Shown: piece by piece, positions 1 through 64,000 of the stretch
Numbering within the stretch: position 1 is the first letter of the stretch
Layout: every line of letters begins with the position of its first letter
NCBI GenBank assembly: GCA_009917695.1
Contig: JAACJG010000008.1
Location: 1 to 64,000, forward strand
Direction: 5' to 3'
Length of the DNA stretch: 64,000 nucleotides
Source: Candidatus Rifleibacterium amylolyticum
GTDB taxonomy: Bacteria > Muiribacteriota > Ozemobacteria > Ozemobacterales > Ozemobacteraceae
Notes under the pieces: model-generated
Database searches by the model: none
Seen by the model: only the letters and a program-made list of their open reading frames with translations
Told to the model about the DNA's origin: nothing
Translations under genes and position numbers: made by a program

Positions 1-1
1 T

Positions 2-700
2 CCGGGAAAAGTACAAGGCAGGTTCTTGACAAACAGATTCCATTTTCCCGCAAACATCAGTATTTTTCTCGATTATTCTCATAAATTCACTTCAGAAAGA
101 GGTTTCGGTCTTAACCGAATTCATATGGATTCCTACAAAGAAAAAGGCTGGCAGACCAAGGGCGGCTGGTATGGCGACCTTTTCGCCGAAAAGATCGGCA
201 AAATGAAATACATGCGCATAATATTCAATTTGCCGATGAATGGCACTGCTTACTACAGACAGACCGATATCGACGGAACAGTAGTTGAGACCAGCGTAGA
301 TACCAACGATGGACCAGTAGAATACATTGCGCCCTATGTTCCTATCGATGGCACCTTTGTTGCGATAAATCCTGATCTTGACACCAGAGTTCTGCTTGGG
401 GCGTCTTACGAATTCGAAAACTCGCGGGGAAAAGTAGGCGCGTCGTTTAACAATGTCGGGTTTAACGGCTTTATCGACCGCTACAACAATAAGGCCTTCG
501 ACGAAACCAAAATGCAGTTTGTCTGGGGGAACCCTGGCTCTGGATTCATGGACAGCATTGAAATTTCCAGCCAGGATGTCTACCCAGCAACCATAAACTT
601 CGATTACTTCGATCACTGGGTATACAGCAGCGTAGAATGGGCCAGCATAAAGCCGAATTATCCGTATTATGCCGGGATCATTCTCAGCGAAAATCCCTGA
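2..700 (+). CDS. C-terminal part of unknown protein (5' truncated by window edge)
   Basis: The reading frame is open from the first bases of the window to a TGA at 698-700, so the start lies outside and only the last ~233 residues are visible. A TTG at 26 could act as a start, but the frame continues upstream without a stop and no ribosome binding site precedes it. The visible part is rich in aromatic, Asn, Gly and Asp residues with alternating hydrophobic stretches, which suggests a beta-rich, probably exported domain. I recognise no family. A strong terminator follows directly. Confidence 0.6.
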   Translation, partial: PGKVQGRFLTNRFHFPANISIFLDYSHKFTSERGFGLNRIHMDSYKEKGWQTKGGWYGDLFAEKIGKMKYMRIIFNLPMNGTAYYRQTDIDGTVVETSVDTNDGPVEYIAPYVPIDGTFVAINPDLDTRVLLGASYEFENSRGKVGASFNNVGFNGFIDRYNNKAFDETKMQFVWGNPGSGFMDSIEISSQDVYPATINFDYFDHWVYSSVEWASIKPNYPYYAGIILSENP

Positions 701-719
701 ACATCACAACAGACAGAGA

Positions 720-749
720 CTCCCAGGGGCATGCCTCCGGGAGTTTTTT
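720..749 (+). terminator. Rho-independent terminator
   Basis: A GC-rich stem (CTCCC 720-724 with GGGAG 739-743, extended by inner pairs) is followed by six T. It lies 20 bases after the stop of the truncated first gene. Confidence 0.85.
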
Positions 750-899
750 CTGTGCCAGATACAACTCATACCGGCCAGAACGCTGAACTTCGACAAAATT
801 CTGATAGGTCTTTTCAGCAATCTCTGCTAGAATCTGTACAAACAATACTTCTACGCAACAAAAGACATACTCAGGAAGTATTTCAAACAGGAAATACGA

Positions 900-3800
900 T
901 TGGATCAAGCTTCGAGGTTTGCTGCTGCGGACAAAAAGCCGGGTGCCGTGTGGTGCCTGATTTTGTTGTTTGTGTTGATTACGATTTCTTTGTCTCAGCT
1001 GACAGCAGCAGGCGGAAGCAGCGAGCTGACAACTCTGACCGAAGAAGAAAAACAATGGCTCAGCCAGAACCCGGGCAAACTGACGCTCTGGTTCAACGAC
1101 AGCTACCCGCCGATCGAGTATGCTGACGAAGACGATAAGTTTGTCGGGCTTGGCGCAGATGTTATTGCGCTGGTCGAAAAGAAACTCGGGCACAATTTCA
1201 AAAAGATCAAATCAGCCGACTGGAACGCACATCTCAAGGCTCTGGAAGCAGGCAAATGCGCCGTCGCGCCTACGATCATCGAAAATCCCGAACGCTCGCA
1301 ATATGCATTTTTCACTACCTCTTATGCCAGGGCTCCGGTGGTTATTATCGGCGCACAAAACCTTGGCTCCGGGCTGACCATCAAAGACCTCGCAGGCAAA
1401 AAGGTTGCAGTCGTTTCTGGATTCGCGACCGAAAGCTATATGCGAAGTTTCCAGAACAATGGCATTAATATAGTGCTAGTCAAAGATGTATCCGAAGGAC
1501 TTCGCAGCGTGGCTTTCGGGCAGGTAGACGCCTTTATCGAGAATCTGGCAGTAGCATCTTATTATATCAGTCAACACGGCATCAGCAACCTGAAGGTGGC
1601 CGGAATCACGGATTATATTTTTGAATGGCGCATTGCCGTCAGCAGGAAGTATCCACTGCTGTTCAGTTCTATTCAAAAGGCTCTCGACAACATTGCGCCC
1701 GAAGAACTAGCAGCTGTAAATGGCAAGTGGATCACGCTTAAAACCGAACAGGGCATTTCTCCTGAAACCATGAGAAATCTAAAAATCGCTGCAACTTTCG
1801 TTCTGGCACTCATGCTCGGACTGGCGCTGATCTCGATATTTCTCAAGCGCAGTCTCAACGAAAAGATCAGCAGTCTCGAAGAGGCTCACAAAAAGTTGGC
1901 AAACAGCGAGACAAGGTTCCGCTCGCTTTTCATGCATGCGCCGCTGCCACTTATGGAAATGGATCGGAACTGGCAGAACATCTGCGTAAACAAGTCTTTT
2001 GTCGATACTTTCGGCTACACCAACGATGAGATCAAGTCTCTCGATGACTGGTGGCCGCTGGCCTATCCTGATGAAGAATACCGAAAGATCGGGCAGACGA
2101 GATGGCCACTGGCAATAGAACATGCTCTTGCTACCAACAACGTAATCGCCCCTCAGGAATTCAACGTAACCTGCAGGAGCGGTGAAGTTAAAAATGTTCT
2201 CATCGGTGCCAGCATTATCGAAGACAAAATACTCGGCACCCTCTACGACGTCGGTGAGTTGAAAAGAACTCAGGAACAGCTGCAAAAAAGCCTGCAGTGC
2301 TTCGAAGAGCTTTTCGAGCTGGCACCGTTTCCCTGTATCATAACAGATCTCAGTGGGCGTTACATAATGGCAAATCAGCATTTCTGCGAGCTGGTCGGGA
2401 AAACTCCCAAAGAAATAATTGGCAAACCTATATCTTCATTCGAGCGCTTCGCTGACTCAGATCAATTCAACCAGGTTCAAAAGGAAATCATAAGATCTGG
2501 AGTCATCACATCAGGGGAGTTGGCAGTCAGCATCAATGGCAAAAAGCATCATCTTCTTTTTTCGAGCAAGACGATCGACTGGAATGGACAGAAATCAATA
2601 CTGACAGCTTCTGTCGATATTTCAGAGCGCAGACAGGCTGAAGAAGCGCTCAAACACAACGAAGAAAACCTGCGTGTCACTTTGAATTCGATCGGTGACG
2701 CGGTAATTGCGACCGACACCCAGGGCATGATCACACGCATGAACCCGGTAGCAGAGCGACTAACTGGCTGGGAATCAGCAGAAGCAGAGGGGCAATCACT
2801 TCCCGCCGTATTTCGCATAGTTAACGCAAAAACAAGAGAAACACTGGAAAGCCCGGTGAGCCAGGTTTTAGCTACTGGTGAAGTGGTTGCTCTTGCGAAA
2901 AACTCTTTGCTGATTGCCCGCGATGGCAAAGAATATCTGATAGCCGACTCGGGAGCGCCAATCAGAAATGACAGCGGTGATATAATCGGCGTAGTTCTGG
3001 TTTTTCGTGATGTCACCGAAGAACAGGCGATACAGGAACAGCTGCGACAATCGCAGAAAATGGATGCGATCGGCCAGCTGGCCGGAGGCGTTGCGCACGA
3101 TTTCAACAATATGCTCGGCGGTATAATCGGTGCGGCAGAATTGCTGGGAAAGTGGCTTAAAGAAAGCCCGGAAGCAGACAAACTCTGGCATATGATCATA
3201 GACACGGCCGAACGCGCTGCCAGTCTCAACTCCAAGCTGCTATCCTTCGCCCGCAAACAGCCGGTCAATTATGCCGCAATCGACATTCAACAGCCGGTCA
3301 GAGATGCGATTTCCCTGCTCAAACGAACGGTCGATCGCCGCATTAAAATCGAAACCAGCTTTTCAGCCAGAGAACTACCCGTGGTCGGCGACTTTTCACA
3401 TCTACAGAGCGCCTTTTTGAACATTCTCATCAATGCCGCTCAGGCAATGCCCGAAGGCGGCACCATTTACGTCAGCACCCGAGTCGTCGAGCTCGATGCC
3501 TATTACTGCCGCTCTTCGCAGTTCAGAATCACGCCTGGCGCCTATGCTGAAGTCGAGATCAAAGATACCGGCTGCGGCATACCGCGCGAGATGCTGCCGC
3601 ATATCTTTGAGCCTTTTTTCACCACCAAGTCTGTTGGCAAGGGTACCGGCCTTGGTCTGGCAGCCGTATTCGGCATAGTACAGCAACACGGAGGCGCAAT
3701 CAATGCCTACAGTGAAGTCGGTACCGGCACCAGTCTGCACGTGCTTATACCGGTGTCTACCGAAAGTGCTGCCGAATACGAGAACGAAGAACAGGCGCCG

Positions 3801-4175
3801 CTGCGCGGCAACGGAACGATTCTCGTCGTTGACGACGAAGAGGTCATCAGAAGCAATACCGAAGCCATGCTCACAGATCTTGGCTACAGGGTTATGACAG
3901 CCGAAAACGGCAGCCAGGCAGAGGCGATCTTCAGTGAAAAGCATTCAGAAATCGATCTGGTCATTCTCGACATGGTAATGCCTGTAATGAACGGCAAGGA
4001 GTGCTTTGCCGCGATGAAGAAGATTAAACCTGATCTTAAAGTAGTCATTGCATCGGGGTTTGTTCGCGACGAGGATCTCGAACCACTTAAGGCGGCAGGC
4101 GTGAAGTCGTTTATTCACAAGCCTTTTCGCATACTTACCTTGAGCCAGATCGTTCACGAGACTATTAACTCCTGA
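900..4175 (+). CDS. Hybrid sensor histidine kinase with periplasmic solute-binding domain, three PAS domains and receiver
   Basis: A membrane sensor that probably binds a small solute outside the cytoplasmic membrane and starts a phosphorelay. The order is: signal anchor (about residues 17-36), a family-3 solute-binding domain (about 45-285), a transmembrane helix (about 293-315), three PAS domains (about 335-455, 465-580, 590-710), a HisKA dimerisation region with the phospho-acceptor in [10 protein letters not shown] (His733), and an HATPase domain with N-box [17 protein letters not shown] and the KGTGLGL G-box. A C-terminal receiver has DDEE and the phospho-Asp at 1024 in LVILDMVMP. The start is a TTG with AGGA upstream; no ATG fits better. 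A separate output regulator or Hpt protein would be needed and none is adjacent. The gene stands alone between two terminators. The ligand is unknown. Confidence 0.93.
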
Positions 4176-4186
4176 GTTGGAGACAA

Positions 4187-4217
4187 AAAACCTGTGGGCG
4201 GTTGCCCACAGGTTTTT
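4187..4217. terminator. Bidirectional Rho-independent terminator
   Basis: A perfect stem (AACCTGTGGGC with GCCCACAGGTT, loop GGTT) is flanked by A-rich sequence on the left and T-rich on the right. It can therefore stop transcription from both convergent genes, the histidine kinase and hcp. Confidence 0.9.
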
Positions 4218-4243
4218 GCGTTATGAGTGTTCGGGGTGCTTTA

Positions 4244-5890
4244 TCAGCTGGCGGCCATCATGGCTTCGATGTCGTTCTTAACTTCGCCGGTCGGCTTGAT
4301 GTTGAACTTTTCAACCAGAACCTTGGCGACATTTTCTGACAGGAACGCCGGCAGTGTCGGCCCGAGGCGGATGTTCTTAACGCCGAGATACAGCAGGGCG
4401 AGAAGAACAGCTACGGCTTTCTGCTCATACCAGGCGATGTCGAACGAGAGCGGCAGCTCGTTGATGTCGTTGAGACCAAAAACTTCTTTGAGCTTGAGAG
4501 CTATGACAGCGAGAGAATAGCTGTCGTTGCACTGGCCGGCATCGAGAACGCGGGGGATACCGCCGATATCACCGAGCTGCAGCTTGTTGTAGCGATATTT
4601 GGCGCAGCCGGCAGTGAGAATGATGGTGCCTTCGGGCAGATTCTCAGCGACATCGGTGAAATACTGGCGGGTCTTTTGGCGACCGTCGCAGCCTGCCATT
4701 ACCACGAATCTTTTGATGGCACCGCTCTTAACAGCCGCGATGACTTTGTCGGCCAGAGCAAGAACCTGGTTATGAGCGAAGCCGCCGACGATTTCGCCGG
4801 TTTCGATCTGTGTCGGTGGCTGGCAGGTTTTAGCCTGCGCGATAATCGCAGAGAAGTCTTTGGTGCCGCCTTCTTTGCGGTCAGGAATGTGTTTCACGCC
4901 GGGGTAACCAGCATTACCAGTGGTATAAATTCTGTTTTTGTAAGCATCTTTAACCGGAGTGATGCAGTTGGTGGTCATCAGAATCGGGCCATTGAAAGAG
5001 GCAAATTCGGTATCCTGCTTCCACCAGGCGTTGCCGTAGTTGCCGTAGAAATGCTTGTATTTCTTGAATTCAGGATAGTAATTGGCCGGCAGCATTTCGC
5101 TGTGGGTGTAGATGTCGATTCCGGCGTCCTTGCTCTGCTCGAGCAGTTCTTTGAAATCTTTAAGATCGTGGCCTGAAACCAGAATGCCAGGGCGATTGCC
5201 GACATCGATCTTAACTTTGGTTATTTCGGGATGACCGTAGGTAGTGGTGTTGGCCTTGTCGAGAAGAGCCATGGTAGTAACTGCATTCTGACCGGCTTCC
5301 ATGACCAGAGCGACCATCTGATCTACGCTGAGATTCTTCGTGGTAGAAGCAAGAGCTTTGACCATGAATTTGAAGATGTTTTCATCGCGATAACCAAGAA
5401 CGAAAGCGTGATCGGCATAGGCTGCGATACCTTTGAGGCCGTAGATCAGCAGTTCGCGCAGCGATCTGACATCGACGTTTTCGGTAGCGAGAACGCCAAC
5501 CTTTTCGGCTTTGGCCAGATAGTCGGCTTTAGCAGCTGGTCTCCAGGTGGTGGCTTCAGACAGGCCATCAACCTTGACACCGGCGGCAGTAAGCTTGTTC
5601 TTAAATTCGTCTCTGACAGTTATGGCACGGTCGATCTGCGCATAGAAGCGTTCATCGTCGAAGTTGGCGTTGGTGATAGTTGTGAACAGAGAAGCACAGA
5701 TGAATTCGCCAATATCATCGGTCAGCAGGTTCTTTTCGGCAGCACGTTCACCCAGCTCGCCAATGCCCTTGAGCACGAAAATCAAAAGATCCTGCAGGTT
5801 GGCGGTATCCGGCTGTTTGCCACATACGCCCTTGATCGAACAACCCTTGCACGCCGCGGTTTCCTGACACTGATAACAAAACATACCCAT
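4244..5890 (-). CDS. hcp: Hybrid cluster protein (hydroxylamine reductase / NO reductase)
   Basis: The 548 residues match the usual length of class I hybrid cluster proteins. The N-terminus has Cys5, Cys8, Cys17 and Cys23 (C-x2-C-x8-C-x5-C), the ligands of the proximal [4Fe-4S] cluster in the Desulfovibrio type. Downstream Cys-containing segments (for example [15 protein letters not shown] and [12 protein letters not shown]) carry the hybrid-cluster ligands. In characterised members the enzyme reduces hydroxylamine and nitric oxide and protects against nitrosative stress in anaerobes. The start ATG follows AAGGAG at good spacing. It is the distal gene of a set with the cupin and Fe-S proteins, although a 190-base gap containing a repeat separates it from them, so it may have its own promoter. 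Divergent Crp/Fnr control is likely, as in other hcp loci. Confidence 0.96.
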
Positions 5891-5990
5891 TTCAGATTCT
5901 CCTTAAATATAGTTAAATTTTAAAATTGTTGCCTGTTAAACTGGATTTCTCAGTAAATCTTAAGTCCAAACGGTAATTTTACTAACGAAA

Positions 5991-6072
5991 AGATTGCTTC
6001 GGCCGCTACCGCCATCATGGCTATCGCGGCATAAGACCATCCCTGGTCAAATCGCTGCGCTCCTCGCAATGA
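5991..6072. repeat. Dispersed intergenic repeat with GATTGCTTCG and CTCGCAATGAC ends
   Basis: The element begins AGATTGCTTCG and ends TCCTCGCAATGAC, so the termini are inverted (ATTGC / GCAAT). A shorter version with the same ends is at 45299-45332. It lies in the gap between the cupin gene and hcp. Similar ends are common in short intergenic repeats of many bacteria (family knowledge). Confidence 0.6.
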
Positions 6073-6079
6073 CCTCTTT

Positions 6080-6415
6080 TCACTCATTCTTTGAGCGGAT
6101 CATGATCAGAAGCATCTTGAAGGCGCTGCCGGGCAGAACCGCATGCGGCACGTTGGCCGGCATGATCAGGCCTTCGCCTGCACGCACCATGTACTTGTTG
6201 CTTCCCACCTGAAACTCACCCTCACCCTCGATCACCTGCACCGTTGCGTCGAACGGTGACTTGTGTTCACTGATCCCCTGACCTTTCGCAATGGCGAAAA
6301 GCGTCAGGCTGCCGGCTGGTTTGTCGGTCAGCGTTTTACTTACAATCGATCCATCTGAAAAAGACACCGAATCAGCAAAGTTTATAACTTCTTCTGTTTT
6401 CCATACCTGAGTCAT
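6080..6415 (-). CDS. Small single-domain cupin
   Basis: A 111-residue protein with the double-stranded beta-helix pattern: GQGISEHKSPFDATVQVIEGEGEFQVG, then GEGLIMPANVPHAV. The His in SEH and the His in PHAV are plausible metal ligands, though the first cupin motif keeps only part of the usual His-x-His set. A strong AAGGAGG precedes the ATG. It is 23 bases downstream of the Fe-S protein gene and upstream of hcp, so a role in nitrosative stress or metal/redox sensing is inferred from context only. Confidence 0.85.
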   Translation of the reverse strand: MTQVWKTEEVINFADSVSFSDGSIVSKTLTDKPAGSLTLFAIAKGQGISEHKSPFDATVQVIEGEGEFQVGSNKYMVRAGEGLIMPANVPHAVLPGSAFKMLLIMIRSKNE

Positions 6416-6438
6416 TTTAGCAAAGCCTCCTTGTTTTG

Positions 6439-7239
6439 TCAGTAGATTCTGTTGGTTCTGGTTATTTCGCCTTCGAGACTCATCACGACTTCGTCAACCA
6501 CCATGTTTTGCGGTTTACCAAGCTCGAGCGCCGCCTTGACCATTGCAGTCAGTCCGCCGCAGCAGGGAACTTCCATACGGAGTATGATTACGCGCGGAAT
6601 ATTGTTCGAAGTGAAAATTTCTGCGAGTTTCTCGACGTAGCCTTCGGTGCGATCGAGCTTTGGGCAGGCGATAGCGACCGAGCGCCCTCTGATGTAGCGC
6701 CACTGCACATCAGGACTGGTTACCGGCGAACAGGTCGAAAGAACAACAAGTTCGCGGTCTTTAAGGAATGGCGCCTGGGGTTGTAACAGATGCAGCTGCA
6801 GCGGCCACTGCGAGATTTCCGACTTCATGACGACAGGCATGGCGCCTTCGGCAACAGCTTTGGCCTGCTGCTGTTCCTGCTTCATCATGCGCATACGGGT
6901 TCCGGGGCAGCCACCCTGGCGCGGCGCTGCTGCTGATATTTTAGCTTCGTGCTGTTTGTGAGCTTCGCGCATGGCTTCAGTGCCAGCTGCTCCGCGGATC
7001 TGTTCGACATGTTCGATCGTGCGGTCGAAATCGAATTCATCTGCTTCTTTTTCGATAATCTTGAGAGCGCCGGTCGGGCAGGTTCCGATACAGTCACCAA
7101 AACCATCACAGTAGGTTTCCTTGACCAGCTTTGCCTTGCCATTAACCAGCTGCAGGGCGCCTTCGGCGCATCCGGTTATGCAGTTGCCGCAGCCGTTGCA
7201 GAGATCTTCGTTGATGCTGATGATTTTTCTTGTGGCCAT
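6439..7239 (-). CDS. Ferredoxin-type Fe-S protein of the hcp cluster
   Basis: A 266-residue protein with two N-terminal ferredoxin motifs. The first is complete (CNGCGNCITGC, Cys14/17/20/24). The second reads CDGFGDC then CPTGAL, so the second Cys is replaced by Phe and that site can hold at most a three-Cys cluster. Related proteins next to hcp that I recall often have the same CDGxGxC form. The C-terminal half has a conserved CCGG segment (MEVPCCGGLTAMV) and no transmembrane helix. It probably delivers electrons to Hcp. AAAGGAG precedes the ATG, and this is the first gene after the divergent promoter region. Confidence 0.85.
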   Translation of the reverse strand: MATRKIISINEDLCNGCGNCITGCAEGALQLVNGKAKLVKETYCDGFGDCIGTCPTGALKIIEKEADEFDFDRTIEHVEQIRGAAGTEAMREAHKQHEAKISAAAPRQGGCPGTRMRMMKQEQQQAKAVAEGAMPVVMKSEISQWPLQLHLLQPQAPFLKDRELVVLSTCSPVTSPDVQWRYIRGRSVAIACPKLDRTEGYVEKLAEIFTSNNIPRVIILRMEVPCCGGLTAMVKAALELGKPQNMVVDEVVMSLEGEITRTNRIY

Positions 7240-7283
7240 CGGTTTTGCTCCTTTGTTTTTTTCGTTTCTTACATTATTATTAT

Positions 7284-7321
7284 GGTCGAAATACGACCTT
7301 TAAGCTTTGACTTAAGTCAAA
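7284..7321. promoter_or_regulatory. Two palindromic operators between hcp cluster and Crp/Fnr gene
   Basis: Two inverted repeats sit in the 121-base divergent gap. GGTCGAAATACGACC (7284-7298) has 5-base arms and TTTGACTTAAGTCAAA (7306-7321) is a perfect 16-base palindrome. The second has the TTGA..TCAA arms typical of Fnr/Crp-family sites, so autoregulation and control of the hcp genes by the adjacent regulator is likely. Confidence 0.65.
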
Positions 7322-7360
7322 TAACGAATTATTTTTTAAAAATTATTTTTCGGGGGCCAG

Positions 7361-8053
7361 ATGAATCGGCATATACTTGAAAGCCTCAGTAAAAGCGAGC
7401 TTCTGCGCGAAATGAAGCTGCCTTTTCTGGAGGCGCTTGCAGAAATAGCGGTCGAAAGGACACTGACCGGGAGCGAAACCCTGTTCATGCAGCATCAGGA
7501 AGCCACCGGCTTTTATCTTATCTGCAGCGGCGCAGTAAAGGTGTATCGCATTGGCGGCGACGGGCGCGAACAGGTCATTCATCAGTTCGGTCCCGGTGAG
7601 ATTGTCGGTGAAGTGCCTGTTTTTCAGGGAACTGCCTACCCTGCCTGCGCATCTGCCGTTAAAAAATCACGCCTAATCTATTTTTCGCGAGATCGCTTTG
7701 TTGAACTCGGCCGTCGGCAGCCAGAAATCTTTTTGAACATGCTCGCAATACTCTCTCGCCGCCTGCGCCAGTTTGTCGAGCTTATCGATGACCTCTCGCT
7801 CAAAGATGTCACTGCCCGACTCGCCAAATATCTGGTCAGAAACTGCGATAATGCCAGCAGTTGTGTCGTCGAACTCGACTTGAGCAAAAGCGCGCTGGCA
7901 TCACGGATTGGCACAATTCCAGCCACACTCAGCCGCACTTTCAAAAAGCTGCAGGATGTCGGCGCCATTAAGGTCAGCGCTAATCGTATCGAAATCCTCG
8001 ACTGCGAAATGCTCGCAAGCATCGCCAGCGGCGAAAAATTGCAGGAAATCTAA
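7361..8053 (+). CDS. Crp/Fnr-family transcriptional regulator (HcpR-like by context)
   Basis: A 230-residue protein with an N-terminal cyclic-nucleotide-binding fold (about residues 15-125: FYLICSGAVKVYRIGG, then FGPGEIVGEVPVF) and a C-terminal winged helix-turn-helix (about 150-225: LSKSALASRIGTIPATLSRTFKKL). The N-terminus lacks the Cys cluster of oxygen-sensing Fnr, so it is not an Fe-S Fnr. The Arg/Ser pair that binds cAMP in Crp is not evident. Divergent placement from hcp and the nearby Fnr-type palindromes make it the probable activator of the hcp cluster in response to nitric oxide or nitrite. ATG follows GGGGG at short spacing. Confidence 0.88.
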   Translation: MNRHILESLSKSELLREMKLPFLEALAEIAVERTLTGSETLFMQHQEATGFYLICSGAVKVYRIGGDGREQVIHQFGPGEIVGEVPVFQGTAYPACASAVKKSRLIYFSRDRFVELGRRQPEIFLNMLAILSRRLRQFVELIDDLSLKDVTARLAKYLVRNCDNASSCVVELDLSKSALASRIGTIPATLSRTFKKLQDVGAIKVSANRIEILDCEMLASIASGEKLQEI

Positions 8054-8129
8054 GGCAGGCTTGACTTTAAAGCGGCGGTAGAGCAAAATCGGGTTGGGTT
8101 TTTGTTGTTTAACTGAGCCGGAGCCGATT

Positions 8130-9407
8130 ATGAACCAGATGCTGCTGATGATGCGAACCTTCCCCGCTTCGGTGCGAAGGCTTTTTGCCGCACAGGCTCT
8201 GTTTGGCATCGGCATGGGTGTTTTTTCGGTCCTGCTCAATCTTTATCTTCGCTCTATCGGCTTTTCAGAAGAAATGATCGGGCGCCTTCTCGCGTTTCAA
8301 TCTCTGTGTGCGGCTATTGCGTCGATACCGATGGGAATCCTGGCCGACCGCACGACAAGACGCACGACCTATCTGCTGGGCCTGGTTCTTCTTGGTTCAG
8401 GCCTGTCAACCCTCGCCAGTTCGCGCGAGCTCAACTACCTGATCGCAGCCGTATTGCTCTCTGGCAGCGGCAACGGCGCCATGATGGTCTCGGTTCAACC
8501 CTACCTGCAGGAAAACAGCCGGCGCCGCCAGCGCCCCTATATTTTCAGCGTCAGCTTCACACTGATGTGGGTTACCAGTATTCTGGCCGGGTTCATTGCC
8601 GGCTGGCTGCCAAGGCTTTTCGCCTGGCTGAACCCGGCACTGGCAAATCTTGAAGCAGACCGGCTGCAATATTCGCTGTGGATAGGAGTCTTTTTTACTT
8701 TTATCGCACTGATTCCAGCACAGGGAATGTCAGGCAGAGTAAAAAGCGAAAGGCCTGTAACAGCTGAGTCGCACGAAAATTCTGAACAGACCGGCGCCAG
8801 CAACCCATGGAAGCTGATCGCCCGTTTCAGCTTGTGTAATGCGCTTATCGGCTTTGGCGCCGGCATGATCGTTCCTTATTTCAATCTGTATTTTCGCGAC
8901 TGGGTCGGCGCTTCGATTCCGCAGATCGGCATGGTTTTCGCTATGGGTCAGTTCGGCACGGCACTGGGATCGATCAGCTCACCCTTTCTTGCCAAACGCA
9001 TAGGTCTGATCAAAGGTGTTGCAGTATCGCAGCTGTGCTCGCTTCCGTTCATGCTGCTGATGGCCTGGCAGCATGAGCTCTGGCTCTGTTCGCTGTGTTT
9101 CATATTCAGAGGCGCGTTCATGAATATGTGTACACCGATGCGTCAGGAAACCACCATGGAGATAGTGCCACAACAACATCGCGCCCGCGCTTCGGCAGCT
9201 GAGAGCATGTCATGGAACCTGGCATGGGCCACCGCCATGTTCTTTTCGGGCGGTATAATCAGAGATTACGGCTACGATACTTCACTCTATATAGCCTTTG
9301 CCTGCTATCTCGTTTCGGCCGCACTGTATTACCGCTTCTTCCATCCATGGGAAAAGCTGAAAAAACGCTTGCAGGTAGCAGTCAACAAGCCAATTATCAC
9401 CAGCTGA
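8130..9407 (+). CDS. Major facilitator superfamily transporter
   Basis: About 425 residues with some 12 hydrophobic helices in two halves. The loop-2 signature of the family is present as MGILADRTTRRTTYLLG. The frame is open further upstream from a TTG at 8094, but ATG 8130 with GGAG in front gives a normal N-terminus and is preferred. The substrate cannot be told from sequence. The stop codon is immediately adjacent to the stop of the convergent gene, with no spacer. Confidence 0.9.
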   Translation: MNQMLLMMRTFPASVRRLFAAQALFGIGMGVFSVLLNLYLRSIGFSEEMIGRLLAFQSLCAAIASIPMGILADRTTRRTTYLLGLVLLGSGLSTLASSRELNYLIAAVLLSGSGNGAMMVSVQPYLQENSRRRQRPYIFSVSFTLMWVTSILAGFIAGWLPRLFAWLNPALANLEADRLQYSLWIGVFFTFIALIPAQGMSGRVKSERPVTAESHENSEQTGASNPWKLIARFSLCNALIGFGAGMIVPYFNLYFRDWVGASIPQIGMVFAMGQFGTALGSISSPFLAKRIGLIKGVAVSQLCSLPFMLLMAWQHELWLCSLCFIFRGAFMNMCTPMRQETTMEIVPQQHRARASAAESMSWNLAWATAMFFSGGIIRDYGYDTSLYIAFACYLVSAALYYRFFHPWEKLKKRLQVAVNKPIITS

Positions 9408-10316
9408 TCAGTTTTCTGCCAGTCTGAGGCGTTTGAGTATTATGCCTTCTTTGTTATCTGGTGCGGCCTCGGCGTAGATGATCGAACCGTCGGGTGAAAG
9501 ACGGCAGAAACGCTGCATTTCGAGCCCGGCCGGGCCAGTCAGAGGAGTCGATGCGACCACTTTGCCACGGCGAACCGCATACAGGGTGAATTCAGAATCA
9601 AGTTCGCCGCTGCTGGTCATGACCACGAAGTTGTAGCGACCAAGGTTGTCGACACCGAGAAAATCGACAGACATGACCCGGCGGGGCGCGGCTGGCGACG
9701 GAGCAGCCCAGAGCAAACGGCCGTCTTCTTTTTGCACGCGGCCGGTCAGCAGCGGGTCATTCTCGCTGCGAGGCGCTGGCATAATAATCGCCTTACCGTT
9801 TTCATCGGCTTCTAGAACCGAAAAAGCAGGCAATCGGCGCAGCGGTTGTTCGTGTTTGAGCTTAAAAACATAGCCTTCGGCATCGCGAACCCGCCAACCG
9901 TCGTTGTCGCAGCTGACGTTGAGCAGGCGCAGCGAAGCCGCTTCCTGGTCAGAAGCGCGAACTATGCTGAATTCGGTCGGCTTCTGCAGATCGAGCACAA
10001 ACAACACCGGAAAGGCAAACCCGCACAACGCAACCGAATTACCATTTATCGAGAGATCACAGAGGCGGTCGGTCGGCTTAGATTCAATGATACGCGGCAG
10101 TTCGATAGTATTCTGACTGCCATCAGCCTTTACACAGACAAGCTGGTGCTTGTCTGAAAGCAGATAAACCGACCCATCTGGCGCGCCCGCCAGAGACATG
10201 AACCGGCCCGGCACGAACACGCCGGCATCCTTCCCTGCGACAGGAGCTGCAGACAAGCTGGCAGCGCACATATGTACAACAAGCATAACAGCCAGAAGCA
10301 TAAATGTAGTCTTCAT
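9408..10316 (-). CDS. Secreted protein of unknown function, possible beta-propeller
   Basis: A 302-residue protein with a Sec signal peptide (about residues 1-23, ending SLSAAPVAG). The remainder has repeated short segments of the type APDGSVYLLSDKHQLVCVKADG, SPDGSIIYAEAAPD and DADGN-like turns, consistent with a small beta-propeller or a WD40-like read-out. I cannot assign a family. The gene follows the SH3b/C39 peptidase gene by 19 bases on the same strand and probably shares its transcript. GGAG lies 12 bases before the ATG. Confidence 0.7.
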   Translation of the reverse strand: MKTTFMLLAVMLVVHMCAASLSAAPVAGKDAGVFVPGRFMSLAGAPDGSVYLLSDKHQLVCVKADGSQNTIELPRIIESKPTDRLCDLSINGNSVALCGFAFPVLFVLDLQKPTEFSIVRASDQEAASLRLLNVSCDNDGWRVRDAEGYVFKLKHEQPLRRLPAFSVLEADENGKAIIMPAPRSENDPLLTGRVQKEDGRLLWAAPSPAAPRRVMSVDFLGVDNLGRYNFVVMTSSGELDSEFTLYAVRRGKVVASTPLTGPAGLEMQRFCRLSPDGSIIYAEAAPDNKEGIILKRLRLAEN

Positions 10317-10335
10317 TGTTTGATTATCTCCGAAC

Positions 10336-11640
10336 TTATTGCAGTGTCATGGCCGCGTGATAGCAGCCGCCGCCGTTCCACCAGGCTGAGAAGGCGTCGT
10401 ATGATTTAACCTGCAGCACCGACCATTTGGCCGGATCGTTGTAGTAGATGTTGCCGTTGTCGTCGATGCCGGTGATGACGACGTAATGGTTGTAGACATT
10501 GGCGATGACCGGCTTGCCGGCACGGATCTGTTCTTTGACCCATGACAAGCCAACGCTGTAGCTCCATTTTGCGTTCGGGAAGCCGTAAGCGCGGGCTCCG
10601 GCGAGCATGCCGGCGTGCGAGGTTCCGGCTGAGCCGGTGGTGCTGCATTTATACCAGAGATCGGCGGCCAGTGCTCCGGCGCTGCCTTTGCCATGGTAGG
10701 CCAGTGCCATACCCAGCGAAGTCGGGCCGCAGGCTGACCATGGGACCGGACAGTTGACAGCGCCCTGGCACTGTTGCGGCACGTTGAGAACAGTCTTGCC
10801 GCCGGCGCCGGTTGTCGGCGGCGCAGTTGGTGTGGTCGGCGCCGGAGTGCTCGAAGAGCCGGTGCTGATATAGCTGGCATGGCAGTAAGCGGTCTGGCCG
10901 TTGTAGCTGACCCGATACCAGTCGCCTTCGCGCCCGAGTATGGTAACGCGGCTGCCGTTGCCGAGGCTGCCGATGATGGTGCCCCAGGGGCCGGTGCGCA
11001 CGTTGAGCGCAGGGTCAGCGTTGACAACGCCGGTGGAGGTCGATGGAGCAGGCGTCGAACTGCTGGAACCGGTTACAACATAGTCAGAGTGAACGTAGGC
11101 GATGCTGCCGCCATAGCCGACCTTATACCAATCGCCTTCGCGCCCGACAATGCTGATTTTCGCGCCATTGCTGAAGCTGCCGATAATGCTGCCCCAGGGC
11201 GAGGTTCTGATATTGAGACCGGGGTAAGCGTTTACCGTGCCCGAAGTAGTCTGTGACGAGCTCGCAGAACCACCATCTACGACATAATCAGAATGAACGT
11301 AAGCGGTTTTGCCGCCGAAGCTGATCTGATACCAGTCGCCGCTCGAACCCAGAATTTCGACCTTGTTGCCATTGTAAAGCGAGCCGATAATCTCGCCCCA
11401 GGGGCCGGTGCGCACGTTGAGCGATGGCGAAACGACGACAGTGCCGGTGCGACCGCCCTTGCCTGAACCTGATTCAGAAACAGCCGCGCTCTGCGCTGCC
11501 GAGGTATCACCCTCATCTTTTATATTTACCGGCTGGCCGCCGAACACGTCATCGGCAGACTGTGCCAGCAGGCTGTCGCCATAAGGTAGCGAGCAGGCAA
11601 GCAACAACAACACACAAAAAATGACTCTGAGCGGTTTCAT
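10336..11640 (-). CDS. Secreted protein with three SH3b repeats and a C39-like cysteine peptidase domain
   Basis: About 434 residues. A signal peptide (about 1-28) is followed by three bacterial SH3 domains of near-identical design. Each contains LNVRTGPWG or LNIRTSPWG, then GDWYxVxxxGxxAYxHxxY, and they are linked by Ser/Thr/Pro-rich spacers. The C-terminal ~150 residues form a C39_2-type papain fold: Gln in VPQQCQG, catalytic Cys in SACGPTSLGMALAYHG, His in HYVVITGID, and Asp in YYNDP. SH3b domains commonly bind peptidoglycan, so a cell-wall-associated cysteine peptidase or amidase-like role is inferred. The start ATG 11640 has AAGGAGAG upstream; the longer frame to 11679 lacks a site. Confidence 0.88.
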   Translation of the reverse strand: MKPLRVIFCVLLLLACSLPYGDSLLAQSADDVFGGQPVNIKDEGDTSAAQSAAVSESGSGKGGRTGTVVVSPSLNVRTGPWGEIIGSLYNGNKVEILGSSGDWYQISFGGKTAYVHSDYVVDGGSASSSQTTSGTVNAYPGLNIRTSPWGSIIGSFSNGAKISIVGREGDWYKVGYGGSIAYVHSDYVVTGSSSSTPAPSTSTGVVNADPALNVRTGPWGTIIGSLGNGSRVTILGREGDWYRVSYNGQTAYCHASYISTGSSSTPAPTTPTAPPTTGAGGKTVLNVPQQCQGAVNCPVPWSACGPTSLGMALAYHGKGSAGALAADLWYKCSTTGSAGTSHAGMLAGARAYGFPNAKWSYSVGLSWVKEQIRAGKPVIANVYNHYVVITGIDDNGNIYYNDPAKWSVLQVKSYDAFSAWWNGGGCYHAAMTLQ

Positions 11641-11754
11641 CGACTCTCTCCTTCTGTGCGGCCAATACAGCCCGCGCACGTGCAGCAGATAATCTTAAAT
11701 AACATACCAATATTACTGCCAACCCCGGCAAAAGTTTACCTTATTCTTTCCGCG

Positions 11755-13620
11755 TTATGCTGGGAAGTTGTCGGCGATGCTTTCTGGGTCAGCGCCGGCA
11801 ATAACTGCGAGAAAAGCTTTGCCGTAGCGGTCGCGCTTGTTGTCGCCAACGCCTTTGATTTCACGCAATGCCGCAGCATCGGCTGGCTTGAGAACTGACA
11901 TCGAAACAAGCACTGAATCGGCAAAAATCATGTATGGCGGCAATGAAAGTTTGCGGGCCAGCAGCAGACGCAGACGGCGCAGATTGGCGAACAGAGTTTC
12001 TTCGGGCCCGGTCGGCAATTCTGCTGCCGTTTTGCGGCTTTTCTTTTTTGTTGCCCTGATGACCGGGTGGCCGAGACGAACTGTTTCAGTGCCTTTACAG
12101 ACATCGATACCGGACTTCGTCACCTGCAACAAAGGATATTCTCCCTGGGTTACAGCCAGATGCCCCTGCACAATAAGTTGGTCAATCCAGGCGCGCACCG
12201 CCTTTTCCGGCGTGCCCTTCAGCAGACCGAAAACCTTAAGGCTGTCGTGGCCGTTGGCCATGATACGCTCGTCATCATTGCCGAGCAGAAGCCTGGTTAC
12301 ATAGACTGCGCCGAACCGTCCTTCTGTGCGATATACCGCGCTGATAATCTTCTGCGCGGTCAATCTGGCCTCTACTTCGGGTAATGCTGCGGTTTCGCCA
12401 AGACAGACATCGCAGGCGCCACAGTCGATCTCGCGTGTGCCTGCCTGTGCTTCGACCGGGTACGGTTTACCAAAATGCTCTGCAAGCAATCTATGCCGGC
12501 AGACCGGTGATATGGCGTAACGCCCGATTTCGCTGAGCTGGCGCTCGATAACGCGCCGCCGTTCCGGTGAAATGCCTTCTTCGCGGAAAGACAGCAGCTT
12601 ATGGGTAACCAGGTCTCCGACCGAAAAGAACAGTATGCAGTCGGCCGGTTCGCCATCGCGGCCGGCGCGGCCTGATTCCTGCTGGTAATGCTCGATCGAA
12701 CGTGGTGTGTTGGCATGAATTACATAGCGCACGTTCGAACGGTCAATGCCCATGCCAAAGGCAATAGTTGCAACTATTACGTCGAGGCGCTCGTGAACGA
12801 AGTCGTCCTGAGCCTTTGCGCGCTGCTGAGCGCTGAGCCCGGCATGATAAGGCGCACAGGAAATGCCGGCGCGGGCAAGTGTTTTGACGAGACGATCGAC
12901 TTCTTTGCGCGTCTGGGCATAGACGATGCCGCCCTCGCCGCGGTGCTGCCTGATCGCTTCGAGAACCTGTTGCCCCTGATCATACCTCGGAAACGAACGG
13001 TAAATGAGATTCGGACGGTCAGGGTGCCCGATCAGCTCGGCCGGCCGCCGCAAACCGAGTTGCGCGATGATATCCTGCTGAACCTGCGGGGTTGCAGTGG
13101 CCGTGAGCGCAATGCGCGGCACGCCGTCGAAGCCGGCGAAAAGTGGCCCGAGCTGGCGATATTCAGGCCGGAATTCATGACCCCAGTGGGACACACAATG
13201 CGCTTCGTCAACGGCAAACAGGCCAAGGTAAGGCCTGATGATATCAAGAAGACCGCCGGCAACCAGGCGTTCCGGGCTGACATAGAGCAAATGCAGAGCG
13301 CCGCGGTTGAGTTCGGCAAAAACCCGGCGCCGTTCGGCATCGCCGCCTTGAGAGTGCAGAGCGCCAGCCTTCAGCCCGATTTCATTAGCGGCCGCTACCT
13401 GGTCGTCCATCAACGCGATCAGAGGCGAAACCACCAGCACCAGACCGATTCCGCAGGCCGCCGGCAATTGGTAACACAGGCTCTTACCGCCACCGGTCGG
13501 CATCACGACAAGAGCGTCATGCCCGGCAAGCACGGCCTCGACCGCCTGCTGCTGCAAAGGCCTGAATTTGCGGTATCCCCAGTATTTTTCGAGCGCCTGC
13601 TGCGGACTCAGTTTATTCAT
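11755..13620 (-). CDS. recQ: ATP-dependent DNA helicase RecQ
   Basis: About 621 residues with the full RecQ plan. The helicase core has Walker A GGGKSLCYQLP, motif II DEAHC followed by VSHWGHEFRPEY, and motif VI QESGRAGRDG. An RQC zinc-binding region has CRHRLLAEHFG, then CGACDVC. A C-terminal HRDC domain contains DAAALREIKGVGDNKRDRYG. It unwinds branched DNA in recombination and repair. The frame is open to 13662, but ATG 13620 gives the conserved N-terminus and has a weak GGGAAAA site. It is monocistronic and transcribed toward the SH3b/C39 gene. Confidence 0.96.
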   Translation of the reverse strand: MNKLSPQQALEKYWGYRKFRPLQQQAVEAVLAGHDALVVMPTGGGKSLCYQLPAACGIGLVLVVSPLIALMDDQVAAANEIGLKAGALHSQGGDAERRRVFAELNRGALHLLYVSPERLVAGGLLDIIRPYLGLFAVDEAHCVSHWGHEFRPEYRQLGPLFAGFDGVPRIALTATATPQVQQDIIAQLGLRRPAELIGHPDRPNLIYRSFPRYDQGQQVLEAIRQHRGEGGIVYAQTRKEVDRLVKTLARAGISCAPYHAGLSAQQRAKAQDDFVHERLDVIVATIAFGMGIDRSNVRYVIHANTPRSIEHYQQESGRAGRDGEPADCILFFSVGDLVTHKLLSFREEGISPERRRVIERQLSEIGRYAISPVCRHRLLAEHFGKPYPVEAQAGTREIDCGACDVCLGETAALPEVEARLTAQKIISAVYRTEGRFGAVYVTRLLLGNDDERIMANGHDSLKVFGLLKGTPEKAVRAWIDQLIVQGHLAVTQGEYPLLQVTKSGIDVCKGTETVRLGHPVIRATKKKSRKTAAELPTGPEETLFANLRRLRLLLARKLSLPPYMIFADSVLVSMSVLKPADAAALREIKGVGDNKRDRYGKAFLAVIAGADPESIADNFPA

Positions 13621-13668
13621 TTTTTCCCATTCATTGCGACAGCGCATTAATAACCCTGTCATCTCGTT

Positions 13669-13703
13669 GACAGATTAAGCACAAAACCAGATAAAGGCAA
13701 GCC
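13669..13703. repeat. 35-base dispersed repeat, copy 1
   Basis: The 35 bases share 28 positions with 18465-18499. The common parts are ACAGATTAAGCA at the start and GGCAAGCC at the end. It lies about 50 bases upstream of recQ. Confidence 0.55.
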
Positions 13704-13792
13704 TGCAAAATACGAAGTTCTATGACTCTCATCGAGAGCAGGGCATCGCATTAAAATTTCAATTTTGCCTGTTCTCTCAGGAAATTAACCAG

Positions 13793-13958
13793 GCTTTAAA
13801 TCTCTCACCCGGGCTCTCGGCGGAATCTCATTCGCTACAACTCTCCCCAGGCGAAGACTTGTTGTGAATAGCTATGGCTTTGCGTCAAATCTGCCTGGCT
13901 CGAAGTTTTCGCTCATGAGAAACCCGCCTGCGCCCTTAGTAGATTCTGCTAACCGTGT
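13793..13958. repeat. Dispersed intergenic repeat, copy A
   Basis: This shares its ends with 17099-17298: CAGGAAA, a CCGGGCT-YTCGGCRGAAT block near the left end, and GAGAAACCYGCCTRCGCCCTT near the right end, followed by a GTGTG. It fills much of the 13621-14108 gap between recQ and the DUF4010 gene, which otherwise holds only copy 1 of the 35-base repeat and the promoter region of the following gene. Confidence 0.65.
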
Positions 13959-14108
13959 GTTTTAGCTGGCTTTATTTATACAGTTATCAATGAAAGCGTT
14001 TATGCTGGCACAGAGAGCAGCGGTTTGACAGGCCAGATGGCTTCTGATAGTCTGGCGGACAGATAAAGAGTTACAGCAGATAAACCTGCGACGGAAAGGA
14101 TTACTGAC

Positions 14109-15425
14109 TTGGCACTGACTACCGAACTGATGATGCAAGCTGCTTATGCTCTCGGAATCGGCGTTCTGGTCGGACTCGAACGCAGCGTTTTCAACGAACC
14201 GTCATCGCCGCCGACTACGCCGCCTGTAGTTCAAGATGATCCTGCCAATGACAATGCCAATGAAATCAGCGGAGTCAGAACCTACGCGATCTTTTCTCTG
14301 GTAGGCTTCACCGCAGCGATGGCCAATGAAAGCCTGCCTTTTTCCGGCCCGGTAATTCTGGCAGGTCTCATCGGCCTGGTTCTAATGTTGTATCGGCACA
14401 CACTGGTGCGTAATCCTGGTATGACCACAGAAGCTGCAGCAATAGGAACCGCCATTCTCGGCACTCTTTGCCGGTCACACCCGGAAGCGGCTGCCATGCT
14501 GGCAGTAATTCTGACCGGCATTCTCAGCTCGAAGCACATAACACGCGAGACGACAAAAAAGATGCGACGTATCGAAGTCACCGATACGCTTAAATTTCTT
14601 GTGCTGATACTGATCGTTCTGCCACTGCTGCCGAACAGAACGCTCGACCCCTACAATGCAGTGAACCCGGCCAAAGTCGGGCTGCTCGTCGTATTGATCT
14701 CTGGCATCAGCTTTGTCGGCTATTTTCTCACCAGATTTCTCGGTGCGCAAAAGGGGCTTGGCCTGACCGGCCTGCTCGGCGGCCTGACCTCGTCAACAGC
14801 CGTGACCGCCGCCATGGCTGAGGAGTCGGCAAAATCGCCGCGGCTCAAAGCAATCTGCGCATTTTCGACAGTAGTAGCCAATGCCACTTCATTTCTGCGC
14901 GTGCTGGTGATGGTGTTAATCCTCGACCAGGCCCTGGCCCGACAGCTTGCCTGGTCGATCGGCGGCATGGCTATGGTGGCGATAATCGCTTCGGCCTGGC
15001 TGTGGTCACTGGCTTCGCGCGACAAGGTTACTGAAGTAACCGAGCGTGAGGGCCAGGTCAAGCTGAGCAACCCGTTTTCGCTCGGCCCTGCCCTCAAGTT
15101 TGCCGCCTTCTTCGTCGCCATTCTGCTGATTTCGCGTATTGCCCGCGACCAGCTGGGTAACGCCGGCATGTATCTGGCAGCCGCGCTTTCTGGACTTGCC
15201 GATGTCGATGCGATCACCATGTCGGTCGCCGAGCAGACTAAGGCCGGCGGTCTTGCCGGTGGCCCAGGTGTGCTGGCGATAACCATTGCCGTGGTTTCGA
15301 ATGCGGTTGTCAAAGCAGGCATCTCGATGATGACAGGCAGCCGCGAGTTCGGGAAACTGGTCGCGATTTCGCTCGGTCTGGCGGTAATCGTCGGCCTGAT
15401 GCTTGCCTGGCTGGTTCCAGCCTGA
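14109..15425 (+). CDS. MgtC/SapB-type N-terminal plus DUF4010 membrane protein
   Basis: 438 residues with about 12 predicted hydrophobic helices. The N-terminal ~140 residues carry the MgtC/SapB pattern (ALGIGVLVGLERS, GVRTYAIFSLVGF, TEAAAIGTAILGTLC). The remainder is a DUF4010 region (GLTGLLGGLTSSTAVTAAMAE, SGLADVDAITMSVAEQ). The family is of unknown transport function and is often linked to Mg2+ or acid-stress physiology in MgtC relatives. The start is a TTG with GGAAAGG 8 bases upstream. The gene converges with the antiporter gene, 18 bases apart. Confidence 0.85.
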   Translation: MALTTELMMQAAYALGIGVLVGLERSVFNEPSSPPTTPPVVQDDPANDNANEISGVRTYAIFSLVGFTAAMANESLPFSGPVILAGLIGLVLMLYRHTLVRNPGMTTEAAAIGTAILGTLCRSHPEAAAMLAVILTGILSSKHITRETTKKMRRIEVTDTLKFLVLILIVLPLLPNRTLDPYNAVNPAKVGLLVVLISGISFVGYFLTRFLGAQKGLGLTGLLGGLTSSTAVTAAMAEESAKSPRLKAICAFSTVVANATSFLRVLVMVLILDQALARQLAWSIGGMAMVAIIASAWLWSLASRDKVTEVTEREGQVKLSNPFSLGPALKFAAFFVAILLISRIARDQLGNAGMYLAAALSGLADVDAITMSVAEQTKAGGLAGGPGVLAITIAVVSNAVVKAGISMMTGSREFGKLVAISLGLAVIVGLMLAWLVPA

Positions 15426-15443
15426 TCGCAGTTTATATGCCGC

Positions 15444-17060
15444 TCAAGGCGCCAGAACGCCCCATTCACCAACCGCCCGTCTTGCGACTTCGGCGGCAAT
15501 CTGGCGTTCATATTCGATAACCTGCACGCCTTCATGAACGACAGACCGGCCAGAAGCAGCCAACAGCACTATTTTCAGTTCCGGGCGCTGATTTCTGGCT
15601 TCGGCAATCACCTGATCGGCATTCACCTGGTTTGAATCATCGATGATCAGAAGTCTGGCGTTTGCAATGCGAGCAAGACCAAGCATTTCGGCTTTCTCGG
15701 GTTCCCCGAAAATCGCTGAAACGTCCTGCCCGGCCAGGCTCAAAAAGTTCTTGTAAACCGGCTCGATAATCACGCTGAAAATGTTTTGCTGTTTTAGTTC
15801 CTGAGCGAGATAAACACCGATGCTGCCGCCACCGCTGATAACAACGTGGTTTTCGGGGTCGGTGTCGGGCAGATTGAGCGCTTCAACTTCGGTTTCAGGA
15901 AAATATCGCCGCAGCCAGCTGTAAATCGGGCTGGCAAGAGCCGCGATCAGAGGCCCGACCAGCATCGAAACAATAACCACATTCAGCATTACCTGATATT
16001 CGTAATCGTTTATAGCAGAGAGCGCCAGCGCGTTACGGGCAAGAACGAACGCGATCTCAGAAATGGGCACCATACCAAGCATAAGTGCCAGCGGCACGAT
16101 GCGGCGGTAACCGAATCCATGTGCGACCAGCGCCAGAATAAGCCCTTTGCCGCCGGCAAACAAAGCAACCAGCAAAATGGTGATCGCGAGGTTTTCCATT
16201 ATGAACGATGGTGAACAAAGCATGCCGATTGACGCGAAAAACAGCAGCCCAAAAAGGTCGCGCAAAGGCACCATCTCAGACATCGCCTTTTTCCCGAAGG
16301 CAGATTCGCTGAGCACGAGACCGGCAAGAAATGCGCCGTAAGCCGTCGGCAAGCCGAAAAGCGAAGACAGAAAGCCGACGCCGAGACCGATAGAAATGGT
16401 TGCGAGCATGAAGAGTTCCTGCGAACGCAATAATGCGATCAGCTGCAACAGCCATGGAATAAGGCGCACGGCGAACACCCAGATCAAAGCCAGAAAAAGG
16501 GTTGAGCTGGCCAGGGGCAGCAGCATCGCTGAGATGCTGAGATTGCCACGGCTGAGGCTTACCAGCAAAATTAGAATTGGTATCAGCAGAAGATCCTGGG
16601 CAATCGAAACACCCATCATGACGCGACCGGAAAGTGTGCCCTTGAGGTTGCGCGATTTAAGCGTTCACAGTATCAGCGCCGAACTCGATGACACGACTGA
16701 ACCGCCGAACCACAAAGCGGCGAGCAGGTTCCAGTTGAGATACCATGCCGTCGCTGTGCCGTAGGCAAAAGTGATCGCCACCTGAATCGCCGTGCCGATC
16801 ACCGCGATTCGCCAGATTGGCCGCAATTCACGCAATGAGAATTCCATGCCCAGCGAGAAGAGCAGAAGTGAAGCGCCAATATCAGCGAGATGCTCGATAT
16901 TGGCGACCTGCGAAACCGTTATAAAACCGGTATGCGGGCTGGCAAGAATACCAACAAAAATATAGCCGATCACCAGAGGCTGCTTGACGGCGCGTGCCAG
17001 CAGGCCGCCGAACAGCCCGCCAAGAACGATCAAAATCAGGTCAGAAGCTATACCGGACAC
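15444..17060 (-). pseudogene. Kef-type monovalent cation:proton antiporter interrupted by one in-frame TGA
   Basis: Two pieces lie in the same frame and together give a normal CPA2 antiporter of ~538 codons: residues 1-131 (17060-16668) and the rest (16664-15444). They are separated by a single TGA at 16667-16665 after the GGSVVSSSSALIL helix. The frame then continues directly with TLKSRNLKGTLSGRVMMG and VSIAQDLLLIP, so no bases are missing. The N-terminal piece has GLLARAVKQPLVIGYIFVG and LLLFSLGMEFSL; the C-terminal piece ends in an NAD-binding TrkA-N type domain (VVISGGGSIGVYLAQEL). The start is GTG with GAGGA upstream. A C-to-T change in a CGA codon would explain the stop. Reinitiation at the ATG pair after the stop, or a sequence error, is also possible. 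Confidence 0.85.
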
Positions 17061-17098
17061 AGATCAATCCTCTGTCACATAAAAGCACAAGATTTCAA

Positions 17099-17298
17099 TC
17101 CAGGAAACGCTGCTTAAGCCGGGCTTTCGGCAGAATTAGGCAGCTCTTACGGCTTCAGTCGTTAGAGATGCGGATGGCTTGCCCTCATTCGCTTCAGCGA
17201 TTCCTCGCTTGCCTGCTGGATGGCAGGCATGCTCGTCACAAGCTTACGCGAATGAGAAACCTGCCTACGCCCTTGTAATGAATTTTTAGTAAGTGTGA
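17099..17298. repeat. Dispersed intergenic repeat, copy B, with internal inverted repeat
   Basis: This is related to 13793-13958 at both ends. It additionally contains CTCATTCGC (17184-17192) and GCGAATGAG (17248-17256), which can form a long hairpin. It occupies nearly the whole gap between the M42 peptidase stop and the antiporter start. Confidence 0.65.
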
Positions 17299-17320
17299 AG
17301 AGCGTTTAACACAATCTGAA

Positions 17321-18352
17321 TTACTTAAGGTAGGCCAGAATGAGGTCGCGGGTGGCTTTGAGGCCTTTGAGGTGAGTGCGTTCGTTGCCGTGCGAAGCCG
17401 AGACGCCGGGGCCGATCAGGCCGACCCGGATGTCGTAGCCGGCGCGCAAGGCGGCCGAGCCGTCTGAGCCATAATAGGGAAATACATCGAGTTTGTAGGG
17501 CAGCTTGTTCTTCCGCGCAAGCTCGGCCAGGCGCAGGCGCAGCTGATAATCGTAGGGGCCGCTCGAATCTTTGACGCAGATCGAAACCGACTGCTCGTTG
17601 CCGGTCACGCCGTCGCCGACAACGCCCATATCGACGACCAGCAGCTCCTTTACCGAGTCAGGGATGCCGGCACAGGCGCCGTGCCCGACTTCTTCGTAAT
17701 TCGAAAAGAAAAACATCACCGGAATCTTCTTGAGCGCGGCAGCGCCAAGTGTCAGGAATGCATCGATCATCGCTGCGCAGCCGGCCTTGTCGTCAAGAAA
17801 ATGGCTCTTGATAAAGCCGGTATCAGTGTATTCAAAGCCTGCATCGAAAGCGATGAAGTCGCCGACCTGAATGCCAAGTTTCTCGGTATCCAGGGCTTTA
17901 CTGACTTCGGCATCGAGCCTGACATGCATGGTTTCGTCGGTTCGCGGCGCTTCTGAAGCTTTATTGTTAACGTGCGCGGCCGGGTTGTTGAGAATCAGAG
18001 TGCCCGAAACAACCTTGCCGCCAGCGGTGAAAACCCGCACGCTGCGCCCTTCGAAAGCTTGCAGAATCGGGCCGCCAAGCTTGGTAAAACTCAGATTACC
18101 GTCAGGGCGGATCTTTTTTACCATGAGACCCAGAGTATCAATATGCCCGGCAACAGCCATTTCAGGCCGGGCGTGATTCCCGACCAGCAAGGCGCCCTTA
18201 TTGGTATATCTGCTGTTGATTCCGGCCTTTTTAGCGATTTTCGCGACATACGCCAGAACCTCGGCGGTAAAACCGGTCGGCGAATAAATTTCTGACAATT
18301 CGCGTAAGATGCTGACAATTCGTTCTTCTTTGCTCTGTGTTTTGCTGGTCAT
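17321..18352 (-). CDS. M42-family metallo-aminopeptidase
   Basis: About 343 residues. The two-metal site of the M42/M20-like fold is visible: His and Asp in VAGHIDTLG, Asp-Asp in SHFLDDKAG, the Glu-Glu pair in SNYEEVGHGA, Asp in VVDMGVV and a C-terminal His in SHGNERTH. The family members are tetrahedral, cytoplasmic aminopeptidases that trim peptides. Two adjacent Met codons could start it; the second (18352) is preferred because AGGA lies 5-6 bases upstream of it and would directly abut the first. A 76-base relic of this gene or a close paralogue lies at 33433-33508. Confidence 0.92.
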   Translation of the reverse strand: MTSKTQSKEERIVSILRELSEIYSPTGFTAEVLAYVAKIAKKAGINSRYTNKGALLVGNHARPEMAVAGHIDTLGLMVKKIRPDGNLSFTKLGGPILQAFEGRSVRVFTAGGKVVSGTLILNNPAAHVNNKASEAPRTDETMHVRLDAEVSKALDTEKLGIQVGDFIAFDAGFEYTDTGFIKSHFLDDKAGCAAMIDAFLTLGAAALKKIPVMFFFSNYEEVGHGACAGIPDSVKELLVVDMGVVGDGVTGNEQSVSICVKDSSGPYDYQLRLRLAELARKNKLPYKLDVFPYYGSDGSAALRAGYDIRVGLIGPGVSASHGNERTHLKGLKATRDLILAYLK

Positions 18353-18464
18353 TTTCATCCTGCTTTCTTGTTAAATCCTGCTATATAAGAACTCACTGAA
18401 TAATTTATATTCTGGGTCGGTTGCTCAGTCGAAATGCTTTTTCTTCAGTTTTGTATAATTCAAT

Positions 18465-18499
18465 AACAGATTAAGCATAAAATCGCATATTGGCAAGCC
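18465..18499. repeat. 35-base dispersed repeat, copy 2
   Basis: This matches 13669-13703 at 28 of 35 positions. It lies between the end of the AraC regulator gene and the start of the M42 gene. Confidence 0.55.
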
Positions 18500-18505
18500 G
18501 TCTTA

Positions 18506-19408
18506 TCAAGAGTTAAGCGATTTCTCACGTAGCGCCATGATATCTCGCAGCGGCGGCGCGCCAAAATGGCGACTGTATTCTCGACTGAATTGAGACGTGC
18601 TTTCGTAACCAACATTAAATGCGGCTGTAGAAGCGTCTGCGCTTTCAGCAAGCATAAGTCGGCGCGCTTCGTTTAATCTGAGAGCCTTTTGATATTGCAG
18701 GGGACTCATCGCCGTAAGCTCGCGAAAATGATTATGAAATGCAGACTTGCTCATGTTTACCAGAGTTGCCAGTTCTTCAATTCGTAGCGGCTGAGAATAA
18801 TTTTTTCTCAGCCAGGTAATCGCCTGGGCAATCTGACGGCCAGGACTTCCAGATGCTGCGATCTGTCTCAAGTAACCACCTTCTTCGCCGACCAGCAGGC
18901 GATAACATATTTCCCTTTTAATCAATGGCGCAAGAATGGGTATGTCATCAGGTGTATCAAGAAGGTCTACCAATCTTTTAAAGGAATTCAACAGCGGAGT
19001 TGTCAGCTTGCCGGTGGCCATTCCTCTGCTGATCTTTTTGCCGCCGGGGGAGGGAAGATTGCTGTCTACCATCAGCTGCGAAAGTTCGCGTAGATCAAGA
19101 GCCAGTTTCAGCCCAAGATAAGGTTTTTCGGGACTTGCTTCGATTATCTGAACAATTGTTGGCAGATCGACCGATGTGAACAGGTAATGCTCTGCATCGT
19201 AAACCAGGGTGTCATTGCCAAGCATTACCTTTTTTGCGCCCTGAACAACCATGCATATGCTAAGGTCATAAAGACCACCTGCTCTGGGGCTTGGTGCTTT
19301 TGCTGTAAACAGTGACAGGCCAGCAATTGGAGTTTCAAATTTGTTTACATCTGTAGTCCATTTGACAATGCTTTTTTTGAGAGATTCCAAAGGGCTCTGC
19401 GCGGTCAT
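18506..19408 (-). CDS. AraC-family transcriptional regulator (YqhC-like)
   Basis: About 300 residues: an N-terminal AraC ligand-binding region (about 15-170, with LYDLSICMVVQGAKKVMLG, then AEHYLFTSVDLP) and two C-terminal helix-turn-helix motifs (IEELATLVNMSKSAFHNHFREL and VGYESTSQFSREYSRHFG). ATG 19408 has AAGGAG 7 bases upstream; the frame extends to 19471 without support. It is divergent from aldo/keto reductase remnants. This is the usual arrangement in which such regulators activate aldehyde-detoxifying reductases, so the regulator may have lost its main target. Confidence 0.9.
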   Translation of the reverse strand: MTAQSPLESLKKSIVKWTTDVNKFETPIAGLSLFTAKAPSPRAGGLYDLSICMVVQGAKKVMLGNDTLVYDAEHYLFTSVDLPTIVQIIEASPEKPYLGLKLALDLRELSQLMVDSNLPSPGGKKISRGMATGKLTTPLLNSFKRLVDLLDTPDDIPILAPLIKREICYRLLVGEEGGYLRQIAASGSPGRQIAQAITWLRKNYSQPLRIEELATLVNMSKSAFHNHFRELTAMSPLQYQKALRLNEARRLMLAESADASTAAFNVGYESTSQFSREYSRHFGAPPLRDIMALREKSLNS

Positions 19409-19609
19409 GGTCAGGCTCCTTTTACAATTGCAGCGCTTAAAGCTCTTCCAACCATATTTTAACACTTTCATGGGTAAGGTTTATAAAATTTAACAATCTT
19501 TGGATTATCAGGCAATAATTCAGCAGGATCGTTCTAACAGCTTTTAGCCCTTATCACATATTCTTTAGTTAGATAAAGCGAAAACGTTGATGAGATGAAT
19601 CACAGCTAA

Positions 19610-19927
<318 letters not shown>

Positions 19928-19952
19928 CGCAGGCCCTGTTCCCGATGACAAG

Positions 19953-20150
19953 ATGACATATCGTGCAAACCCCAGAAACGGGGATAAAGTCTCACTCCTG
20001 GGCTACGGCTGCATGCGTCTGCCCAGAATTGCAAGGGCAGATTCAACAGAAGATGGTGACGACCTCGATCAGGAAGCGATAAATGCCTCTATTCACAATG
20101 AAGCGGCAGAACTGATAACTGATGCCAAAGATGTTGCGGAAAAAGAATGA
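19953..20150 (+). pseudogene. Second truncated aldo/keto reductase remnant
   Basis: In another frame from the first remnant, MTYRANPRNGDKVSLLGYG followed by CMRLPRI is the N-terminus of a different aldo/keto reductase type (the one with a C-terminal 4Fe-4S domain). After about 45 residues the match is lost and the frame ends at 20150. The open frame extends upstream of the ATG and includes [11 protein letters not shown], whose origin I cannot place. Internal deletion of two tandem reductase genes explains the pattern. Confidence 0.65.
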
Positions 20151-20196
20151 AGAAGTGACAGGAGGGCTGATTCAATTTCTCTGCCAAACCGACGTT

Positions 20197-21747
20197 TTAC
20201 ATCTTGTGCCCGAAGGGGATCCCGTATTTACGCAGTTTGCCGCGCAAGGTGCTGGGATTGAGAGCGAGGATTTCGGCGGCACCGCCGGGGCCTTCAATTC
20301 GGCCTCTGGTCGCGGCAAGAACCTGGCTCAGATGAGCTCTGACGATACTTTCCAGGGTATCCATCCTCGCTACTGAAGATGGCGCGGTGACAGCCCTACC
20401 GGGGAAATAGCTGGCAGGGATTTCCATTGGCTGGCCATTACAGATTATCAGACCACGTTCAACAACGTTTTGCAATTCTCTGACGTTGCCAGGCCAGTCA
20501 TACTGCCGCAGGCGGTCAAGAGTTCCTTGAGCCAGGCTTTGGCTGATCGGCAGGTTCAGCTCTCGCGATTTGCGCACCATAAAATATTGCACCAGCGGCA
20601 GAATGTCTTCTTTTCTTTGTCTGAGCGGCGGCAATTCGATAGGAAAAACATTAAGCCGGAACCAGAGATCTTCGCGAAACTTGCCGGCACGCACCATTTC
20701 AAGAAGATTACGATGGGTCGCGGCAATAACCCGCACATTAACTTTAAGCGTATGCTGCCCGCCGACCCGCTCATATTCCTTTTCCTGAAGTACTCTGAGC
20801 AACTTTACCTGGGCCTCCAGACTTAATTCACCAATTTCATCAAGAAAAATTGTGCCATTATTGGCACGTTCGAAACGCCCCTTCTTAACTGAAACAGCAC
20901 CAGTAAATGCGCCTCTTTCATGACCGAAAAGCTCGCTGTCAAGCAACGACTCAGGCATGGCGCCACACTGCATTTTAACAAAGGGGCCATCACGGCGAGG
21001 GCTGGTTTGATGAATATTTTTCGCAATTACTTCTTTTCCGGTACCGGTTTCCCCAAGCAGCAGAACAGGACTAGAAGTCCGGGCGACAGTCTTGACCATT
21101 TCCATCACCCGGCGCAGGCCAAAATCTGCTCCGACAACCAGATCTCCACCAACTCTCTCCAGATCGGTCTTCATGGCCTGATTTTCGTCAACCAAACCTT
21201 CTTTGAGCTGCAACAATTCCAGATATCTGATTGCATTGCTCATGGCGATGGAAAACGGTTCCCTTACCGAGAGCAGCAAATCAACATGGCGCTGCTGATA
21301 GACATTCCTGCCCTCTTTGGCGACCACCAGCGAACAGCTGCGATAGCCGCCGGAACCTATTTCCATTTTTACCATCGAGTAACGTTCGATATTGGCAAAG
21401 ATCTTCAGCAACGGCAGTGGAAATTTGCCAAAGTTATCAATGGTAATTGGCCTTTGCTGACTCTTCTCAAAAGTCTCCAGTTCGCTGACTTCTTTGCTGT
21501 TAAGCCACATTATCGGCTCTCTGATGTTGTCTGGCTCGTTGATAAGGCGTTGACCATACCTGGCCACTGAAAAAATTTTGACTCCACCGTCATCAACGTC
21601 GGCAACAAGATACATACCCATCATATCCATAGGAATGAAATCGCGCATATAGTTAAAAGCAGCTTTAATAGCCTCGCCAACGTCGAGACTGCTATGAATT
21701 CCCAAGGCTACTTCACGAAAAAATTCTTCGGCACTAGCATTTTTCAA
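20197..21747 (-). CDS. Sigma-54-dependent activator with N-terminal GAF domain
   Basis: 516 residues: a GAF-type sensor region (about 10-175), a central AAA+ domain with Walker A GETGTGKE, the sigma-54 contact loop GAFTGA, Walker B GTIFLDEIGEL and the R-finger region, and a C-terminal Fis-type helix-turn-helix (AAEILALNPSTLRGKLRKYG). It belongs to the enhancer-binding proteins that open promoters held by RpoN. It is divergent from the RND export genes, whose upstream region holds a matching -24/-12 promoter and a repeated site. It is therefore the probable activator of that operon. The sensed signal is unknown. Confidence 0.95.
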   Translation of the reverse strand: MKNASAEEFFREVALGIHSSLDVGEAIKAAFNYMRDFIPMDMMGMYLVADVDDGGVKIFSVARYGQRLINEPDNIREPIMWLNSKEVSELETFEKSQQRPITIDNFGKFPLPLLKIFANIERYSMVKMEIGSGGYRSCSLVVAKEGRNVYQQRHVDLLLSVREPFSIAMSNAIRYLELLQLKEGLVDENQAMKTDLERVGGDLVVGADFGLRRVMEMVKTVARTSSPVLLLGETGTGKEVIAKNIHQTSPRRDGPFVKMQCGAMPESLLDSELFGHERGAFTGAVSVKKGRFERANNGTIFLDEIGELSLEAQVKLLRVLQEKEYERVGGQHTLKVNVRVIAATHRNLLEMVRAGKFREDLWFRLNVFPIELPPLRQRKEDILPLVQYFMVRKSRELNLPISQSLAQGTLDRLRQYDWPGNVRELQNVVERGLIICNGQPMEIPASYFPGRAVTAPSSVARMDTLESIVRAHLSQVLAATRGRIEGPGGAAEILALNPSTLRGKLRKYGIPFGHKM

Positions 21748-21780
21748 AATAATCTAACCTCATATGCTAAACTCGCCAAA

Positions 21781-21809
21781 CTATCATATTAGACATATTC
21801 TATCATATT
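21781..21809. promoter_or_regulatory. Candidate enhancer site for the sigma-54 activator
   Basis: CTATCATATT occurs twice (21781-21790 and 21800-21809), 19 bases apart, about 90-120 bases upstream of the -24/-12 promoter. This spacing is usual for activator sites of this class. Confidence 0.45.
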
Positions 21810-21898
21810 CAACAGGAATAAACTATCAAATAAAATAGAAGCAATCCTGGTTCACGCGAAACGTTTATTGTTAGCGCATTTCAACGACACCCAACGTC

Positions 21899-21914
21899 TG
21901 GCACGGTTTATGCT
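21899..21914 (+). promoter_or_regulatory. Sigma-54 promoter of the RND export operon
   Basis: TGGCACGGTTTATGCT has the invariant GG and GC separated by 10 bases and a full TGGCAC -24 box. It precedes the adaptor gene by ~160 bases and lies beside the divergent sigma-54 activator gene. Confidence 0.75.
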
Positions 21915-22076
21915 TATATCATGTTTGTATTGTTTTACTGGAAATAGTTTCTCCAAGGGCAAAACGCAATGAAAAGTCGAGACTGTCCAGCCCACGATCG
22001 CTGATCAGCACACTACCACATTGGTTATCTACAACAAATTCAACTTCATTATAAATCGACTTAAGGATGGCAAAAG

Positions 22077-23291
22077 ATGCACTCACAATCAGGAAAATCA
22101 CTATGGATAGCTCTATTGGCCTTTATCTGTCTTCTCGGACTGGTATCGTTCGCGCGGATACATACCGCCAATGCCGGGCTTGAGAAAAGCGGAGAAGATG
22201 CACAGCACAATGCATCTTCGCAAAGCAAGGTGCCGGTTAAACTATCGCCGGTGACCAGAAGACAGTTTCTTAAGACTATAAATGTATATGGCAAGGTAGA
22301 ATCTTACCAGAGTGCTTTTGTTGCCCCAAAAATTTCAGGAGTGGTCGAAAAACTGTTTGTCGATGAAGGCAGTCGCGTTGAAAAAGGCAAAACCCGCCTG
22401 TTCGAAATCGATAACCTCAAACTGCAACAAAAAGTAGATAATGCGCGCCAGAATATTTCCATTGTTCTGGCTGTAGAAAAAGAGCGAAAAGCCCTGCTGC
22501 GCAAAGCACAGATCGATCTCGACAAAAAATCAAAAAGTTACGCACGTCACAAATCTTTGCTCGAAAAACAGGCCATAACGCAGGAAAGCTTTGACAACCA
22601 CGAAGCCGAATACCTTTCAGCAGTCGCTGAAGTCGAACTCAAGAAAGCAATTCTCGAACTCGGACAGGCAGAGGCAAAACAGGCGGTTATCAACCTGCAG
22701 ATGACCGAAAAAGATCTGGCCGACTCAATCGTGATTGCCCCCATAGATGGCTATATCAGCGAAAAACATATCGAAATTGGCGAAATGGGACAACCAGGCA
22801 AGCCAGCGTTCAAGATTGACAACACCGAAAAGTTGCTGATCAGCGCTTTTATTCCGGCTGAATACAGCTCAAGCATCATTCAGGATAAAACCGAAGCTGA
22901 GCTGACTTTATACGGCGAAGTCCTTTCGCCAAAGCTGAAAGTAACCTATGTAAGTCCGGTCATTGATACGAAAATGCACATTTTCGAAATCAAGTGTCTG
23001 GTTGAAGCAGGCACTCGCAACCTAAAACCCGGGCAATCATTACAAATGAAGCTTCTGATTAACGAGCAGTCTGCTATAACCGTGCCGACCAGAGCGTTAG
23101 TCGATAACGGCGATGAATGCGCCATCTTCACCTGCGAAAACGGTATCGCCCACAAGTTAACTGTAAAAAAAAGCGAAGAGTTTGAGGGCTTCACAGAAAT
23201 AAAAGAACCAGAACTCCTCATTGGCAGCACAGTCATAACCGAGGGCCAATTCATGCTTAAGGACAACTTACCGGTAACCGTAATCGAATAG
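22077..23291 (+). CDS. RND efflux periplasmic adaptor (membrane fusion protein)
   Basis: 404 residues. A single N-terminal membrane anchor (about 8-30) is followed by a biotinyl-lipoyl half-motif (APKISGVVEKLFVDEGSRVEKG), a long alpha-helical hairpin (about 115-210), the second lipoyl half (IVIAPIDGYISEKHIEIGEMG) and beta-barrel domains. It bridges the inner-membrane pump and TolC. The start has AAGGATGG upstream. It is the first gene after the sigma-54 promoter and is followed 9 bases later by the RND permease. Confidence 0.93.
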   Translation: MHSQSGKSLWIALLAFICLLGLVSFARIHTANAGLEKSGEDAQHNASSQSKVPVKLSPVTRRQFLKTINVYGKVESYQSAFVAPKISGVVEKLFVDEGSRVEKGKTRLFEIDNLKLQQKVDNARQNISIVLAVEKERKALLRKAQIDLDKKSKSYARHKSLLEKQAITQESFDNHEAEYLSAVAEVELKKAILELGQAEAKQAVINLQMTEKDLADSIVIAPIDGYISEKHIEIGEMGQPGKPAFKIDNTEKLLISAFIPAEYSSSIIQDKTEAELTLYGEVLSPKLKVTYVSPVIDTKMHIFEIKCLVEAGTRNLKPGQSLQMKLLINEQSAITVPTRALVDNGDECAIFTCENGIAHKLTVKKSEEFEGFTEIKEPELLIGSTVITEGQFMLKDNLPVTVIE

Positions 23292-23300
23292 GAGCAGACA

Positions 23301-26300
23301 ATGTTTTTAGCCACAGCATCAGTTAAACGCCCCGTTGCCATGTCTGCCCTGCTGATAGGGCTCACCCTCCTGGGTATCTACTCGTTTTTCAAGATGGGCC
23401 TTGAGTTGATGCCCAAAGTCGATATTCCGTATATCACGGTGGTCACGGTATTTCCTGGCGCAAGTCCTGAGCAGATCGAGACCGATATCGCCAAAAGAAT
23501 TGAAGACCGGATGATGACTCTCGAAGGGCTTAAACACATAAGCTCAACCTGCATGGAAAACGCCTGCCAGACTCTTCTCGAATTCAATCTCGGTACTGAT
23601 GTCGATGTCGCAGCCACAGACGTGCGCGAAAAACTTGATCTGGCCAAGGCAGAGATGCCCGAGGATGCTGAAGATCCAAAGGTCTTGAAGTTCGATATCA
23701 ACTCCAAACCCATCGCCAACCTGGCGCTTACCGGGCCAACCACGATCGAAGAGCTTTATGACTATGCCGACAATTACTTAAGAGACAAACTTACTGTCGT
23801 TGGTGGTGTTGCTGATGCAGAATTAATCGGTGGCGCAAAACGTGAAGTTCAAATTCTGATTGACCGCGAAAAGCTTGCCGCCAGAGGCCTGTCAACCCTG
23901 GATGTGGTCAACACAGTCAACTCAGCAATCAAGACAATTCCAGTTGGGCGCATCAAAGAGCTTGGCACTGAGATAAGCGTTGAATTCAGCGGCGATGTTT
24001 CGCATATCGGTAACCTCAAAGAGCTTGAAATCAGCAACAAAAGCGACGGAAGAATAATTTTTCTCAAAGACATAGCTGAAATTAAAATGGCGACGGCTGA
24101 CCTAAGACAGATCGCTTTTTTTGAAAATGAGCCATGCATCGCGATCAAAATTGTTAAACGCAGCGATGCCAATGCTGTTGCCACCGTAGAAAATTTACAG
24201 AATTCCATCGCCAGAATTTCTGCGACTTTGCCGGCCGGCTGGAAACTGAACTGGGTCTCCGACGATGCCAGATTTATTCAGGCAAATGCCAGCAGCGCCT
24301 GGGATAATATTTTTCAAGGGATTCTGCTGACCGCCCTTATTCTCTTTCTATTTCTTTACAACTTTAAGATTCTGCTGATTGCTGGCATAACCATGCCTCT
24401 GAACATCATCATCGGCTTTTTTTTCATGCAGTATCTGAACTACACGCTTAACCTGTCAACCCTGATTTCGATTGGTCTTTCGGTTGGTATTCTCGTAACC
24501 AACTCGCTGGTCGTATTAGAAGCCATAATGAAAAGATTCGCCGAGACCGGCGATGCTAAAAAAGCGGCAATCGAGGGCACCAGCGCCTCAACAGTGCCAG
24601 TTTTAGCCAGCAGTGGCACCAACATTGTCGTGCTTTTCCCTATCGCCAATATGGGCAGCATGGTTGGCATGTTTCTAAAGCCTCTTGCCACTACAATGTT
24701 GATTATGACAGCGGTCTCGCTGTTCCTTTCCTTTACTATCATCCCGCTGCTCAGTTCGATTCTGTTAAAAAAGGACACAAGCGAATCAGGACTGTTGAAG
24801 AAACTGGAAACAGGCTTCAACAAGGGCCTTAGCTGGGTGACCCAGCGGTATATGGATCTGATAACCATGGCGCAAAACAGCATGGGCACCAGCGCACTCT
24901 TTATCATTGCATTTGTTCTGCTGATGGCGCAGGCGCTGTCGCTGGCTCCGCTTATTGGTGGCGGTTTCATGCCTACGGCAGACATGGGTAACATCACCAT
25001 CAAACTTGAATTTCCGACCAGTTATAGCCTGGAACAAACGCGATTGCGCACTCTCGAGGCGGCAAGGCTAGCCAGAACCCTGCCCGATGTCAGCTCGGTT
25101 CTCAGTGGTATTGGCAAGGTAGATGGCAGTTTTGGGCGTTCTTCAGAGGGGGTTTATCTCGCAGAGGTCAAGCTCAGAATAGCCGACAAAGACCAACGAA
25201 GTATTTCTATTGATGAATTTCTTGCGAAAACGAAAGCAACTTTCAGTACTTTTACCGATGCAATTGTCACAATCAGCATTCCGAGCCCGGCAGGTGGCAG
25301 TGATGCCCCATTACAGGTTGAGTTCAGTGGCGAAAATCTCAATATCCTCGATCAGATTGCTACCACTGTAAAGAGCGAAGCCGAGAACATTGTCGGTTTT
25401 ACTTCAATGGATACTACAGTGCGCGCCGGCAAAAGGAAAATCAAAGTTATTCCCAAGCGCAATGTTCTAAGCGAATCGCAGATGGCTGCGGTTAATCTGG
25501 GTACGGCGCTAAGGGGCAATGTTGAGGGGTTAAAAGCAGCAACCTTCAAAAAAGGTGATCGTAACTATGACATAGTGGTTAAGTTTGCCGAGAATGAAGG
25601 TTCAGAGCAGGTTAAAGAATTCAGTTTTGCCGGCAAAGATGGCAAGCAGATCGCTTTAACCAACTTTGGCCAGCTTGACCAGGTTATCGCACCAATTCAG
25701 ATTCTCCGCAAAGATAAGCAGCGTATTTCCAAATTCGAGTCTTACCTGTCAGCAAGCCTGCCGATGGGTAAAGCCATGAATTACGTCAACGACTTTGCCA
25801 AAAAGGCAATGCCGGTCGGCTACGAATTTAATGCGAGGGGCCAGGTTGAAATGATGCACGATGCGCAGATGAACCTTGCTGAGGCCGCCGGGATCTCCGT
25901 AGTGCTGGTATTGCTAACTCTTGCGGCAATTATGGAATCATTCATGATGCCCGCCATTATTCTGCTGGCGGTGCCACCAATGCTGATCGGCATGCTCTGG
26001 GCATTATATCTTACCGGTTATTCCATTTCGATTTTCGTCATCATGGGCGGCGTCATGCTGATTGGTATCGTTGTTAACAACGCGATTCTGATGCTTGAAG
26101 AATATAACTATCTGGTCGCAGAAGGCTCGCTGCCGAAAAGGCAGGCACTGGTGCAGGCCTGTGGCACCAGCTTGCGCCCGGTAATGATGATCACGTTGGC
26201 CGCAGTTCTTGGTATGCTGCCAATGGCCTTTGGCAGCGGCATCGGCTCAGAACTACGAACAGACATAGGTATCGCTTCTGCTGGCGGCATCCTTTCTTCA

Positions 26301-26372
26301 GCGGTCATTTCGATGTTTCTGGTGCCAATTGTCTTCAGCCTCTTTCTGCGGGATAAGGCTGATCAGGCATGA
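23301..26372 (+). CDS. RND-family efflux permease (HAE1/AcrB type)
   Basis: 1023 residues, the usual RND length, with 12 predicted helices: one near the N-terminus (VKRPVAMSALLIGLTLLGIY), helices 2-6 after a large periplasmic loop, and a second half of the same design. Signature segments include PGASPEQIETDIAKRIED, VGILVTNSLVVLEAIMKR and GIVVNNAILMLEEYNYL. Acidic residues expected in helix 4 for proton relay are replaced by Asn/Ser in the segment I compared (VGILVTNSLVV instead of VDDAIVV), which is worth noting for coupling. It is co-transcribed with the adaptor. The substrate is unknown, but the neighbouring acyl carrier protein hints at an acylated molecule. Confidence 0.95.
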   Translation: MFLATASVKRPVAMSALLIGLTLLGIYSFFKMGLELMPKVDIPYITVVTVFPGASPEQIETDIAKRIEDRMMTLEGLKHISSTCMENACQTLLEFNLGTDVDVAATDVREKLDLAKAEMPEDAEDPKVLKFDINSKPIANLALTGPTTIEELYDYADNYLRDKLTVVGGVADAELIGGAKREVQILIDREKLAARGLSTLDVVNTVNSAIKTIPVGRIKELGTEISVEFSGDVSHIGNLKELEISNKSDGRIIFLKDIAEIKMATADLRQIAFFENEPCIAIKIVKRSDANAVATVENLQNSIARISATLPAGWKLNWVSDDARFIQANASSAWDNIFQGILLTALILFLFLYNFKILLIAGITMPLNIIIGFFFMQYLNYTLNLSTLISIGLSVGILVTNSLVVLEAIMKRFAETGDAKKAAIEGTSASTVPVLASSGTNIVVLFPIANMGSMVGMFLKPLATTMLIMTAVSLFLSFTIIPLLSSILLKKDTSESGLLKKLETGFNKGLSWVTQRYMDLITMAQNSMGTSALFIIAFVLLMAQALSLAPLIGGGFMPTADMGNITIKLEFPTSYSLEQTRLRTLEAARLARTLPDVSSVLSGIGKVDGSFGRSSEGVYLAEVKLRIADKDQRSISIDEFLAKTKATFSTFTDAIVTISIPSPAGGSDAPLQVEFSGENLNILDQIATTVKSEAENIVGFTSMDTTVRAGKRKIKVIPKRNVLSESQMAAVNLGTALRGNVEGLKAATFKKGDRNYDIVVKFAENEGSEQVKEFSFAGKDGKQIALTNFGQLDQVIAPIQILRKDKQRISKFESYLSASLPMGKAMNYVNDFAKKAMPVGYEFNARGQVEMMHDAQMNLAEAAGISVVLVLLTLAAIMESFMMPAIILLAVPPMLIGMLWALYLTGYSISIFVIMGGVMLIGIVVNNAILMLEEYNYLVAEGSLPKRQALVQACGTSLRPVMMITLAAVLGMLPMAFGSGIGSELRTDIGIASAGGILSSAVISMFLVPIVFSLFLRDKADQA

Positions 26373-26489
26373 TACCCCCCCAGGCGCTGGCGATTTAACA
26401 CGAAGACTGCTGATTACAACGTTGTGAAAAATCTGGCTACTACCCGAGCGATTGAGCCGGAGACAAGATAGCTTTAAAAGGAGAAAACT

Positions 26490-26816
26490 ATGATCGAATT
26501 ATTGAAAAAGGGCATTTTAACTGGTATCGGCCTGGCGTCTTTAACCAAAGAGAAAATAGAGAGATTTGGCAAAGATCTTATCAAACAGGGGCATTTATCA
26601 GAAATAGAAGGAAAAGAACTTGTCAGTTATCTGGAAGAGCTATCCGAGCGTGAAAAAAACAACATGGATTTAAAAGTTGAGACTGTGATCATTAGAATTC
26701 TCAAAACATTTGATGTTGCAAGAAAAGAAGACATAAGAAAGCTTGAAAAGAGAATTGCATTACTCGAAAGAACAAAATTTGCCAACCTGGATAAAACGCA
26801 TTCGCATGAGATTTGA
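26490..26816 (+). CDS. Small phasin-like coiled-coil protein
   Basis: 108 residues beginning with a short hydrophobic region (LLKKGILTGIGLASLTKEKIE) and continuing as charged heptad-like helices to the end. It resembles the short phasin / polyhydroxyalkanoate-regulator family, which acts as a granule-associated or helical scaffold protein. AAAAGGAG precedes the ATG. It sits in the RND operon 117 bases after the permease, with no visible terminator in between. Confidence 0.7.
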   Translation: MIELLKKGILTGIGLASLTKEKIERFGKDLIKQGHLSEIEGKELVSYLEELSEREKNNMDLKVETVIIRILKTFDVARKEDIRKLEKRIALLERTKFANLDKTHSHEI

Positions 26817-26969
26817 TTGAGCACAATTGAGCCTGACGTTCTCAAACATACCATGGCAGCAGCTTTTTGAATAGACACAATGAGCCATTATTGACACTGT
26901 CTCTCCTTCAATTTTGCTGGCAACGCAGCAACACACTGTCATAATCGCAATTTCAGGAGGAATTATCAA

Positions 26970-27245
26970 GTGGACAACGATTTTGAAAAAATAAAAAAAA
27001 TTGTGGCAGACCTCTTACAGGTCGATGAAAAGGAAGTCACAATCGAAACAAGCCTGACAGATCTTGGTGCCGACAGTCTTGACATCACTGAACTGTTGAT
27101 GGAGTTAGAAGAACACTTCGGAATAAAAATTCCAACCGAAGATACAGAGAAATTTATAACGATAAAGGACACGCTCGACTACACTACAGCCAAAAAGGCT
27201 GAAAATTCCGCAGAAAAATGTAGTCTAAAAAACCACTGCTGCTGA
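26970..27245 (+). CDS. Acyl carrier protein with Cys-rich C-terminal tail
   Basis: 91 residues. The carrier fold is clear, and the phosphopantetheine site is Ser36 in LGADSLDITELLMELEEHFG. The usual ~78-residue core is followed by a short tail ending CSLKNHCC, which is not normal for AcpP. The start is GTG with AGGAGG at good spacing. No fatty-acid synthesis genes are nearby; the neighbours are an RND pump, a phasin-like protein and TolC. A specialised role, for example carrying an acyl group for an exported product, is inferred. Confidence 0.92.
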   Translation: MDNDFEKIKKIVADLLQVDEKEVTIETSLTDLGADSLDITELLMELEEHFGIKIPTEDTEKFITIKDTLDYTTAKKAENSAEKCSLKNHCC

Positions 27246-27261
27246 TTTAACAGCAGCAGCG
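27238..27261 (+). terminator. Hairpin after the acyl carrier protein gene
   Basis: CTGCTGCTG and CAGCAGCAG form a 9-base stem with loop ATTTAA overlapping the stop codon. There is no T tract, so it may stabilise the mRNA or attenuate rather than terminate. Confidence 0.4.
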
Positions 27262-27372
27262 AAGAAGTGTCTCAAGCATGATGCGCGGGAAACACACCTT
27301 ACCGAACTACAATGGTTCTTCTCAAGATGTAGAAAACGCCGCGGACATCTTAATCAATGGAGCAGTCAGCCC

Positions 27373-28758
27373 ATGAGAACAATATCATCACTCACAGCTA
27401 GAATTTTAATGGTAACTGTATCAATCATTGTTGCTGCTTCGGCCGCACAGGCTGGCACTCTTGCCAGCTTGATCAACAAGGCGCTCGAGCGAAACCTCAT
27501 CCTGAAAATTTATGATCTTGAGATTGAGCAAAGCTTCATTGACCAGAAAAGATCAGATAATGCGCTGATTCCCGATGTAAATCTTATCATCAACAGAACC
27601 AGCAAGGATTTCAAGGATTATTACCAGAAAAAAAGCCCGGCCAGCATTGATAAAACGTTGATCTACTCGCTCAAGCTTACCCAGAGCTACCCGGGGCTCG
27701 GCAGAATTCCTGCCATACAGAAAGAAATCACGCGGCTGCTAACCGATATCAAAAAAACATACAAGAATAACCAGAAAATCAACGTTCTGCGCAGCCTGAG
27801 CCGCATCTACTTCAAGTTGGTTCGCGACCAGGAACTAATCAAAATTCATGAAACCGACCTCATGTTGATCGCTGCTCTGATGAAGGTTGCCAAGCTCAAC
27901 GAAGACCTCGGGCTGGTATTACATAATGATGTTCTGAGAATAGAGGTCGAACAGCTCAATTCGAATACCGAGCTGCTAAGGACTAGAAACAGTTTTGAAG
28001 ACCTCAAATACGATCTGGCAGACATTCTCGACATTCAGGATCCCGCAGTGATCGAACTCGAACTAGCGCGAAGTCTCAAGTTCGCGACTGCCAGCTTCAC
28101 CAGCGAAACACTCCTGCCAGAGCTGTTTAAGATAGACAACGACATCAACATTGCCAGAACCGACCAGACTATTCTGCAAAAAACCGTAAGATCAGCACGA
28201 AGTGCCAATTTGCCGACCCTGAGCCTTGACGTTTCTTACAACTATGGCCGCGAAATCGGCCCGGTAGAAAACACCAAGGACTTTGCCGCAACTTTCATTC
28301 TGACAACGCCGGTTTACAATGGCAACGACATCGAAAACGCCGTGCGTATGGCGCAGAAAGCCGAAGAGATAGTCAAATTAAGAGTGCGCGACCTTTCCAA
28401 CAGCAAGAAAGCGATTCTCGAAAAAGCTGTTGCAGATTATAACGAGGCTCTTTCACGCATCAGCTTTGCCGAAAAAATGGCCGAACAGAGCTACGAGAAC
28501 ATGCGTATCGTCTTTACGCGTTATCAGGAAGGCACATCTTCGATCATTGAACTTATCGATGCACAGCGCCTGCTTACCAGTTCTTCTCAGACCGCTATCA
28601 AGGCCTATTACGATGAGCGTGAACGTCTAGTCGAAATACTGCTGCTGCTGCACAAGTTCGATGAACTCTACCTTACCGACCAAAACCCTTCGATTCTCAA
28701 TACCAATTTTCTTAGGCAGGCACTGAAACTTGGAGAAGTAAAAAATGAGTCTAACTAA
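27373..28758 (+). CDS. TolC-family outer membrane efflux protein
   Basis: 461 residues with a signal peptide (about 1-27, ending AAQAG) and two long coiled-coil halves typical of TolC (for example DIERTDQ-type repeats and YEGTSSIIELIDAQRLL near the C-terminus). It forms the outer-membrane channel for the RND pump upstream. The last codons overlap the start of the next gene by 14 bases, so the two are translationally coupled. Confidence 0.9.
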   Translation: MRTISSLTARILMVTVSIIVAASAAQAGTLASLINKALERNLILKIYDLEIEQSFIDQKRSDNALIPDVNLIINRTSKDFKDYYQKKSPASIDKTLIYSLKLTQSYPGLGRIPAIQKEITRLLTDIKKTYKNNQKINVLRSLSRIYFKLVRDQELIKIHETDLMLIAALMKVAKLNEDLGLVLHNDVLRIEVEQLNSNTELLRTRNSFEDLKYDLADILDIQDPAVIELELARSLKFATASFTSETLLPELFKIDNDINIARTDQTILQKTVRSARSANLPTLSLDVSYNYGREIGPVENTKDFAATFILTTPVYNGNDIENAVRMAQKAEEIVKLRVRDLSNSKKAILEKAVADYNEALSRISFAEKMAEQSYENMRIVFTRYQEGTSSIIELIDAQRLLTSSSQTAIKAYYDERERLVEILLLLHKFDELYLTDQNPSILNTNFLRQALKLGEVKNESN

Positions 28759-29266
28759 GCTCACGTTTTTTACTCTCCTTATTGTTTTTTTGGCAATATC
28801 ACCGCTTCAGGCTGACACAACAATCCCTTTTAAAAGCGAAGAACAGAGAATCGCCGAGCGTCGAGAAATTGCAGCCCATGCAGCATTCAATAACACTTCG
28901 GTTGAGGACGTCGCTGATAATCCTCGCTATGTTGGTCAAGCCGTAGAATGGGAAGGATATTTTGTTTTTTCTGATACGAAGCACAGAAATGTCAGGTATT
29001 TCGCAAACTCGAATCGAGCAATAAAAGCCGAAAATAACATGAACTTCGTATTTGGAATAGTTTTTCCACAAGCTCTCCCTGTCGATGCGCGAATCAGCGT
29101 TTATTCCACCAGGATTTATGTAAAAGGAAAAATCATCGCGGTTGAGAAGCTGTTTAATAACAGAACCTTTACGTTTAGCTCTCACCGTCAGCCAATAGTA
29201 GAGGCAGCGGAAGTAACCTTTATCCGGGAGCCAGACAACCCGCCGCTCACCATACGATATTATTAG
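28745..29266 (+). CDS. Periplasmic protein of unknown function
   Basis: 173 residues with a clear signal peptide (about 1-23, ending PLQAD). The mature part has a beta-rich pattern, with GQAVEWEGYFVFSD and ARISVYSTRIYVKGKIIAVEKL resembling an OB-fold, but I recognise no family. It overlaps tolC by 14 bases and precedes the LtaS-like gene by 34 bases, so it belongs to the export operon. Confidence 0.7.
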   Translation: MSLTKLTFFTLLIVFLAISPLQADTTIPFKSEEQRIAERREIAAHAAFNNTSVEDVADNPRYVGQAVEWEGYFVFSDTKHRNVRYFANSNRAIKAENNMNFVFGIVFPQALPVDARISVYSTRIYVKGKIIAVEKLFNNRTFTFSSHRQPIVEAAEVTFIREPDNPPLTIRYY

Positions 29267-29300
29267 GCACGAACTTGTCCAGAATTGGAGAGCAATCTTC

Positions 29301-31163
29301 ATGAATGCCAGAATACTATTTTTATTTCGCAATTACCTCTTTTGGATTGGATTTGGCCTGATTTACCGATTAATTTTTCTTGGCTATCATTTCAATTTAT
29401 TTACCCAGATACCATATCCCCTTCTGCCAGGATTATTTTTTCACGGTCTTCGCATGGACCTTTCCGTGGCCAGCTATCTTTCATGTGTCCCTCTTTTACT
29501 GGTTCTACTTGCCAATCTTTTATCTGACCGACTAATTGCAGCAGGAATTTTTTTCCACGCTTTTTTCTTCACGATTGCTTTGTCCGCTATTTCAATTACC
29601 GATCTTGAGATTTTTCATATCTGGGGTTGCCACATGGATGCCACCGCTCTTCGCTACCTGGCTTCTCCTAATGAAGCTTTTGCTTCATCTTGTTCCTCCC
29701 CTCTGGTCCTTCTGATGGGAATTTTTACAACAGTAGTTGTCTTATTCAGCTGGATATATGTGAAGTATGTAAAAGTCCCTTTTAAGAAGATGCCCTCGAT
29801 AGGTCTTGGAAACATTCCACTTGGCATTACGGCCTCAGCATTAATGTTGGTAGCCGCGCGAGGTGGTATCCAGCAAATTCCGTTGAATGCCAGCTTCGCC
29901 TGCTTTTCTAATAACGATTTCGCCAACCAGGCAGCAGTCAATGAACACTGGTTGTTTTTTGCCTCTCTCTATAAAAGAGCTTACAATACTGAAAATCCGT
30001 ATCAATATTTTACGCTGGCCGAAGCAAGAAAAATAGTTGCCAACACCTATTCTCAGAATGGAGAAAATCAATTTCCGAAAATTATCCAAACAAACACTCC
30101 AAATGTTGTTCTAATAATTTGGGAAAGCCTGACCGGAACGGCTGTCGAAGCGGTGGGCGGAACACCTGGCATCACCCCTGGCTTCAACCGTCTTGCCCAG
30201 GAGGGCTTGCTTTTTTCCCGCATTTACTCCACAGGGGATCGCACCAGCAAAGGGCTAACTGGTGTGCTCAGCGGATATCCGGCTCAGCCAAAGTTACCAA
30301 TCATTGAATCCACAAAAAAAGCTTCTCAACTGCCAACGATAAGTTCAAGTTTGAAAGAAAGCGGATACTGCACCTCTTTTTATTATGGCGGCGAGATTGA
30401 ATTCGATAATATGAAGACATATCTGAGTTTTGGGGGCTTTGACCGGATTATTGACCGCAAAAACTTTAGTCGTGAACTTTCCAAATCCAAATGGGGAGCC
30501 CATGACCATACCGTCTTCGAAATGGCCCTGGTTGATCTGAAGAAAGAGCATCAGCCATTTTTTAGCGTAATCTTAACTCTCAGCAGTCATGAACCCTTTG
30601 AAGTGCCTATGAAAGCTAATATACCAGGTCCAGACATCGAATCTAAATTCAAAAATTCTCTATCCTATACCGATCAGGTGGTAGAATCTTTTGTTGAAAA
30701 GCTTAAAAAAGAACCTTGGTACAAGGACACATTAATTGTTATTATTGCTGACCACGGTTCCCCTATTTTGGGTAATATTCAGCGATTCAAGCCTGAAAAA
30801 TTTCATATACCCATGCTCTTTCTTGGAGGTGCGCTGAAAACAGCCGGGTCGGTCATTTCCAAGATAGGCTCCCAACAAGATCTGGCGAGAACTTTGCTGG
30901 AACAACTTGGTGTAAATGCCAATGATTTCTGCTTTAGCCAGAACCTGCTGTCAGATTCATCTGGACAATTCGCTGAATTCTTTTATAACGATGCATTCAC
31001 ACTGGTGAACGAAAGAGGATATGTGGCATTTGATAATATCTCACAACGCTTCCTTTACCGGGCCCCCCAGATCACCAATGATGATGTACGGCTGAGTCAG
31101 GCCATCATGCAGACTACCTACCAAGATTACCTGGATAAAGGGAACCTGGTTCGCAACTGGTAA
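29301..31163 (+). CDS. LtaS/MdoB-type membrane sulfatase-fold phosphotransferase
   Basis: 620 residues: about five N-terminal helices (1-190) and an extracellular alkaline-phosphatase-fold domain. The metal and nucleophile motifs are present: VVLIIWESLTG at the domain start, the Thr in GDRTSKGLTGVLSGYP, and IIADHGSPI. Members transfer phosphoglycerol or phosphoethanolamine groups to glycans or lipids at the cell surface. ATG follows GGAGAG. It is co-directional with the RND/TolC genes, so it may modify the exported or envelope molecule. Confidence 0.88.
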   Translation: MNARILFLFRNYLFWIGFGLIYRLIFLGYHFNLFTQIPYPLLPGLFFHGLRMDLSVASYLSCVPLLLVLLANLLSDRLIAAGIFFHAFFFTIALSAISITDLEIFHIWGCHMDATALRYLASPNEAFASSCSSPLVLLMGIFTTVVVLFSWIYVKYVKVPFKKMPSIGLGNIPLGITASALMLVAARGGIQQIPLNASFACFSNNDFANQAAVNEHWLFFASLYKRAYNTENPYQYFTLAEARKIVANTYSQNGENQFPKIIQTNTPNVVLIIWESLTGTAVEAVGGTPGITPGFNRLAQEGLLFSRIYSTGDRTSKGLTGVLSGYPAQPKLPIIESTKKASQLPTISSSLKESGYCTSFYYGGEIEFDNMKTYLSFGGFDRIIDRKNFSRELSKSKWGAHDHTVFEMALVDLKKEHQPFFSVILTLSSHEPFEVPMKANIPGPDIESKFKNSLSYTDQVVESFVEKLKKEPWYKDTLIVIIADHGSPILGNIQRFKPEKFHIPMLFLGGALKTAGSVISKIGSQQDLARTLLEQLGVNANDFCFSQNLLSDSSGQFAEFFYNDAFTLVNERGYVAFDNISQRFLYRAPQITNDDVRLSQAIMQTTYQDYLDKGNLVRNW

Positions 31164-31337
31164 AATTTGTAACCTGAGCGAAACCCGATTCCAATAGAAA
31201 AATATGAGGAAAGAATGCATACAAAATTTCATACAGAATCGCTACCGGGAAACTTTGGCACAGTCTTATAGCCGAAGCGAAAATTAAACATGAAGAAGGT
31301 ATTCTTCAAATGAATAAAGCCACTTTTATCCAAGAGA

Positions 31338-31366
31338 TTGTGCCTGAAAAAATATTGTATTATGTA
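31338..31366 (+). promoter_or_regulatory. Possible sigma-70 promoter of the UbiB gene
   Basis: TTGTGC and TATGTA are separated by 17 bases, ~65 bases upstream of the GTG start. The 268-base gap before the UbiB gene has no other recognisable element. Confidence 0.3.
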
Positions 31367-31431
31367 GAAATGATGCTTGTTGTTTCGAAACATGTACCCT
31401 GTTGAACGTCTGATGTGCAGGAGGATTAAGT

Positions 31432-33147
31432 GTGACATACGAAATTACGGGCTTGCCGAATCCGGTTCATTACATCCGCGACTTCAAACGATTTCAGGAA
31501 ATTTTGAGTGTCCTGGTCAGACATGGGTTCGGTCACCTCGTAATGGAACTAAAACACAGCGACTCTGCGCTTGGCCGGTTGATTTCATCCTTCCGGTTTG
31601 CTGGCCTGGACGAGGGCAAAACATCTTTGATAACTGTTGCAGAGCGCATCAGGCTTGTGTTCCAAGATCTCGGCCCAACGTTCATTAAACTCGGTCAGAT
31701 TCTCAGTACAAGGCCTGATCTGGCTAGTGACGAAATCATGATTGAGCTCCAGCATCTTCAGGACAACGTTCCGGCTTTCGCTTTTCCTGAGGCGAAAAAC
31801 CTGATCGAAGTGGAACTTGGAAAAAAACTCGAAGATGCTTTCGCCTCTTTCGATGTAACTCCTCTGGGAACGGCCTCCATCGGTCAAGTCTATGCTGCGC
31901 AACTCCACCAGGGGACAGATGTCGTGATCAAGGTACAACGGCCTGGCGTCAGAAGCCTTATCGAAAGTGATATCAGCCTGATGCTGATGGTCGCGCGTCA
32001 GCTCGAAAACCGTATTCCAGAGCTGCGTGCGATCGATCCGGTTGGCATAATTGAACAGTTTCAGCGCGCCGTGAGTCGAGAACTTGATTACACAAACGAG
32101 ATGCGAAATGCGCGGCGTTTCAAAGCGGCCTTTGAAGAGAATCCACGGGTCGTAGTTCCGGCCGCGTATCCGGAATTCTCGACCCGCCTGGTCTTTACGA
32201 TGCAGAGAATTCGTGGCGTCCGCATCACAGAATCAGCGTCTCTCGGCATCGACCCGCGCAAACTTGCCGATGTTGCCATTGACTCGGTGCTGACAATGGT
32301 GTTCGAGCACGGGTTCTTTCACGCTGATCCGCATCCAGGCAATATTTACGCTCTAGAAGGAGGGAAGATAGCCTTTCTTGATCTCGGCATGGTGGGGCAC
32401 CTTGACGAGGGGCTGCGCTTTCGCCTGGCCGATCTAATCGTCGCGCTTGTCGAAAACGACATTGATGCGGCGGCACGCGCACTTCAGGCGATGGGTATTC
32501 ATGACGAGCCGATCAACCGTGCGCTTTTTAATGTGAACGTTTCCGAAATCATGCATAAAATCATCGGTATACCGATTTCCGAAATATGTCTCTCAGAAAT
32601 TATTCAGGATCTCTTCAACGGTGCACGCCGACATAAGATAAAAATTCCCCCCGACTGTTATCTGATGGGAAAAGCCCTGCTGACAGTTGAAAGTGTGGCG
32701 CGTAATCTAAACCCCGATATGAATATCGAAACTGCCATAACCCCACACTTGAAGCGCCTCATGATCATGCGCAACACTCCCGCGCGGGTCGGCAAGCTTC
32801 TTTGGCGCCGACTGAGCGAAGCTGCGGATATCATGGGCGATCTGCCCGAACAGGCTTCTGAAATATTAGCCTTGATGCAGCACAGCAAGCTGACTTTACG
32901 GGTAGAAACAGTAGAACATGGCAGTACTATGATGCAAGTCGAGAGACTGATCGGTAAAATAATTGCGGCGATCATTGTTGCCGCGCTAGTCCTGAGCTCC
33001 GCCATGTTTATCACGTTCTCGAAGATTGATTACCTGATAATGGGAGTTCCTGCGCAACTGGTTCTAGGTGTCGCCGGCTATCTGGTTGCCGCACTTTTAG
33101 GTGTACACATGGTCAGACAGGTTATTCGCCAGACCGATAGAAGCTGA
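31432..33147 (+). CDS. UbiB/ABC1-family atypical kinase
   Basis: 571 residues. The family markers are visible: the N-terminal KxGQ-like region LGPTFIKLGQILSTRPDL, the A-rich loop GTASIGQVYAAQLHQG, the lysine in VVIKVQRPG, the catalytic region FFHADPHPGN and the DxGM segment FLDLGMVGH. Two C-terminal membrane helices anchor it (about 510-565). Bacterial members support quinone biosynthesis or lipid homeostasis by ATPase activity. The start is GTG after AGGAGG. It may be an independent unit after the export operon and is followed by a terminator. Confidence 0.93.
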   Translation: MTYEITGLPNPVHYIRDFKRFQEILSVLVRHGFGHLVMELKHSDSALGRLISSFRFAGLDEGKTSLITVAERIRLVFQDLGPTFIKLGQILSTRPDLASDEIMIELQHLQDNVPAFAFPEAKNLIEVELGKKLEDAFASFDVTPLGTASIGQVYAAQLHQGTDVVIKVQRPGVRSLIESDISLMLMVARQLENRIPELRAIDPVGIIEQFQRAVSRELDYTNEMRNARRFKAAFEENPRVVVPAAYPEFSTRLVFTMQRIRGVRITESASLGIDPRKLADVAIDSVLTMVFEHGFFHADPHPGNIYALEGGKIAFLDLGMVGHLDEGLRFRLADLIVALVENDIDAAARALQAMGIHDEPINRALFNVNVSEIMHKIIGIPISEICLSEIIQDLFNGARRHKIKIPPDCYLMGKALLTVESVARNLNPDMNIETAITPHLKRLMIMRNTPARVGKLLWRRLSEAADIMGDLPEQASEILALMQHSKLTLRVETVEHGSTMMQVERLIGKIIAAIIVAALVLSSAMFITFSKIDYLIMGVPAQLVLGVAGYLVAALLGVHMVRQVIRQTDRS

Positions 33148-33290
33148 TGAACTACTGGAGGTGCTGCTCAAGAATAGTGACAGTTACACTTGGGCTTTGG
33201 CACTTCATGCGCACCAGCTTTATCGAAACCGAAAAGCGTCTCTGTCGATAACCATTGCGCCATATTCGGCTGTCACAACTGTGTCCTGAC

Positions 33291-33322
33291 GCCCCTTATA
33301 ATCACAGGGGCTTTTAAATTTT
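33291..33322 (+). terminator. Rho-independent terminator after UbiB gene
   Basis: GCCCCT and AGGGGC form a stem followed by CTTTTAAATTTT, ~145 bases after the UbiB stop. Confidence 0.7.
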
Positions 33323-33432
33323 AGTCAGGATTACTTCGGCGAGAATGCTGATGTCTTTATACCAAGACGACGGCTAAAAAAGCCCGGCACAGGCAAAATC
33401 ATAAACGCCCACCGTCAATGAAGATGAAGTCG

Positions 33433-33508
33433 ACAACCTTGCCGGCAGCGGTAAATACCCGTACGCTGCGCCCTTCGAAAGCTTGCAGAATCGGACCGCC
33501 GAGTTTGC
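33433..33508 (-). pseudogene. 76-base relic of an M42 peptidase gene
   Basis: The plus-strand sequence is ~90% identical to 18009-18084 inside the M42 peptidase gene. Read on the minus strand it encodes KLGGPILQAFEGRSVRVFTA, then GKVV, as in the intact protein. Both flanks diverge at once, so it is a decayed or recombined fragment. Confidence 0.8.
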
Positions 33509-33840
33509 TTTGCGTCAATTGTTATCAGACAACCTTCGATCGATAATGTGTCGAGCAGTTTCGGAATTGCAGTTATAAGAAAGACCTGTTCTGGCGATTA
33601 AGAGCAAACAGTTGCACCTCATTCCAACCATCTGCAACGGAGATTACTGCGCAAATAGTCATGGCAATGATATCTGCAGCAAGATACAAGTTCATTAAAG
33701 AACAATCCCGATCAAAACTTACATAGATTTAAAAGCAAGTTTGCGTTTGCCGTGACGAATTCTCAGTGCTGGCAAGCAAAAATTGGCCAGGCCGATAATT
33801 GATGGGGCGGGAAAATCAAGATGTCGTATGGAAAGTGAAA

Positions 33841-33872
33841 CGGCCTGCCAGTTTCATTGGCAGGCCGCTTTT
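33841..33872. terminator. Strong hairpin terminator
   Basis: A perfect 10-base stem (CGGCCTGCCA with TGGCAGGCCG) has CTTTTTG on the right and a T-rich stretch on the minus strand. It ends the minus-strand gene whose stop is at 33893. Confidence 0.85.
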
Positions 33873-33892
33873 TGCTTGTAAAAGCTGAAGTT

Positions 33893-35182
33893 TTAGCGGT
33901 GGCTGAAGGTCAGTAGTGCGTCTTCGGGAGACTCAACCTGCACCTGAGCTCTGAAATCACGGGCATCATTCACTTTTTTAGCCAGAGCTCTGGCTACCTG
34001 CTCGGCAGTCGCGCCTTTTGAGGTCATGACCGTGAAAATACGGCGATTTTTCTTGCTGTAGTTGGTATTGCCAAAGGCATCGGTTGTCGGTGCCTTGTCG
34101 ATATCGAGAGTGAACCGCACGCTTCGGGCGTAATCGCCAACCTGCATTCCCATGATGTCGTAAGCCGGTTCAGGACCATCGGCAATTCCTGTAATCTTAA
34201 GGCTGTTCATGCCGATTTCCAGCTCAAAGCCCTTGTCAGAAGCGCTGGCCTTGATTTCGATTTCAGTGGCGGAGCTTTCAGATCTTGCTGCAGCTGTGCC
34301 CATATAGAGAACGGGTTTGATTTCGGCAGGGTTACCACCGTTGATTGCCAGAAAATTATTGATTTCGGTATTTATTATCTCGATGTCTTGGCGCAGCTTT
34401 TTGCAGGCCTGGAGCCAGACATCGGGATCGGATGACCTGGAATTCCACATTTCAACTACCGCAGCTTTGCAGGCCGCTTTGAAATACTTGATAGAAAGAC
34501 GAAGGCGCCAGGCAGGCATGCCAATGAGGCCACCGACACCAACTTTGGTGGAGGCAATTCCGGCGGCATTGCCGACTTCACTGAGGGCCTGAGCGGCATT
34601 CTTCCAGATTTCTCTGGCCTGATCCGGCTGAATTGTCGAAGGCATTTTTACCAGTGCAAGTTTTTCCTTTACCGGAACAAAGCCTTCCTGGATATGTTTG
34701 TGCCAGATGTTGTCGAGTGGCAACATTTCTGGAACGGTCCACAAGCGCAGTTCGGCAAAACCTTTGTCGGCAGCGGCGGCAAAGTCTTTGCAGAGAAACT
34801 CAAAAACCTTTTCGTTGCCTGACTGGTCAGCATATTCATGTGAGGCGATCTCGAGCCGCTTCATAAAGTATCTGGCGCTGAATTCAACACCGGTTGGTAA
34901 TTTATTGGAATTTATGAATTCCGCCATTACCCTGCTGCCTTCAGCAGATCTTCTGGCAGCCGTTTTGTAAAGCTCATGATAACTGGCATTTTCGAGACCC
35001 TGCGGGCGAACTTCGGGAAATCCGGCCTTCGCTCCGAATGGCAGCAGTAACTCGCGAATTTCAGCAGTGCAGCTGGCAACTGCATTCTCTATCTTTTGTG
35101 CTTCCTTAAGATCAACAGCCTGAGCTATGCCGCCCATGAAAATCGCACATAACATCAACACCCAGACAAAACGTATCTTCAT
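33893..35182 (-). CDS. Secreted protein of unknown function
   Basis: About 429 residues with a signal peptide (about 1-21, ending IAQAVD). The middle is largely alpha-helical and the C-terminal ~120 residues are beta-rich (LEIGMNSLKITGIADGPEP, VRFTLDIDKAPTT). It has no catalytic motif that I recognise. ATG 35182 has GGAGAG upstream; the longer frame to 35200 does not. It is monocistronic with a strong terminator. Confidence 0.75.
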   Translation of the reverse strand: MKIRFVWVLMLCAIFMGGIAQAVDLKEAQKIENAVASCTAEIRELLLPFGAKAGFPEVRPQGLENASYHELYKTAARRSAEGSRVMAEFINSNKLPTGVEFSARYFMKRLEIASHEYADQSGNEKVFEFLCKDFAAAADKGFAELRLWTVPEMLPLDNIWHKHIQEGFVPVKEKLALVKMPSTIQPDQAREIWKNAAQALSEVGNAAGIASTKVGVGGLIGMPAWRLRLSIKYFKAACKAAVVEMWNSRSSDPDVWLQACKKLRQDIEIINTEINNFLAINGGNPAEIKPVLYMGTAAARSESSATEIEIKASASDKGFELEIGMNSLKITGIADGPEPAYDIMGMQVGDYARSVRFTLDIDKAPTTDAFGNTNYSKKNRRIFTVMTSKGATAEQVARALAKKVNDARDFRAQVQVESPEDALLTFSHR

Positions 35183-35313
35183 AATTTCTCTCCACATCAA
35201 GATTCTATTAACAGACTATATCACACGCAGATTTCATAGGCAATCGAGCGATCAGAGAACGATCAGTATCAAGAGCGACTACAATCTCAGCAAGGCTTCT
35301 TCTGCAATAATTT

Positions 35314-36132
35314 TCAATCAGCGAAAATCAGCGGATCGATGCGGTAATATTTTTTGAGCTCTTCGAAAAGTTCCGGGTGCCTTTCCTGCATTTGCTCAGG
35401 CTTTTCAAAGAATGTTTCGGTCGCTACGGCAAAGAATTCTGCCGGATTGGTCGCACCATATTTATCCATGAGTGTTTTTTTGAAATTTTGCTTTCGCTTC
35501 TTCAATTCTTTGTATTCATGCCCCAGAACTCTCGCCCAGGAGGCATAGGAAGTTGAGCCATGCAAAACTGGAGCGCCGTTTCCGGCACCTGACTGCTGAT
35601 CGAGTTGATGCGCGAATTCGTGAATAACAACGTCCTGGCCATCACTGGTATTTTTTATGCCGTGAAGAACGTCATCCCATGCCAGAATGACTTCTCCGGT
35701 CATCCAGGACTCGCCCAGTCTTACAGATTCTTCGACGGTTCCGTCTGGTTGCTGGCTTTTGGCAACATAGGTACTGGGATAAACCAGAATCACCTTTAAA
35801 AGATTGAAAAAGGAGCTTTCGTCATTCAGAAGCAGAAGCGATGCCTGGCCGCTGATAGTAAGTTTTATTTCATCGGTAATTTCCTGACCGGCGCAGCCTT
35901 CAAATCTGACTTCATCGAGAAAAACCAGAATTTTACCGTGCAGCATAGCCTTCAAATCAAGGTTTAGCCTTGAATAAAAAGGCAGGCGTTTTTCGAGAAT
36001 CTCAACAAACTGAGCAGGAAAAGGCTCTTTTATGATTTTCTTGCGGCGAATATCCTTTTTGATGTCGGCATAGAATATCCAGACGATAAAAACAAGTCCG
36101 GCGCCGATTATGATATACAGGGGCAAGGTCAT
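35314..36132 (-). CDS. MtfA/M90-type zinc peptidase
   Basis: About 272 residues with an N-terminal membrane helix (about 3-22), not typical of cytosolic E. coli MtfA. The metal site is HEFAHQLDQQ (HExxH) with the third ligand Glu in PAEFFAVATETFFE, and the family segment VILAWDDVLHG is present. MtfA relatives bind the Mlc repressor and act as aminopeptidases. ATG 36132 follows GGAGGG; the longer frame from 36198 lacks a site. Confidence 0.9.
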   Translation of the reverse strand: MTLPLYIIIGAGLVFIVWIFYADIKKDIRRKKIIKEPFPAQFVEILEKRLPFYSRLNLDLKAMLHGKILVFLDEVRFEGCAGQEITDEIKLTISGQASLLLLNDESSFFNLLKVILVYPSTYVAKSQQPDGTVEESVRLGESWMTGEVILAWDDVLHGIKNTSDGQDVVIHEFAHQLDQQSGAGNGAPVLHGSTSYASWARVLGHEYKELKKRKQNFKKTLMDKYGATNPAEFFAVATETFFEKPEQMQERHPELFEELKKYYRIDPLIFAD

Positions 36133-36331
36133 TTTCCCTCCAACAGAAACAAAAAAAGTCAATTCTGAAATTACGGAGAATCGGCATCCCAATCTCATCC
36201 ATGAGAATTTGATAATCTTTCGGCCGAGTCGCAGTAAGGCATTATATCATATTTACAGATATTTCCCGGGCGTTTATCTTTGTGCTATCATGGTGCCGGA
36301 TACTATGCCAGAAAAGTGTAGCCCTGCCTTT

Positions 36332-37726
36332 TCACAGTGCCGGTAAAGGCCCGAAGGAACCGCCCTGGATGCCTCCTCCGGCATCGAATTCTATGATTTT
36401 TGTAGCCGAGGCATTATAAGGAAAGGGCATAGAAGTAGCAGGTTCGACAGGCAAAGGTGCGCCATTGAGTAGCTCGAGCTCGCCCAAAGAAGCTGGGGAT
36501 GCGCCATGTTCGATCTGCCACGATCTTAACAGAAGAGAAAGTATGGCAAGGTTGAGCAGCTGTTTTGCTTTTGAATCAAGTTGAATCACATCCGTAAGCT
36601 TTATCAAAGACTGTTCATAGTAGACATACCCTCTGATAAAATACGCATCCGGATATAACAGATGATGCAACAGCTTACTTGTGCGCAGCCAGTAATAATC
36701 TCTGTATTCTTCCAATCTTGCATCGAGTAATCTTACCTCAGGCAAAGATTTGATGAATGGCATTCTGACAATATCAACTTTTTCAGCACGCAGCTTATTG
36801 ATAAACCGTCTGCTGCCAGGACTGGCAAGTGATTCCGTGAGCAGACAGGGGTAAAGACGACGCCAGTTTTCCTGAATGATTTCGTTATTTACGCCCTCCC
36901 TTGTTAAACAATCCGCCAGGCTTGGTGTGTCTGAGGCCAGACGCTGCAGCTTCTTGACCCAGTCGCTGATTTGTTGCGGCGGCATCTCAAGATCATCGAC
37001 GATCTCGAGAATGCCGTGTCCGGCAATGATTCTTATGCTGTCGGCAACTGATCTGGTAAAGCTTTCTGCGATTGGATTACCATTTTCCAGCTGCAAAGCT
37101 ACGACATAAATTCCGCACATGATGCCGAGAGCAGATTCGTGATCACCTTCGCGCATAGCTTTGTGTGCCAGAGTGTAAGCTAACTTGCCGAAATTTCTGG
37201 CCAGATAGCAAACTTCCTCTGAATTTATGGTTCTCAATACCTGAGCGCGAATTTTTTCTATCGGTGTTTGCCCTGACTCAACAATTGCCTGTGATTCTTG
37301 AACAAATCTTTGCCGGAACGCCTTTTCGAAATCTGTCAGGCCGGCATCAGCAAGAATTTTGTAAACCGTATCCTGCTGCTCCTCTGGCAACAAACGCAAA
37401 TCGGTCTGGATGGAACTAATAGTATACCGGTAGTCAATAACATCGAACTTTTCATTAAAGTTACGAAAATCGAAAGTCGCAAGGTCGAGTTCAGTAACTT
37501 TGCCATTTTGTTCAACCTGAAACGTCATGGATCCAATGATTGCCGGGTTTTTCCAGGGATGATGGAATTCAGCAGGCAGACCAGGATCGATGATGAAAAA
37601 ATGATTCCACTGCCTTATCATAAGCCATATATGCCCGACATGAAGCATAACCAGCAGAATCATTACTGTCAAAAAAGCATAAAAGAAAAGAGATTTTCTT
37701 GTGTAATGTCGCTCTGAATCAGTCAT
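36332..37726 (-). CDS. Membrane-anchored protein of unknown function
   Basis: 464 residues with one N-terminal transmembrane helix (about 13-37) and a mostly helical extracytoplasmic region. The C-terminus has a segment LRSWQIEHGASPASLGELEL followed by a Gly/Pro-rich end. This resembles the tail seen in many uncharacterised planctomycete/lentisphaera-type proteins with a processed-pilin-like insertion, but I cannot assign a function. It is 24 bases downstream of the cytochrome gene on the same strand and may be the last gene of the nqr operon. Confidence 0.7.
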   Translation of the reverse strand: MTDSERHYTRKSLFFYAFLTVMILLVMLHVGHIWLMIRQWNHFFIIDPGLPAEFHHPWKNPAIIGSMTFQVEQNGKVTELDLATFDFRNFNEKFDVIDYRYTISSIQTDLRLLPEEQQDTVYKILADAGLTDFEKAFRQRFVQESQAIVESGQTPIEKIRAQVLRTINSEEVCYLARNFGKLAYTLAHKAMREGDHESALGIMCGIYVVALQLENGNPIAESFTRSVADSIRIIAGHGILEIVDDLEMPPQQISDWVKKLQRLASDTPSLADCLTREGVNNEIIQENWRRLYPCLLTESLASPGSRRFINKLRAEKVDIVRMPFIKSLPEVRLLDARLEEYRDYYWLRTSKLLHHLLYPDAYFIRGYVYYEQSLIKLTDVIQLDSKAKQLLNLAILSLLLRSWQIEHGASPASLGELELLNGAPLPVEPATSMPFPYNASATKIIEFDAGGGIQGGSFGPLPAL

Positions 37727-37749
37727 ATAAAAAAATTATTCAGCAAAGC

Positions 37750-38874
37750 TCATTTTTCTGATTGCGTTTCATCGATCAGGTATTCGGCGGCATCTCGCAC
37801 ATGCAGGGGGCTGAGCATGGCTGCGCCAATCTTGCCTTTCATAGCGGCACCCTTTATTTTTGCGTGAGTTTTGCCGTCGCTGTTCAGGGAAGCGGCTTCG
37901 GAAGCAAGGCGGTTGAACTCGAGAACACTCGCGTCGAAGCGCCGGTAGAACATGTCGATCTGGGTGCTGGCGTGGCAGTTGCGGCAGCTCTGCTGCATGG
38001 CGAGACGCTTATCGCCCCAGTCTTCGCGATGCTCGCTATGAATGGTCGCAAGATGCCACGACAGGCGTTCGCCCGGATTATGGGTCGCCGAGGCGATTCC
38101 GGTAGATGGCGCCAGATGACAGACAAAGCAGTCGGGACGTTTGAGATCTTCGTTTACCGGCTTGAAATCGGACTTATTGAGATCTGTCGCCGCGGCGGTA
38201 AGATGCCAGTCGTTGCCGTGGCGCGATGCCTTCCAGGCTTCGTAAGCCGGGCCGACGTCGCCATGATGGCATTTGCCGCAAGTTTCGGGGCTGCGGGCGC
38301 GGGCCATCGAGTCGTCGTGATGGCCGTGGCAGGCAGCGCAGTTGCCGCGGCTGCCGTCGGTATTTATGCGGCCGATGCCATGATTGGGCCAGGTATTGTC
38401 GAGCGCCTTGCCGCGCTGCATGCGCAGATCGTTGCCGTGACAGATGGCGCAGCTCTGTTCGAACAGCGCCGGGGACTGCGTGCGCAGCGGCACATCGCGA
38501 ATCGTCTCAAAAGCCTCGGCATGGCGCGACTGCGCAAAAGATTCATACTGGGCCGGGTGGCATTCAGCGCAGGTGCGCGGCGATACCGGCAACTGCACGG
38601 AAAAGCTGAAGTGCCCGTTCTTTGCAGCTGTATCTTTCGGATCAGCTTTGTGACATTCGTAGCACCCCACCCCGTTCTTCGCGTGCGAGCTGGTTTCCCA
38701 GGTTTCGACGAGTTTGATCTGCCGGGGCGCATGACAGGCCAGACAGCGTGCGGTTTCATCAGAGGTCTGCGCGGTGGTAGTCGTGATCGACTGCGCCGGC
38801 AGCACCAGCGCCAACGCCAGCAGCAGACACAGGCTGATTATACTTCTAAGCAGATATATCGAGTTTATTCTCAT
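37750..38874 (-). CDS. Octahaem c-type cytochrome, HAO-like
   Basis: About 374 residues with a signal peptide (about 1-28) and eight CxxCH haem sites, at residues 44-48, 71-75, 102-106, 142-146, 179-183, 199-203, 249-253 and 297-301. Their spacing and the segments CAECHPAQYESFAQSRHAEAF and CGKCHHGDVGPAYEAWKASRH resemble the hydroxylamine-oxidoreductase-like multihaem family. It should be periplasmic. The ATG is 4 bases after the nqrF stop and has no clear own site, so it is coupled to the NQR genes. A role as electron acceptor or donor of the NQR complex is inferred. Whether it acts on a nitrogen compound is unknown. Confidence 0.9.
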   Translation of the reverse strand: MRINSIYLLRSIISLCLLLALALVLPAQSITTTTAQTSDETARCLACHAPRQIKLVETWETSSHAKNGVGCYECHKADPKDTAAKNGHFSFSVQLPVSPRTCAECHPAQYESFAQSRHAEAFETIRDVPLRTQSPALFEQSCAICHGNDLRMQRGKALDNTWPNHGIGRINTDGSRGNCAACHGHHDDSMARARSPETCGKCHHGDVGPAYEAWKASRHGNDWHLTAAATDLNKSDFKPVNEDLKRPDCFVCHLAPSTGIASATHNPGERLSWHLATIHSEHREDWGDKRLAMQQSCRNCHASTQIDMFYRRFDASVLEFNRLASEAASLNSDGKTHAKIKGAAMKGKIGAAMLSPLHVRDAAEYLIDETQSEK

Positions 38875-38878
38875 AATT

Positions 38879-39979
38879 TCAGGCAAAGTCGAAAGGGTCA
38901 GTCAGTATTCTATCAGAGGGCAGGCCTTTGGCAACAAGTACTTTTTCAACAGCCTGCATCATCGGGCCCGGGCCGCAGACAAAGGCTGTCGCCATGGCAG
39001 CCAGTTCAATTTCATGTTTTTCGAGCAGCTCATGAATCATGCCGCGGCTGCCTACCCAGCCTTCTTCGAGCATCGGGTTGGAAAGCGCCGGCAGATAGCT
39101 GAAAGCGGCATGCTGGCGCGCCAGCTCGCGAAAGTATTCTTCGCAATAAAGATTTTTGCGACTGCGGGCGCCGTGAAACAGCCATACCGGCTGCGGAAAG
39201 TCGATTTCGCGCAACATTTCAAGCATAGAGCGCAGAGGCGCCAGCCCGACTCCGCCGGCAACCAGAATTATCGGACTTTTAATATGGTCATCATGCAGAA
39301 ACATATCGCCGAACGGGCCGCTGACCTCGATTGTGTCGCCAGGCCGCAGCTGATGCAGATAGCTGCTGACGATGCCGCCAGAAACCCTCTGAATATCTAG
39401 CGAGAAAGTCTTTTTCGCGCTGGCCGGTGATGAGATTGAATACGCGCGCATAACCTTTTCCCAGGGCATCTGGTAGTAGACCTGAACGTATTGCCCCGGG
39501 CTGAAATTCAACTCATCATCGCCTTCAATGCCGAATTCAAGAGTTTTGATATCTTCGGCGACCATACGCGCAGCGGCCAGGCGGGCACAAAAGAGCTTTG
39601 CCGCCAGCAACCCGGCCGGCACCTCGACCTCGATATTCTGACGCACCTTAACCTGGCAGGCGAGGCGCGCCAGCGCCTGAAGCCGCTCGGGCGCGAGCAG
39701 AATCGTTTCCATCGGGGTGACCGAACTGCCGCCGCTGGCGACTTTAACTTCGCAGCGGCCGCAGGTGCCTTTGCCACCGCAGGCGGCCGGAAGATAAATG
39801 CAAGCTTCGGCGAGCGCAGGCAGCAATGCCTGACCGCAGGCTACTTTGCGGGCTTCCTGCTGATTGATCTTCATATCGGCCTCGCCGGTCTGCCGCAGCA
39901 GATGGCCAGAAACCGCAACCAGAGCGCAGAGAATCAGAACGAAAGCATTAACGATAAGTATGACAAGGAGAATCTGCAT
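38879..39979 (-). CDS. nqrF: Na+-translocating NADH:quinone reductase subunit F
   Basis: About 366 residues: an N-terminal membrane helix (1-24), a [2Fe-2S] domain with ACGGKGTCGRCEV and a later Cys in ACQV, an FAD domain (RAYSISSPAS, GGIVSSYLHQL) and an NADH domain (LVAGGVGLAPLRSML, FVCGPGPMM). This is the NADH-oxidising subunit. The start could be the GTG at 39982 or the ATG at 39979; the ATG is preferred because GGAGG is 6 bases away. Its start overlaps the nqrE stop (TGATG). Confidence 0.95.
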   Translation of the reverse strand: MQILLVILIVNAFVLILCALVAVSGHLLRQTGEADMKINQQEARKVACGQALLPALAEACIYLPAACGGKGTCGRCEVKVASGGSSVTPMETILLAPERLQALARLACQVKVRQNIEVEVPAGLLAAKLFCARLAAARMVAEDIKTLEFGIEGDDELNFSPGQYVQVYYQMPWEKVMRAYSISSPASAKKTFSLDIQRVSGGIVSSYLHQLRPGDTIEVSGPFGDMFLHDDHIKSPIILVAGGVGLAPLRSMLEMLREIDFPQPVWLFHGARSRKNLYCEEYFRELARQHAAFSYLPALSNPMLEEGWVGSRGMIHELLEKHEIELAAMATAFVCGPGPMMQAVEKVLVAKGLPSDRILTDPFDFA

Positions 39980-40578
39980 CACAGGCCTCCGCTCATCAGT
40001 TCGCCCAGCCCGGAAAAAGCCAGAGCGATGACAGCGGCCACCAGCATGGTGATGCCGGTCTTACCGAGGTGTGGCGGCACGGCGGCAAAGTCGATACGGC
40101 GACGCAGTGACGCGATGATGCAGATCACCAGGCACCAGCCCATGCCGCTGCCGGCAGCGAAAACAAGCGTCTGCACGAGTGAGTATTCGCGGAGAACCGC
40201 GAACAGGGATACGCCGAGAATCGCGCAATTAACCGTTATCAGTGGCAGAAAAATGCCGAACATTTCGTACATGCTTTGGAAAAACCGGTCGAGAAAGAGT
40301 TCGAGCATCTGCACAGTCGCTGCGATAATCGACACGAAAAACAGCAACTGCAGGTATTCGAGCGCGAGCGGCTGAAGAAGCAGATGGTAGACGGCCCAGT
40401 TGGCAGCTGTGGTGATCAGCATGACGGCGCTGACTGCCACGCCCATGTTGAAAGAGGCCTTGAGATCTGAAGATATCGAGATGAGCGGACAGATGCCCAG
40501 AAAATAATAGAGCGCGACATTTTCGCTGATAACGGCGCTGAACAGCAGAGCAAGCAGCGGGTATTGCAGAGCTTCCAT
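39979..40578 (-). CDS. nqrE: NQR subunit E
   Basis: 199 residues, six membrane helices, typical NqrE/RnfA length. VISENVALYYFLGICPLI with its Cys and the second-half FAAGSGMGWCLVICIIA provide the paired Cys regions that hold the intramembrane iron site in this family. Its start overlaps the nqrD stop by one base. Confidence 0.95.
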   Translation of the reverse strand: MEALQYPLLALLFSAVISENVALYYFLGICPLISISSDLKASFNMGVAVSAVMLITTAANWAVYHLLLQPLALEYLQLLFFVSIIAATVQMLELFLDRFFQSMYEMFGIFLPLITVNCAILGVSLFAVLREYSLVQTLVFAAGSGMGWCLVICIIASLRRRIDFAAVPPHLGKTGITMLVAAVIALAFSGLGELMSGGL

Positions 40579-41180
40579 CAGCTTTGCCTCCTGGTTACTG
40601 CTCTAAGCCAGTTCACAAGTACCAGCAGCGCCGCAAAAACGATAAAGGCGCCTGGCGGAGAATTGAAAACGCGACAGGGAATATAAAAATCAGGAGTTAC
40701 GTTAAGGCCCCAGAGTGTGCCATTACCGAGAAATTCGCGAATAGAAGCGATCGACAGCAGAACGGCGGCATAGCCAAGAGCGACGCCGAGCGCATCGAAG
40801 AAGGCTTCGAGCGGCCGATGCGATGCGGCAAAAGCTTCGAGGCGGCCCATTACCACGCAGTTGGTTACAATCAGCCCGACATAGGGGCCAAGCGCCCGTG
40901 CCACTTCTGGGAACAGCGCGCGCAGCGACTGTTCTATCGCGATGACGACGGTAACGATGATCAGCATGTACGACAGCAAGCGAAAGCGGAACGGAATACG
41001 GTAACGCACAGCGGCAACGACGAGCGAACTGGCAATGGTGGTAACACCTACCATTACCGCCATGAAGAAGGCGTTCTCGACTTTGAGGGTTACGGCCAGA
41101 GTTGAGCAAAGGCCCAAAGCCAGTATAAACACCGGGTTATTCGGGATCAGGCCTTCCCAGAGGATGCGTAAATACTTCAT
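40578..41180 (-). CDS. nqrD: NQR subunit D
   Basis: 200 residues with six membrane helices, NqrD/RnfE family (NPVFILALGLCSTLAVTLKVENA, GLIVTNCVVMGRLEAFA). The Cys residues in GLCSTL and VTNCVV match the positions of the metal ligands in the family. ATGA overlap with nqrC. Confidence 0.95.
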   Translation of the reverse strand: MKYLRILWEGLIPNNPVFILALGLCSTLAVTLKVENAFFMAVMVGVTTIASSLVVAAVRYRIPFRFRLLSYMLIIVTVVIAIEQSLRALFPEVARALGPYVGLIVTNCVVMGRLEAFAASHRPLEAFFDALGVALGYAAVLLSIASIREFLGNGTLWGLNVTPDFYIPCRVFNSPPGAFIVFAALLVLVNWLRAVTRRQS

Positions 41181-41788
41181 GGGCGCACCCCGCGGCTGTC
41201 TGCTACTTCGGCCGGAATTTCGGCAAGCTGGCGTAATGCACGGTTAACCAGAGTTTCGACGGCACGCGAGGTTATCGTCGCGCCCGAAACTGCGTCGAAC
41301 TGGTTGCCGTGTATTCTTATCGCCTTCATTTCGATGCCGTTCGCGGCCTCGAGTTCGTCGAACTGGCTGTAAAAGTCTTCTTCGGCGATACGGTCGCCAA
41401 GCCCGGCGGTTTCGTTCTGTTCGAGCACACGCATGCCTACAATACGGCGATGGGTGCGATCGTAAGCGAACAACAGCGCGATTTCTGCCCACATGCCGGC
41501 GCCACGCGCCTGGCAAAGCCAGAGATCAGAGCGGCTTCGGCTCTGCCAGAACTGAATTCGCCCACGACTGCGTAAAATGAACTGGCGCTCGAATTCTTTG
41601 ATGGCTTCTGCTGGTTCCTGTGGCAGCTCGACCCGGCATATTGCGGCGGCGGCTCTGATTGCGTCAAGACTTTGATCGGCCCGACTGCCGATACCGGCAC
41701 GGGTAAGCAGCAGCAGCACGGCACAGACTGTCGCCAGGCCGAGCATAAATTTGATCTCGATAAAGAAAGAGGGTTGGCGGGCGGTCAT
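41177..41788 (-). CDS. nqrC: NQR subunit C, covalent FMN carrier
   Basis: 203 residues with one N-terminal helix and a periplasmic FMN-binding domain. The flavinylation motif SGATITS is at residues 168-174, with Thr171 the expected FMN attachment site, and the preceding NETAGLGDRI segment is the usual ETPGLG-type loop. It is shorter than the ~255 residues of Vibrio NqrC. An ApbE-type flavin transferase must act on it; none is in the window. Confidence 0.93.
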   Translation of the reverse strand: MTARQPSFFIEIKFMLGLATVCAVLLLLTRAGIGSRADQSLDAIRAAAAICRVELPQEPAEAIKEFERQFILRSRGRIQFWQSRSRSDLWLCQARGAGMWAEIALLFAYDRTHRRIVGMRVLEQNETAGLGDRIAEEDFYSQFDELEAANGIEMKAIRIHGNQFDAVSGATITSRAVETLVNRALRQLAEIPAEVADSRGVRP

Positions 41789-42738
41789 CGAGCACCACCT
41801 TTCTGCCGCAGCAGAAGATCGCAGAGAAGCGGCGAAAGAACCTGCATCAGCAGAAGCGCATAAACTGGCGCCAGCGGATTCACCGATCTGACACTGAAAA
41901 CCAGCAGAAGCGCCGAAAAAACCAGCCCGTAAACAATCTGCTCTGAGTTGCGTTCAGGCAGCGAATGGTAATCGACGACTGCGATCAGCATGAGCGCAGG
42001 CCCGAGACCCAGCAATAAAGGATGCAACGGTGAAAAAGATACCAGACCACCCTTAGCGGCAACAGCCGTAAAACCCGGCACAGCCAGCAGCAGCGTAATG
42101 AACCAGGCACGCCCGCGACCAAAAAACAGTGCCATAACAAGCGCCAGTATAAGAATCAGCAAGGTATAAACGCTGCCCGGCATTGCCGGCAGATCTGCCG
42201 ACATCGAGGCGGCAAGAAGCTTTTCGGTCGAAACGGCTGTGTAGTAGAACCAGAGCGGGCGGGCCGGCGGCACACCGGCGCTCCAGGCGCGGTAGCCGGC
42301 ACCTTCTGGTAATATAGGTTTAGAAGCACTCAGGCTCGCGGTATAGCCGTAGCCAACCAGCATCAGAACTACAGCAACCGCGACCGGGTTGAAAAAATGC
42401 CGGCGAAAGCCGCCAAAACTGGTAATGCTGATAAGATACGCAAGAACGAGAAGCGGCGGTATGATCCATAAAGGCAGGCCAAGCGGGCAGAACAACGGAA
42501 AAAGAAGAAACAGCGACCAGCAGAAGGGTATATCAGCAGCCTTCAAATCAGTGCCTGCCGGCTGTTGCAGCAATGCCACGAACCAGCAGACGACACCGGT
42601 TGCAACGCTCAGGCCGGCGGCAGCAGCGAACTTCTGCCCGAATTTTCCCCAGACAGCAAAATAGAGAGGCAGTATAACCAGCGGCAAAAGCCAGTCTGAC
42701 CCGCCAAAATTGCTCTGACCAACGCTCGGCTTGCTCAT
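41785..42738 (-). CDS. nqrB: NQR subunit B (short form)
   Basis: 317 residues with about nine membrane helices, NqrB/RnfD family (SITSFGGFRRHFFNPVAVA, GLGPALMLIAVVDYHSLPER). It is about 90 residues shorter than Vibrio NqrB, lacking much of the N-terminal part that contacts NqrA. I do not see a clear SGAT-type flavinylation motif. It is the first gene of the operon; nqrA is absent upstream, where a divergent gene begins. Confidence 0.88.
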   Translation of the reverse strand: MSKPSVGQSNFGGSDWLLPLVILPLYFAVWGKFGQKFAAAAGLSVATGVVCWFVALLQQPAGTDLKAADIPFCWSLFLLFPLFCPLGLPLWIIPPLLVLAYLISITSFGGFRRHFFNPVAVAVVLMLVGYGYTASLSASKPILPEGAGYRAWSAGVPPARPLWFYYTAVSTEKLLAASMSADLPAMPGSVYTLLILILALVMALFFGRGRAWFITLLLAVPGFTAVAAKGGLVSFSPLHPLLLGLGPALMLIAVVDYHSLPERNSEQIVYGLVFSALLLVFSVRSVNPLAPVYALLLMQVLSPLLCDLLLRQKGGAR

Positions 42739-42925
42739 CCAACCCGCCAGAATTCAAATTTCAGCCATTCTAACACAACTCAGCTGCCGCGCACCTGACT
42801 GTGCAAAAATTATACATTTTCACTAAAAGACTAAACTTTTTAAGGGGGACGTGCCGATATAGATAAGGGGAAGTGTTTTTTTTAGACATACGGATGTGCC
42901 CAACTTACTCAAGGAGGAGTAACAA

Positions 42926-44023
42926 ATGGCTATTGCTGCGTCTGTGCTTTCACAACGATTCATGCGGGCCAACCGCTTTTCGCAGGCGATCGACGCGTTT
43001 TTCCAGCGCGAGAGCAAAGCGAAACCCAGATCAGGCATCGAAAAGGATCTGCTCGAACTGTCACCGATGAACGAGATGCGCCAGACCATCACCCAGTTCA
43101 GGCAGCAGACTTCGATGCAGGCTGAACTCAACGTCAAGCTCAGCTTCACGACCAGTCAGGTTGCGGAAGGGCCTGAAGGCGACGTCAAGCTTGAGCGCGA
43201 CCTCGATCTGATGCTGCGAATGATCAGCAAGGACGACAAGGAATACGAGACCCTCAAAGCCCGTTACGTCAAGCTGCTCAAAATGGCGAAAGCCGATGTA
43301 TCGGAAGATGGCAGCGAAGCGCGCGTCAATGCGCAGTCGCCAGAGGTAGAAGCTGCCCCGGCCAGTCAGGCGATGCCTGACAATGGTAAGCCAATGACTC
43401 TGGCGCAGATGATTGCAGTGCAGGAACGCCGCACCAGCATGCAGCTCGAGCTCAAGTTCAAACAGACCACAACCGAAGAAGGCCGCACCAGCTTAAGTCT
43501 TGAAGATCTCGGAATAATAAAGGTCGATCCGCTCGTGCTTGATCTTTCAGGCGAAGGCATAAATCTTACCGAAGCCGGCAAAGGTGCGATGTTTGATATT
43601 ACTGCCGATGGCAAGCTCGACAGCACGGCCTGGGTTCGCGGCAACACCGCAATGCTGGTTTATGACAAAAACGGCAACGGGGTTATCGACAACGGCAGCG
43701 AGCTTTTCGGCGACCAGAACGGTGCTGAGCATGGCTTTGCCGAGCTGGCCAAATATGACAGTAACGGCGACAGCAAAATTAACTTTCTTGACCCGGTATT
43801 CAAGGCGCTCAAGCTCTATCGCGACCTCAATGGTGATGGCAAAATTGAGAAAAAAGAATTGCAGACATTACCTGAGCTCGGCATCAAAGCGCTTAACCTC
43901 AATTTCATGCGCGCAAACGCCGACATCGATGGCAACTCTCTGATACTCAACGGCAGTTTCGAGCGCGAAGACGGCTCAACCGGTCAGCTCGCCGACGTTC
44001 TACTCGGTTACCGCAAGGTTTGA
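42926..44023 (+). CDS. Protein with calcium-binding (EF-hand/RTX-associated) C-terminal domain
   Basis: 365 residues. The N-terminal ~190 are helical, charged and without a signal peptide, and contain two similar segments (RQQTSMQAELNVKLSFTT and ERRTSMQLELKFKQTT), an internal duplication. The C-terminal half holds DPLVLDLSGEGINL, DKNGNGVIDNGSELFGDQNG, YDSNGDSKINFLD and RDLNGDGKIEKKEL, which are Ca2+-loop motifs. This module is usually the C-terminal part of very large RTX or hemolysin-type proteins; here it stands almost alone. AAGGAGGAG precedes the ATG. It is divergent from the nqr operon. Function unknown. Confidence 0.85.
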   Translation: MAIAASVLSQRFMRANRFSQAIDAFFQRESKAKPRSGIEKDLLELSPMNEMRQTITQFRQQTSMQAELNVKLSFTTSQVAEGPEGDVKLERDLDLMLRMISKDDKEYETLKARYVKLLKMAKADVSEDGSEARVNAQSPEVEAAPASQAMPDNGKPMTLAQMIAVQERRTSMQLELKFKQTTTEEGRTSLSLEDLGIIKVDPLVLDLSGEGINLTEAGKGAMFDITADGKLDSTAWVRGNTAMLVYDKNGNGVIDNGSELFGDQNGAEHGFAELAKYDSNGDSKINFLDPVFKALKLYRDLNGDGKIEKKELQTLPELGIKALNLNFMRANADIDGNSLILNGSFEREDGSTGQLADVLLGYRKV

Positions 44024-44026
44024 GGG

Positions 44027-44677
44027 TTAGCTCAGGATTACAACCATAGCCACGATGAAAGCGACTATGGCGGCGAAGAAGATGAGTGAGGCGATTGTCG
44101 CCAGGCCAAATTCGCTGACGACGTCGCCCCAGCTCCAGTCGCGGTATTCGAAAACCGGGTGTTCGCCGGCCAGGGCAACTTCGATGGTTTTCTGATGTTC
44201 ACCGGGAAAATACTCACAGCCAACCAGTTTTGCCAATTTTTCGGCGAGGCGATTGCTTTCGAATACTGATTTTGGGCTGGGCTCGGCGATTGCGAGCAGG
44301 CGACCTGATTTAAGCAGCATGCAGACCTGGTATTCCCACCAGGTTTGTACGCGCGCGCGGTTGTGGATGCCTTTTACCGTAAAAGCTGCCACTTCGTCGA
44401 AGCGACATAGTGGCGCTTTGCGCTGGTGGCTTCCCAGACTGATGCTGTGGACAACCTGAGCATTTTCGGCATCGAATTCATAGCTCGTGGTGAGGCTCAG
44501 GCCGGCCCAGGCAACAGCCAGCATTACCGATACAGATACAGCCAGCATGATTATGGCGTTGAGGCCGCCACCTATAACCAGCCAGACAGCTGCTATTATG
44601 GCGGTCAAAAATGCCGTAAAAGACAAAGGAAAGAAAAAGCAGGCCAATTTCGGTCGATACGAGCTAATTACCGGCAT
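44027..44677 (-). CDS. Membrane protein of unknown function
   Basis: 216 residues with two N-terminal helices (about 10-65), a middle beta-rich PH-like domain (SYEFDAENAQVVHS, FDEVAAFTVKG) and a C-terminal helix. No family recognised. It follows the thioredoxin-like gene by 9 bases and lacks its own clear ribosome site, so it is probably coupled to it. Its stop lies 3 bases from the convergent gene. Confidence 0.72.
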   Translation of the reverse strand: MPVISSYRPKLACFFFPLSFTAFLTAIIAAVWLVIGGGLNAIIMLAVSVSVMLAVAWAGLSLTTSYEFDAENAQVVHSISLGSHQRKAPLCRFDEVAAFTVKGIHNRARVQTWWEYQVCMLLKSGRLLAIAEPSPKSVFESNRLAEKLAKLVGCEYFPGEHQKTIEVALAGEHPVFEYRDWSWGDVVSEFGLATIASLIFFAAIVAFIVAMVVILS

Positions 44678-44686
44678 AAAACCGGT

Positions 44687-45226
44687 TTATTCGGCGGCGG
44701 CGAGCTTTTGCCAGTGCGCGAGGGCTTCGTCGCCCATGACCTGTACCTGTTTGTAGCCATCGAGAGTAAGAACGCGGCCGCTGCTGGTAAGAATGAACAT
44801 CTGGGGGATTTCGGTAACGTTGAATTTTTCTTTCATGGCGAGGCGGGCACTACTCTCGTAAGGTATCGCCGCCCAGCTCATGCCGTAGTCTTTCATGTAA
44901 GCATGCATGTCGGCGCTGTTGTTATCGAAGCCGACCAGAATCACTTCAAAGGCGTCTTTATGCTTTTCATGAAATGGCACGAGTATGCGCGAAAACGCGG
45001 CGCAACCACGGCACCAGCTGGCCGAAAAATAGAGGCCAATGATTTTGCCTTCGATTTCGGCCATGGGAAATTCCTGTTGATCGGCATTAACAAGCCCATC
45101 AGGGAATGATTCATCGAGAAAAGAACCTTCAGCAGCCATCAGAGAACTGCCAGCCGGCAGCGACGAGCTGACAGCCAGCAAAAAAATCGCCATTGCAAGA
45201 TATACAAAACTCTTTTTAATCGTCAT
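44687..45226 (-). CDS. Thioredoxin-like (nucleoredoxin/TlpA type) exported protein
   Basis: About 179 residues with a signal peptide (about 1-27). The active site is WCRGC in GLYFSASWCRGCAAF, and the cis-Pro is in EIPQMFIL. The segments LVGFDNNSADMHAYMKDYGMSWAAIPYE resemble tryparedoxin-like proteins. It probably reduces or exchanges disulfides in the periplasm, perhaps supporting cytochrome c maturation. ATG 45226 follows AAGGAC. Confidence 0.88.
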   Translation of the reverse strand: MTIKKSFVYLAMAIFLLAVSSSLPAGSSLMAAEGSFLDESFPDGLVNADQQEFPMAEIEGKIIGLYFSASWCRGCAAFSRILVPFHEKHKDAFEVILVGFDNNSADMHAYMKDYGMSWAAIPYESSARLAMKEKFNVTEIPQMFILTSSGRVLTLDGYKQVQVMGDEALAHWQKLAAAE

Positions 45227-45298
45227 TGTTTGCGTCCTTTTATCAGTATATTCAACAAAAATATTCATAAAAGAGCTATTTGCAAAGTCTATTTCTAT

Positions 45299-45332
45299 GA
45301 GATTGCTTCGTCACTTCGTTCCTCGCAATGAC
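45299..45332. repeat. Short copy of the GATTGCTTCG...CTCGCAATGAC repeat
   Basis: It shares GAGATTGCTTCG and TTCCTCGCAATGAC ends with 5991-6072 but lacks the central ~45 bases. It sits in the gap upstream of the thioredoxin-like gene. Confidence 0.6.
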
Positions 45333-45442
45333 ATTTATAGAGCGATCTTGTCTTAGCAAGTGAACTGAATGCCAAAGATACAAGCCAGCTCTGAGCCAAT
45401 CTCAAATTTGCAGAACATTACAAGAGCTCCAAATAACCAGGT

Positions 45443-46117
45443 TCAAGACTTTTTATAACCATCAGAATCTTCGTTGTCGTCTTCGTAGTTTTCGTAGTCT
45501 TCGTCGCTTTCTTCGTCGTCTTCGGATTCCATGAGTTCAGGCGGGATTTCGCCGAGAGCCAGCTCAGTGCTGGTTGCGATCAGTTTGATCGCTTCTGCTT
45601 CGTCGTCAGCATAGACGACTACTTTGGGGAAACTGCGGTCGAGAATGTTGCCGCCGCCGAATATGCCGCCAAGCGCTCCGGGCGCGTCGGTTGCCGGCCT
45701 GAACTGGAAGCAGATTTCGTGCTTATTCAGGATTTCCTGCACTTTTACCAGCAATGAAATGTCTTCCGATTCTATCAATACGACACCTTCGTCATCAGGA
45801 ATCTCGGTGTAGTATTCGAGCTCACTGATAAGCTCTTCTTCGACGTCAGGAATCAGAGCACTTTCAGCGACATCTTCAGGCGGCTTTTCAAGAAAGACGT
45901 AGGTGTCGTCATGCAAAACGGCTCTGATCAGCTTCATACCGCAGCTCGGGCAGCGTTTAACATCAGGCTCAGCCTCGATTTCGCAGGCCACGCACAGCTT
46001 AATTTCGCCGCGCACCTGTTCGGTAATATTATCAAGGTCGGCTACCAGATTAACCTGACAGCCGGCACATTCGTCAAAACCTTCGCGAAATTCGCCCTTA
46101 CAAATCGGACAATACAT
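45443..46117 (-). CDS. Double zinc-ribbon protein with acidic tail
   Basis: 224 residues. Four CxxC pairs near the N-terminus (CPIC, CAGC, CVAC, CPSC) form two zinc ribbons. A central alpha/beta region (VLIESEDISLLVKVQEILNKHE) resembles the DUF2007-type signal-transducing domain. The last ~30 residues are almost entirely Asp, Glu and Tyr. It is probably a regulatory or protein-interaction module; function unknown. Confidence 0.75.
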   Translation of the reverse strand: MYCPICKGEFREGFDECAGCQVNLVADLDNITEQVRGEIKLCVACEIEAEPDVKRCPSCGMKLIRAVLHDDTYVFLEKPPEDVAESALIPDVEEELISELEYYTEIPDDEGVVLIESEDISLLVKVQEILNKHEICFQFRPATDAPGALGGIFGGGNILDRSFPKVVVYADDEAEAIKLIATSTELALGEIPPELMESEDDEESDEDYENYEDDNEDSDGYKKS

Positions 46118-46140
46118 ATTCCATACCTTCCTGCGTGTAA

Positions 46141-46944
46141 TTACCCGTTTATATTAACCTGTCGCGATAAATAATACCAGATGCCACACAAAATATCGGT
46201 GCCGGAAGAGTGCCCCCACGCCAGAAGTCGCAGCAACTCTGAATTATCGATCTGCCTCTTCGCCATATCAGCTGCGAACTGCTCGAACTGGCGCGAAAAA
46301 TGGCCATTGGCAGCAAAGCGATACTGCTGCGAGGCCTGGCGGGTTGTGCGTGCAGCAGCGATTTCGAAAAAGCTTTCAGCGACAACAAACCTGTTATAGC
46401 CATAAAAGCGATCAATAAACAGCATTCCGGCAAGAAAATCATCGAAAGAAGGGGTAAGCCCTTCACCGATCCCGACAAATGCAGTAAAGAGGCTGAGGTT
46501 TGTTGATCCGGTGTTCAACAGTTTTATGGCTTCAGCCAGCGGAGCGTCTGACCGCTCGTGATTCACCATCGCATGCGATACCGCCGAAGACCTGCCAAAA
46601 AGGCTGATACTTCGTTTAATACGAGACAGATTCGCATTCAGTAATTGATGGTCAGTAATATTGGTGTGCTCAACCAGCCTGATATCAGCCCCAGCCGGCA
46701 AGATGAAGGGGCCAAGAAAGAGACGGTCAGATTGCAGCACTACCGTCCAGCCTGTCTGAGCCTCTTGAATCAGGCTGGCAGGAACCAGTATGGAGAGAGG
46801 GTTCATTGTTCCTTCGCCGGCGGTGAAATGAATAATAAAATCTGCTATAACCGCAGCGAATGAAGTCTGAAACTTATGCGAAACACTGCTGGAAACAGGC
46901 AGTGTGAGATATGCGCCAATCTCTTCGCGATAACGAAAATTCAT
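46141..46944 (-). CDS. DUF2877 protein
   Basis: 267 residues with the family signature GIGEGLTPSFDDFLAGML near residue 165. The family is often encoded near FdrA and carbamoyl-linked degradation genes, but its activity is not established to my knowledge. It starts 1 base after the stop of the pyruvate-kinase-like gene, so the two are translationally coupled. Confidence 0.8.
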   Translation of the reverse strand: MNFRYREEIGAYLTLPVSSSVSHKFQTSFAAVIADFIIHFTAGEGTMNPLSILVPASLIQEAQTGWTVVLQSDRLFLGPFILPAGADIRLVEHTNITDHQLLNANLSRIKRSISLFGRSSAVSHAMVNHERSDAPLAEAIKLLNTGSTNLSLFTAFVGIGEGLTPSFDDFLAGMLFIDRFYGYNRFVVAESFFEIAAARTTRQASQQYRFAANGHFSRQFEQFAADMAKRQIDNSELLRLLAWGHSSGTDILCGIWYYLSRQVNING

Positions 46945-46945
46945 T

Positions 46946-47911
46946 TCATTTATCGAACCAGTATTCGAGAAAGTCGATTACGGCTGCGACCTGAGAACCA
47001 CATGCGGTTTCGTCTGATAATACCAGTCCAGCAAATCCGGCCTGACAGCAATCATACAGCTGCACGATCTCTGCCCGCGACGGGAAAGCGCTTGCTACCA
47101 TCGAACCGAGCACTTCACCTGCGATCAGAGCAGGTTTTTGCAAGCCCGGCAATTCGGCAACAAACTGCTGCTGCAATCTTCCAAGCTCTTTAAGGCCGGC
47201 TTCGGCACCGAGATCGCCACGACAGAGCCAGAGTTCATCAAACTTTGCATCTATCTGCGCCAGATTGAGCATGGCCTGGCGCTGCTCGATCTTGGCGATC
47301 AGGTGGCTGTCTCCGACCAGCGGCCTGAATATTTCGCTTTCATTACCGTCAGCAATAAAAGAAACGGCATAGGCGACGTTCGCACGCGCGCGGCTGCATT
47401 CGATGGCCTGGCGATCATTCTCTGTGGCCCGGGCCAGCTCAAACACGCGATCGGGTGAATTGAGGCCTTTACCTGAGCTCAAGGCTCCGTTCTGAACGAC
47501 TTTGGCCAGTAAACTTTCGTCGGTTTTGCTGATTACCTGCAAAATCACCTTGCGGTCGTTCAAAACCAGCTGGTCGCCAGGCGAAGTTTGCTTAAAAACG
47601 CTTTCAGCCGGCACAGGAATGCGATCGATGCATTCAGATTCTACGCCGTGAAACAGCACTACCTGCTCTGGCAGCGATGCAACAGCTGGATATCGACCAA
47701 TTCTGACTTTGGCACCCTGCAGGTCGAGAACGATCGAAAAGTTGCGACCGCTTTGACGGCGCAGGATCTGCAGACGATCGAGCCAGACAGTAAGCTTTTC
47801 GACACTGAGATGAGCAACATTGAGTCGAAAACCTGTGGCAATGCCTGCCATTCTCAGCAGCAGATCATCATTTTCGCAGGCCGGCCCGCAGGTAAGAATC
47901 AAATTAGCCAT
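46946..47911 (-). CDS. Divergent pyruvate-kinase-like protein without C-domain
   Basis: About 321 residues covering the barrel and B domain only; normal pyruvate kinases have ~470. Recognisable parts: RLNVAHLS, LDLQGAKVRIG, SSGKGLNSP, LIAKIEQRQAM with the catalytic Lys, WLCRGDLGAE and GLVLSDETACG. Several key positions differ: the DTKGPEIR-type motif reads DLQGAKVR, and the active-site ATQML reads AGEVL, so the usual Thr is lost. Normal pyruvate kinase activity is therefore doubtful. The start is uncertain between Met codons at 47923 and 47911; 47911 is chosen because AAAGG directly abuts the first. Confidence 0.8.
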   Translation of the reverse strand: MANLILTCGPACENDDLLLRMAGIATGFRLNVAHLSVEKLTVWLDRLQILRRQSGRNFSIVLDLQGAKVRIGRYPAVASLPEQVVLFHGVESECIDRIPVPAESVFKQTSPGDQLVLNDRKVILQVISKTDESLLAKVVQNGALSSGKGLNSPDRVFELARATENDRQAIECSRARANVAYAVSFIADGNESEIFRPLVGDSHLIAKIEQRQAMLNLAQIDAKFDELWLCRGDLGAEAGLKELGRLQQQFVAELPGLQKPALIAGEVLGSMVASAFPSRAEIVQLYDCCQAGFAGLVLSDETACGSQVAAVIDFLEYWFDK

Positions 47912-48001
47912 CCCCGACCACATCCTTTATAATTAAAATAATATATCAGCCAGCACAAAATGCCTTTGTCACAGATTATGCCACTATCTTCCAGGAAATG
48001 G

Positions 48002-49894
48002 TCACTTTGTCTGCCACTTGTCCCAGTGCAGGCGTTCGGGCTTCCATTTGTCTTTTGGCTTGTCAACTCCAGTCGGATAGCCGATTGGAATAACGCAGAG
48101 CGGAACTATGTGCTCTGGCAGTTTCAGTGCTGCTGTGACAGTCTGCATTCGATCGTCGTAGGGATAGCAGGCGGTCCAGACACCGCCAAGTCCCATGCTT
48201 TCAAGCGCCAGCAGGATGTTTTGGGTTGCAGCAGAGCAGTCGAGCATCCACATGTTTTCGCTGTTGCCCGCTCTTGCAATTTCGAGGTCGCCGCAGACAG
48301 TTATGGCTGCCGCAGCGCTGGCAAGCATTTTGGCATAAGGGAGCTTATCGGCAAGGTCCTTCATAAGGGCTTTATCGCGAATCACGACGAACTGCCAGGG
48401 CTGGCGGTTGCGTGCGGTCGGAGCCGCCATGCCAGCCTTCACCAGTGTCGTCAGTTGCTCTTCGCTGACATCGGCGGCAGTGAAATTGCGCACGCTCTTG
48501 CGCTCGTGAATATTCTTAAGCACCGCATTATCCATTGCTGCAGCGTCACTCACAAGGGCAGAAGTCTGCGGTGCCGTTGCTGTGACCGGTGCGCTTTTTG
48601 CTGGCGGCGCAGACTCAGACGGCACCATTCGCGAAGGCGAAAGCACCTGAATGATGATCACGATAACCAGTAACAAATTGAGAACTTCTGCATATCTCAT
48701 TTTTCCATTCTCCTGCGGGGCTGTTTGTTTGTCGTTGAAAACTCCGGGGAAACGCAGATTCTCGACGATTACGCCGCTTGGGCAAAAGCAGTTACACCAT
48801 GGTCTGCGCATAAACAATGACAAAACCAGAAACACTGCTGCCAGAACAAGCACTGGCACTGCGGCTGAATTGAGCAAAAAGGCAGAAAAGGGCTCAATCA
48901 AACTGAGTTTGAACTTGTATCCGGCGAGAAGCAAAAATACAGTAATAATCAAAACAGCAGGTCGCAGCCGTTTTGACGCCGCGACAAATTTTTCGCCGCC
49001 ATCAACCTTGCGACGGCAGAGCTTGCCGGCCAGTTCCTGTGCGGCACCAAATGGGCAATACCACGAACAGTACCAGGCCCGGCTGCTGAACAATGGCAGG
49101 CCAAGTGCCAGAATCAAAACGCAGAACATGAAAAAATGAGCCTGTAAGGGAATTCCGTTTACTGCCCAGTTCACCAGCAGTTCGAGCGAAACAAAACGCC
49201 CGAGCATGAATCCTGGAACTATGACTGCCGCCAGCAAAATCAGAGTTCGATATTTTGCCAGACCGGAACGGTTATAGCAGGCTAAAAGCGAAACCAGCAC
49301 AAAAAGCCAGCCAGCCAGCGACCGGGCAACTTCAAGATAATCGATCCTGGCGCGCTCAACTTGAACAGCCGCATAGCTGGCCAGACGCAACCTGATACTG
49401 TCGATAGCAGCACGGGTTGTAAGCGTTGCCCGCGAGACTGCATCGACAGGCAAAGCAACTGCTTCGCTGGCAGTCAGCCCATTCCAGCTCGCAAAAAAGC
49501 CCTGCGACTCAAGCCGCTCGATAAAATCCGGAGTTTCCTGATGCGCCTGAAGAATGACGCCGGCGATCTTTTCATCGCGGTCAAAAACCACAACCAGAGG
49601 CAGCCATGAGCCATAGCCGATTATGTGTCGCGCCTGAGGCTGCACATGCACCATGCGGCCGAGCAAACGCCCCTCATTGCTGTAAACCTCTGTTTCATCA
49701 ACGCCGGTAGGTTTTAACAAGGCCGCGGCTGGCAGATAAGTTTTTGCCTCATCGATACTGAAAGCAGATTTTGCCCCAGATTCTTTTGATGCAACAGCCA
49801 GGTCGACGCCAAAAAACCGCCGCTCATGCCCGGCAACAGCTATCAGCACTGCGAGCGTAAAAACAATGACATAAACTTTGGCTATAATTCGCAT
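48002..49894 (-). CDS. Fusion of FMN-binding domain, NosR-type Fe-S membrane domain and nitroreductase
   Basis: About 630 residues from ATG 49894. An N-terminal membrane helix is followed by an FMN-binding domain (about 40-180) with SRATLTT (residues 154-160), an NqrC/NosR-type attachment site with Thr157. Five or six helices follow, with WYCSWYCPFGAAQE (Cys276/280) and WCNCFCPSGV (Cys367/369/371), the 4Fe-4S motifs of NosR/NapH proteins. After a further helix (about 403-420) and a Ser/Pro/Ala linker comes a nitroreductase domain (455-625: ERKSVRNF, AAPTARNRQPWQFVV, GLGGVWTACYP). A membrane electron conduit with a built-in flavin reductase module is inferred. The frame is open to 49969 but that part follows the terminator directly. 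Confidence 0.88.
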   Translation of the reverse strand: MRIIAKVYVIVFTLAVLIAVAGHERRFFGVDLAVASKESGAKSAFSIDEAKTYLPAAALLKPTGVDETEVYSNEGRLLGRMVHVQPQARHIIGYGSWLPLVVVFDRDEKIAGVILQAHQETPDFIERLESQGFFASWNGLTASEAVALPVDAVSRATLTTRAAIDSIRLRLASYAAVQVERARIDYLEVARSLAGWLFVLVSLLACYNRSGLAKYRTLILLAAVIVPGFMLGRFVSLELLVNWAVNGIPLQAHFFMFCVLILALGLPLFSSRAWYCSWYCPFGAAQELAGKLCRRKVDGGEKFVAASKRLRPAVLIITVFLLLAGYKFKLSLIEPFSAFLLNSAAVPVLVLAAVFLVLSLFMRRPWCNCFCPSGVIVENLRFPGVFNDKQTAPQENGKMRYAEVLNLLLVIVIIIQVLSPSRMVPSESAPPAKSAPVTATAPQTSALVSDAAAMDNAVLKNIHERKSVRNFTAADVSEEQLTTLVKAGMAAPTARNRQPWQFVVIRDKALMKDLADKLPYAKMLASAAAAITVCGDLEIARAGNSENMWMLDCSAATQNILLALESMGLGGVWTACYPYDDRMQTVTAALKLPEHIVPLCVIPIGYPTGVDKPKDKWKPERLHWDKWQTK

Positions 49895-49980
49895 GGTCAA
49901 TTTATAACTTATCTGCTGCAAAAATGCCAGCAGAGACAACACAACAGCACAGCCAGAAAATGTTTCCACATCTGAGCTGA

Positions 49981-50012
49981 AAAAAGCCCGCTGGCGGGTT
50001 ATGCCAGCGGGG
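49981..50012 (-). terminator. Terminator of the molybdenum hydroxylase operon
   Basis: CCCGCTGGC and GCCAGCGGG form a 9-base stem; on the minus strand it is followed by GCTTTTTT. It lies 30 bases after the AT-hook-tailed subunit. Confidence 0.85.
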
Positions 50013-50042
50013 TGTTATTTTTTGGAGCGGACCGATAATACT

Positions 50043-52934
50043 TTACTTGTTGATTATCGCCGATTTTGGCGGGCGACCGCGCTTTTTCGGCGCGTTATCA
50101 GCCGGTTTTGCCGCTTTGGCTGGGCGGCCGCGCTTTTTCGTAGCGTTGTCAGCCGGCTTTGCCGCTTTCGGCGGGCGACCGCGTTTTTTCGGGGTTTTGT
50201 CAACCGGCTTTGCCGCTTTTGGCGGGCGACCTCGCTTTTTCGGGGCGTTGTCAACCGGTTTTGCAGCTTTCGGTGGGCGACCGCGTTTTTTCGGGGCGTT
50301 GTCAGCAGGCTTTGCCGCTTTCGGCGGGCGACCGCGCTTTTTCGGCGCGTTGTCAACCGGCTTTGCCGCTTTCGGCGGGCGGCCGCGGCGGGGTTTGGCC
50401 GACTCTACTGCGACGCTGGCCGCCTTGGACGGACGGCCCCGCTTTTTGGGAGTTTTTGCAGCAGACTTTGCCGCTTTCGGCGGGCGGCCGCGGCGTGGTT
50501 TGGCAACGACTTCAGCATCGGCAATCTTTTCGGTGCGCGCAGCTTTGCTCTGGCGAACAACTTTGCCGGGAGTTTTTTTATTGCGCAGTGCGCGCCAGAC
50601 GTCTTCCTGGCGAATCGGCATGTGGGTCAGTACTGCGCCAACCGCCTGTTCGATCGCATTGCCGAGAGCGCCGCAAACTGCGATCATCGAATGTTCGCCA
50701 ACACCACGGGCACCGAATGGGCCATCGATCTGTGGAGTTTCGATCGCAATACAGTCGATCTCTTCAGGAATATCAAGACTTGTCGGAATTTTGTTATCGG
50801 TAAACGACGGATTGAGCAACTGCCCCTTGTCGTTGTAGATATAACCTTCACACATTGCAGTGCCGAGACCCTGAAGCATACCACCGATCGCCTGGCCGCG
50901 GACTGAAGCCTCATTGATGACACAGCCGACGTCGTAAGCCGACGCAACTTTAATTATTGTATATTCTCCGGTCTTCGGATCGACCTCGACAACCAGACCA
51001 TGAGCGCCGTATGTCCAGTCGAGAGCTGGACTACCCTGGCCGGTTTCTTTGTTGAGATTGGTCAGACCCTGCGCGATATAACGACCGACACCGACGATAG
51101 GACCACATATTGCGTTGCCATCGGGATAGGCATAACCTACAGCCATCTGCTTGTAGGTTACGTGACTTTTGGGATGATGTCTGACGAATACCTTGTCTTC
51201 ATCGTGGTCGAGATCGCACTTTTGCGCGCGCAGAACCTGAGCGGCCACGTCATAGCATTTGTCGAGCAGGTCTTTGGCGGCAAGAATGGCAGCGTTGCCG
51301 GAAAGCAACAGCCCCTTGGATGCAACCGTCTGCCAGTCGTATGGGTCGCGATCGGTATCGTTTTCTATGGGCAGCCTGATTCGCTCGATCGGCCAACGCA
51401 GAACATCGGCAATGATCTGGGCAAGCGAAGTATAGGTGCCCATTCCATAATCGGTGAGAGCATGGCTGCCGGTAACAGAGCCATCTTCATTGAGTTTGAG
51501 AATCATTACAGTTCCGGTAAAGGGAGGCATGGCCGGAGCCTTGTGCAGTGCAACCACCGATTTGCCGATGCGACGCCCGGTTTTCTTCTCGCGGGCAGCC
51601 TCAGCAGCGGTAAGTTTGCCATACTTGATCGACTCGGCTACCGCTTCCATACACTTGGTGACATTGCCGGTATTCTTCATGATCTCTTCGCCGGTCATGG
51701 TTTTCGAGCCGGCTTTGAGGGCGTTGATGCGCCTGAATTCAAGCGGATCGATGCCAATCTGAGAAGCCACATAATTCATATGGCGTTCGACGCCCCAGCT
51801 GAACTCAACATGGCCGAAGCCACGATAAGCCGTACCAAAGGGTTTATTCGTATAAACCGTATAGGCATCGACCCAGGCATTCTCAATCTCGTAGGGGCCT
51901 GAAGCTGAGAAACCGGAAGCGCGGGTAACGTTAACCGCATAATCAGCATAAGCGCCGGCGTCCCAGTACATCGTCATTTTCTGGGCAACAATCTTGCCGT
52001 TCTTCTTAACGCCGGTTTTGATGTGGTAGGTCAGGCCAGAGCGACAGGGCAGCAGGCTGAATTCTTCTTCGCGGGTTGCCTGAATCCGAACCGGCCGGCC
52101 ACCAGCGACCTTTGAGAGGCAGCAGCAGAGAGGCTCAAGATGAATACCGGCCTTGCCACCGAATCCACCACCGAGATAGGGTGTAATAACCCTGATATTG
52201 CAGTGTGGAATCTTAAAGGAATGGGCAAACAGATTGCGCACTGTAAAGGGCGACTGCGCCGATGTGTGAATGGTTATGCGATCGCCGACATCCCATTTTC
52301 CGACAGCGATATGGGTTTCCATGGGAACATGCTGCACGTTGGGATTGGTATATTCGCGTTCAATTATGAAATCAGCCTTCTTGAAGGCCTTGCCGACATC
52401 GCCTTTGCGCAATTTTGTGTGGTTGGCGATGTTAGTGCCGGGCACCGGAGTGAATACAGCCTGAACGTAGTCGTAAGTGCCAAGATCGGGATGAACGAGC
52501 GGCGCATCTTTATCGAAAACCTTTTTGGGTTCGAGAAATGGCGTCATGACTTCGTATTCAACTTCGATCAGATCGACAGCCTTCTGAGCTATTGCCGTGG
52601 TCTCAGCGGCAACAGCAGCGACCGCCTCACCAAAATGTCTGATGGTATCGCGGGCAAGAATATATTTGTCAACCAGATAAAGGCCGACACGATAGTCGAG
52701 ATCATGGCCGGTTAAAACCGCATGAACACCTGGTAATTGCCGGGCCTTTGTGGTGTCGATTTTCAGTATTTTAGCTTTGGCATGAGGGCTGCGCAATACC
52801 TTGCCATGCAACATGCCGGCAAACTCAAGATCACCGGTGTAAAGAGCCTGGCCAGTCAGTTTCTCGATTGAATCAATTTTCGGAACATCTTTTCCAACAT
52901 ATCTGCGATCTTTGCGGGGGGTATTTTCAAGCAC
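50043..52934 (-). CDS. Molybdenum hydroxylase catalytic subunit with AT-hook tail
   Basis: About 963 residues. The first ~800 are a xanthine dehydrogenase/aldehyde oxidase-type molybdopterin subunit: LTGQALYTGDL, YLGGGFGGKAG, GTAYRGFGHVEFSWGVERH and the catalytic Glu in GARGVGEHSM. The last ~155 residues are unrelated: nine RGRP cores, mostly PKKRGRPPKAAK, spaced about 17 residues apart by Pro/Ala/Asp linkers. This is the AT-hook design that binds the minor groove of A/T DNA. The start is GTG 52934 with GAAGGAGGG 8 bases upstream, overlapping the 2Fe-2S subunit gene by 8 bases; the longer frame to 53030 is unsupported. The substrate is unknown (purine or aldehyde type are both possible). Confidence 0.92.
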   Translation of the reverse strand: MLENTPRKDRRYVGKDVPKIDSIEKLTGQALYTGDLEFAGMLHGKVLRSPHAKAKILKIDTTKARQLPGVHAVLTGHDLDYRVGLYLVDKYILARDTIRHFGEAVAAVAAETTAIAQKAVDLIEVEYEVMTPFLEPKKVFDKDAPLVHPDLGTYDYVQAVFTPVPGTNIANHTKLRKGDVGKAFKKADFIIEREYTNPNVQHVPMETHIAVGKWDVGDRITIHTSAQSPFTVRNLFAHSFKIPHCNIRVITPYLGGGFGGKAGIHLEPLCCCLSKVAGGRPVRIQATREEEFSLLPCRSGLTYHIKTGVKKNGKIVAQKMTMYWDAGAYADYAVNVTRASGFSASGPYEIENAWVDAYTVYTNKPFGTAYRGFGHVEFSWGVERHMNYVASQIGIDPLEFRRINALKAGSKTMTGEEIMKNTGNVTKCMEAVAESIKYGKLTAAEAAREKKTGRRIGKSVVALHKAPAMPPFTGTVMILKLNEDGSVTGSHALTDYGMGTYTSLAQIIADVLRWPIERIRLPIENDTDRDPYDWQTVASKGLLLSGNAAILAAKDLLDKCYDVAAQVLRAQKCDLDHDEDKVFVRHHPKSHVTYKQMAVGYAYPDGNAICGPIVGVGRYIAQGLTNLNKETGQGSPALDWTYGAHGLVVEVDPKTGEYTIIKVASAYDVGCVINEASVRGQAIGGMLQGLGTAMCEGYIYNDKGQLLNPSFTDNKIPTSLDIPEEIDCIAIETPQIDGPFGARGVGEHSMIAVCGALGNAIEQAVGAVLTHMPIRQEDVWRALRNKKTPGKVVRQSKAARTEKIADAEVVAKPRRGRPPKAAKSAAKTPKKRGRPSKAASVAVESAKPRRGRPPKAAKPVDNAPKKRGRPPKAAKPADNAPKKRGRPPKAAKPVDNAPKKRGRPPKAAKPVDKTPKKRGRPPKAAKPADNATKKRGRPAKAAKPADNAPKKRGRPPKSAIINK
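50049..50510. repeat. Tandem ~51-base repeats encoding the AT-hook tail
   Basis: About nine imperfect units, each containing GGGCGACCGCG-type sequence (RGRP codons) followed by a T-rich stretch. The unit equals 17 codons in the central part. The high similarity suggests recent expansion or conversion. Confidence 0.85.
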
Positions 52935-53412
52935 GTCTGAGGCCCTCCTTCTTTTTGAGCTGACCTGAAGCATCCTGAACAGCCTCGATGATCTGCTGAT
53001 ATCCGGTACAGCGACAGAAATTACCCTCAATCGCCTCTTTTATCTGCTCGACGCTCGGCTTCGCAGTTTTTTGCAGCAGTGCCCGCGCCGACATTATCAT
53101 ACCTGGCGTGCAGAAACCGCATTGAACGGCGTGATTCTTATGAAATGCCTGTTGCAATTCAGAGAGATTGCCGTCTTTTGCTTCGCCTTCGATTGTCTGT
53201 AGATCGCAGCCATCGGCTTCAACTGCGAGAATCAGACATGAGTTCACAGTCCTTCCATTCATGATAACGGTGCAGGCACCACATTCGCCGGCGCCGCAGC
53301 CTTCTTTGGTTCCGGTGAGGCCAAGATCTTCGCGCAGAAAATGCAGCAGATTTTTTGTTTCTGAGGCGTCACGCTGGTATTTTTTTCCGTTTACGGTTAA
53401 TTTAATTTGCAT
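52927..53412 (-). CDS. Molybdenum hydroxylase [2Fe-2S] subunit
   Basis: 161 residues, the normal size of CoxS/XdhC-type subunits. The plant-type cluster motif GCGAGECGACTV and the second cluster motif FCTPGMIMSA ... NFCRCTGYQQI are complete. It passes electrons from the molybdenum site to the FAD subunit. It begins 3 bases after the FAD gene on the same transcript. Confidence 0.95.
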   Translation of the reverse strand: MQIKLTVNGKKYQRDASETKNLLHFLREDLGLTGTKEGCGAGECGACTVIMNGRTVNSCLILAVEADGCDLQTIEGEAKDGNLSELQQAFHKNHAVQCGFCTPGMIMSARALLQKTAKPSVEQIKEAIEGNFCRCTGYQQIIEAVQDASGQLKKKEGLRRA

Positions 53413-53415
53413 GTG

Positions 53416-54240
53416 TCAGCTCCTCTTAAAGAGTTCTGGATAGATGGTTTCGACGAATTGTCGGGTCATGAACAGTCGATAATCTTTTGACGCCCGCACA
53501 TCATCTATCGGAGAAACTACTTTTTCGACAGCCTTAACAACGGCACGCAGTGAAGCGCGCGGCGGCAGGTCTTCGGTCACAACCGGAGTCGGACCACAGG
53601 AACCAATGCCGACCCGTATAACTTTTGCAGTTCTCGCCATGGCTACGCTGACCAGCGCAATATCATGTCCCTTTATTCGCTTGAGCTTATGCATACCGAA
53701 CTTTGCGCCAGCCATTTCTGTCGGCACAATTATGCGTTGCAGAATCTCATGCTTTTTGATCTGAGTTTTTTTGGGGCCGGTAAAAAATTCTTTAAGCGGA
53801 ATAATCCGGGTTCCATCTTCAGAGCCGATCTCTACGCTGGCGTTGAGAGCAAGTAACGAACAGCCCATATCGGCACAGGGGGAGGCAGTGCAGAGATTAC
53901 CGCCGATGGTAGCACGATTGCGAAGCTGTGGTGAGCCAATACGATGTGCTGCATCAGCCAGCAGCGGGAAATGTTTATTTACATTTCTGTCTTTTATTAA
54001 ATCGATGCAAACTGTTGTTGCGCCGATCGAAAGACCTTCTTTTTCGTCGTAACTGATACCTTGAAATTCGCCAATTTTTTTAATATCTATGAGATATTCG
54101 GGAGCGACCCACTGATTGTGCAATTCAACAAGAATATCTGTGCCGCCCGCCAGAATTCTTGCTTTGCCCGAATATTTCCTGAGCTGGGCATAGAGCTCGT
54201 TTTTGGACTTCGGAGCCAGATAATTAAATTCCTGAAGCAT
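53416..54240 (-). CDS. Molybdenum hydroxylase FAD-binding subunit
   Basis: 274 residues, CoxM type. FAD motifs ILAGGTDILVELH (N-terminal) and RATIGGNLCTASPCADM are present, and the C-terminal CO_deh_flav_C part follows. It is the first gene of the three-subunit operon. The upstream 185 bases are A/T-rich with no obvious -24/-12 box. No accessory genes for cofactor insertion are adjacent. Confidence 0.94.
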   Translation of the reverse strand: MLQEFNYLAPKSKNELYAQLRKYSGKARILAGGTDILVELHNQWVAPEYLIDIKKIGEFQGISYDEKEGLSIGATTVCIDLIKDRNVNKHFPLLADAAHRIGSPQLRNRATIGGNLCTASPCADMGCSLLALNASVEIGSEDGTRIIPLKEFFTGPKKTQIKKHEILQRIIVPTEMAGAKFGMHKLKRIKGHDIALVSVAMARTAKVIRVGIGSCGPTPVVTEDLPPRASLRAVVKAVEKVVSPIDDVRASKDYRLFMTRQFVETIYPELFKRS

Positions 54241-54425
54241 CCATTCCTCCTGATAAAACGCTATTAAAAATCAGCAGTTCAGTGTAAAAGCAAGCAACTA
54301 TTTAATGCAAGCATTTTAATAAAATAATTAACGTAAAATATTATAAAACGGCATTAAGGGTTTATTAAAAGAGCAATTGTGGCATTATAATTATTTCAAT
54401 CATTTCGAAACGCAATAAATAGCAC

Positions 54426-55364
54426 TTAAATTCTGGCGACTGCCAGAAAGATGGCGTGCAGTGAAATTATCATCACAATAAAAACCGTTCGAGCTGAATG
54501 TGACGACAAAAATGGCAGGCGGTAACCGATCTGACCAGAATGGCAGGCGCCAATGCAGTCGCCGCACAAAGTGCAGGTTGAGCCGGGCCGGCGAAGTTTT
54601 ATGTCGACTGGGCTGAGAGCATTATAGCGACAGCTTTTACGGCATAAATTACATTCTGTGCAGCCATCAGCTATTTTGACGCGGAACATAGAGAGACGCC
54701 CAAGCCAGTTGCCAATGAGCCCCATAGGACAATAACAGGTACAATGTATCATTGCGCCATGGCGGCGCGACAGAACCACCATTACCGCGATTCCTGCCAG
54801 CCCGAACAAAGCACCTGCACTTATCGCCACGAGCCATCCAACGGCAAAATAGCGCAACAGCAATGCCATCACGACTACAAAAACAAGCAGAAGGAATCTT
54901 ATAATTGACACGTAACCAGGCAACTGAACTGGCTCACTGCGACGTCTACTGAAACAGTCGTCCCATGTTCCGATATAGCAGAGGTGACTGCACCAGGCGG
55001 GGCCGACCAGCAATGCAGTAACCGTAAACAAGATCGGCATAAAAAAATCACTGCCCCGATAAATCGGGCCGGCGACAATCAACGCCGGAACAGGCAAATG
55101 CAGCTTGCCTGTCATCAGCATTTTTTCAAAACCAGCAAGCCCAAGAAAAAGCTGGGCAAAAAATACCAGCGAAAATAGTCGCCAGATCTGCGGACGCCAC
55201 TTTACAGCACCTGCCGGATCTGCGAATTTGCCTGAGAGCCAGGCAGCATATAGTGCCATCAGCAAAACCTGGCACCAGCCCATACCCGGCCAATAGCGTT
55301 CAAAAAGCAACAATGGCAGCGGTAGAAAATGTTGAATACAGGCCAGCAAGGCCGCCGTCAGCAA
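54426..55364 (-). CDS. Polyferredoxin membrane protein (NapH/NosR-like)
   Basis: 312 residues with about six helices, the membrane motifs WCSHLCYIGTWDD and CTCYCPMGLIG, and two ferredoxin [4Fe-4S] motifs (CTECNLCRKSC and CTLCGDCIGAC) in the C-terminal third. Proteins of this type shuttle electrons between membrane quinols and soluble or periplasmic partners. It lies 35 bases after the dehydrogenase gene of the Etf operon and could link that complex to the membrane. This is inference from context. Confidence 0.85.
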   Translation of the reverse strand: MLTAALLACIQHFLPLPLLLFERYWPGMGWCQVLLMALYAAWLSGKFADPAGAVKWRPQIWRLFSLVFFAQLFLGLAGFEKMLMTGKLHLPVPALIVAGPIYRGSDFFMPILFTVTALLVGPAWCSHLCYIGTWDDCFSRRRSEPVQLPGYVSIIRFLLLVFVVVMALLLRYFAVGWLVAISAGALFGLAGIAVMVVLSRRHGAMIHCTCYCPMGLIGNWLGRLSMFRVKIADGCTECNLCRKSCRYNALSPVDIKLRRPGSTCTLCGDCIGACHSGQIGYRLPFLSSHSARTVFIVMIISLHAIFLAVARI

Positions 55365-55399
55365 AAATGTGCAGACAGCGGCTGGAATTATACTTTTGC

Positions 55400-56794
55400 T
55401 CAGATTACTTTTCCCGGGTTTAAAATATTGTTGGGATCGAACGCTTTCTTGATCTGTCGCATCAACTGCAACTGAACGTCTCCAGCAATTTCTTCGAGAT
55501 ATGGCCGTTTGGCGAACCCGATGCCATGCTCACCCGAAACCTGCCCGCCCAGCTCGCCGGCCTTACGATACAGTCGTTCGAAACTCTTTTGCAGTCGCTC
55601 ACGATAAACTTCACGGCTGAGATCGTCGCGCAGCAGATAAACGTGCAGATTACCATCGCCAGCATGGCCAAAACTGCGAATTCTGATTGATTCTTCAGTC
55701 TCGATCTGCCGGGTAAACTTGACGAACTCAGCCACCCGGTTGCGCGGCACGACGACGTCACATTCGTCCATTTCTGTCGTCGAGGCCTTGATCGCCTCAA
55801 GAAAAGCCCCGCGTGCCGACCAGATCATCTCCTGACGCTCCTGAGTGTCAGAGATCAGAATATCTAATGCACCCTGCCCCAGGCAGATATGCGCGACCTT
55901 TTCGTAATCCTTCTCGATGTCTTCGCGGGCATTACCATCAAAAGTCAGCAACAGATAAGCATCTGCCGATGAATCTGGAAACCTTTTACCAAGAAAATCT
56001 TCTGAATTCTCGATAACCGCGCGTTCCATATACTCAATTGCAGTTGGCACAGACTTTGACTGAATAATGAGCGGAACTGTTTCAATCGCCCGATCCAGAC
56101 TGGGAAAAGGCACCAGCAGGCTGATTGCCTTGACCGGTTTTGGCAACAGACGCAGTATTGCCCGGGTAACGAAACCGAGAGTTCCCTCTGAGCCAATGAT
56201 AAGGTCTTTAAGGCTGTAGCCAGAACTGTTTTTGACGATCTTGCCGCCAAACCAGGTAATTTCGCCGTTCGGCAGCACAACTTCAACAGCCCGAATATAA
56301 TCGCGGGTCACACCATATTTTACCGCACGCATGCCACCGGCATTGGTGCTGATATTGCCGCCGATCGAGGCGCTTTTTTCACCTGGATCAGGCGGATAAA
56401 AAAGGTCGAACTGCTCGACATATGCTGCTATTTCCATGAGCAGAACACCAGGCTCGACTGTCAGCGTGAGATTGTTCTGGTCGAGTTCGATGATCTTATT
56501 CATACGGGCAGTGCTGATCATGATGCCGCCGTTCACAGCGACAGCACCTCCAACCAGGCCGGTCCCCTGCCCTCGCGGCGTCACGGCAATGCGCTTTTCG
56601 TTGGCATATTTTAGGATTGCTGAAATCTGCTGGGCATTTTCGGGGCTGACCAGCAGCTCGGGCGCCTGATGCAGGTCGCCAAGCTCATCATGACTAAAAT
56701 CTTCATGAATGGCGGCGCCAGCGACAAGATTTTCTTTTCCGCAGACCGAAGCGATGTAATCAATGTCTTCCTGGGAAAGCGACTTATAATTCAT
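55400..56794 (-). CDS. FAD-linked lactate/glycolate dehydrogenase (LctD-like)
   Basis: 464 residues: an N-terminal FAD-binding domain ([33 protein letters not shown]) and a C-terminal cap with [12 protein letters not shown] and [10 protein letters not shown], the GlcD/D-lactate dehydrogenase pattern. Overlap with etfA (ATGA) matches the Acetobacterium lctBCD arrangement, in which Etf drives lactate oxidation with NAD by flavin-based electron confurcation using reduced ferredoxin. The exact 2-hydroxy acid is not readable. Confidence 0.9.
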
Positions 56795-57981
56795 GGTGAC
56801 GAAGCCCCATTTTTAATTTTTCCAAGCAGAGCAGGAACGATCTGATAGAGATCGCCGACCACGGCCGAATGCGCGATACCAAAGATGGCGGCGCCTGGAT
56901 CATTGTTGATGGCAATAATGTTTTCGGCGCCCTGCATACCGGCAGCAAACTGAACAGAACCAGAGACTCCACAGGTAATGATCAGCTTAGGCTTTACCGT
57001 GCGGCCACTCAGGCCAATCTGCAGACGCGGGTCAAACCAGCCCTGTTCGATCAGTGGACGGGTGCCAGCAGTCATGGCATCGAGAGCATCGGCAAGTTCA
57101 TAGATCATCTGCAGATCTGCTTCTTTTTTGATGCCCTTACCCGCGACAATTATGGTTTCGGCGTCTTCGATCGAACGCACTTTTTCTTTGGGCCTGATCT
57201 CAAGTATTTCGATGGCTGATTTTAGCCGTTCAGGCGCGATATCACAGAACTCTACGGCTCCAGTCGGCTTAGCCCGGGCCGGCGCATTGAAAATCTTGTA
57301 ACGCACCGTTGCGAACTGCGGACGATGGTTTGGCGTCTGAATATGCGCCATAATGTTGCCGCCGTAAGCAGGTCTGATCTGGTCGATATCAGTGTTTTCG
57401 TTTATATCTAGGATAGTGCAGTCGGCAGTCAGGCCGGTGCGAAAACGGGCTGCCACGCGCGGCGCGAGCGAACGACCAAGCGAGGTGCCGCCGACCAGAA
57501 TACCAGAAGGTCTGACGCGCTTGATAAAATCCTCAAAAACCGCAGTATAAGGCTCGATCTTGAAATGTTTCAGTTCGGAGCGGTCATAAACATAGACCTT
57601 ATCGACGCCATATTCGAGGATTTCAGCAGTAAGAGGCTTAACCTGTTCGCCGATCAGCAGACAAAACACAGGCTGACCGGTTTTGCCTGCCAGCTCTCGC
57701 GCCTTGCCCACCAGCTCGAAACTCACCGGGTGAATCACGCCATTGAAATGTTCGATATAAACCGCAATTCCCCGCCAGTCATTTTTGTTAACCTTTGCTA
57801 ATGGCTGAGTTTCTGCCAATACAAAGATGTCGGGACGACGCTTGAGGCAGATACGGCACATGCGGCAACCGGCATTGATATCGATGCCGTCACCACATCT
57901 CTCGATCGCATTGAACGGGCATAGCGCCAGCAATTCATCAATATTCTGACCTGAAATTGGAAGAATTTTTATACTGCTCAT
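56791..57981 (-). CDS. etfA: Electron transfer flavoprotein alpha subunit with N-terminal Fe-S motif
   Basis: 396 residues. The N-terminal ~60 carry Cys21 (CPFNAI) and Cys39/42/45 (CRMCRIC), a ferredoxin-like [4Fe-4S] site as in LctC. The EtfA body follows with the FAD domain at the C-terminus ([32 protein letters not shown]). The family with this extension works in the bifurcating lactate dehydrogenase. It overlaps etfB by 4 bases. Confidence 0.92.
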
Positions 57982-58766
57982 AAGAATTTCAGCTCATTAA
58001 GTCTGGTGTAGAGCTTCTCAGAAAGAACTTCCGGAGAATCATCCAAGGTTTCACGCTGCGACGAATTCTGCGGCGGGAACACCCTGATAACCTGAGTCGG
58101 CGAGCCTTTGAGCCCATAGCGCAAGGGTTCGCTGTCGGGCAGGTCGGCAAGGGTGAGTCGCCGGACCTGGCGTTCTCTGGTGGCCATCTTGAGTTTAAAC
58201 GAAGGCAGTCGCGGCTGAAAAACACCCTTTTCGACGGTGATCAGGCAAGGGTAACTGATGCGCACGACCTCAATGGTATCGGGCATGTCCATTTCGACAG
58301 TTATGCCATTTTCATCAGAATCGATAATGCGACGCACCCAGGCGACATGCGGAATATCGAGAAACTCGGCAATTTCCGGGCCAACCTGAGCAGTATCGCC
58401 ATCTGTAGTCTGTTGACCGCAGATAATCAGATCTGGCATACCAAGCGAGAGAATTCCCTGTGACAGCGCATAGGCAGTCGCCAACACGTCGGCGCCGGCA
58501 AAATTGCGGTCGCTCAGCAGCACCCCGTCGTCAACGCCGAGCATATAACTCTCGCGAATGGCAGCCTCGGTCTGTTGCGGCCCCATACTTATCGCGCAGA
58601 TATTGGCCTGGTGTTTTTCCTTCAGCTTTACTGCTGTCTCAATGGCATAAAGGTCGAATGGATTGATCTTGCTGTCGATGCCACTGCGCTTGAGCGTCAT
58701 GGTTTCGGGGTCGATATCAACCTTTGTCGTATCAGGAACCTGTTTTATGCAAACATATATTTTCAT
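57978..58766 (-). CDS. etfB: Electron transfer flavoprotein beta subunit
   Basis: 262 residues, first gene of the operon. The motifs KINPFDLYAIETAVKLKE and AISMGPQQTEAAIRESYMLG, with VLLSDRNFAGADVLATAYAL, follow the pattern of bifurcating EtfB proteins. It would bind FAD and NAD. The gene lies alone after a divergent region with the secreted-protein promoter. Confidence 0.93.
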   Translation of the reverse strand: MKIYVCIKQVPDTTKVDIDPETMTLKRSGIDSKINPFDLYAIETAVKLKEKHQANICAISMGPQQTEAAIRESYMLGVDDGVLLSDRNFAGADVLATAYALSQGILSLGMPDLIICGQQTTDGDTAQVGPEIAEFLDIPHVAWVRRIIDSDENGITVEMDMPDTIEVVRISYPCLITVEKGVFQPRLPSFKLKMATRERQVRRLTLADLPDSEPLRYGLKGSPTQVIRVFPPQNSSQRETLDDSPEVLSEKLYTRLNELKFL

Positions 58767-58960
58767 GGCGTTATTTTACAACAGACTCTTCACAAAAAAC
58801 CACAGGGTAAAAGCAAAAGACGGGAGGTGTTAAAAAATCTGCATAAGTTTGATAAAAATTCATCGGTTTTTTGCAAATGCACAAAATTTAAAGAATAAAA
58901 ACCAGAACAGCTCAACGCAAACGAGCTCAGAAAAAGCATCTCCCAATCATACCAATTAGA

Positions 58961-58976
58961 TGGCACACTTTTTGCT
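58961..58976 (+). promoter_or_regulatory. Sigma-54 promoter upstream of a secreted protein gene
   Basis: TGGCACACTTTTTGCT matches the -24/-12 consensus at all fixed positions (TGGCAC, N5, TTGCT). It lies ~130 bases upstream of the ATG. Confidence 0.8.
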
Positions 58977-59106
58977 TTGACGTTCGCGCTGCTTGCTGAC
59001 GCGAAGTATGAGGAACAGAGTATGACGAGGTATCAGAGCAGCCAGGCGGGTCGGCAACCCCGCTCAGAAGATGCCAAAATCAAATTTAAGGGAGTTTGAG
59101 ACTACA
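58977..59106 (+). other. Long leader with hairpins, possible structured RNA
   Basis: The leader can form a hairpin TTCGCG/CGCGAA (58984-59005) and another around GCGGGT...ACCCCGC (59047-59062). It shares GCTGCYTGCT and GGCAACCC, both at the same 65-base offset, with the leader at 61059-61282. Confidence 0.35.
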
Positions 59107-59658
59107 ATGAAACGTAAATACTCAAAAGTTCTTTCAGTTATTCTTCTCTGTTCCTTCGTTTTTTCTTGTTTTACCCAGGTTTATGCAGGTGAAGGCAGCT
59201 GCAACGCAATAAATCGAGCTTATACCGATCTCAATACCGCTTACAATATAGTCAACAGCGGCAGTTTTTATACTGAAATACAGAACGCCCGCCCGTTTCT
59301 CAGCCACGCAGAGCGACTTCTCAAAAGAAACGCCTGTTCCAGATTCAACGTTCGCAAAATCACCCGCGTTATCGATAAGGCCAAAAGCGAAATCCTCTGG
59401 AACAACAGAAATGAAGCCCTGGGTCATATCGGCTGCGCCATGCGCATGGTTGAAGGCATGGGCAACTCAAGCAATCAGGACAATCAGAGCTATAACAACG
59501 TCCATCACACCGGCTCTGCTGTCGGCGCGATTATCGCAGCTCCTGTAGCGATAGGTCTCGGCGCACTGTTCGCCGGCCTCTTCAGCGGCAACTGGGGATA
59601 TATCCGAACCCGCGTTTCGCCGCCACGTCTGCCAACAAGCGTCGTACCAGTGAGATAA
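59107..59658 (+). CDS. Small secreted protein of unknown function
   Basis: About 183 residues with a signal peptide (about 1-27, ending QVYAGEG), a helical Cys-containing central part (GSCNAINRAYTDLNTAYNIV) and a hydrophobic Gly/Ala segment near the C-terminus (SAVGAIIAAPVAIGLGALF) that could insert in a membrane. No family recognised. Start ATG 59107 has GGGAG upstream, while the longer frame from 59071 is less likely. It is behind the sigma-54 promoter and followed by a strong terminator. Confidence 0.75.
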   Translation: MKRKYSKVLSVILLCSFVFSCFTQVYAGEGSCNAINRAYTDLNTAYNIVNSGSFYTEIQNARPFLSHAERLLKRNACSRFNVRKITRVIDKAKSEILWNNRNEALGHIGCAMRMVEGMGNSSNQDNQSYNNVHHTGSAVGAIIAAPVAIGLGALFAGLFSGNWGYIRTRVSPPRLPTSVVPVR

Positions 59659-59676
59659 CATCGAAATCTTCAGCTG

Positions 59677-59703
59677 ATCAGCCGCCTCAGGGCGGCTGAT
59701 TTT
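59677..59703 (+). terminator. Rho-independent terminator
   Basis: A perfect 10-base stem, ATCAGCCGCC with GGCGGCTGAT, loop TCAG, followed by TTT. Confidence 0.8.
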
Positions 59704-59771
59704 GCAAGACATTACATTGCTGAAACGAATCTGATATCATAAAGATTATGATAACTTTAAGGAGTTCCAAC

Positions 59772-60842
59772 ATGCTGCAAATTAAACAAATCCGGCATCA
59801 GGCCGCTCTGGTTCTAATTCTCAGCATACTGGCGGTTCTGACAGCCAGCGCACAGGTCAATTACACACTGGAAGGTGTAGTCTCGCTATGGGAAAACCAT
59901 GGAAAGCTTACTACCGTTGATGGCAGAGTTTTCAGACTCACCGGCCTCTCCAGCAGAGAGCTGGCAAAATTCGAGAATCAAAACGTAGTTATCGAGGGCT
60001 CGATCAGGCAGGCAGACATTCTTAATACGCTTAAAGTTAAGAAGATTCAGAAGAAACCGATAAATGCGACAGAAGTGGTGCTGCCACCTTTAAAACAGAG
60101 GCAGCGCCCGGCTAAAATGGTCTCTTATGCTAATGGCATAATGACCATAGATAACGTACGCTGGGGCCAGAAACCCGGCCAGAACAACCTTGCCGACCCC
60201 GGTCTGGCAGAACATTTATTCAGGACGATTAAACTCAAACCCGAACTTATTGAAAACGTGTATTTTTGTCTTAAGCCCTTCAAACCCAAATTTATCGCCG
60301 CACATGCGCTCATGATCTTCACTTTTAAACCTGGAGCAATTATAACTGCAAAGAACGAGCAATCACAGGGAATGATACTGACCATCGAAGCCTGGCAAAG
60401 AGTAGATCAGAAGTTTTCACTCACCGACGGACTCAAAAACATGTTTGGATCTTCATGGATTCTGACTTCATACGAAGATTACATGGAAGAAATCAAGGTT
60501 CGCAAAGAGGAAATCATTCTCTATCCAACTATTCTGACGCACGACCAGAAGAAAAGACTTGTCGAAGAATGCGTAAAGTATGCTTCAATCAATCGTGAAG
60601 GCGAGTATTACAATACGGTGACCAACAACTGCACCAACAATCTCGTGGTAATGCTCAACCGGGTGCTGGAAGCCAATCGCAGGGTGAACATGTGGTGGCT
60701 GCCAAACATGGTTTACAATCTCAGAGCAACAGTTCCGGTCGCTGTCCCCAAATTCCTCATCAAAAGAGGCATACTTAAGAACGAGATGAAGAAATTCGAC
60801 TATAAAACCTCGCAGCTTTCGATCGCAGAACAGGGTCTCTGA
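59772..60842 (+). CDS. Lnb-like periplasmic protein (DUF4105)
   Basis: About 356 residues with a signal peptide (about 1-27). An N-terminal OB-like region (YTLEGVVSLWENHGKLTTVDG) precedes a domain with YNTVTNNCTNNLVVMLNR, the conserved Asn-Asn-Cys-Thr motif of the Lnb N-terminal periplasmic family, in which the Cys is a putative nucleophile. Chemistry of the family is not well established. The start 59772 is chosen because AAGGAG lies at proper spacing; an in-frame ATG at 59748 precedes that site. Confidence 0.8.
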   Translation: MLQIKQIRHQAALVLILSILAVLTASAQVNYTLEGVVSLWENHGKLTTVDGRVFRLTGLSSRELAKFENQNVVIEGSIRQADILNTLKVKKIQKKPINATEVVLPPLKQRQRPAKMVSYANGIMTIDNVRWGQKPGQNNLADPGLAEHLFRTIKLKPELIENVYFCLKPFKPKFIAAHALMIFTFKPGAIITAKNEQSQGMILTIEAWQRVDQKFSLTDGLKNMFGSSWILTSYEDYMEEIKVRKEEIILYPTILTHDQKKRLVEECVKYASINREGEYYNTVTNNCTNNLVVMLNRVLEANRRVNMWWLPNMVYNLRATVPVAVPKFLIKRGILKNEMKKFDYKTSQLSIAEQGL

Positions 60843-60886
60843 ATTCCAGAAATATTCGCTTAACACCTGAATCCTGACAATAAATA

Positions 60887-60922
60887 ACACAGCTGCTGCT
60901 GATTGCAGCAGCTGTGTTTTTT
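60887..60922 (+). terminator. Strong Rho-independent terminator
   Basis: A 13-base perfect stem (ACACAGCTGCTGC with GCAGCAGCTGTGT), a 5-base loop and a run of T. Confidence 0.92.
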
Positions 60923-61042
60923 AAGGAAAAGAGACAGATCTGGCATCTGATCGGCAGACAGTGGCGACAAAAACGACGCATTCAGCCAGGCCAACAAAAG
61001 CAAAATTCTGCAATAATCAGGCTTTTGCAAATCATAGCAATC

Positions 61043-61058
61043 TGGCATGCGTATTGCT
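61043..61058 (+). promoter_or_regulatory. Sigma-54 promoter upstream of an MBL-fold hydrolase gene
   Basis: TGGCATGCGTATTGCT has GG-N10-GC and only one mismatch to the consensus (TGGCAC). It is ~225 bases before the ATG. Confidence 0.7.
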
Positions 61059-61282
61059 GTTATATTTTTGGCAAAAGGTAGCGACAAAGCTGCCTGCTAT
61101 GCGACGATATCGTACTCGTCCTGGTCAAACACGGCCTCTGTCCACGCCAGTCCGGCAACCCGGCAGCCTGGGCTTATGGCACGCAGTCGACCGGTCAGAC
61201 CTATGATGTCGGCTCCTTAATTGCGCGTCGAACCGTTATTACCAGGTTCGACAGATGAGTCAACTCTCGAAAGGAGTCCATC
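61059..61282 (+). other. Long leader, possible structured RNA
   Basis: A 224-base untranslated leader if transcription begins near 61070. It can form GGTAGC/GCTGCC (61077-61094) and other stems, and shares two blocks with the 58977-59106 leader. A frame without a usual start runs through 61082-61255 (including LVKHGLCPRQSGNPAAWAYG), so part could instead be a decayed gene piece. Confidence 0.35.
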
Positions 61283-62113
61283 ATGTACAAGATTCAATTC
61301 ATCGGTGTCGGCAGTGCCTTCACCACACGTGACTACTATCAGTCAAATGCTCTGGTAATCGCTGGCTCAGGAAAAAAGCTGTTGATCGACTGCGGCAGCC
61401 ATGCCCAGTTCGCGCTCGAAGAGCTTGGCATAAACAATTCCAATATCGGCAAAGAAATTGACGGGGTCTATATCTCGCACCTGCATGCCGACCACATCGG
61501 CTCGATGGAGTGGCTGGCTCTGGTGACCTACTTCAACCCAGGCTTCAAGCGTCCAAAACTGTTCGGAATCCAGTCACTGATGTCTGACCTGTGGAACAAG
61601 AGTCTGCGCGGCGGTCTCGAAACCCTCGAGGGCAAGATCGCCAACCTGACCGACTACTTCGAGTGCCATCCGGTCCGCATCAACAACTCGTTCGTCTGGG
61701 AAAACATTCGCTTCACTCCTGTGCAGACCGTTCACGTCGTCAGCGGCATGCAGATTCAACACAGTTACGGATTGATCATTCAGGAAATCGGCAGCGACTA
61801 CAAAGTCTTCCTGACCACTGATACACAGTTCGCACCTTACCAGATGCGCAAATTCTACGAACAATGCGACCTCATTCTGCACGACTGCGAGACAGCGCCG
61901 TTCAAATCAGGAGTTCATGCACATTACGACGATCTCAATACTCTCCCAGAACATATCAAGGCAAAAATGTGGCTCTATCACTACCAGCCAAATCCGCCAC
62001 AAGACAGCGTCACTGACGGCTTTCTCGGCTTTCTGGTTAAAGCCCAGATTCTGACTATCGAGAAAAAATACGACGAAAATCCCGACCACAAAGAAAAGTC
62101 TGCAGGCGACTGA
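61283..62113 (+). CDS. Metallo-beta-lactamase-fold hydrolase (ribonuclease Z/phosphodiesterase type)
   Basis: 276 residues. The metal motif HLHADH is at about residues 71-76 in YISHLHADHIGSMEWL, with Asp in TTDTQFAP and later His and Asp positions in ILHDCETAP and VHAHYDDL. GVGSAFTTRDYYQSNALV is the usual first strand of this subfamily. Substrate unknown; phosphodiester or small-ester cleavage is the general activity. GAAAGGAG precedes the ATG. Single gene after a long sigma-54-type leader. Confidence 0.85.
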   Translation: MYKIQFIGVGSAFTTRDYYQSNALVIAGSGKKLLIDCGSHAQFALEELGINNSNIGKEIDGVYISHLHADHIGSMEWLALVTYFNPGFKRPKLFGIQSLMSDLWNKSLRGGLETLEGKIANLTDYFECHPVRINNSFVWENIRFTPVQTVHVVSGMQIQHSYGLIIQEIGSDYKVFLTTDTQFAPYQMRKFYEQCDLILHDCETAPFKSGVHAHYDDLNTLPEHIKAKMWLYHYQPNPPQDSVTDGFLGFLVKAQILTIEKKYDENPDHKEKSAGD

Positions 62114-62147
62114 TCCCCTGCCGCTTGCTGTAACTGCGTTTAATATT

Positions 62148-62175
62148 TCGGGGGCCTTACAGCCCCCGATTTTTT
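62148..62175 (+). terminator. Rho-independent terminator
   Basis: TCGGGGGC with GCCCCCGA, followed by TTTTTT, directly after the hydrolase gene. Confidence 0.9.
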
Positions 62176-62198
62176 ACGAAAAGAAGCTACAGATAGCT

Positions 62199-64000
62199 TC
62201 ACTGGTTGGGATCTTCGATATAACCGGATTCACGGGCAATATCTTCCGGGCGGCGGGCATAAGAATACACTTTGAGATCATCAATATCGACAGAGCATGT
62301 CTCACCCTTGCCACCGCCGCGGCCAAACCCGAGCGGCCCGAGAACCGACCCGAGATTTTGCCTCGTCTCATATGCGGTTGCGCCATCGAGATGAACGCGC
62401 AACTTCCCTTTGACGCCTTCCCAGGCGATGGCAAGATGATGCCAGCGCCCCGAAGCCGGCGGGCTTCCTTTGAAAAGAAAAGCGTTGCCATGCCCACCCC
62501 GATTCGGAAAGCGATAAAATACTATCGCTTTGCCTTCTGCAGTAATGACAAAACTCAGCAAATCGCATTCAAATACCTCAATATACGCCAATTTGCGATC
62601 TACCGGATCATGAATCAGCCGGAACCACAATTCGACGGTCCATTGGCCAGGCAGCACCACATCGCATCCTTCATGCAGCTCCAGTTTCCAGGAATCGTTC
62701 GAAAAAAGGCGCAGAGCCTTATCGTTACGGCCGGCAACAAATTTCATGCCTGCAATCTCTTTCGAAAGACTTGTCTGAGCAAGAGGTTCCGCATGGATGA
62801 TACCGTCGAAAGAAAGGTGCAGCATCGGCGGAATTCCCGTCGGCGCCTCCGGGTGGATAATTTCGCTCATAGGTGTTTGTGATTGAGGCAGCGCAGATTC
62901 AGCCTGATGGAGATCCCAGATTAGTATGGTCGAATCCTGACCACCGGTTGCCAGATATCTTCCGCCCGGCGAAAAAGCGACGGCACTCACGCGGCCTCGA
63001 TGGCCTTTCAAGTCACGGATTTTCCATGAGCGCCAGGGTCCCACATGAACCACTGAAAAATCCCCCCAACCAGTAGAAGCATACATTACGCCATCAGGGC
63101 TCATTCGCTCCTGCCCGACAAATCCAGACAGACAGGAATAGAACCCGATCTTCTCGCCCGTAGCAGACTCCTGCACTGACACGCCGCCGCGCCCGTCAGC
63201 TTTCTCGTAAGAGCCTCCAGTGACCATCAGACTTCCGCGTCTAGTATATGATGGGAGAGAGATGTAGTTCATTTTAGTTGGAATCGGCATATTAAACTTT
63301 TCGCTACCAGAAATTACATCGTAACCAATCAATTCCTGTCCTTCGCCATAGCGCATACCAGGTTTGCCCAGTGTGGTTAGGGCAAGCGAACTTCCATCAG
63401 GAGACAGAGCAAGACCAGCTAATCGCTCAGGACATGGGAAACTGGCAATCTGCTGTAAAGATTCGACATCCCAGACCTGCAACAAGTTCATGCTTGCCAT
63501 AGCTCCTTCTTCTGCCTTCGTTCGAGCCGTCAAAGCGACCTTTCGACCATCCATGGAAACAGCGGCCGGACAACGAGTGTAGCCACCAGAAAAATGGTTT
63601 TCGCCGATCTTTGCCAGAACGGTTTCTGAAGATAATGACCAGATGACGAACTTTCCATTGGCGACTAACAAAGCTCGCTCGCGGTCAAGAGTTTTGATAA
63701 TGAACGGAGAAGAAGCAACATAATATGCAGACACCTGTCTGCCGCTTCTCAGGCACCAATTCACAAGCCTGCCGTCGCTGTCCACACTCAGCAAGTGACT
63801 ACCATCTTCGGAGAACGCCAGTGACTGTATCGCGTTCTGAGGTACAGCAGGAGGCTCTTCGCCGACAAGCCCATGTACCGGCCAGACACTGATAAATCCG
63901 GCACTGTTGCCAGCAGCCAGTCTGCTGCCGTCGGCGCTCAGACTCAGGGCTGTTACGTAGCTACTGCCAACTGAGGCCTTGAACTGATCTGACTCTGTTG
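62199..64000 (-). CDS. WD40-repeat plus LamG-domain protein (5' truncated by window edge)
   Basis: The minus-strand frame is open to the right edge, so the start lies outside; ~600 residues are visible. The N-terminal visible part has repeated propeller blades (SLSADGSRLAAGNSAGFISVW, SLAFSEDGSHLLSVD, VSAVAFSPGGRYLATGGQDSTILIWD). The C-terminal ~200 residues are a laminin-G/concanavalin-like domain (WTVELWFRLIHD, GRWHHLAIAWEG, LRVHLDG). The combination suggests an extracytoplasmic binding protein, possibly following a kinase or signal domain outside the window. A TTG at 63794 is an internal codon, not a start. Confidence 0.85.
   Translation of the reverse strand, partial: TESDQFKASVGSSYVTALSLSADGSRLAAGNSAGFISVWPVHGLVGEEPPAVPQNAIQSLAFSEDGSHLLSVDSDGRLVNWCLRSGRQVSAYYVASSPFIIKTLDRERALLVANGKFVIWSLSSETVLAKIGENHFSGGYTRCPAAVSMDGRKVALTARTKAEEGAMASMNLLQVWDVESLQQIASFPCPERLAGLALSPDGSSLALTTLGKPGMRYGEGQELIGYDVISGSEKFNMPIPTKMNYISLPSYTRRGSLMVTGGSYEKADGRGGVSVQESATGEKIGFYSCLSGFVGQERMSPDGVMYASTGWGDFSVVHVGPWRSWKIRDLKGHRGRVSAVAFSPGGRYLATGGQDSTILIWDLHQAESALPQSQTPMSEIIHPEAPTGIPPMLHLSFDGIIHAEPLAQTSLSKEIAGMKFVAGRNDKALRLFSNDSWKLELHEGCDVVLPGQWTVELWFRLIHDPVDRKLAYIEVFECDLLSFVITAEGKAIVFYRFPNRGGHGNAFLFKGSPPASGRWHHLAIAWEGVKGKLRVHLDGATAYETRQNLGSVLGPLGFGRGGGKGETCSVDIDDLKVYSYARRPEDIARESGYIEDPNQ

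Follow-up and report, generated by a model that had tools for sequence, protein, structure and literature searches.

The window, by which we mean the whole 64,000-nucleotide stretch of DNA analysed, carries on its minus strand a run of five genes for NQR-like subunits followed by one for a multihaem cytochrome. These encode an NqrB/RnfD-like membrane subunit (41785..42738; PF03116, NQR2_RnfD_RnfE, 2.5e-14), an NqrC/RnfG-like periplasmic FMN-binding subunit of 203 aa (41177..41788; PF04205, FMN_bind, 2.3e-16), an NqrD/RnfE-like subunit (40578..41180; PF02508, Rnf-Nqr, 4.2e-49), an NqrE/RnfA-like subunit (39979..40578; PF02508, 3.1e-43), a 367-aa NqrF (38879..39982; Fer2, FAD_binding_6 and NAD_binding_1) and a secreted octahaem cytochrome c of the HAO/OCC family (37750..38874; eight CXXCH motifs, Cytochrome_C554 and Multi-haem_cyto). 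The sequence-only reading had the nqr genes overlapping by 1-4 bases with the cytochrome following 4 bases on, and the ORF coordinates agree: the overlaps B/C, C/D, D/E and E/F are 4, 4, 1 and 4 bases, and the cytochrome ORF, which spans 37750-38886 from a TTG at 38886, has its likely ATG at 38874. The gene upstream of nqrB is indeed divergent (ORF 42926-44023 on the plus strand). Neither RnfB nor RnfC was found in the operon. Since all five NQR-like subunits score under the NCBIfam nqr/rnf cut-offs, we regard the window NQR as a divergent clade and not as a plain NQR. The operon is not a chance arrangement, since the gene order recurs in relatives whose identity is as low as ~30% for NqrB and 57% for NqrD.

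The predicted electron path runs unbroken from NADH as far as the FMN that NqrC carries in the periplasm, and is interrupted beyond NqrC. NqrF, the electron-input subunit with 2Fe-2S, FAD and NADH domains, retains the motifs CGGKGTCGRC, RAYSISS, GGVGLAPLRS and CGPGPM, and its best NCBIfam match is TIGR01941 nqrF (225 bits, under the cut-off of 295). All four cysteines for the 2Fe-2S cluster are present, C25 and C108 in NqrD and C30 and C118 in NqrE. Both NqrD cysteines are conserved in every clade member covering the positions, and C118 of NqrE in all except L094, which has Thr there. The nearest solved relatives of NqrC are RnfG and NqrC, and its predicted FMN attachment site is Thr171 in DAVSGATIT (codon 41276..41278, minus strand), the [ST]GAT core of which is conserved in 20 of 20 clade proteins.

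NqrB is where the path is lost. It had been noted as short, which holds at 317 aa, and the flavinylated-threonine motif is also absent: the canonical DAVTxATPL region aligns with WSAGVPPARP, and the motif is found in 0 of 19 clade members. Since a phmmer search of NqrB against the PDB returned no match, its fold was checked with an AF2 model (pLDDT 78), which resembles the NqrB/RnfD subunits in solved structures of NQR and RNF, with a TM-score of up to 0.69. The protein carries PF03116 only, PF00175 being on the separate NqrF.

The reported lack of nqrA was also borne out by a genome search, in which neither PF05896 nor PF11973 had a match in the assembled genome (95.6% complete), whereas f7 genomes of the same phylum gave positive controls. 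A profile built from seven NqrA/RnfC-like neighbours gave no NqrA, its matches being chiefly the genuine RnfC and a PduS-like protein encoded in a microcompartment cluster. We asked whether the RnfC-like protein encoded at C8:211.9 kb might be a disguised NqrA, but its score is that of RnfC/PrdC and its neighbours are the PduL- and PduP-like genes of a microcompartment cluster, so this candidate was rejected. A full rnfCDGEAB is present separately on contig 15. The missing nqrA by itself says little, since NqrA has no redox cofactor (PMC12174285). Furthermore, a second nqrBCDEF, present in the same genome and family, is likewise without nqrA although its NqrB keeps the FMN motif; we therefore dropped the loss of NqrA as the key event, and on these sequences the predicted loss of the NqrB FMN is the telling one.

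The best solved relative of the cytochrome is the multihaem protein 4qo5 (1.5e-32), with HAO-family entries next. With these octahaem HAO-family cytochromes (PDB 4qo5, HAO, epsilon-Hao) it shares eight CXXCH motifs in the same order, conserved extra histidines and the WPNHGIGRINTDGS region; His 68, 92, 122, 190, 223 and 269 do not vary within the clade and hardly vary among relatives. It differs from them in being shorter, in having lost the active-site Asp-His pair and in having an NQR as its genomic partner in place of NapC/NrfH or cytochrome b. The pair is gone from all window-type cytochromes, in which GDVG replaces GPDH and most of the C-terminal region is missing, whereas nearly all long relatives sampled have it (L164 has Glu-His). 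Octahaem relatives in other lineages often adjoin NapC/NrfH-type cytochromes, which are quinol dehydrogenases, or cytochrome b, and no nqr/rnf membrane cluster was present in their examined flanks. With a pLDDT of 58, the AF2 model of this protein was of low quality.

A survey of other genomes for nqrBCDEF with a multihaem cytochrome, as the sequence-only reading had proposed, found the arrangement recurring across this family of uncultured Riflebacteria and absent from a sample of ~340 genomes outside the phylum; the literature searched held no match joining Riflebacteria and nqr. The order B-C-D-E-F-cytochrome is seen at ten related loci, whole or cut by contig ends and mostly tightly spaced, and in G006, G019, G021 and G022 the parts are kept although they lie at separate sites or on different contigs. 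In this family the cytochrome occurs in 17 of the 20 genomes with the window NQR clade and in none of the four without it (Fisher p 0.003, the genomes not being independent). The three exceptions, G017, G011 and G013, have the NQR clade without the cytochrome, so that another acceptor must be possible. In genus g10 (G016, G018) the genes of this NQR clade precede those of two longer octahaem proteins that keep the HAO-type Asp-His pair.

No known menaquinone genes were found in the genomes that have the cluster. MqnA/D occurred only in G009 and G012, both of which lack the window NQR clade, and no genome examined had MenD over the cut-off. The MenD-like match of G022, which reached 173 bits against a cut-off of 244, was discounted because its neighbours are an aldo-keto reductase gene on one side and a polysaccharide flippase-like gene on the other. 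Apart from matches to the window-type cytochrome itself, NapC/NrfH exceeded the cut-off only in G012. G008, which is 96% complete and has the full cluster, has no UbiA-family prenyltransferase. The window's own genome has three UbiA-family genes, one a decaprenyl-phosphate phosphoribosyltransferase and two far under any quinone model.

In a normal NQR the electrons travel back to quinone by way of the FMN and riboflavin in NqrB. We propose that in the present NQR cousin the electrons of NADH probably pass directly to the outside of the membrane and do not enter the quinone pool, and we favour, with some confidence, reading the operon as a quinone-independent, one-way exporter from NADH to the cytochrome. 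NqrF would oxidise NADH in the cytoplasm, the 2Fe-2S cluster between NqrD and NqrE would carry the electrons over the membrane to the covalent FMN of NqrC, and the octahaem cytochrome would accept them there and pass them to a periplasmic or extracellular acceptor. Since the FMN site of NqrB is gone, this subunit may be kept only for structure or as part of an ion path, with electrons leaving from NqrC. We infer that the subunits assemble as one complex; that such a half-NQR, quinone-free and with the outward path only, may couple NADH oxidation to the cytochrome and pump sodium by the outward half-reaction alone is a more tentative suggestion, to which we give slightly less than even weight.

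The earlier idea that the cytochrome replaces the quinone side and is fed by NqrC stands in part. Four findings favour electrons passing from NqrC to the cytochrome: the NqrB site is lost clade-wide while that of NqrC is kept, the two parts are linked and co-occur throughout the family, the known menaquinone genes are missing from cluster-bearing genomes, and octahaem relatives elsewhere pair with quinol dehydrogenases instead. However, the absence of nqrA by itself tells little, and the cytochrome is not obligatory, given the three genomes that lack it. The second nqrBCDEF without nqrA, the three weak or differently assigned UbiA-family genes and the precedent of DhcA, described below, also count against the exporter. 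So does the possibility that the NqrC flavin could reach a non-covalent flavin site in NqrB, a transfer that has been modelled for two-subunit Nqr/Rnf-like systems (PMC11334425).

The cytochrome could instead be a terminal reductase, the operon then encoding a periplasmic enzyme system that uses NADH to reduce nitrite, hydroxylamine or some other small oxidant. Its membership of the HAO/OCC family fits this, and since the NQR clade of g10 adjoins octahaem proteins that keep the Asp-His pair, an NQR-fed catalytic protein is plausible as an earlier state. The window-type proteins, however, lack both the pair and most of the C-terminal region, and although catalysis would still be possible, since 4qo5 too lacks the His of the pair, we consider this reading unlikely for the present operon. 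Running in reverse, with a periplasmic donor feeding the cytochrome and the ion gradient driving NAD+ reduction by the complex, is the least probable of the alternatives. In its favour, the HAO-family enzymes of nitrifiers work oxidatively, and the reactions of RNF and NQR can in principle run either way, but NqrF normally oxidises NADH and the Asp-His pair is lost. Moreover, bacteria of this group have been described as presumably fermentative (PMC7509429), so that surplus NADH is the likelier problem.

It is also improbable, if somewhat less so than reversal, that NQR and cytochrome are merely co-transcribed, the NQR reducing quinone or a different carrier in the membrane while the cytochrome serves a separate purpose. 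Co-transcription is weak evidence, since DhcA, a decahaem cytochrome co-transcribed with rnf in Desulfovibrio alaskensis, had little fitness effect in the conditions tested (PMC4215793); that operon shares with the window a multihaem cytochrome co-transcribed with a pump, which there is an RNF and not an NQR. The genomes with the clade and no cytochrome, and the UbiA-family genes of the window's own genome, point the same way. Against this, the NqrB FMN site is lost clade-wide, the known menaquinone genes and NapC/NrfH are absent, and the cytochrome is retained even when unlinked.

The exporter that we favour would combine features of several known systems. With the Na+-NQR of Vibrio cholerae (NqrABCDEF) the window shares the NqrF input module, the NqrD/NqrE cluster cysteines, an FMN-carrying NqrC and the NqrB fold, but it lacks NqrA, its NqrB is short and without the FMN threonine, its scores are under the nqr model cut-offs, the octahaem cytochrome is extra and known menaquinone genes are absent. 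NQR sends electrons out and back over the membrane, and it is still debated which of its redox steps drives the ions; if our reading is correct, a natural NQR without the return half would allow a direct test. It would also let fermentative bacteria pass electrons from NADH to acceptors in the periplasm or outside the cell with no need of quinone. The two-subunit Nqr/Rnf-like systems (PMC8238504, PMC11334425) likewise have a proposed one-way path from NADH to an extracytosolic FMN and an NqrB-like subunit without a flavinylation site. However, they consist of a fusion of NqrB with a NAD domain (PF00175) plus an FMN protein and have no NqrD/NqrE, whereas the window NqrB is unfused and the window keeps the opposite half, the NqrF-NqrDE-NqrC path being whole. 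The exporter would further parallel, in bacteria and with different components, the Rnf-MmcA pairing of archaea. In Methanosarcina acetivorans the multihaem c cytochrome MmcA is encoded with Rnf, takes up the electrons of the pump and conducts them to extracellular acceptors and to a carrier in the membrane (PMC11024163), the role we propose here. MmcA is a heptahaem OTR-family relative working with a ferredoxin-driven RNF, whereas the window pairs a cytochrome that is of the HAO family by its best solved matches with NADH input through NqrF.

Between 42738 and 37750 the minus strand carries six successive genes, assigned from ORF calls and Pfam matches to an NqrB/RnfD-like, an NqrC/RnfG-like, an NqrD/RnfE-like and an NqrE/RnfA-like subunit, NqrF and an octahaem cytochrome c, in that order. 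The sequence-only reading had described nqrB-C-D-E-F as overlapping by 1-4 bases, with the cytochrome gene 4 bases further on and a divergent gene upstream of nqrB, and the ORF layout agrees with this. Adjacent nqr genes overlap by 4, 4, 1 and 4 bases, the likely ATG of the cytochrome (38874) lies 4 bases past the nqrF stop, and the gene upstream of nqrB is transcribed divergently. This neighbour (42926-44023, plus strand) encodes an EF-hand protein with homologues on nine related nqr loci, in some of which it shares its strand with nqrB. In this Candidatus Riflebacteria host all five NQR-like subunits score under the curated NCBIfam nqr and rnf cut-offs (NqrF, 225 versus 295); among these models nqrE and rnfA score about equally for NqrE, NqrC is closer to rnfG, and NqrB reaches only 23 bits against rnfD.

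The FMN-carrying region of canonical B subunits, DAVT-x-ATPL, aligns with WSAGVPPARP in the window NqrB, and the FMN motif was found in none of 19 members of the window clade, the divergent NQR branch that holds this operon. The predicted NqrB model retains the NqrB/RnfD fold, with TM up to 0.69 to RnfD. Motif retention is observed in the other subunits: the [ST]GAT core of NqrC is present in all 20 clade members, the iron-sulphur, FAD and NADH motifs of NqrF are kept in most members under strict patterns, and the cluster cysteines of NqrD and NqrE are kept in every member covering them, bar one NqrE. This NqrE is one cluster cysteine short (VNTAIL for VNCAIL) and belongs to L094 (G011:C11, 2847-7345), a related nqrBCDEF without the cytochrome. 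A 2025 review describes strict conservation, from NQR to RNF, of the cofactors held by the four integral subunits (PMC12174285).

Judged from sequence, the return step of the window NQR lacks its FMN site; NqrB may hold a non-covalent flavin. The most likely path would lead from NADH to the FAD and 2Fe-2S of NqrF, to the 2Fe-2S of NqrD/NqrE, to the FMN of NqrC, and then to the octahaem cytochrome and a further acceptor; we infer the transfer itself, complex assembly and pumping. Archaeal Rnf with MmcA is a precedent in principle (PMC11024163), and a precedent for electrons moving one way with no flavin on NqrB is given by two-subunit Nqr/Rnf-like systems (PMC8238504, PMC11334425), which keep the opposite half of the machine. 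DhcA of Desulfovibrio is co-transcribed with rnf but has little fitness importance (PMC4215793), which by analogy may serve as a warning for the NQR-cytochrome pairing.

As the earlier reading noted, the operon lacks nqrA. Searches of the genome assembly (5,391,313 bases, 35 contigs) with PF05896, with PF11973 and with a profile built from seven NqrA/RnfC-like neighbours found no NqrA; the top matches of the profile are the true RnfC, from an rnf operon elsewhere, and a PduS-like protein encoded among microcompartment genes. A microcompartment-type cluster with PduL-, PduP- and PduS-like genes lies at L201 (G000:C8:207-219 kb). The 24 family genomes gave a single borderline NqrA match and otherwise none; elsewhere in the phylum, in family f7, NqrA adjoins NQR. 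A second nqrBCDEF on contig 23 (L015, 700-4723), conserved in the family, is also without nqrA, and its NqrB retains the FMN motif (DAVTSATT); the family also conserves an alpha/beta hydrolase encoded upstream of this set and, after its nqrF, a protein of ~157 aa. When the D and E subunits were concatenated for a tree, the window clade formed a single branch inside NQR (support 100/98) and the second set a separate branch (100/100) grouping with NqrA-bearing NQRs, so that nqrA was probably lost twice. Since the second set also lacks nqrA, this loss alone does not point to the cytochrome; more informative is that NqrB of the window clade has lost its FMN motif and NqrC has kept its own. The 2025 review assigns no cofactor to NqrA (PMC12174285); by comparison, eight cysteines are invariant in NqrA-like proteins beside nqrBCDEF in other lineages (L100 6728-8119, L101 1005-2351 and further rows of alignment A3), and their pattern is that of two [4Fe-4S] clusters, like that of RnfC.

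Of the quinone markers sought in the family genomes, MqnA/MqnD were found in G009 and G012 only and strong UbiA matches in G005, G009 and G012 only, that of G012 scoring MqnP-like; all three genomes are without the window clade. MenD above cut-off was found in none of the family genomes. Of two genomes that are 96% complete, G008, which has the full cluster, shows no UbiA-family gene, and G020 a weak fragment only. NapC/NrfH exceeds its cut-off in G012 only, setting aside matches to the octahaem protein itself.

The pairing of nqrBCDEF with a multihaem cytochrome, which the sequence-only reading suggested surveying, recurs in relatives: the B-C-D-E-F-cytochrome order, complete or cut by a contig end, is also found at L007-L012, L040, L041, L044 and L046 (for the L011 genome, B and C lie on L013). 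The parts are separated in G006, G019, G021 and G022, yet retained wherever the assembly permits checking. At L047 (G006:C18, 2230-10795), ~8.5 kb of transporter-type genes lie between nqrC and nqrD, and all six genes are kept. The window clade, scored by strong B hits or the D/E tree, is present in 20 of the 24 family genomes and the cytochrome in 17 of these 20, while no close match to the cytochrome is present in the four genomes that lack the clade (Fisher 0.003, relatives not being independent). Three genomes, G017, G011 and G013, carry the NQR but not the cytochrome. In G017, as in G016 and G018, a trihaem c7-type cytochrome is encoded upstream of nqrB and is a possible other acceptor in G017. 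In genus g10, which includes G016 and G018, this gene lies at L048 6530-6895 and L050 5245-5865, and a 12-haem protein is encoded downstream at L048 14974-16032. A comparable NqrB was not found outside the phylum in a sample of 382 genomes (~340 of them outside), where the best matches reached ~51 bits versus 270-467 for close members inside; the outside loci inspected were ordinary NQR or RNF.

The closest solved relative of the cytochrome is the multihaem protein 4qo5, followed by HAO-family and nitrite-reductase entries. Relatives in other lineages are longer (~440-490 aa), and after haem 6 almost all those aligned have an Asp-His pair of the GPDH type (Glu-His in L164), which by counting from the alignment is Asp267-His268 of Nitrosomonas HAO. 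The short window-type cytochromes lack this pair and most of the C-terminus. In g10, two long octahaem proteins, both with the pair, are encoded after the window-clade NQR. Since the g10 and window-type groups neighbour each other on an unrooted tree, a single recruitment of an octahaem protein by the window-clade NQR, with the catalytic pair lost afterwards, would fit. The flanks examined of other-lineage relatives contained no nqr or rnf membrane cluster; these relatives often adjoin a NapC/NrfH-type tetrahaem protein or, in family f5 of the same phylum, cytochrome b, a putative alternative quinol-side partner. At the f5 locus L138 (7254-9646) the octahaem gene lies directly 3' of the cytochrome b gene.
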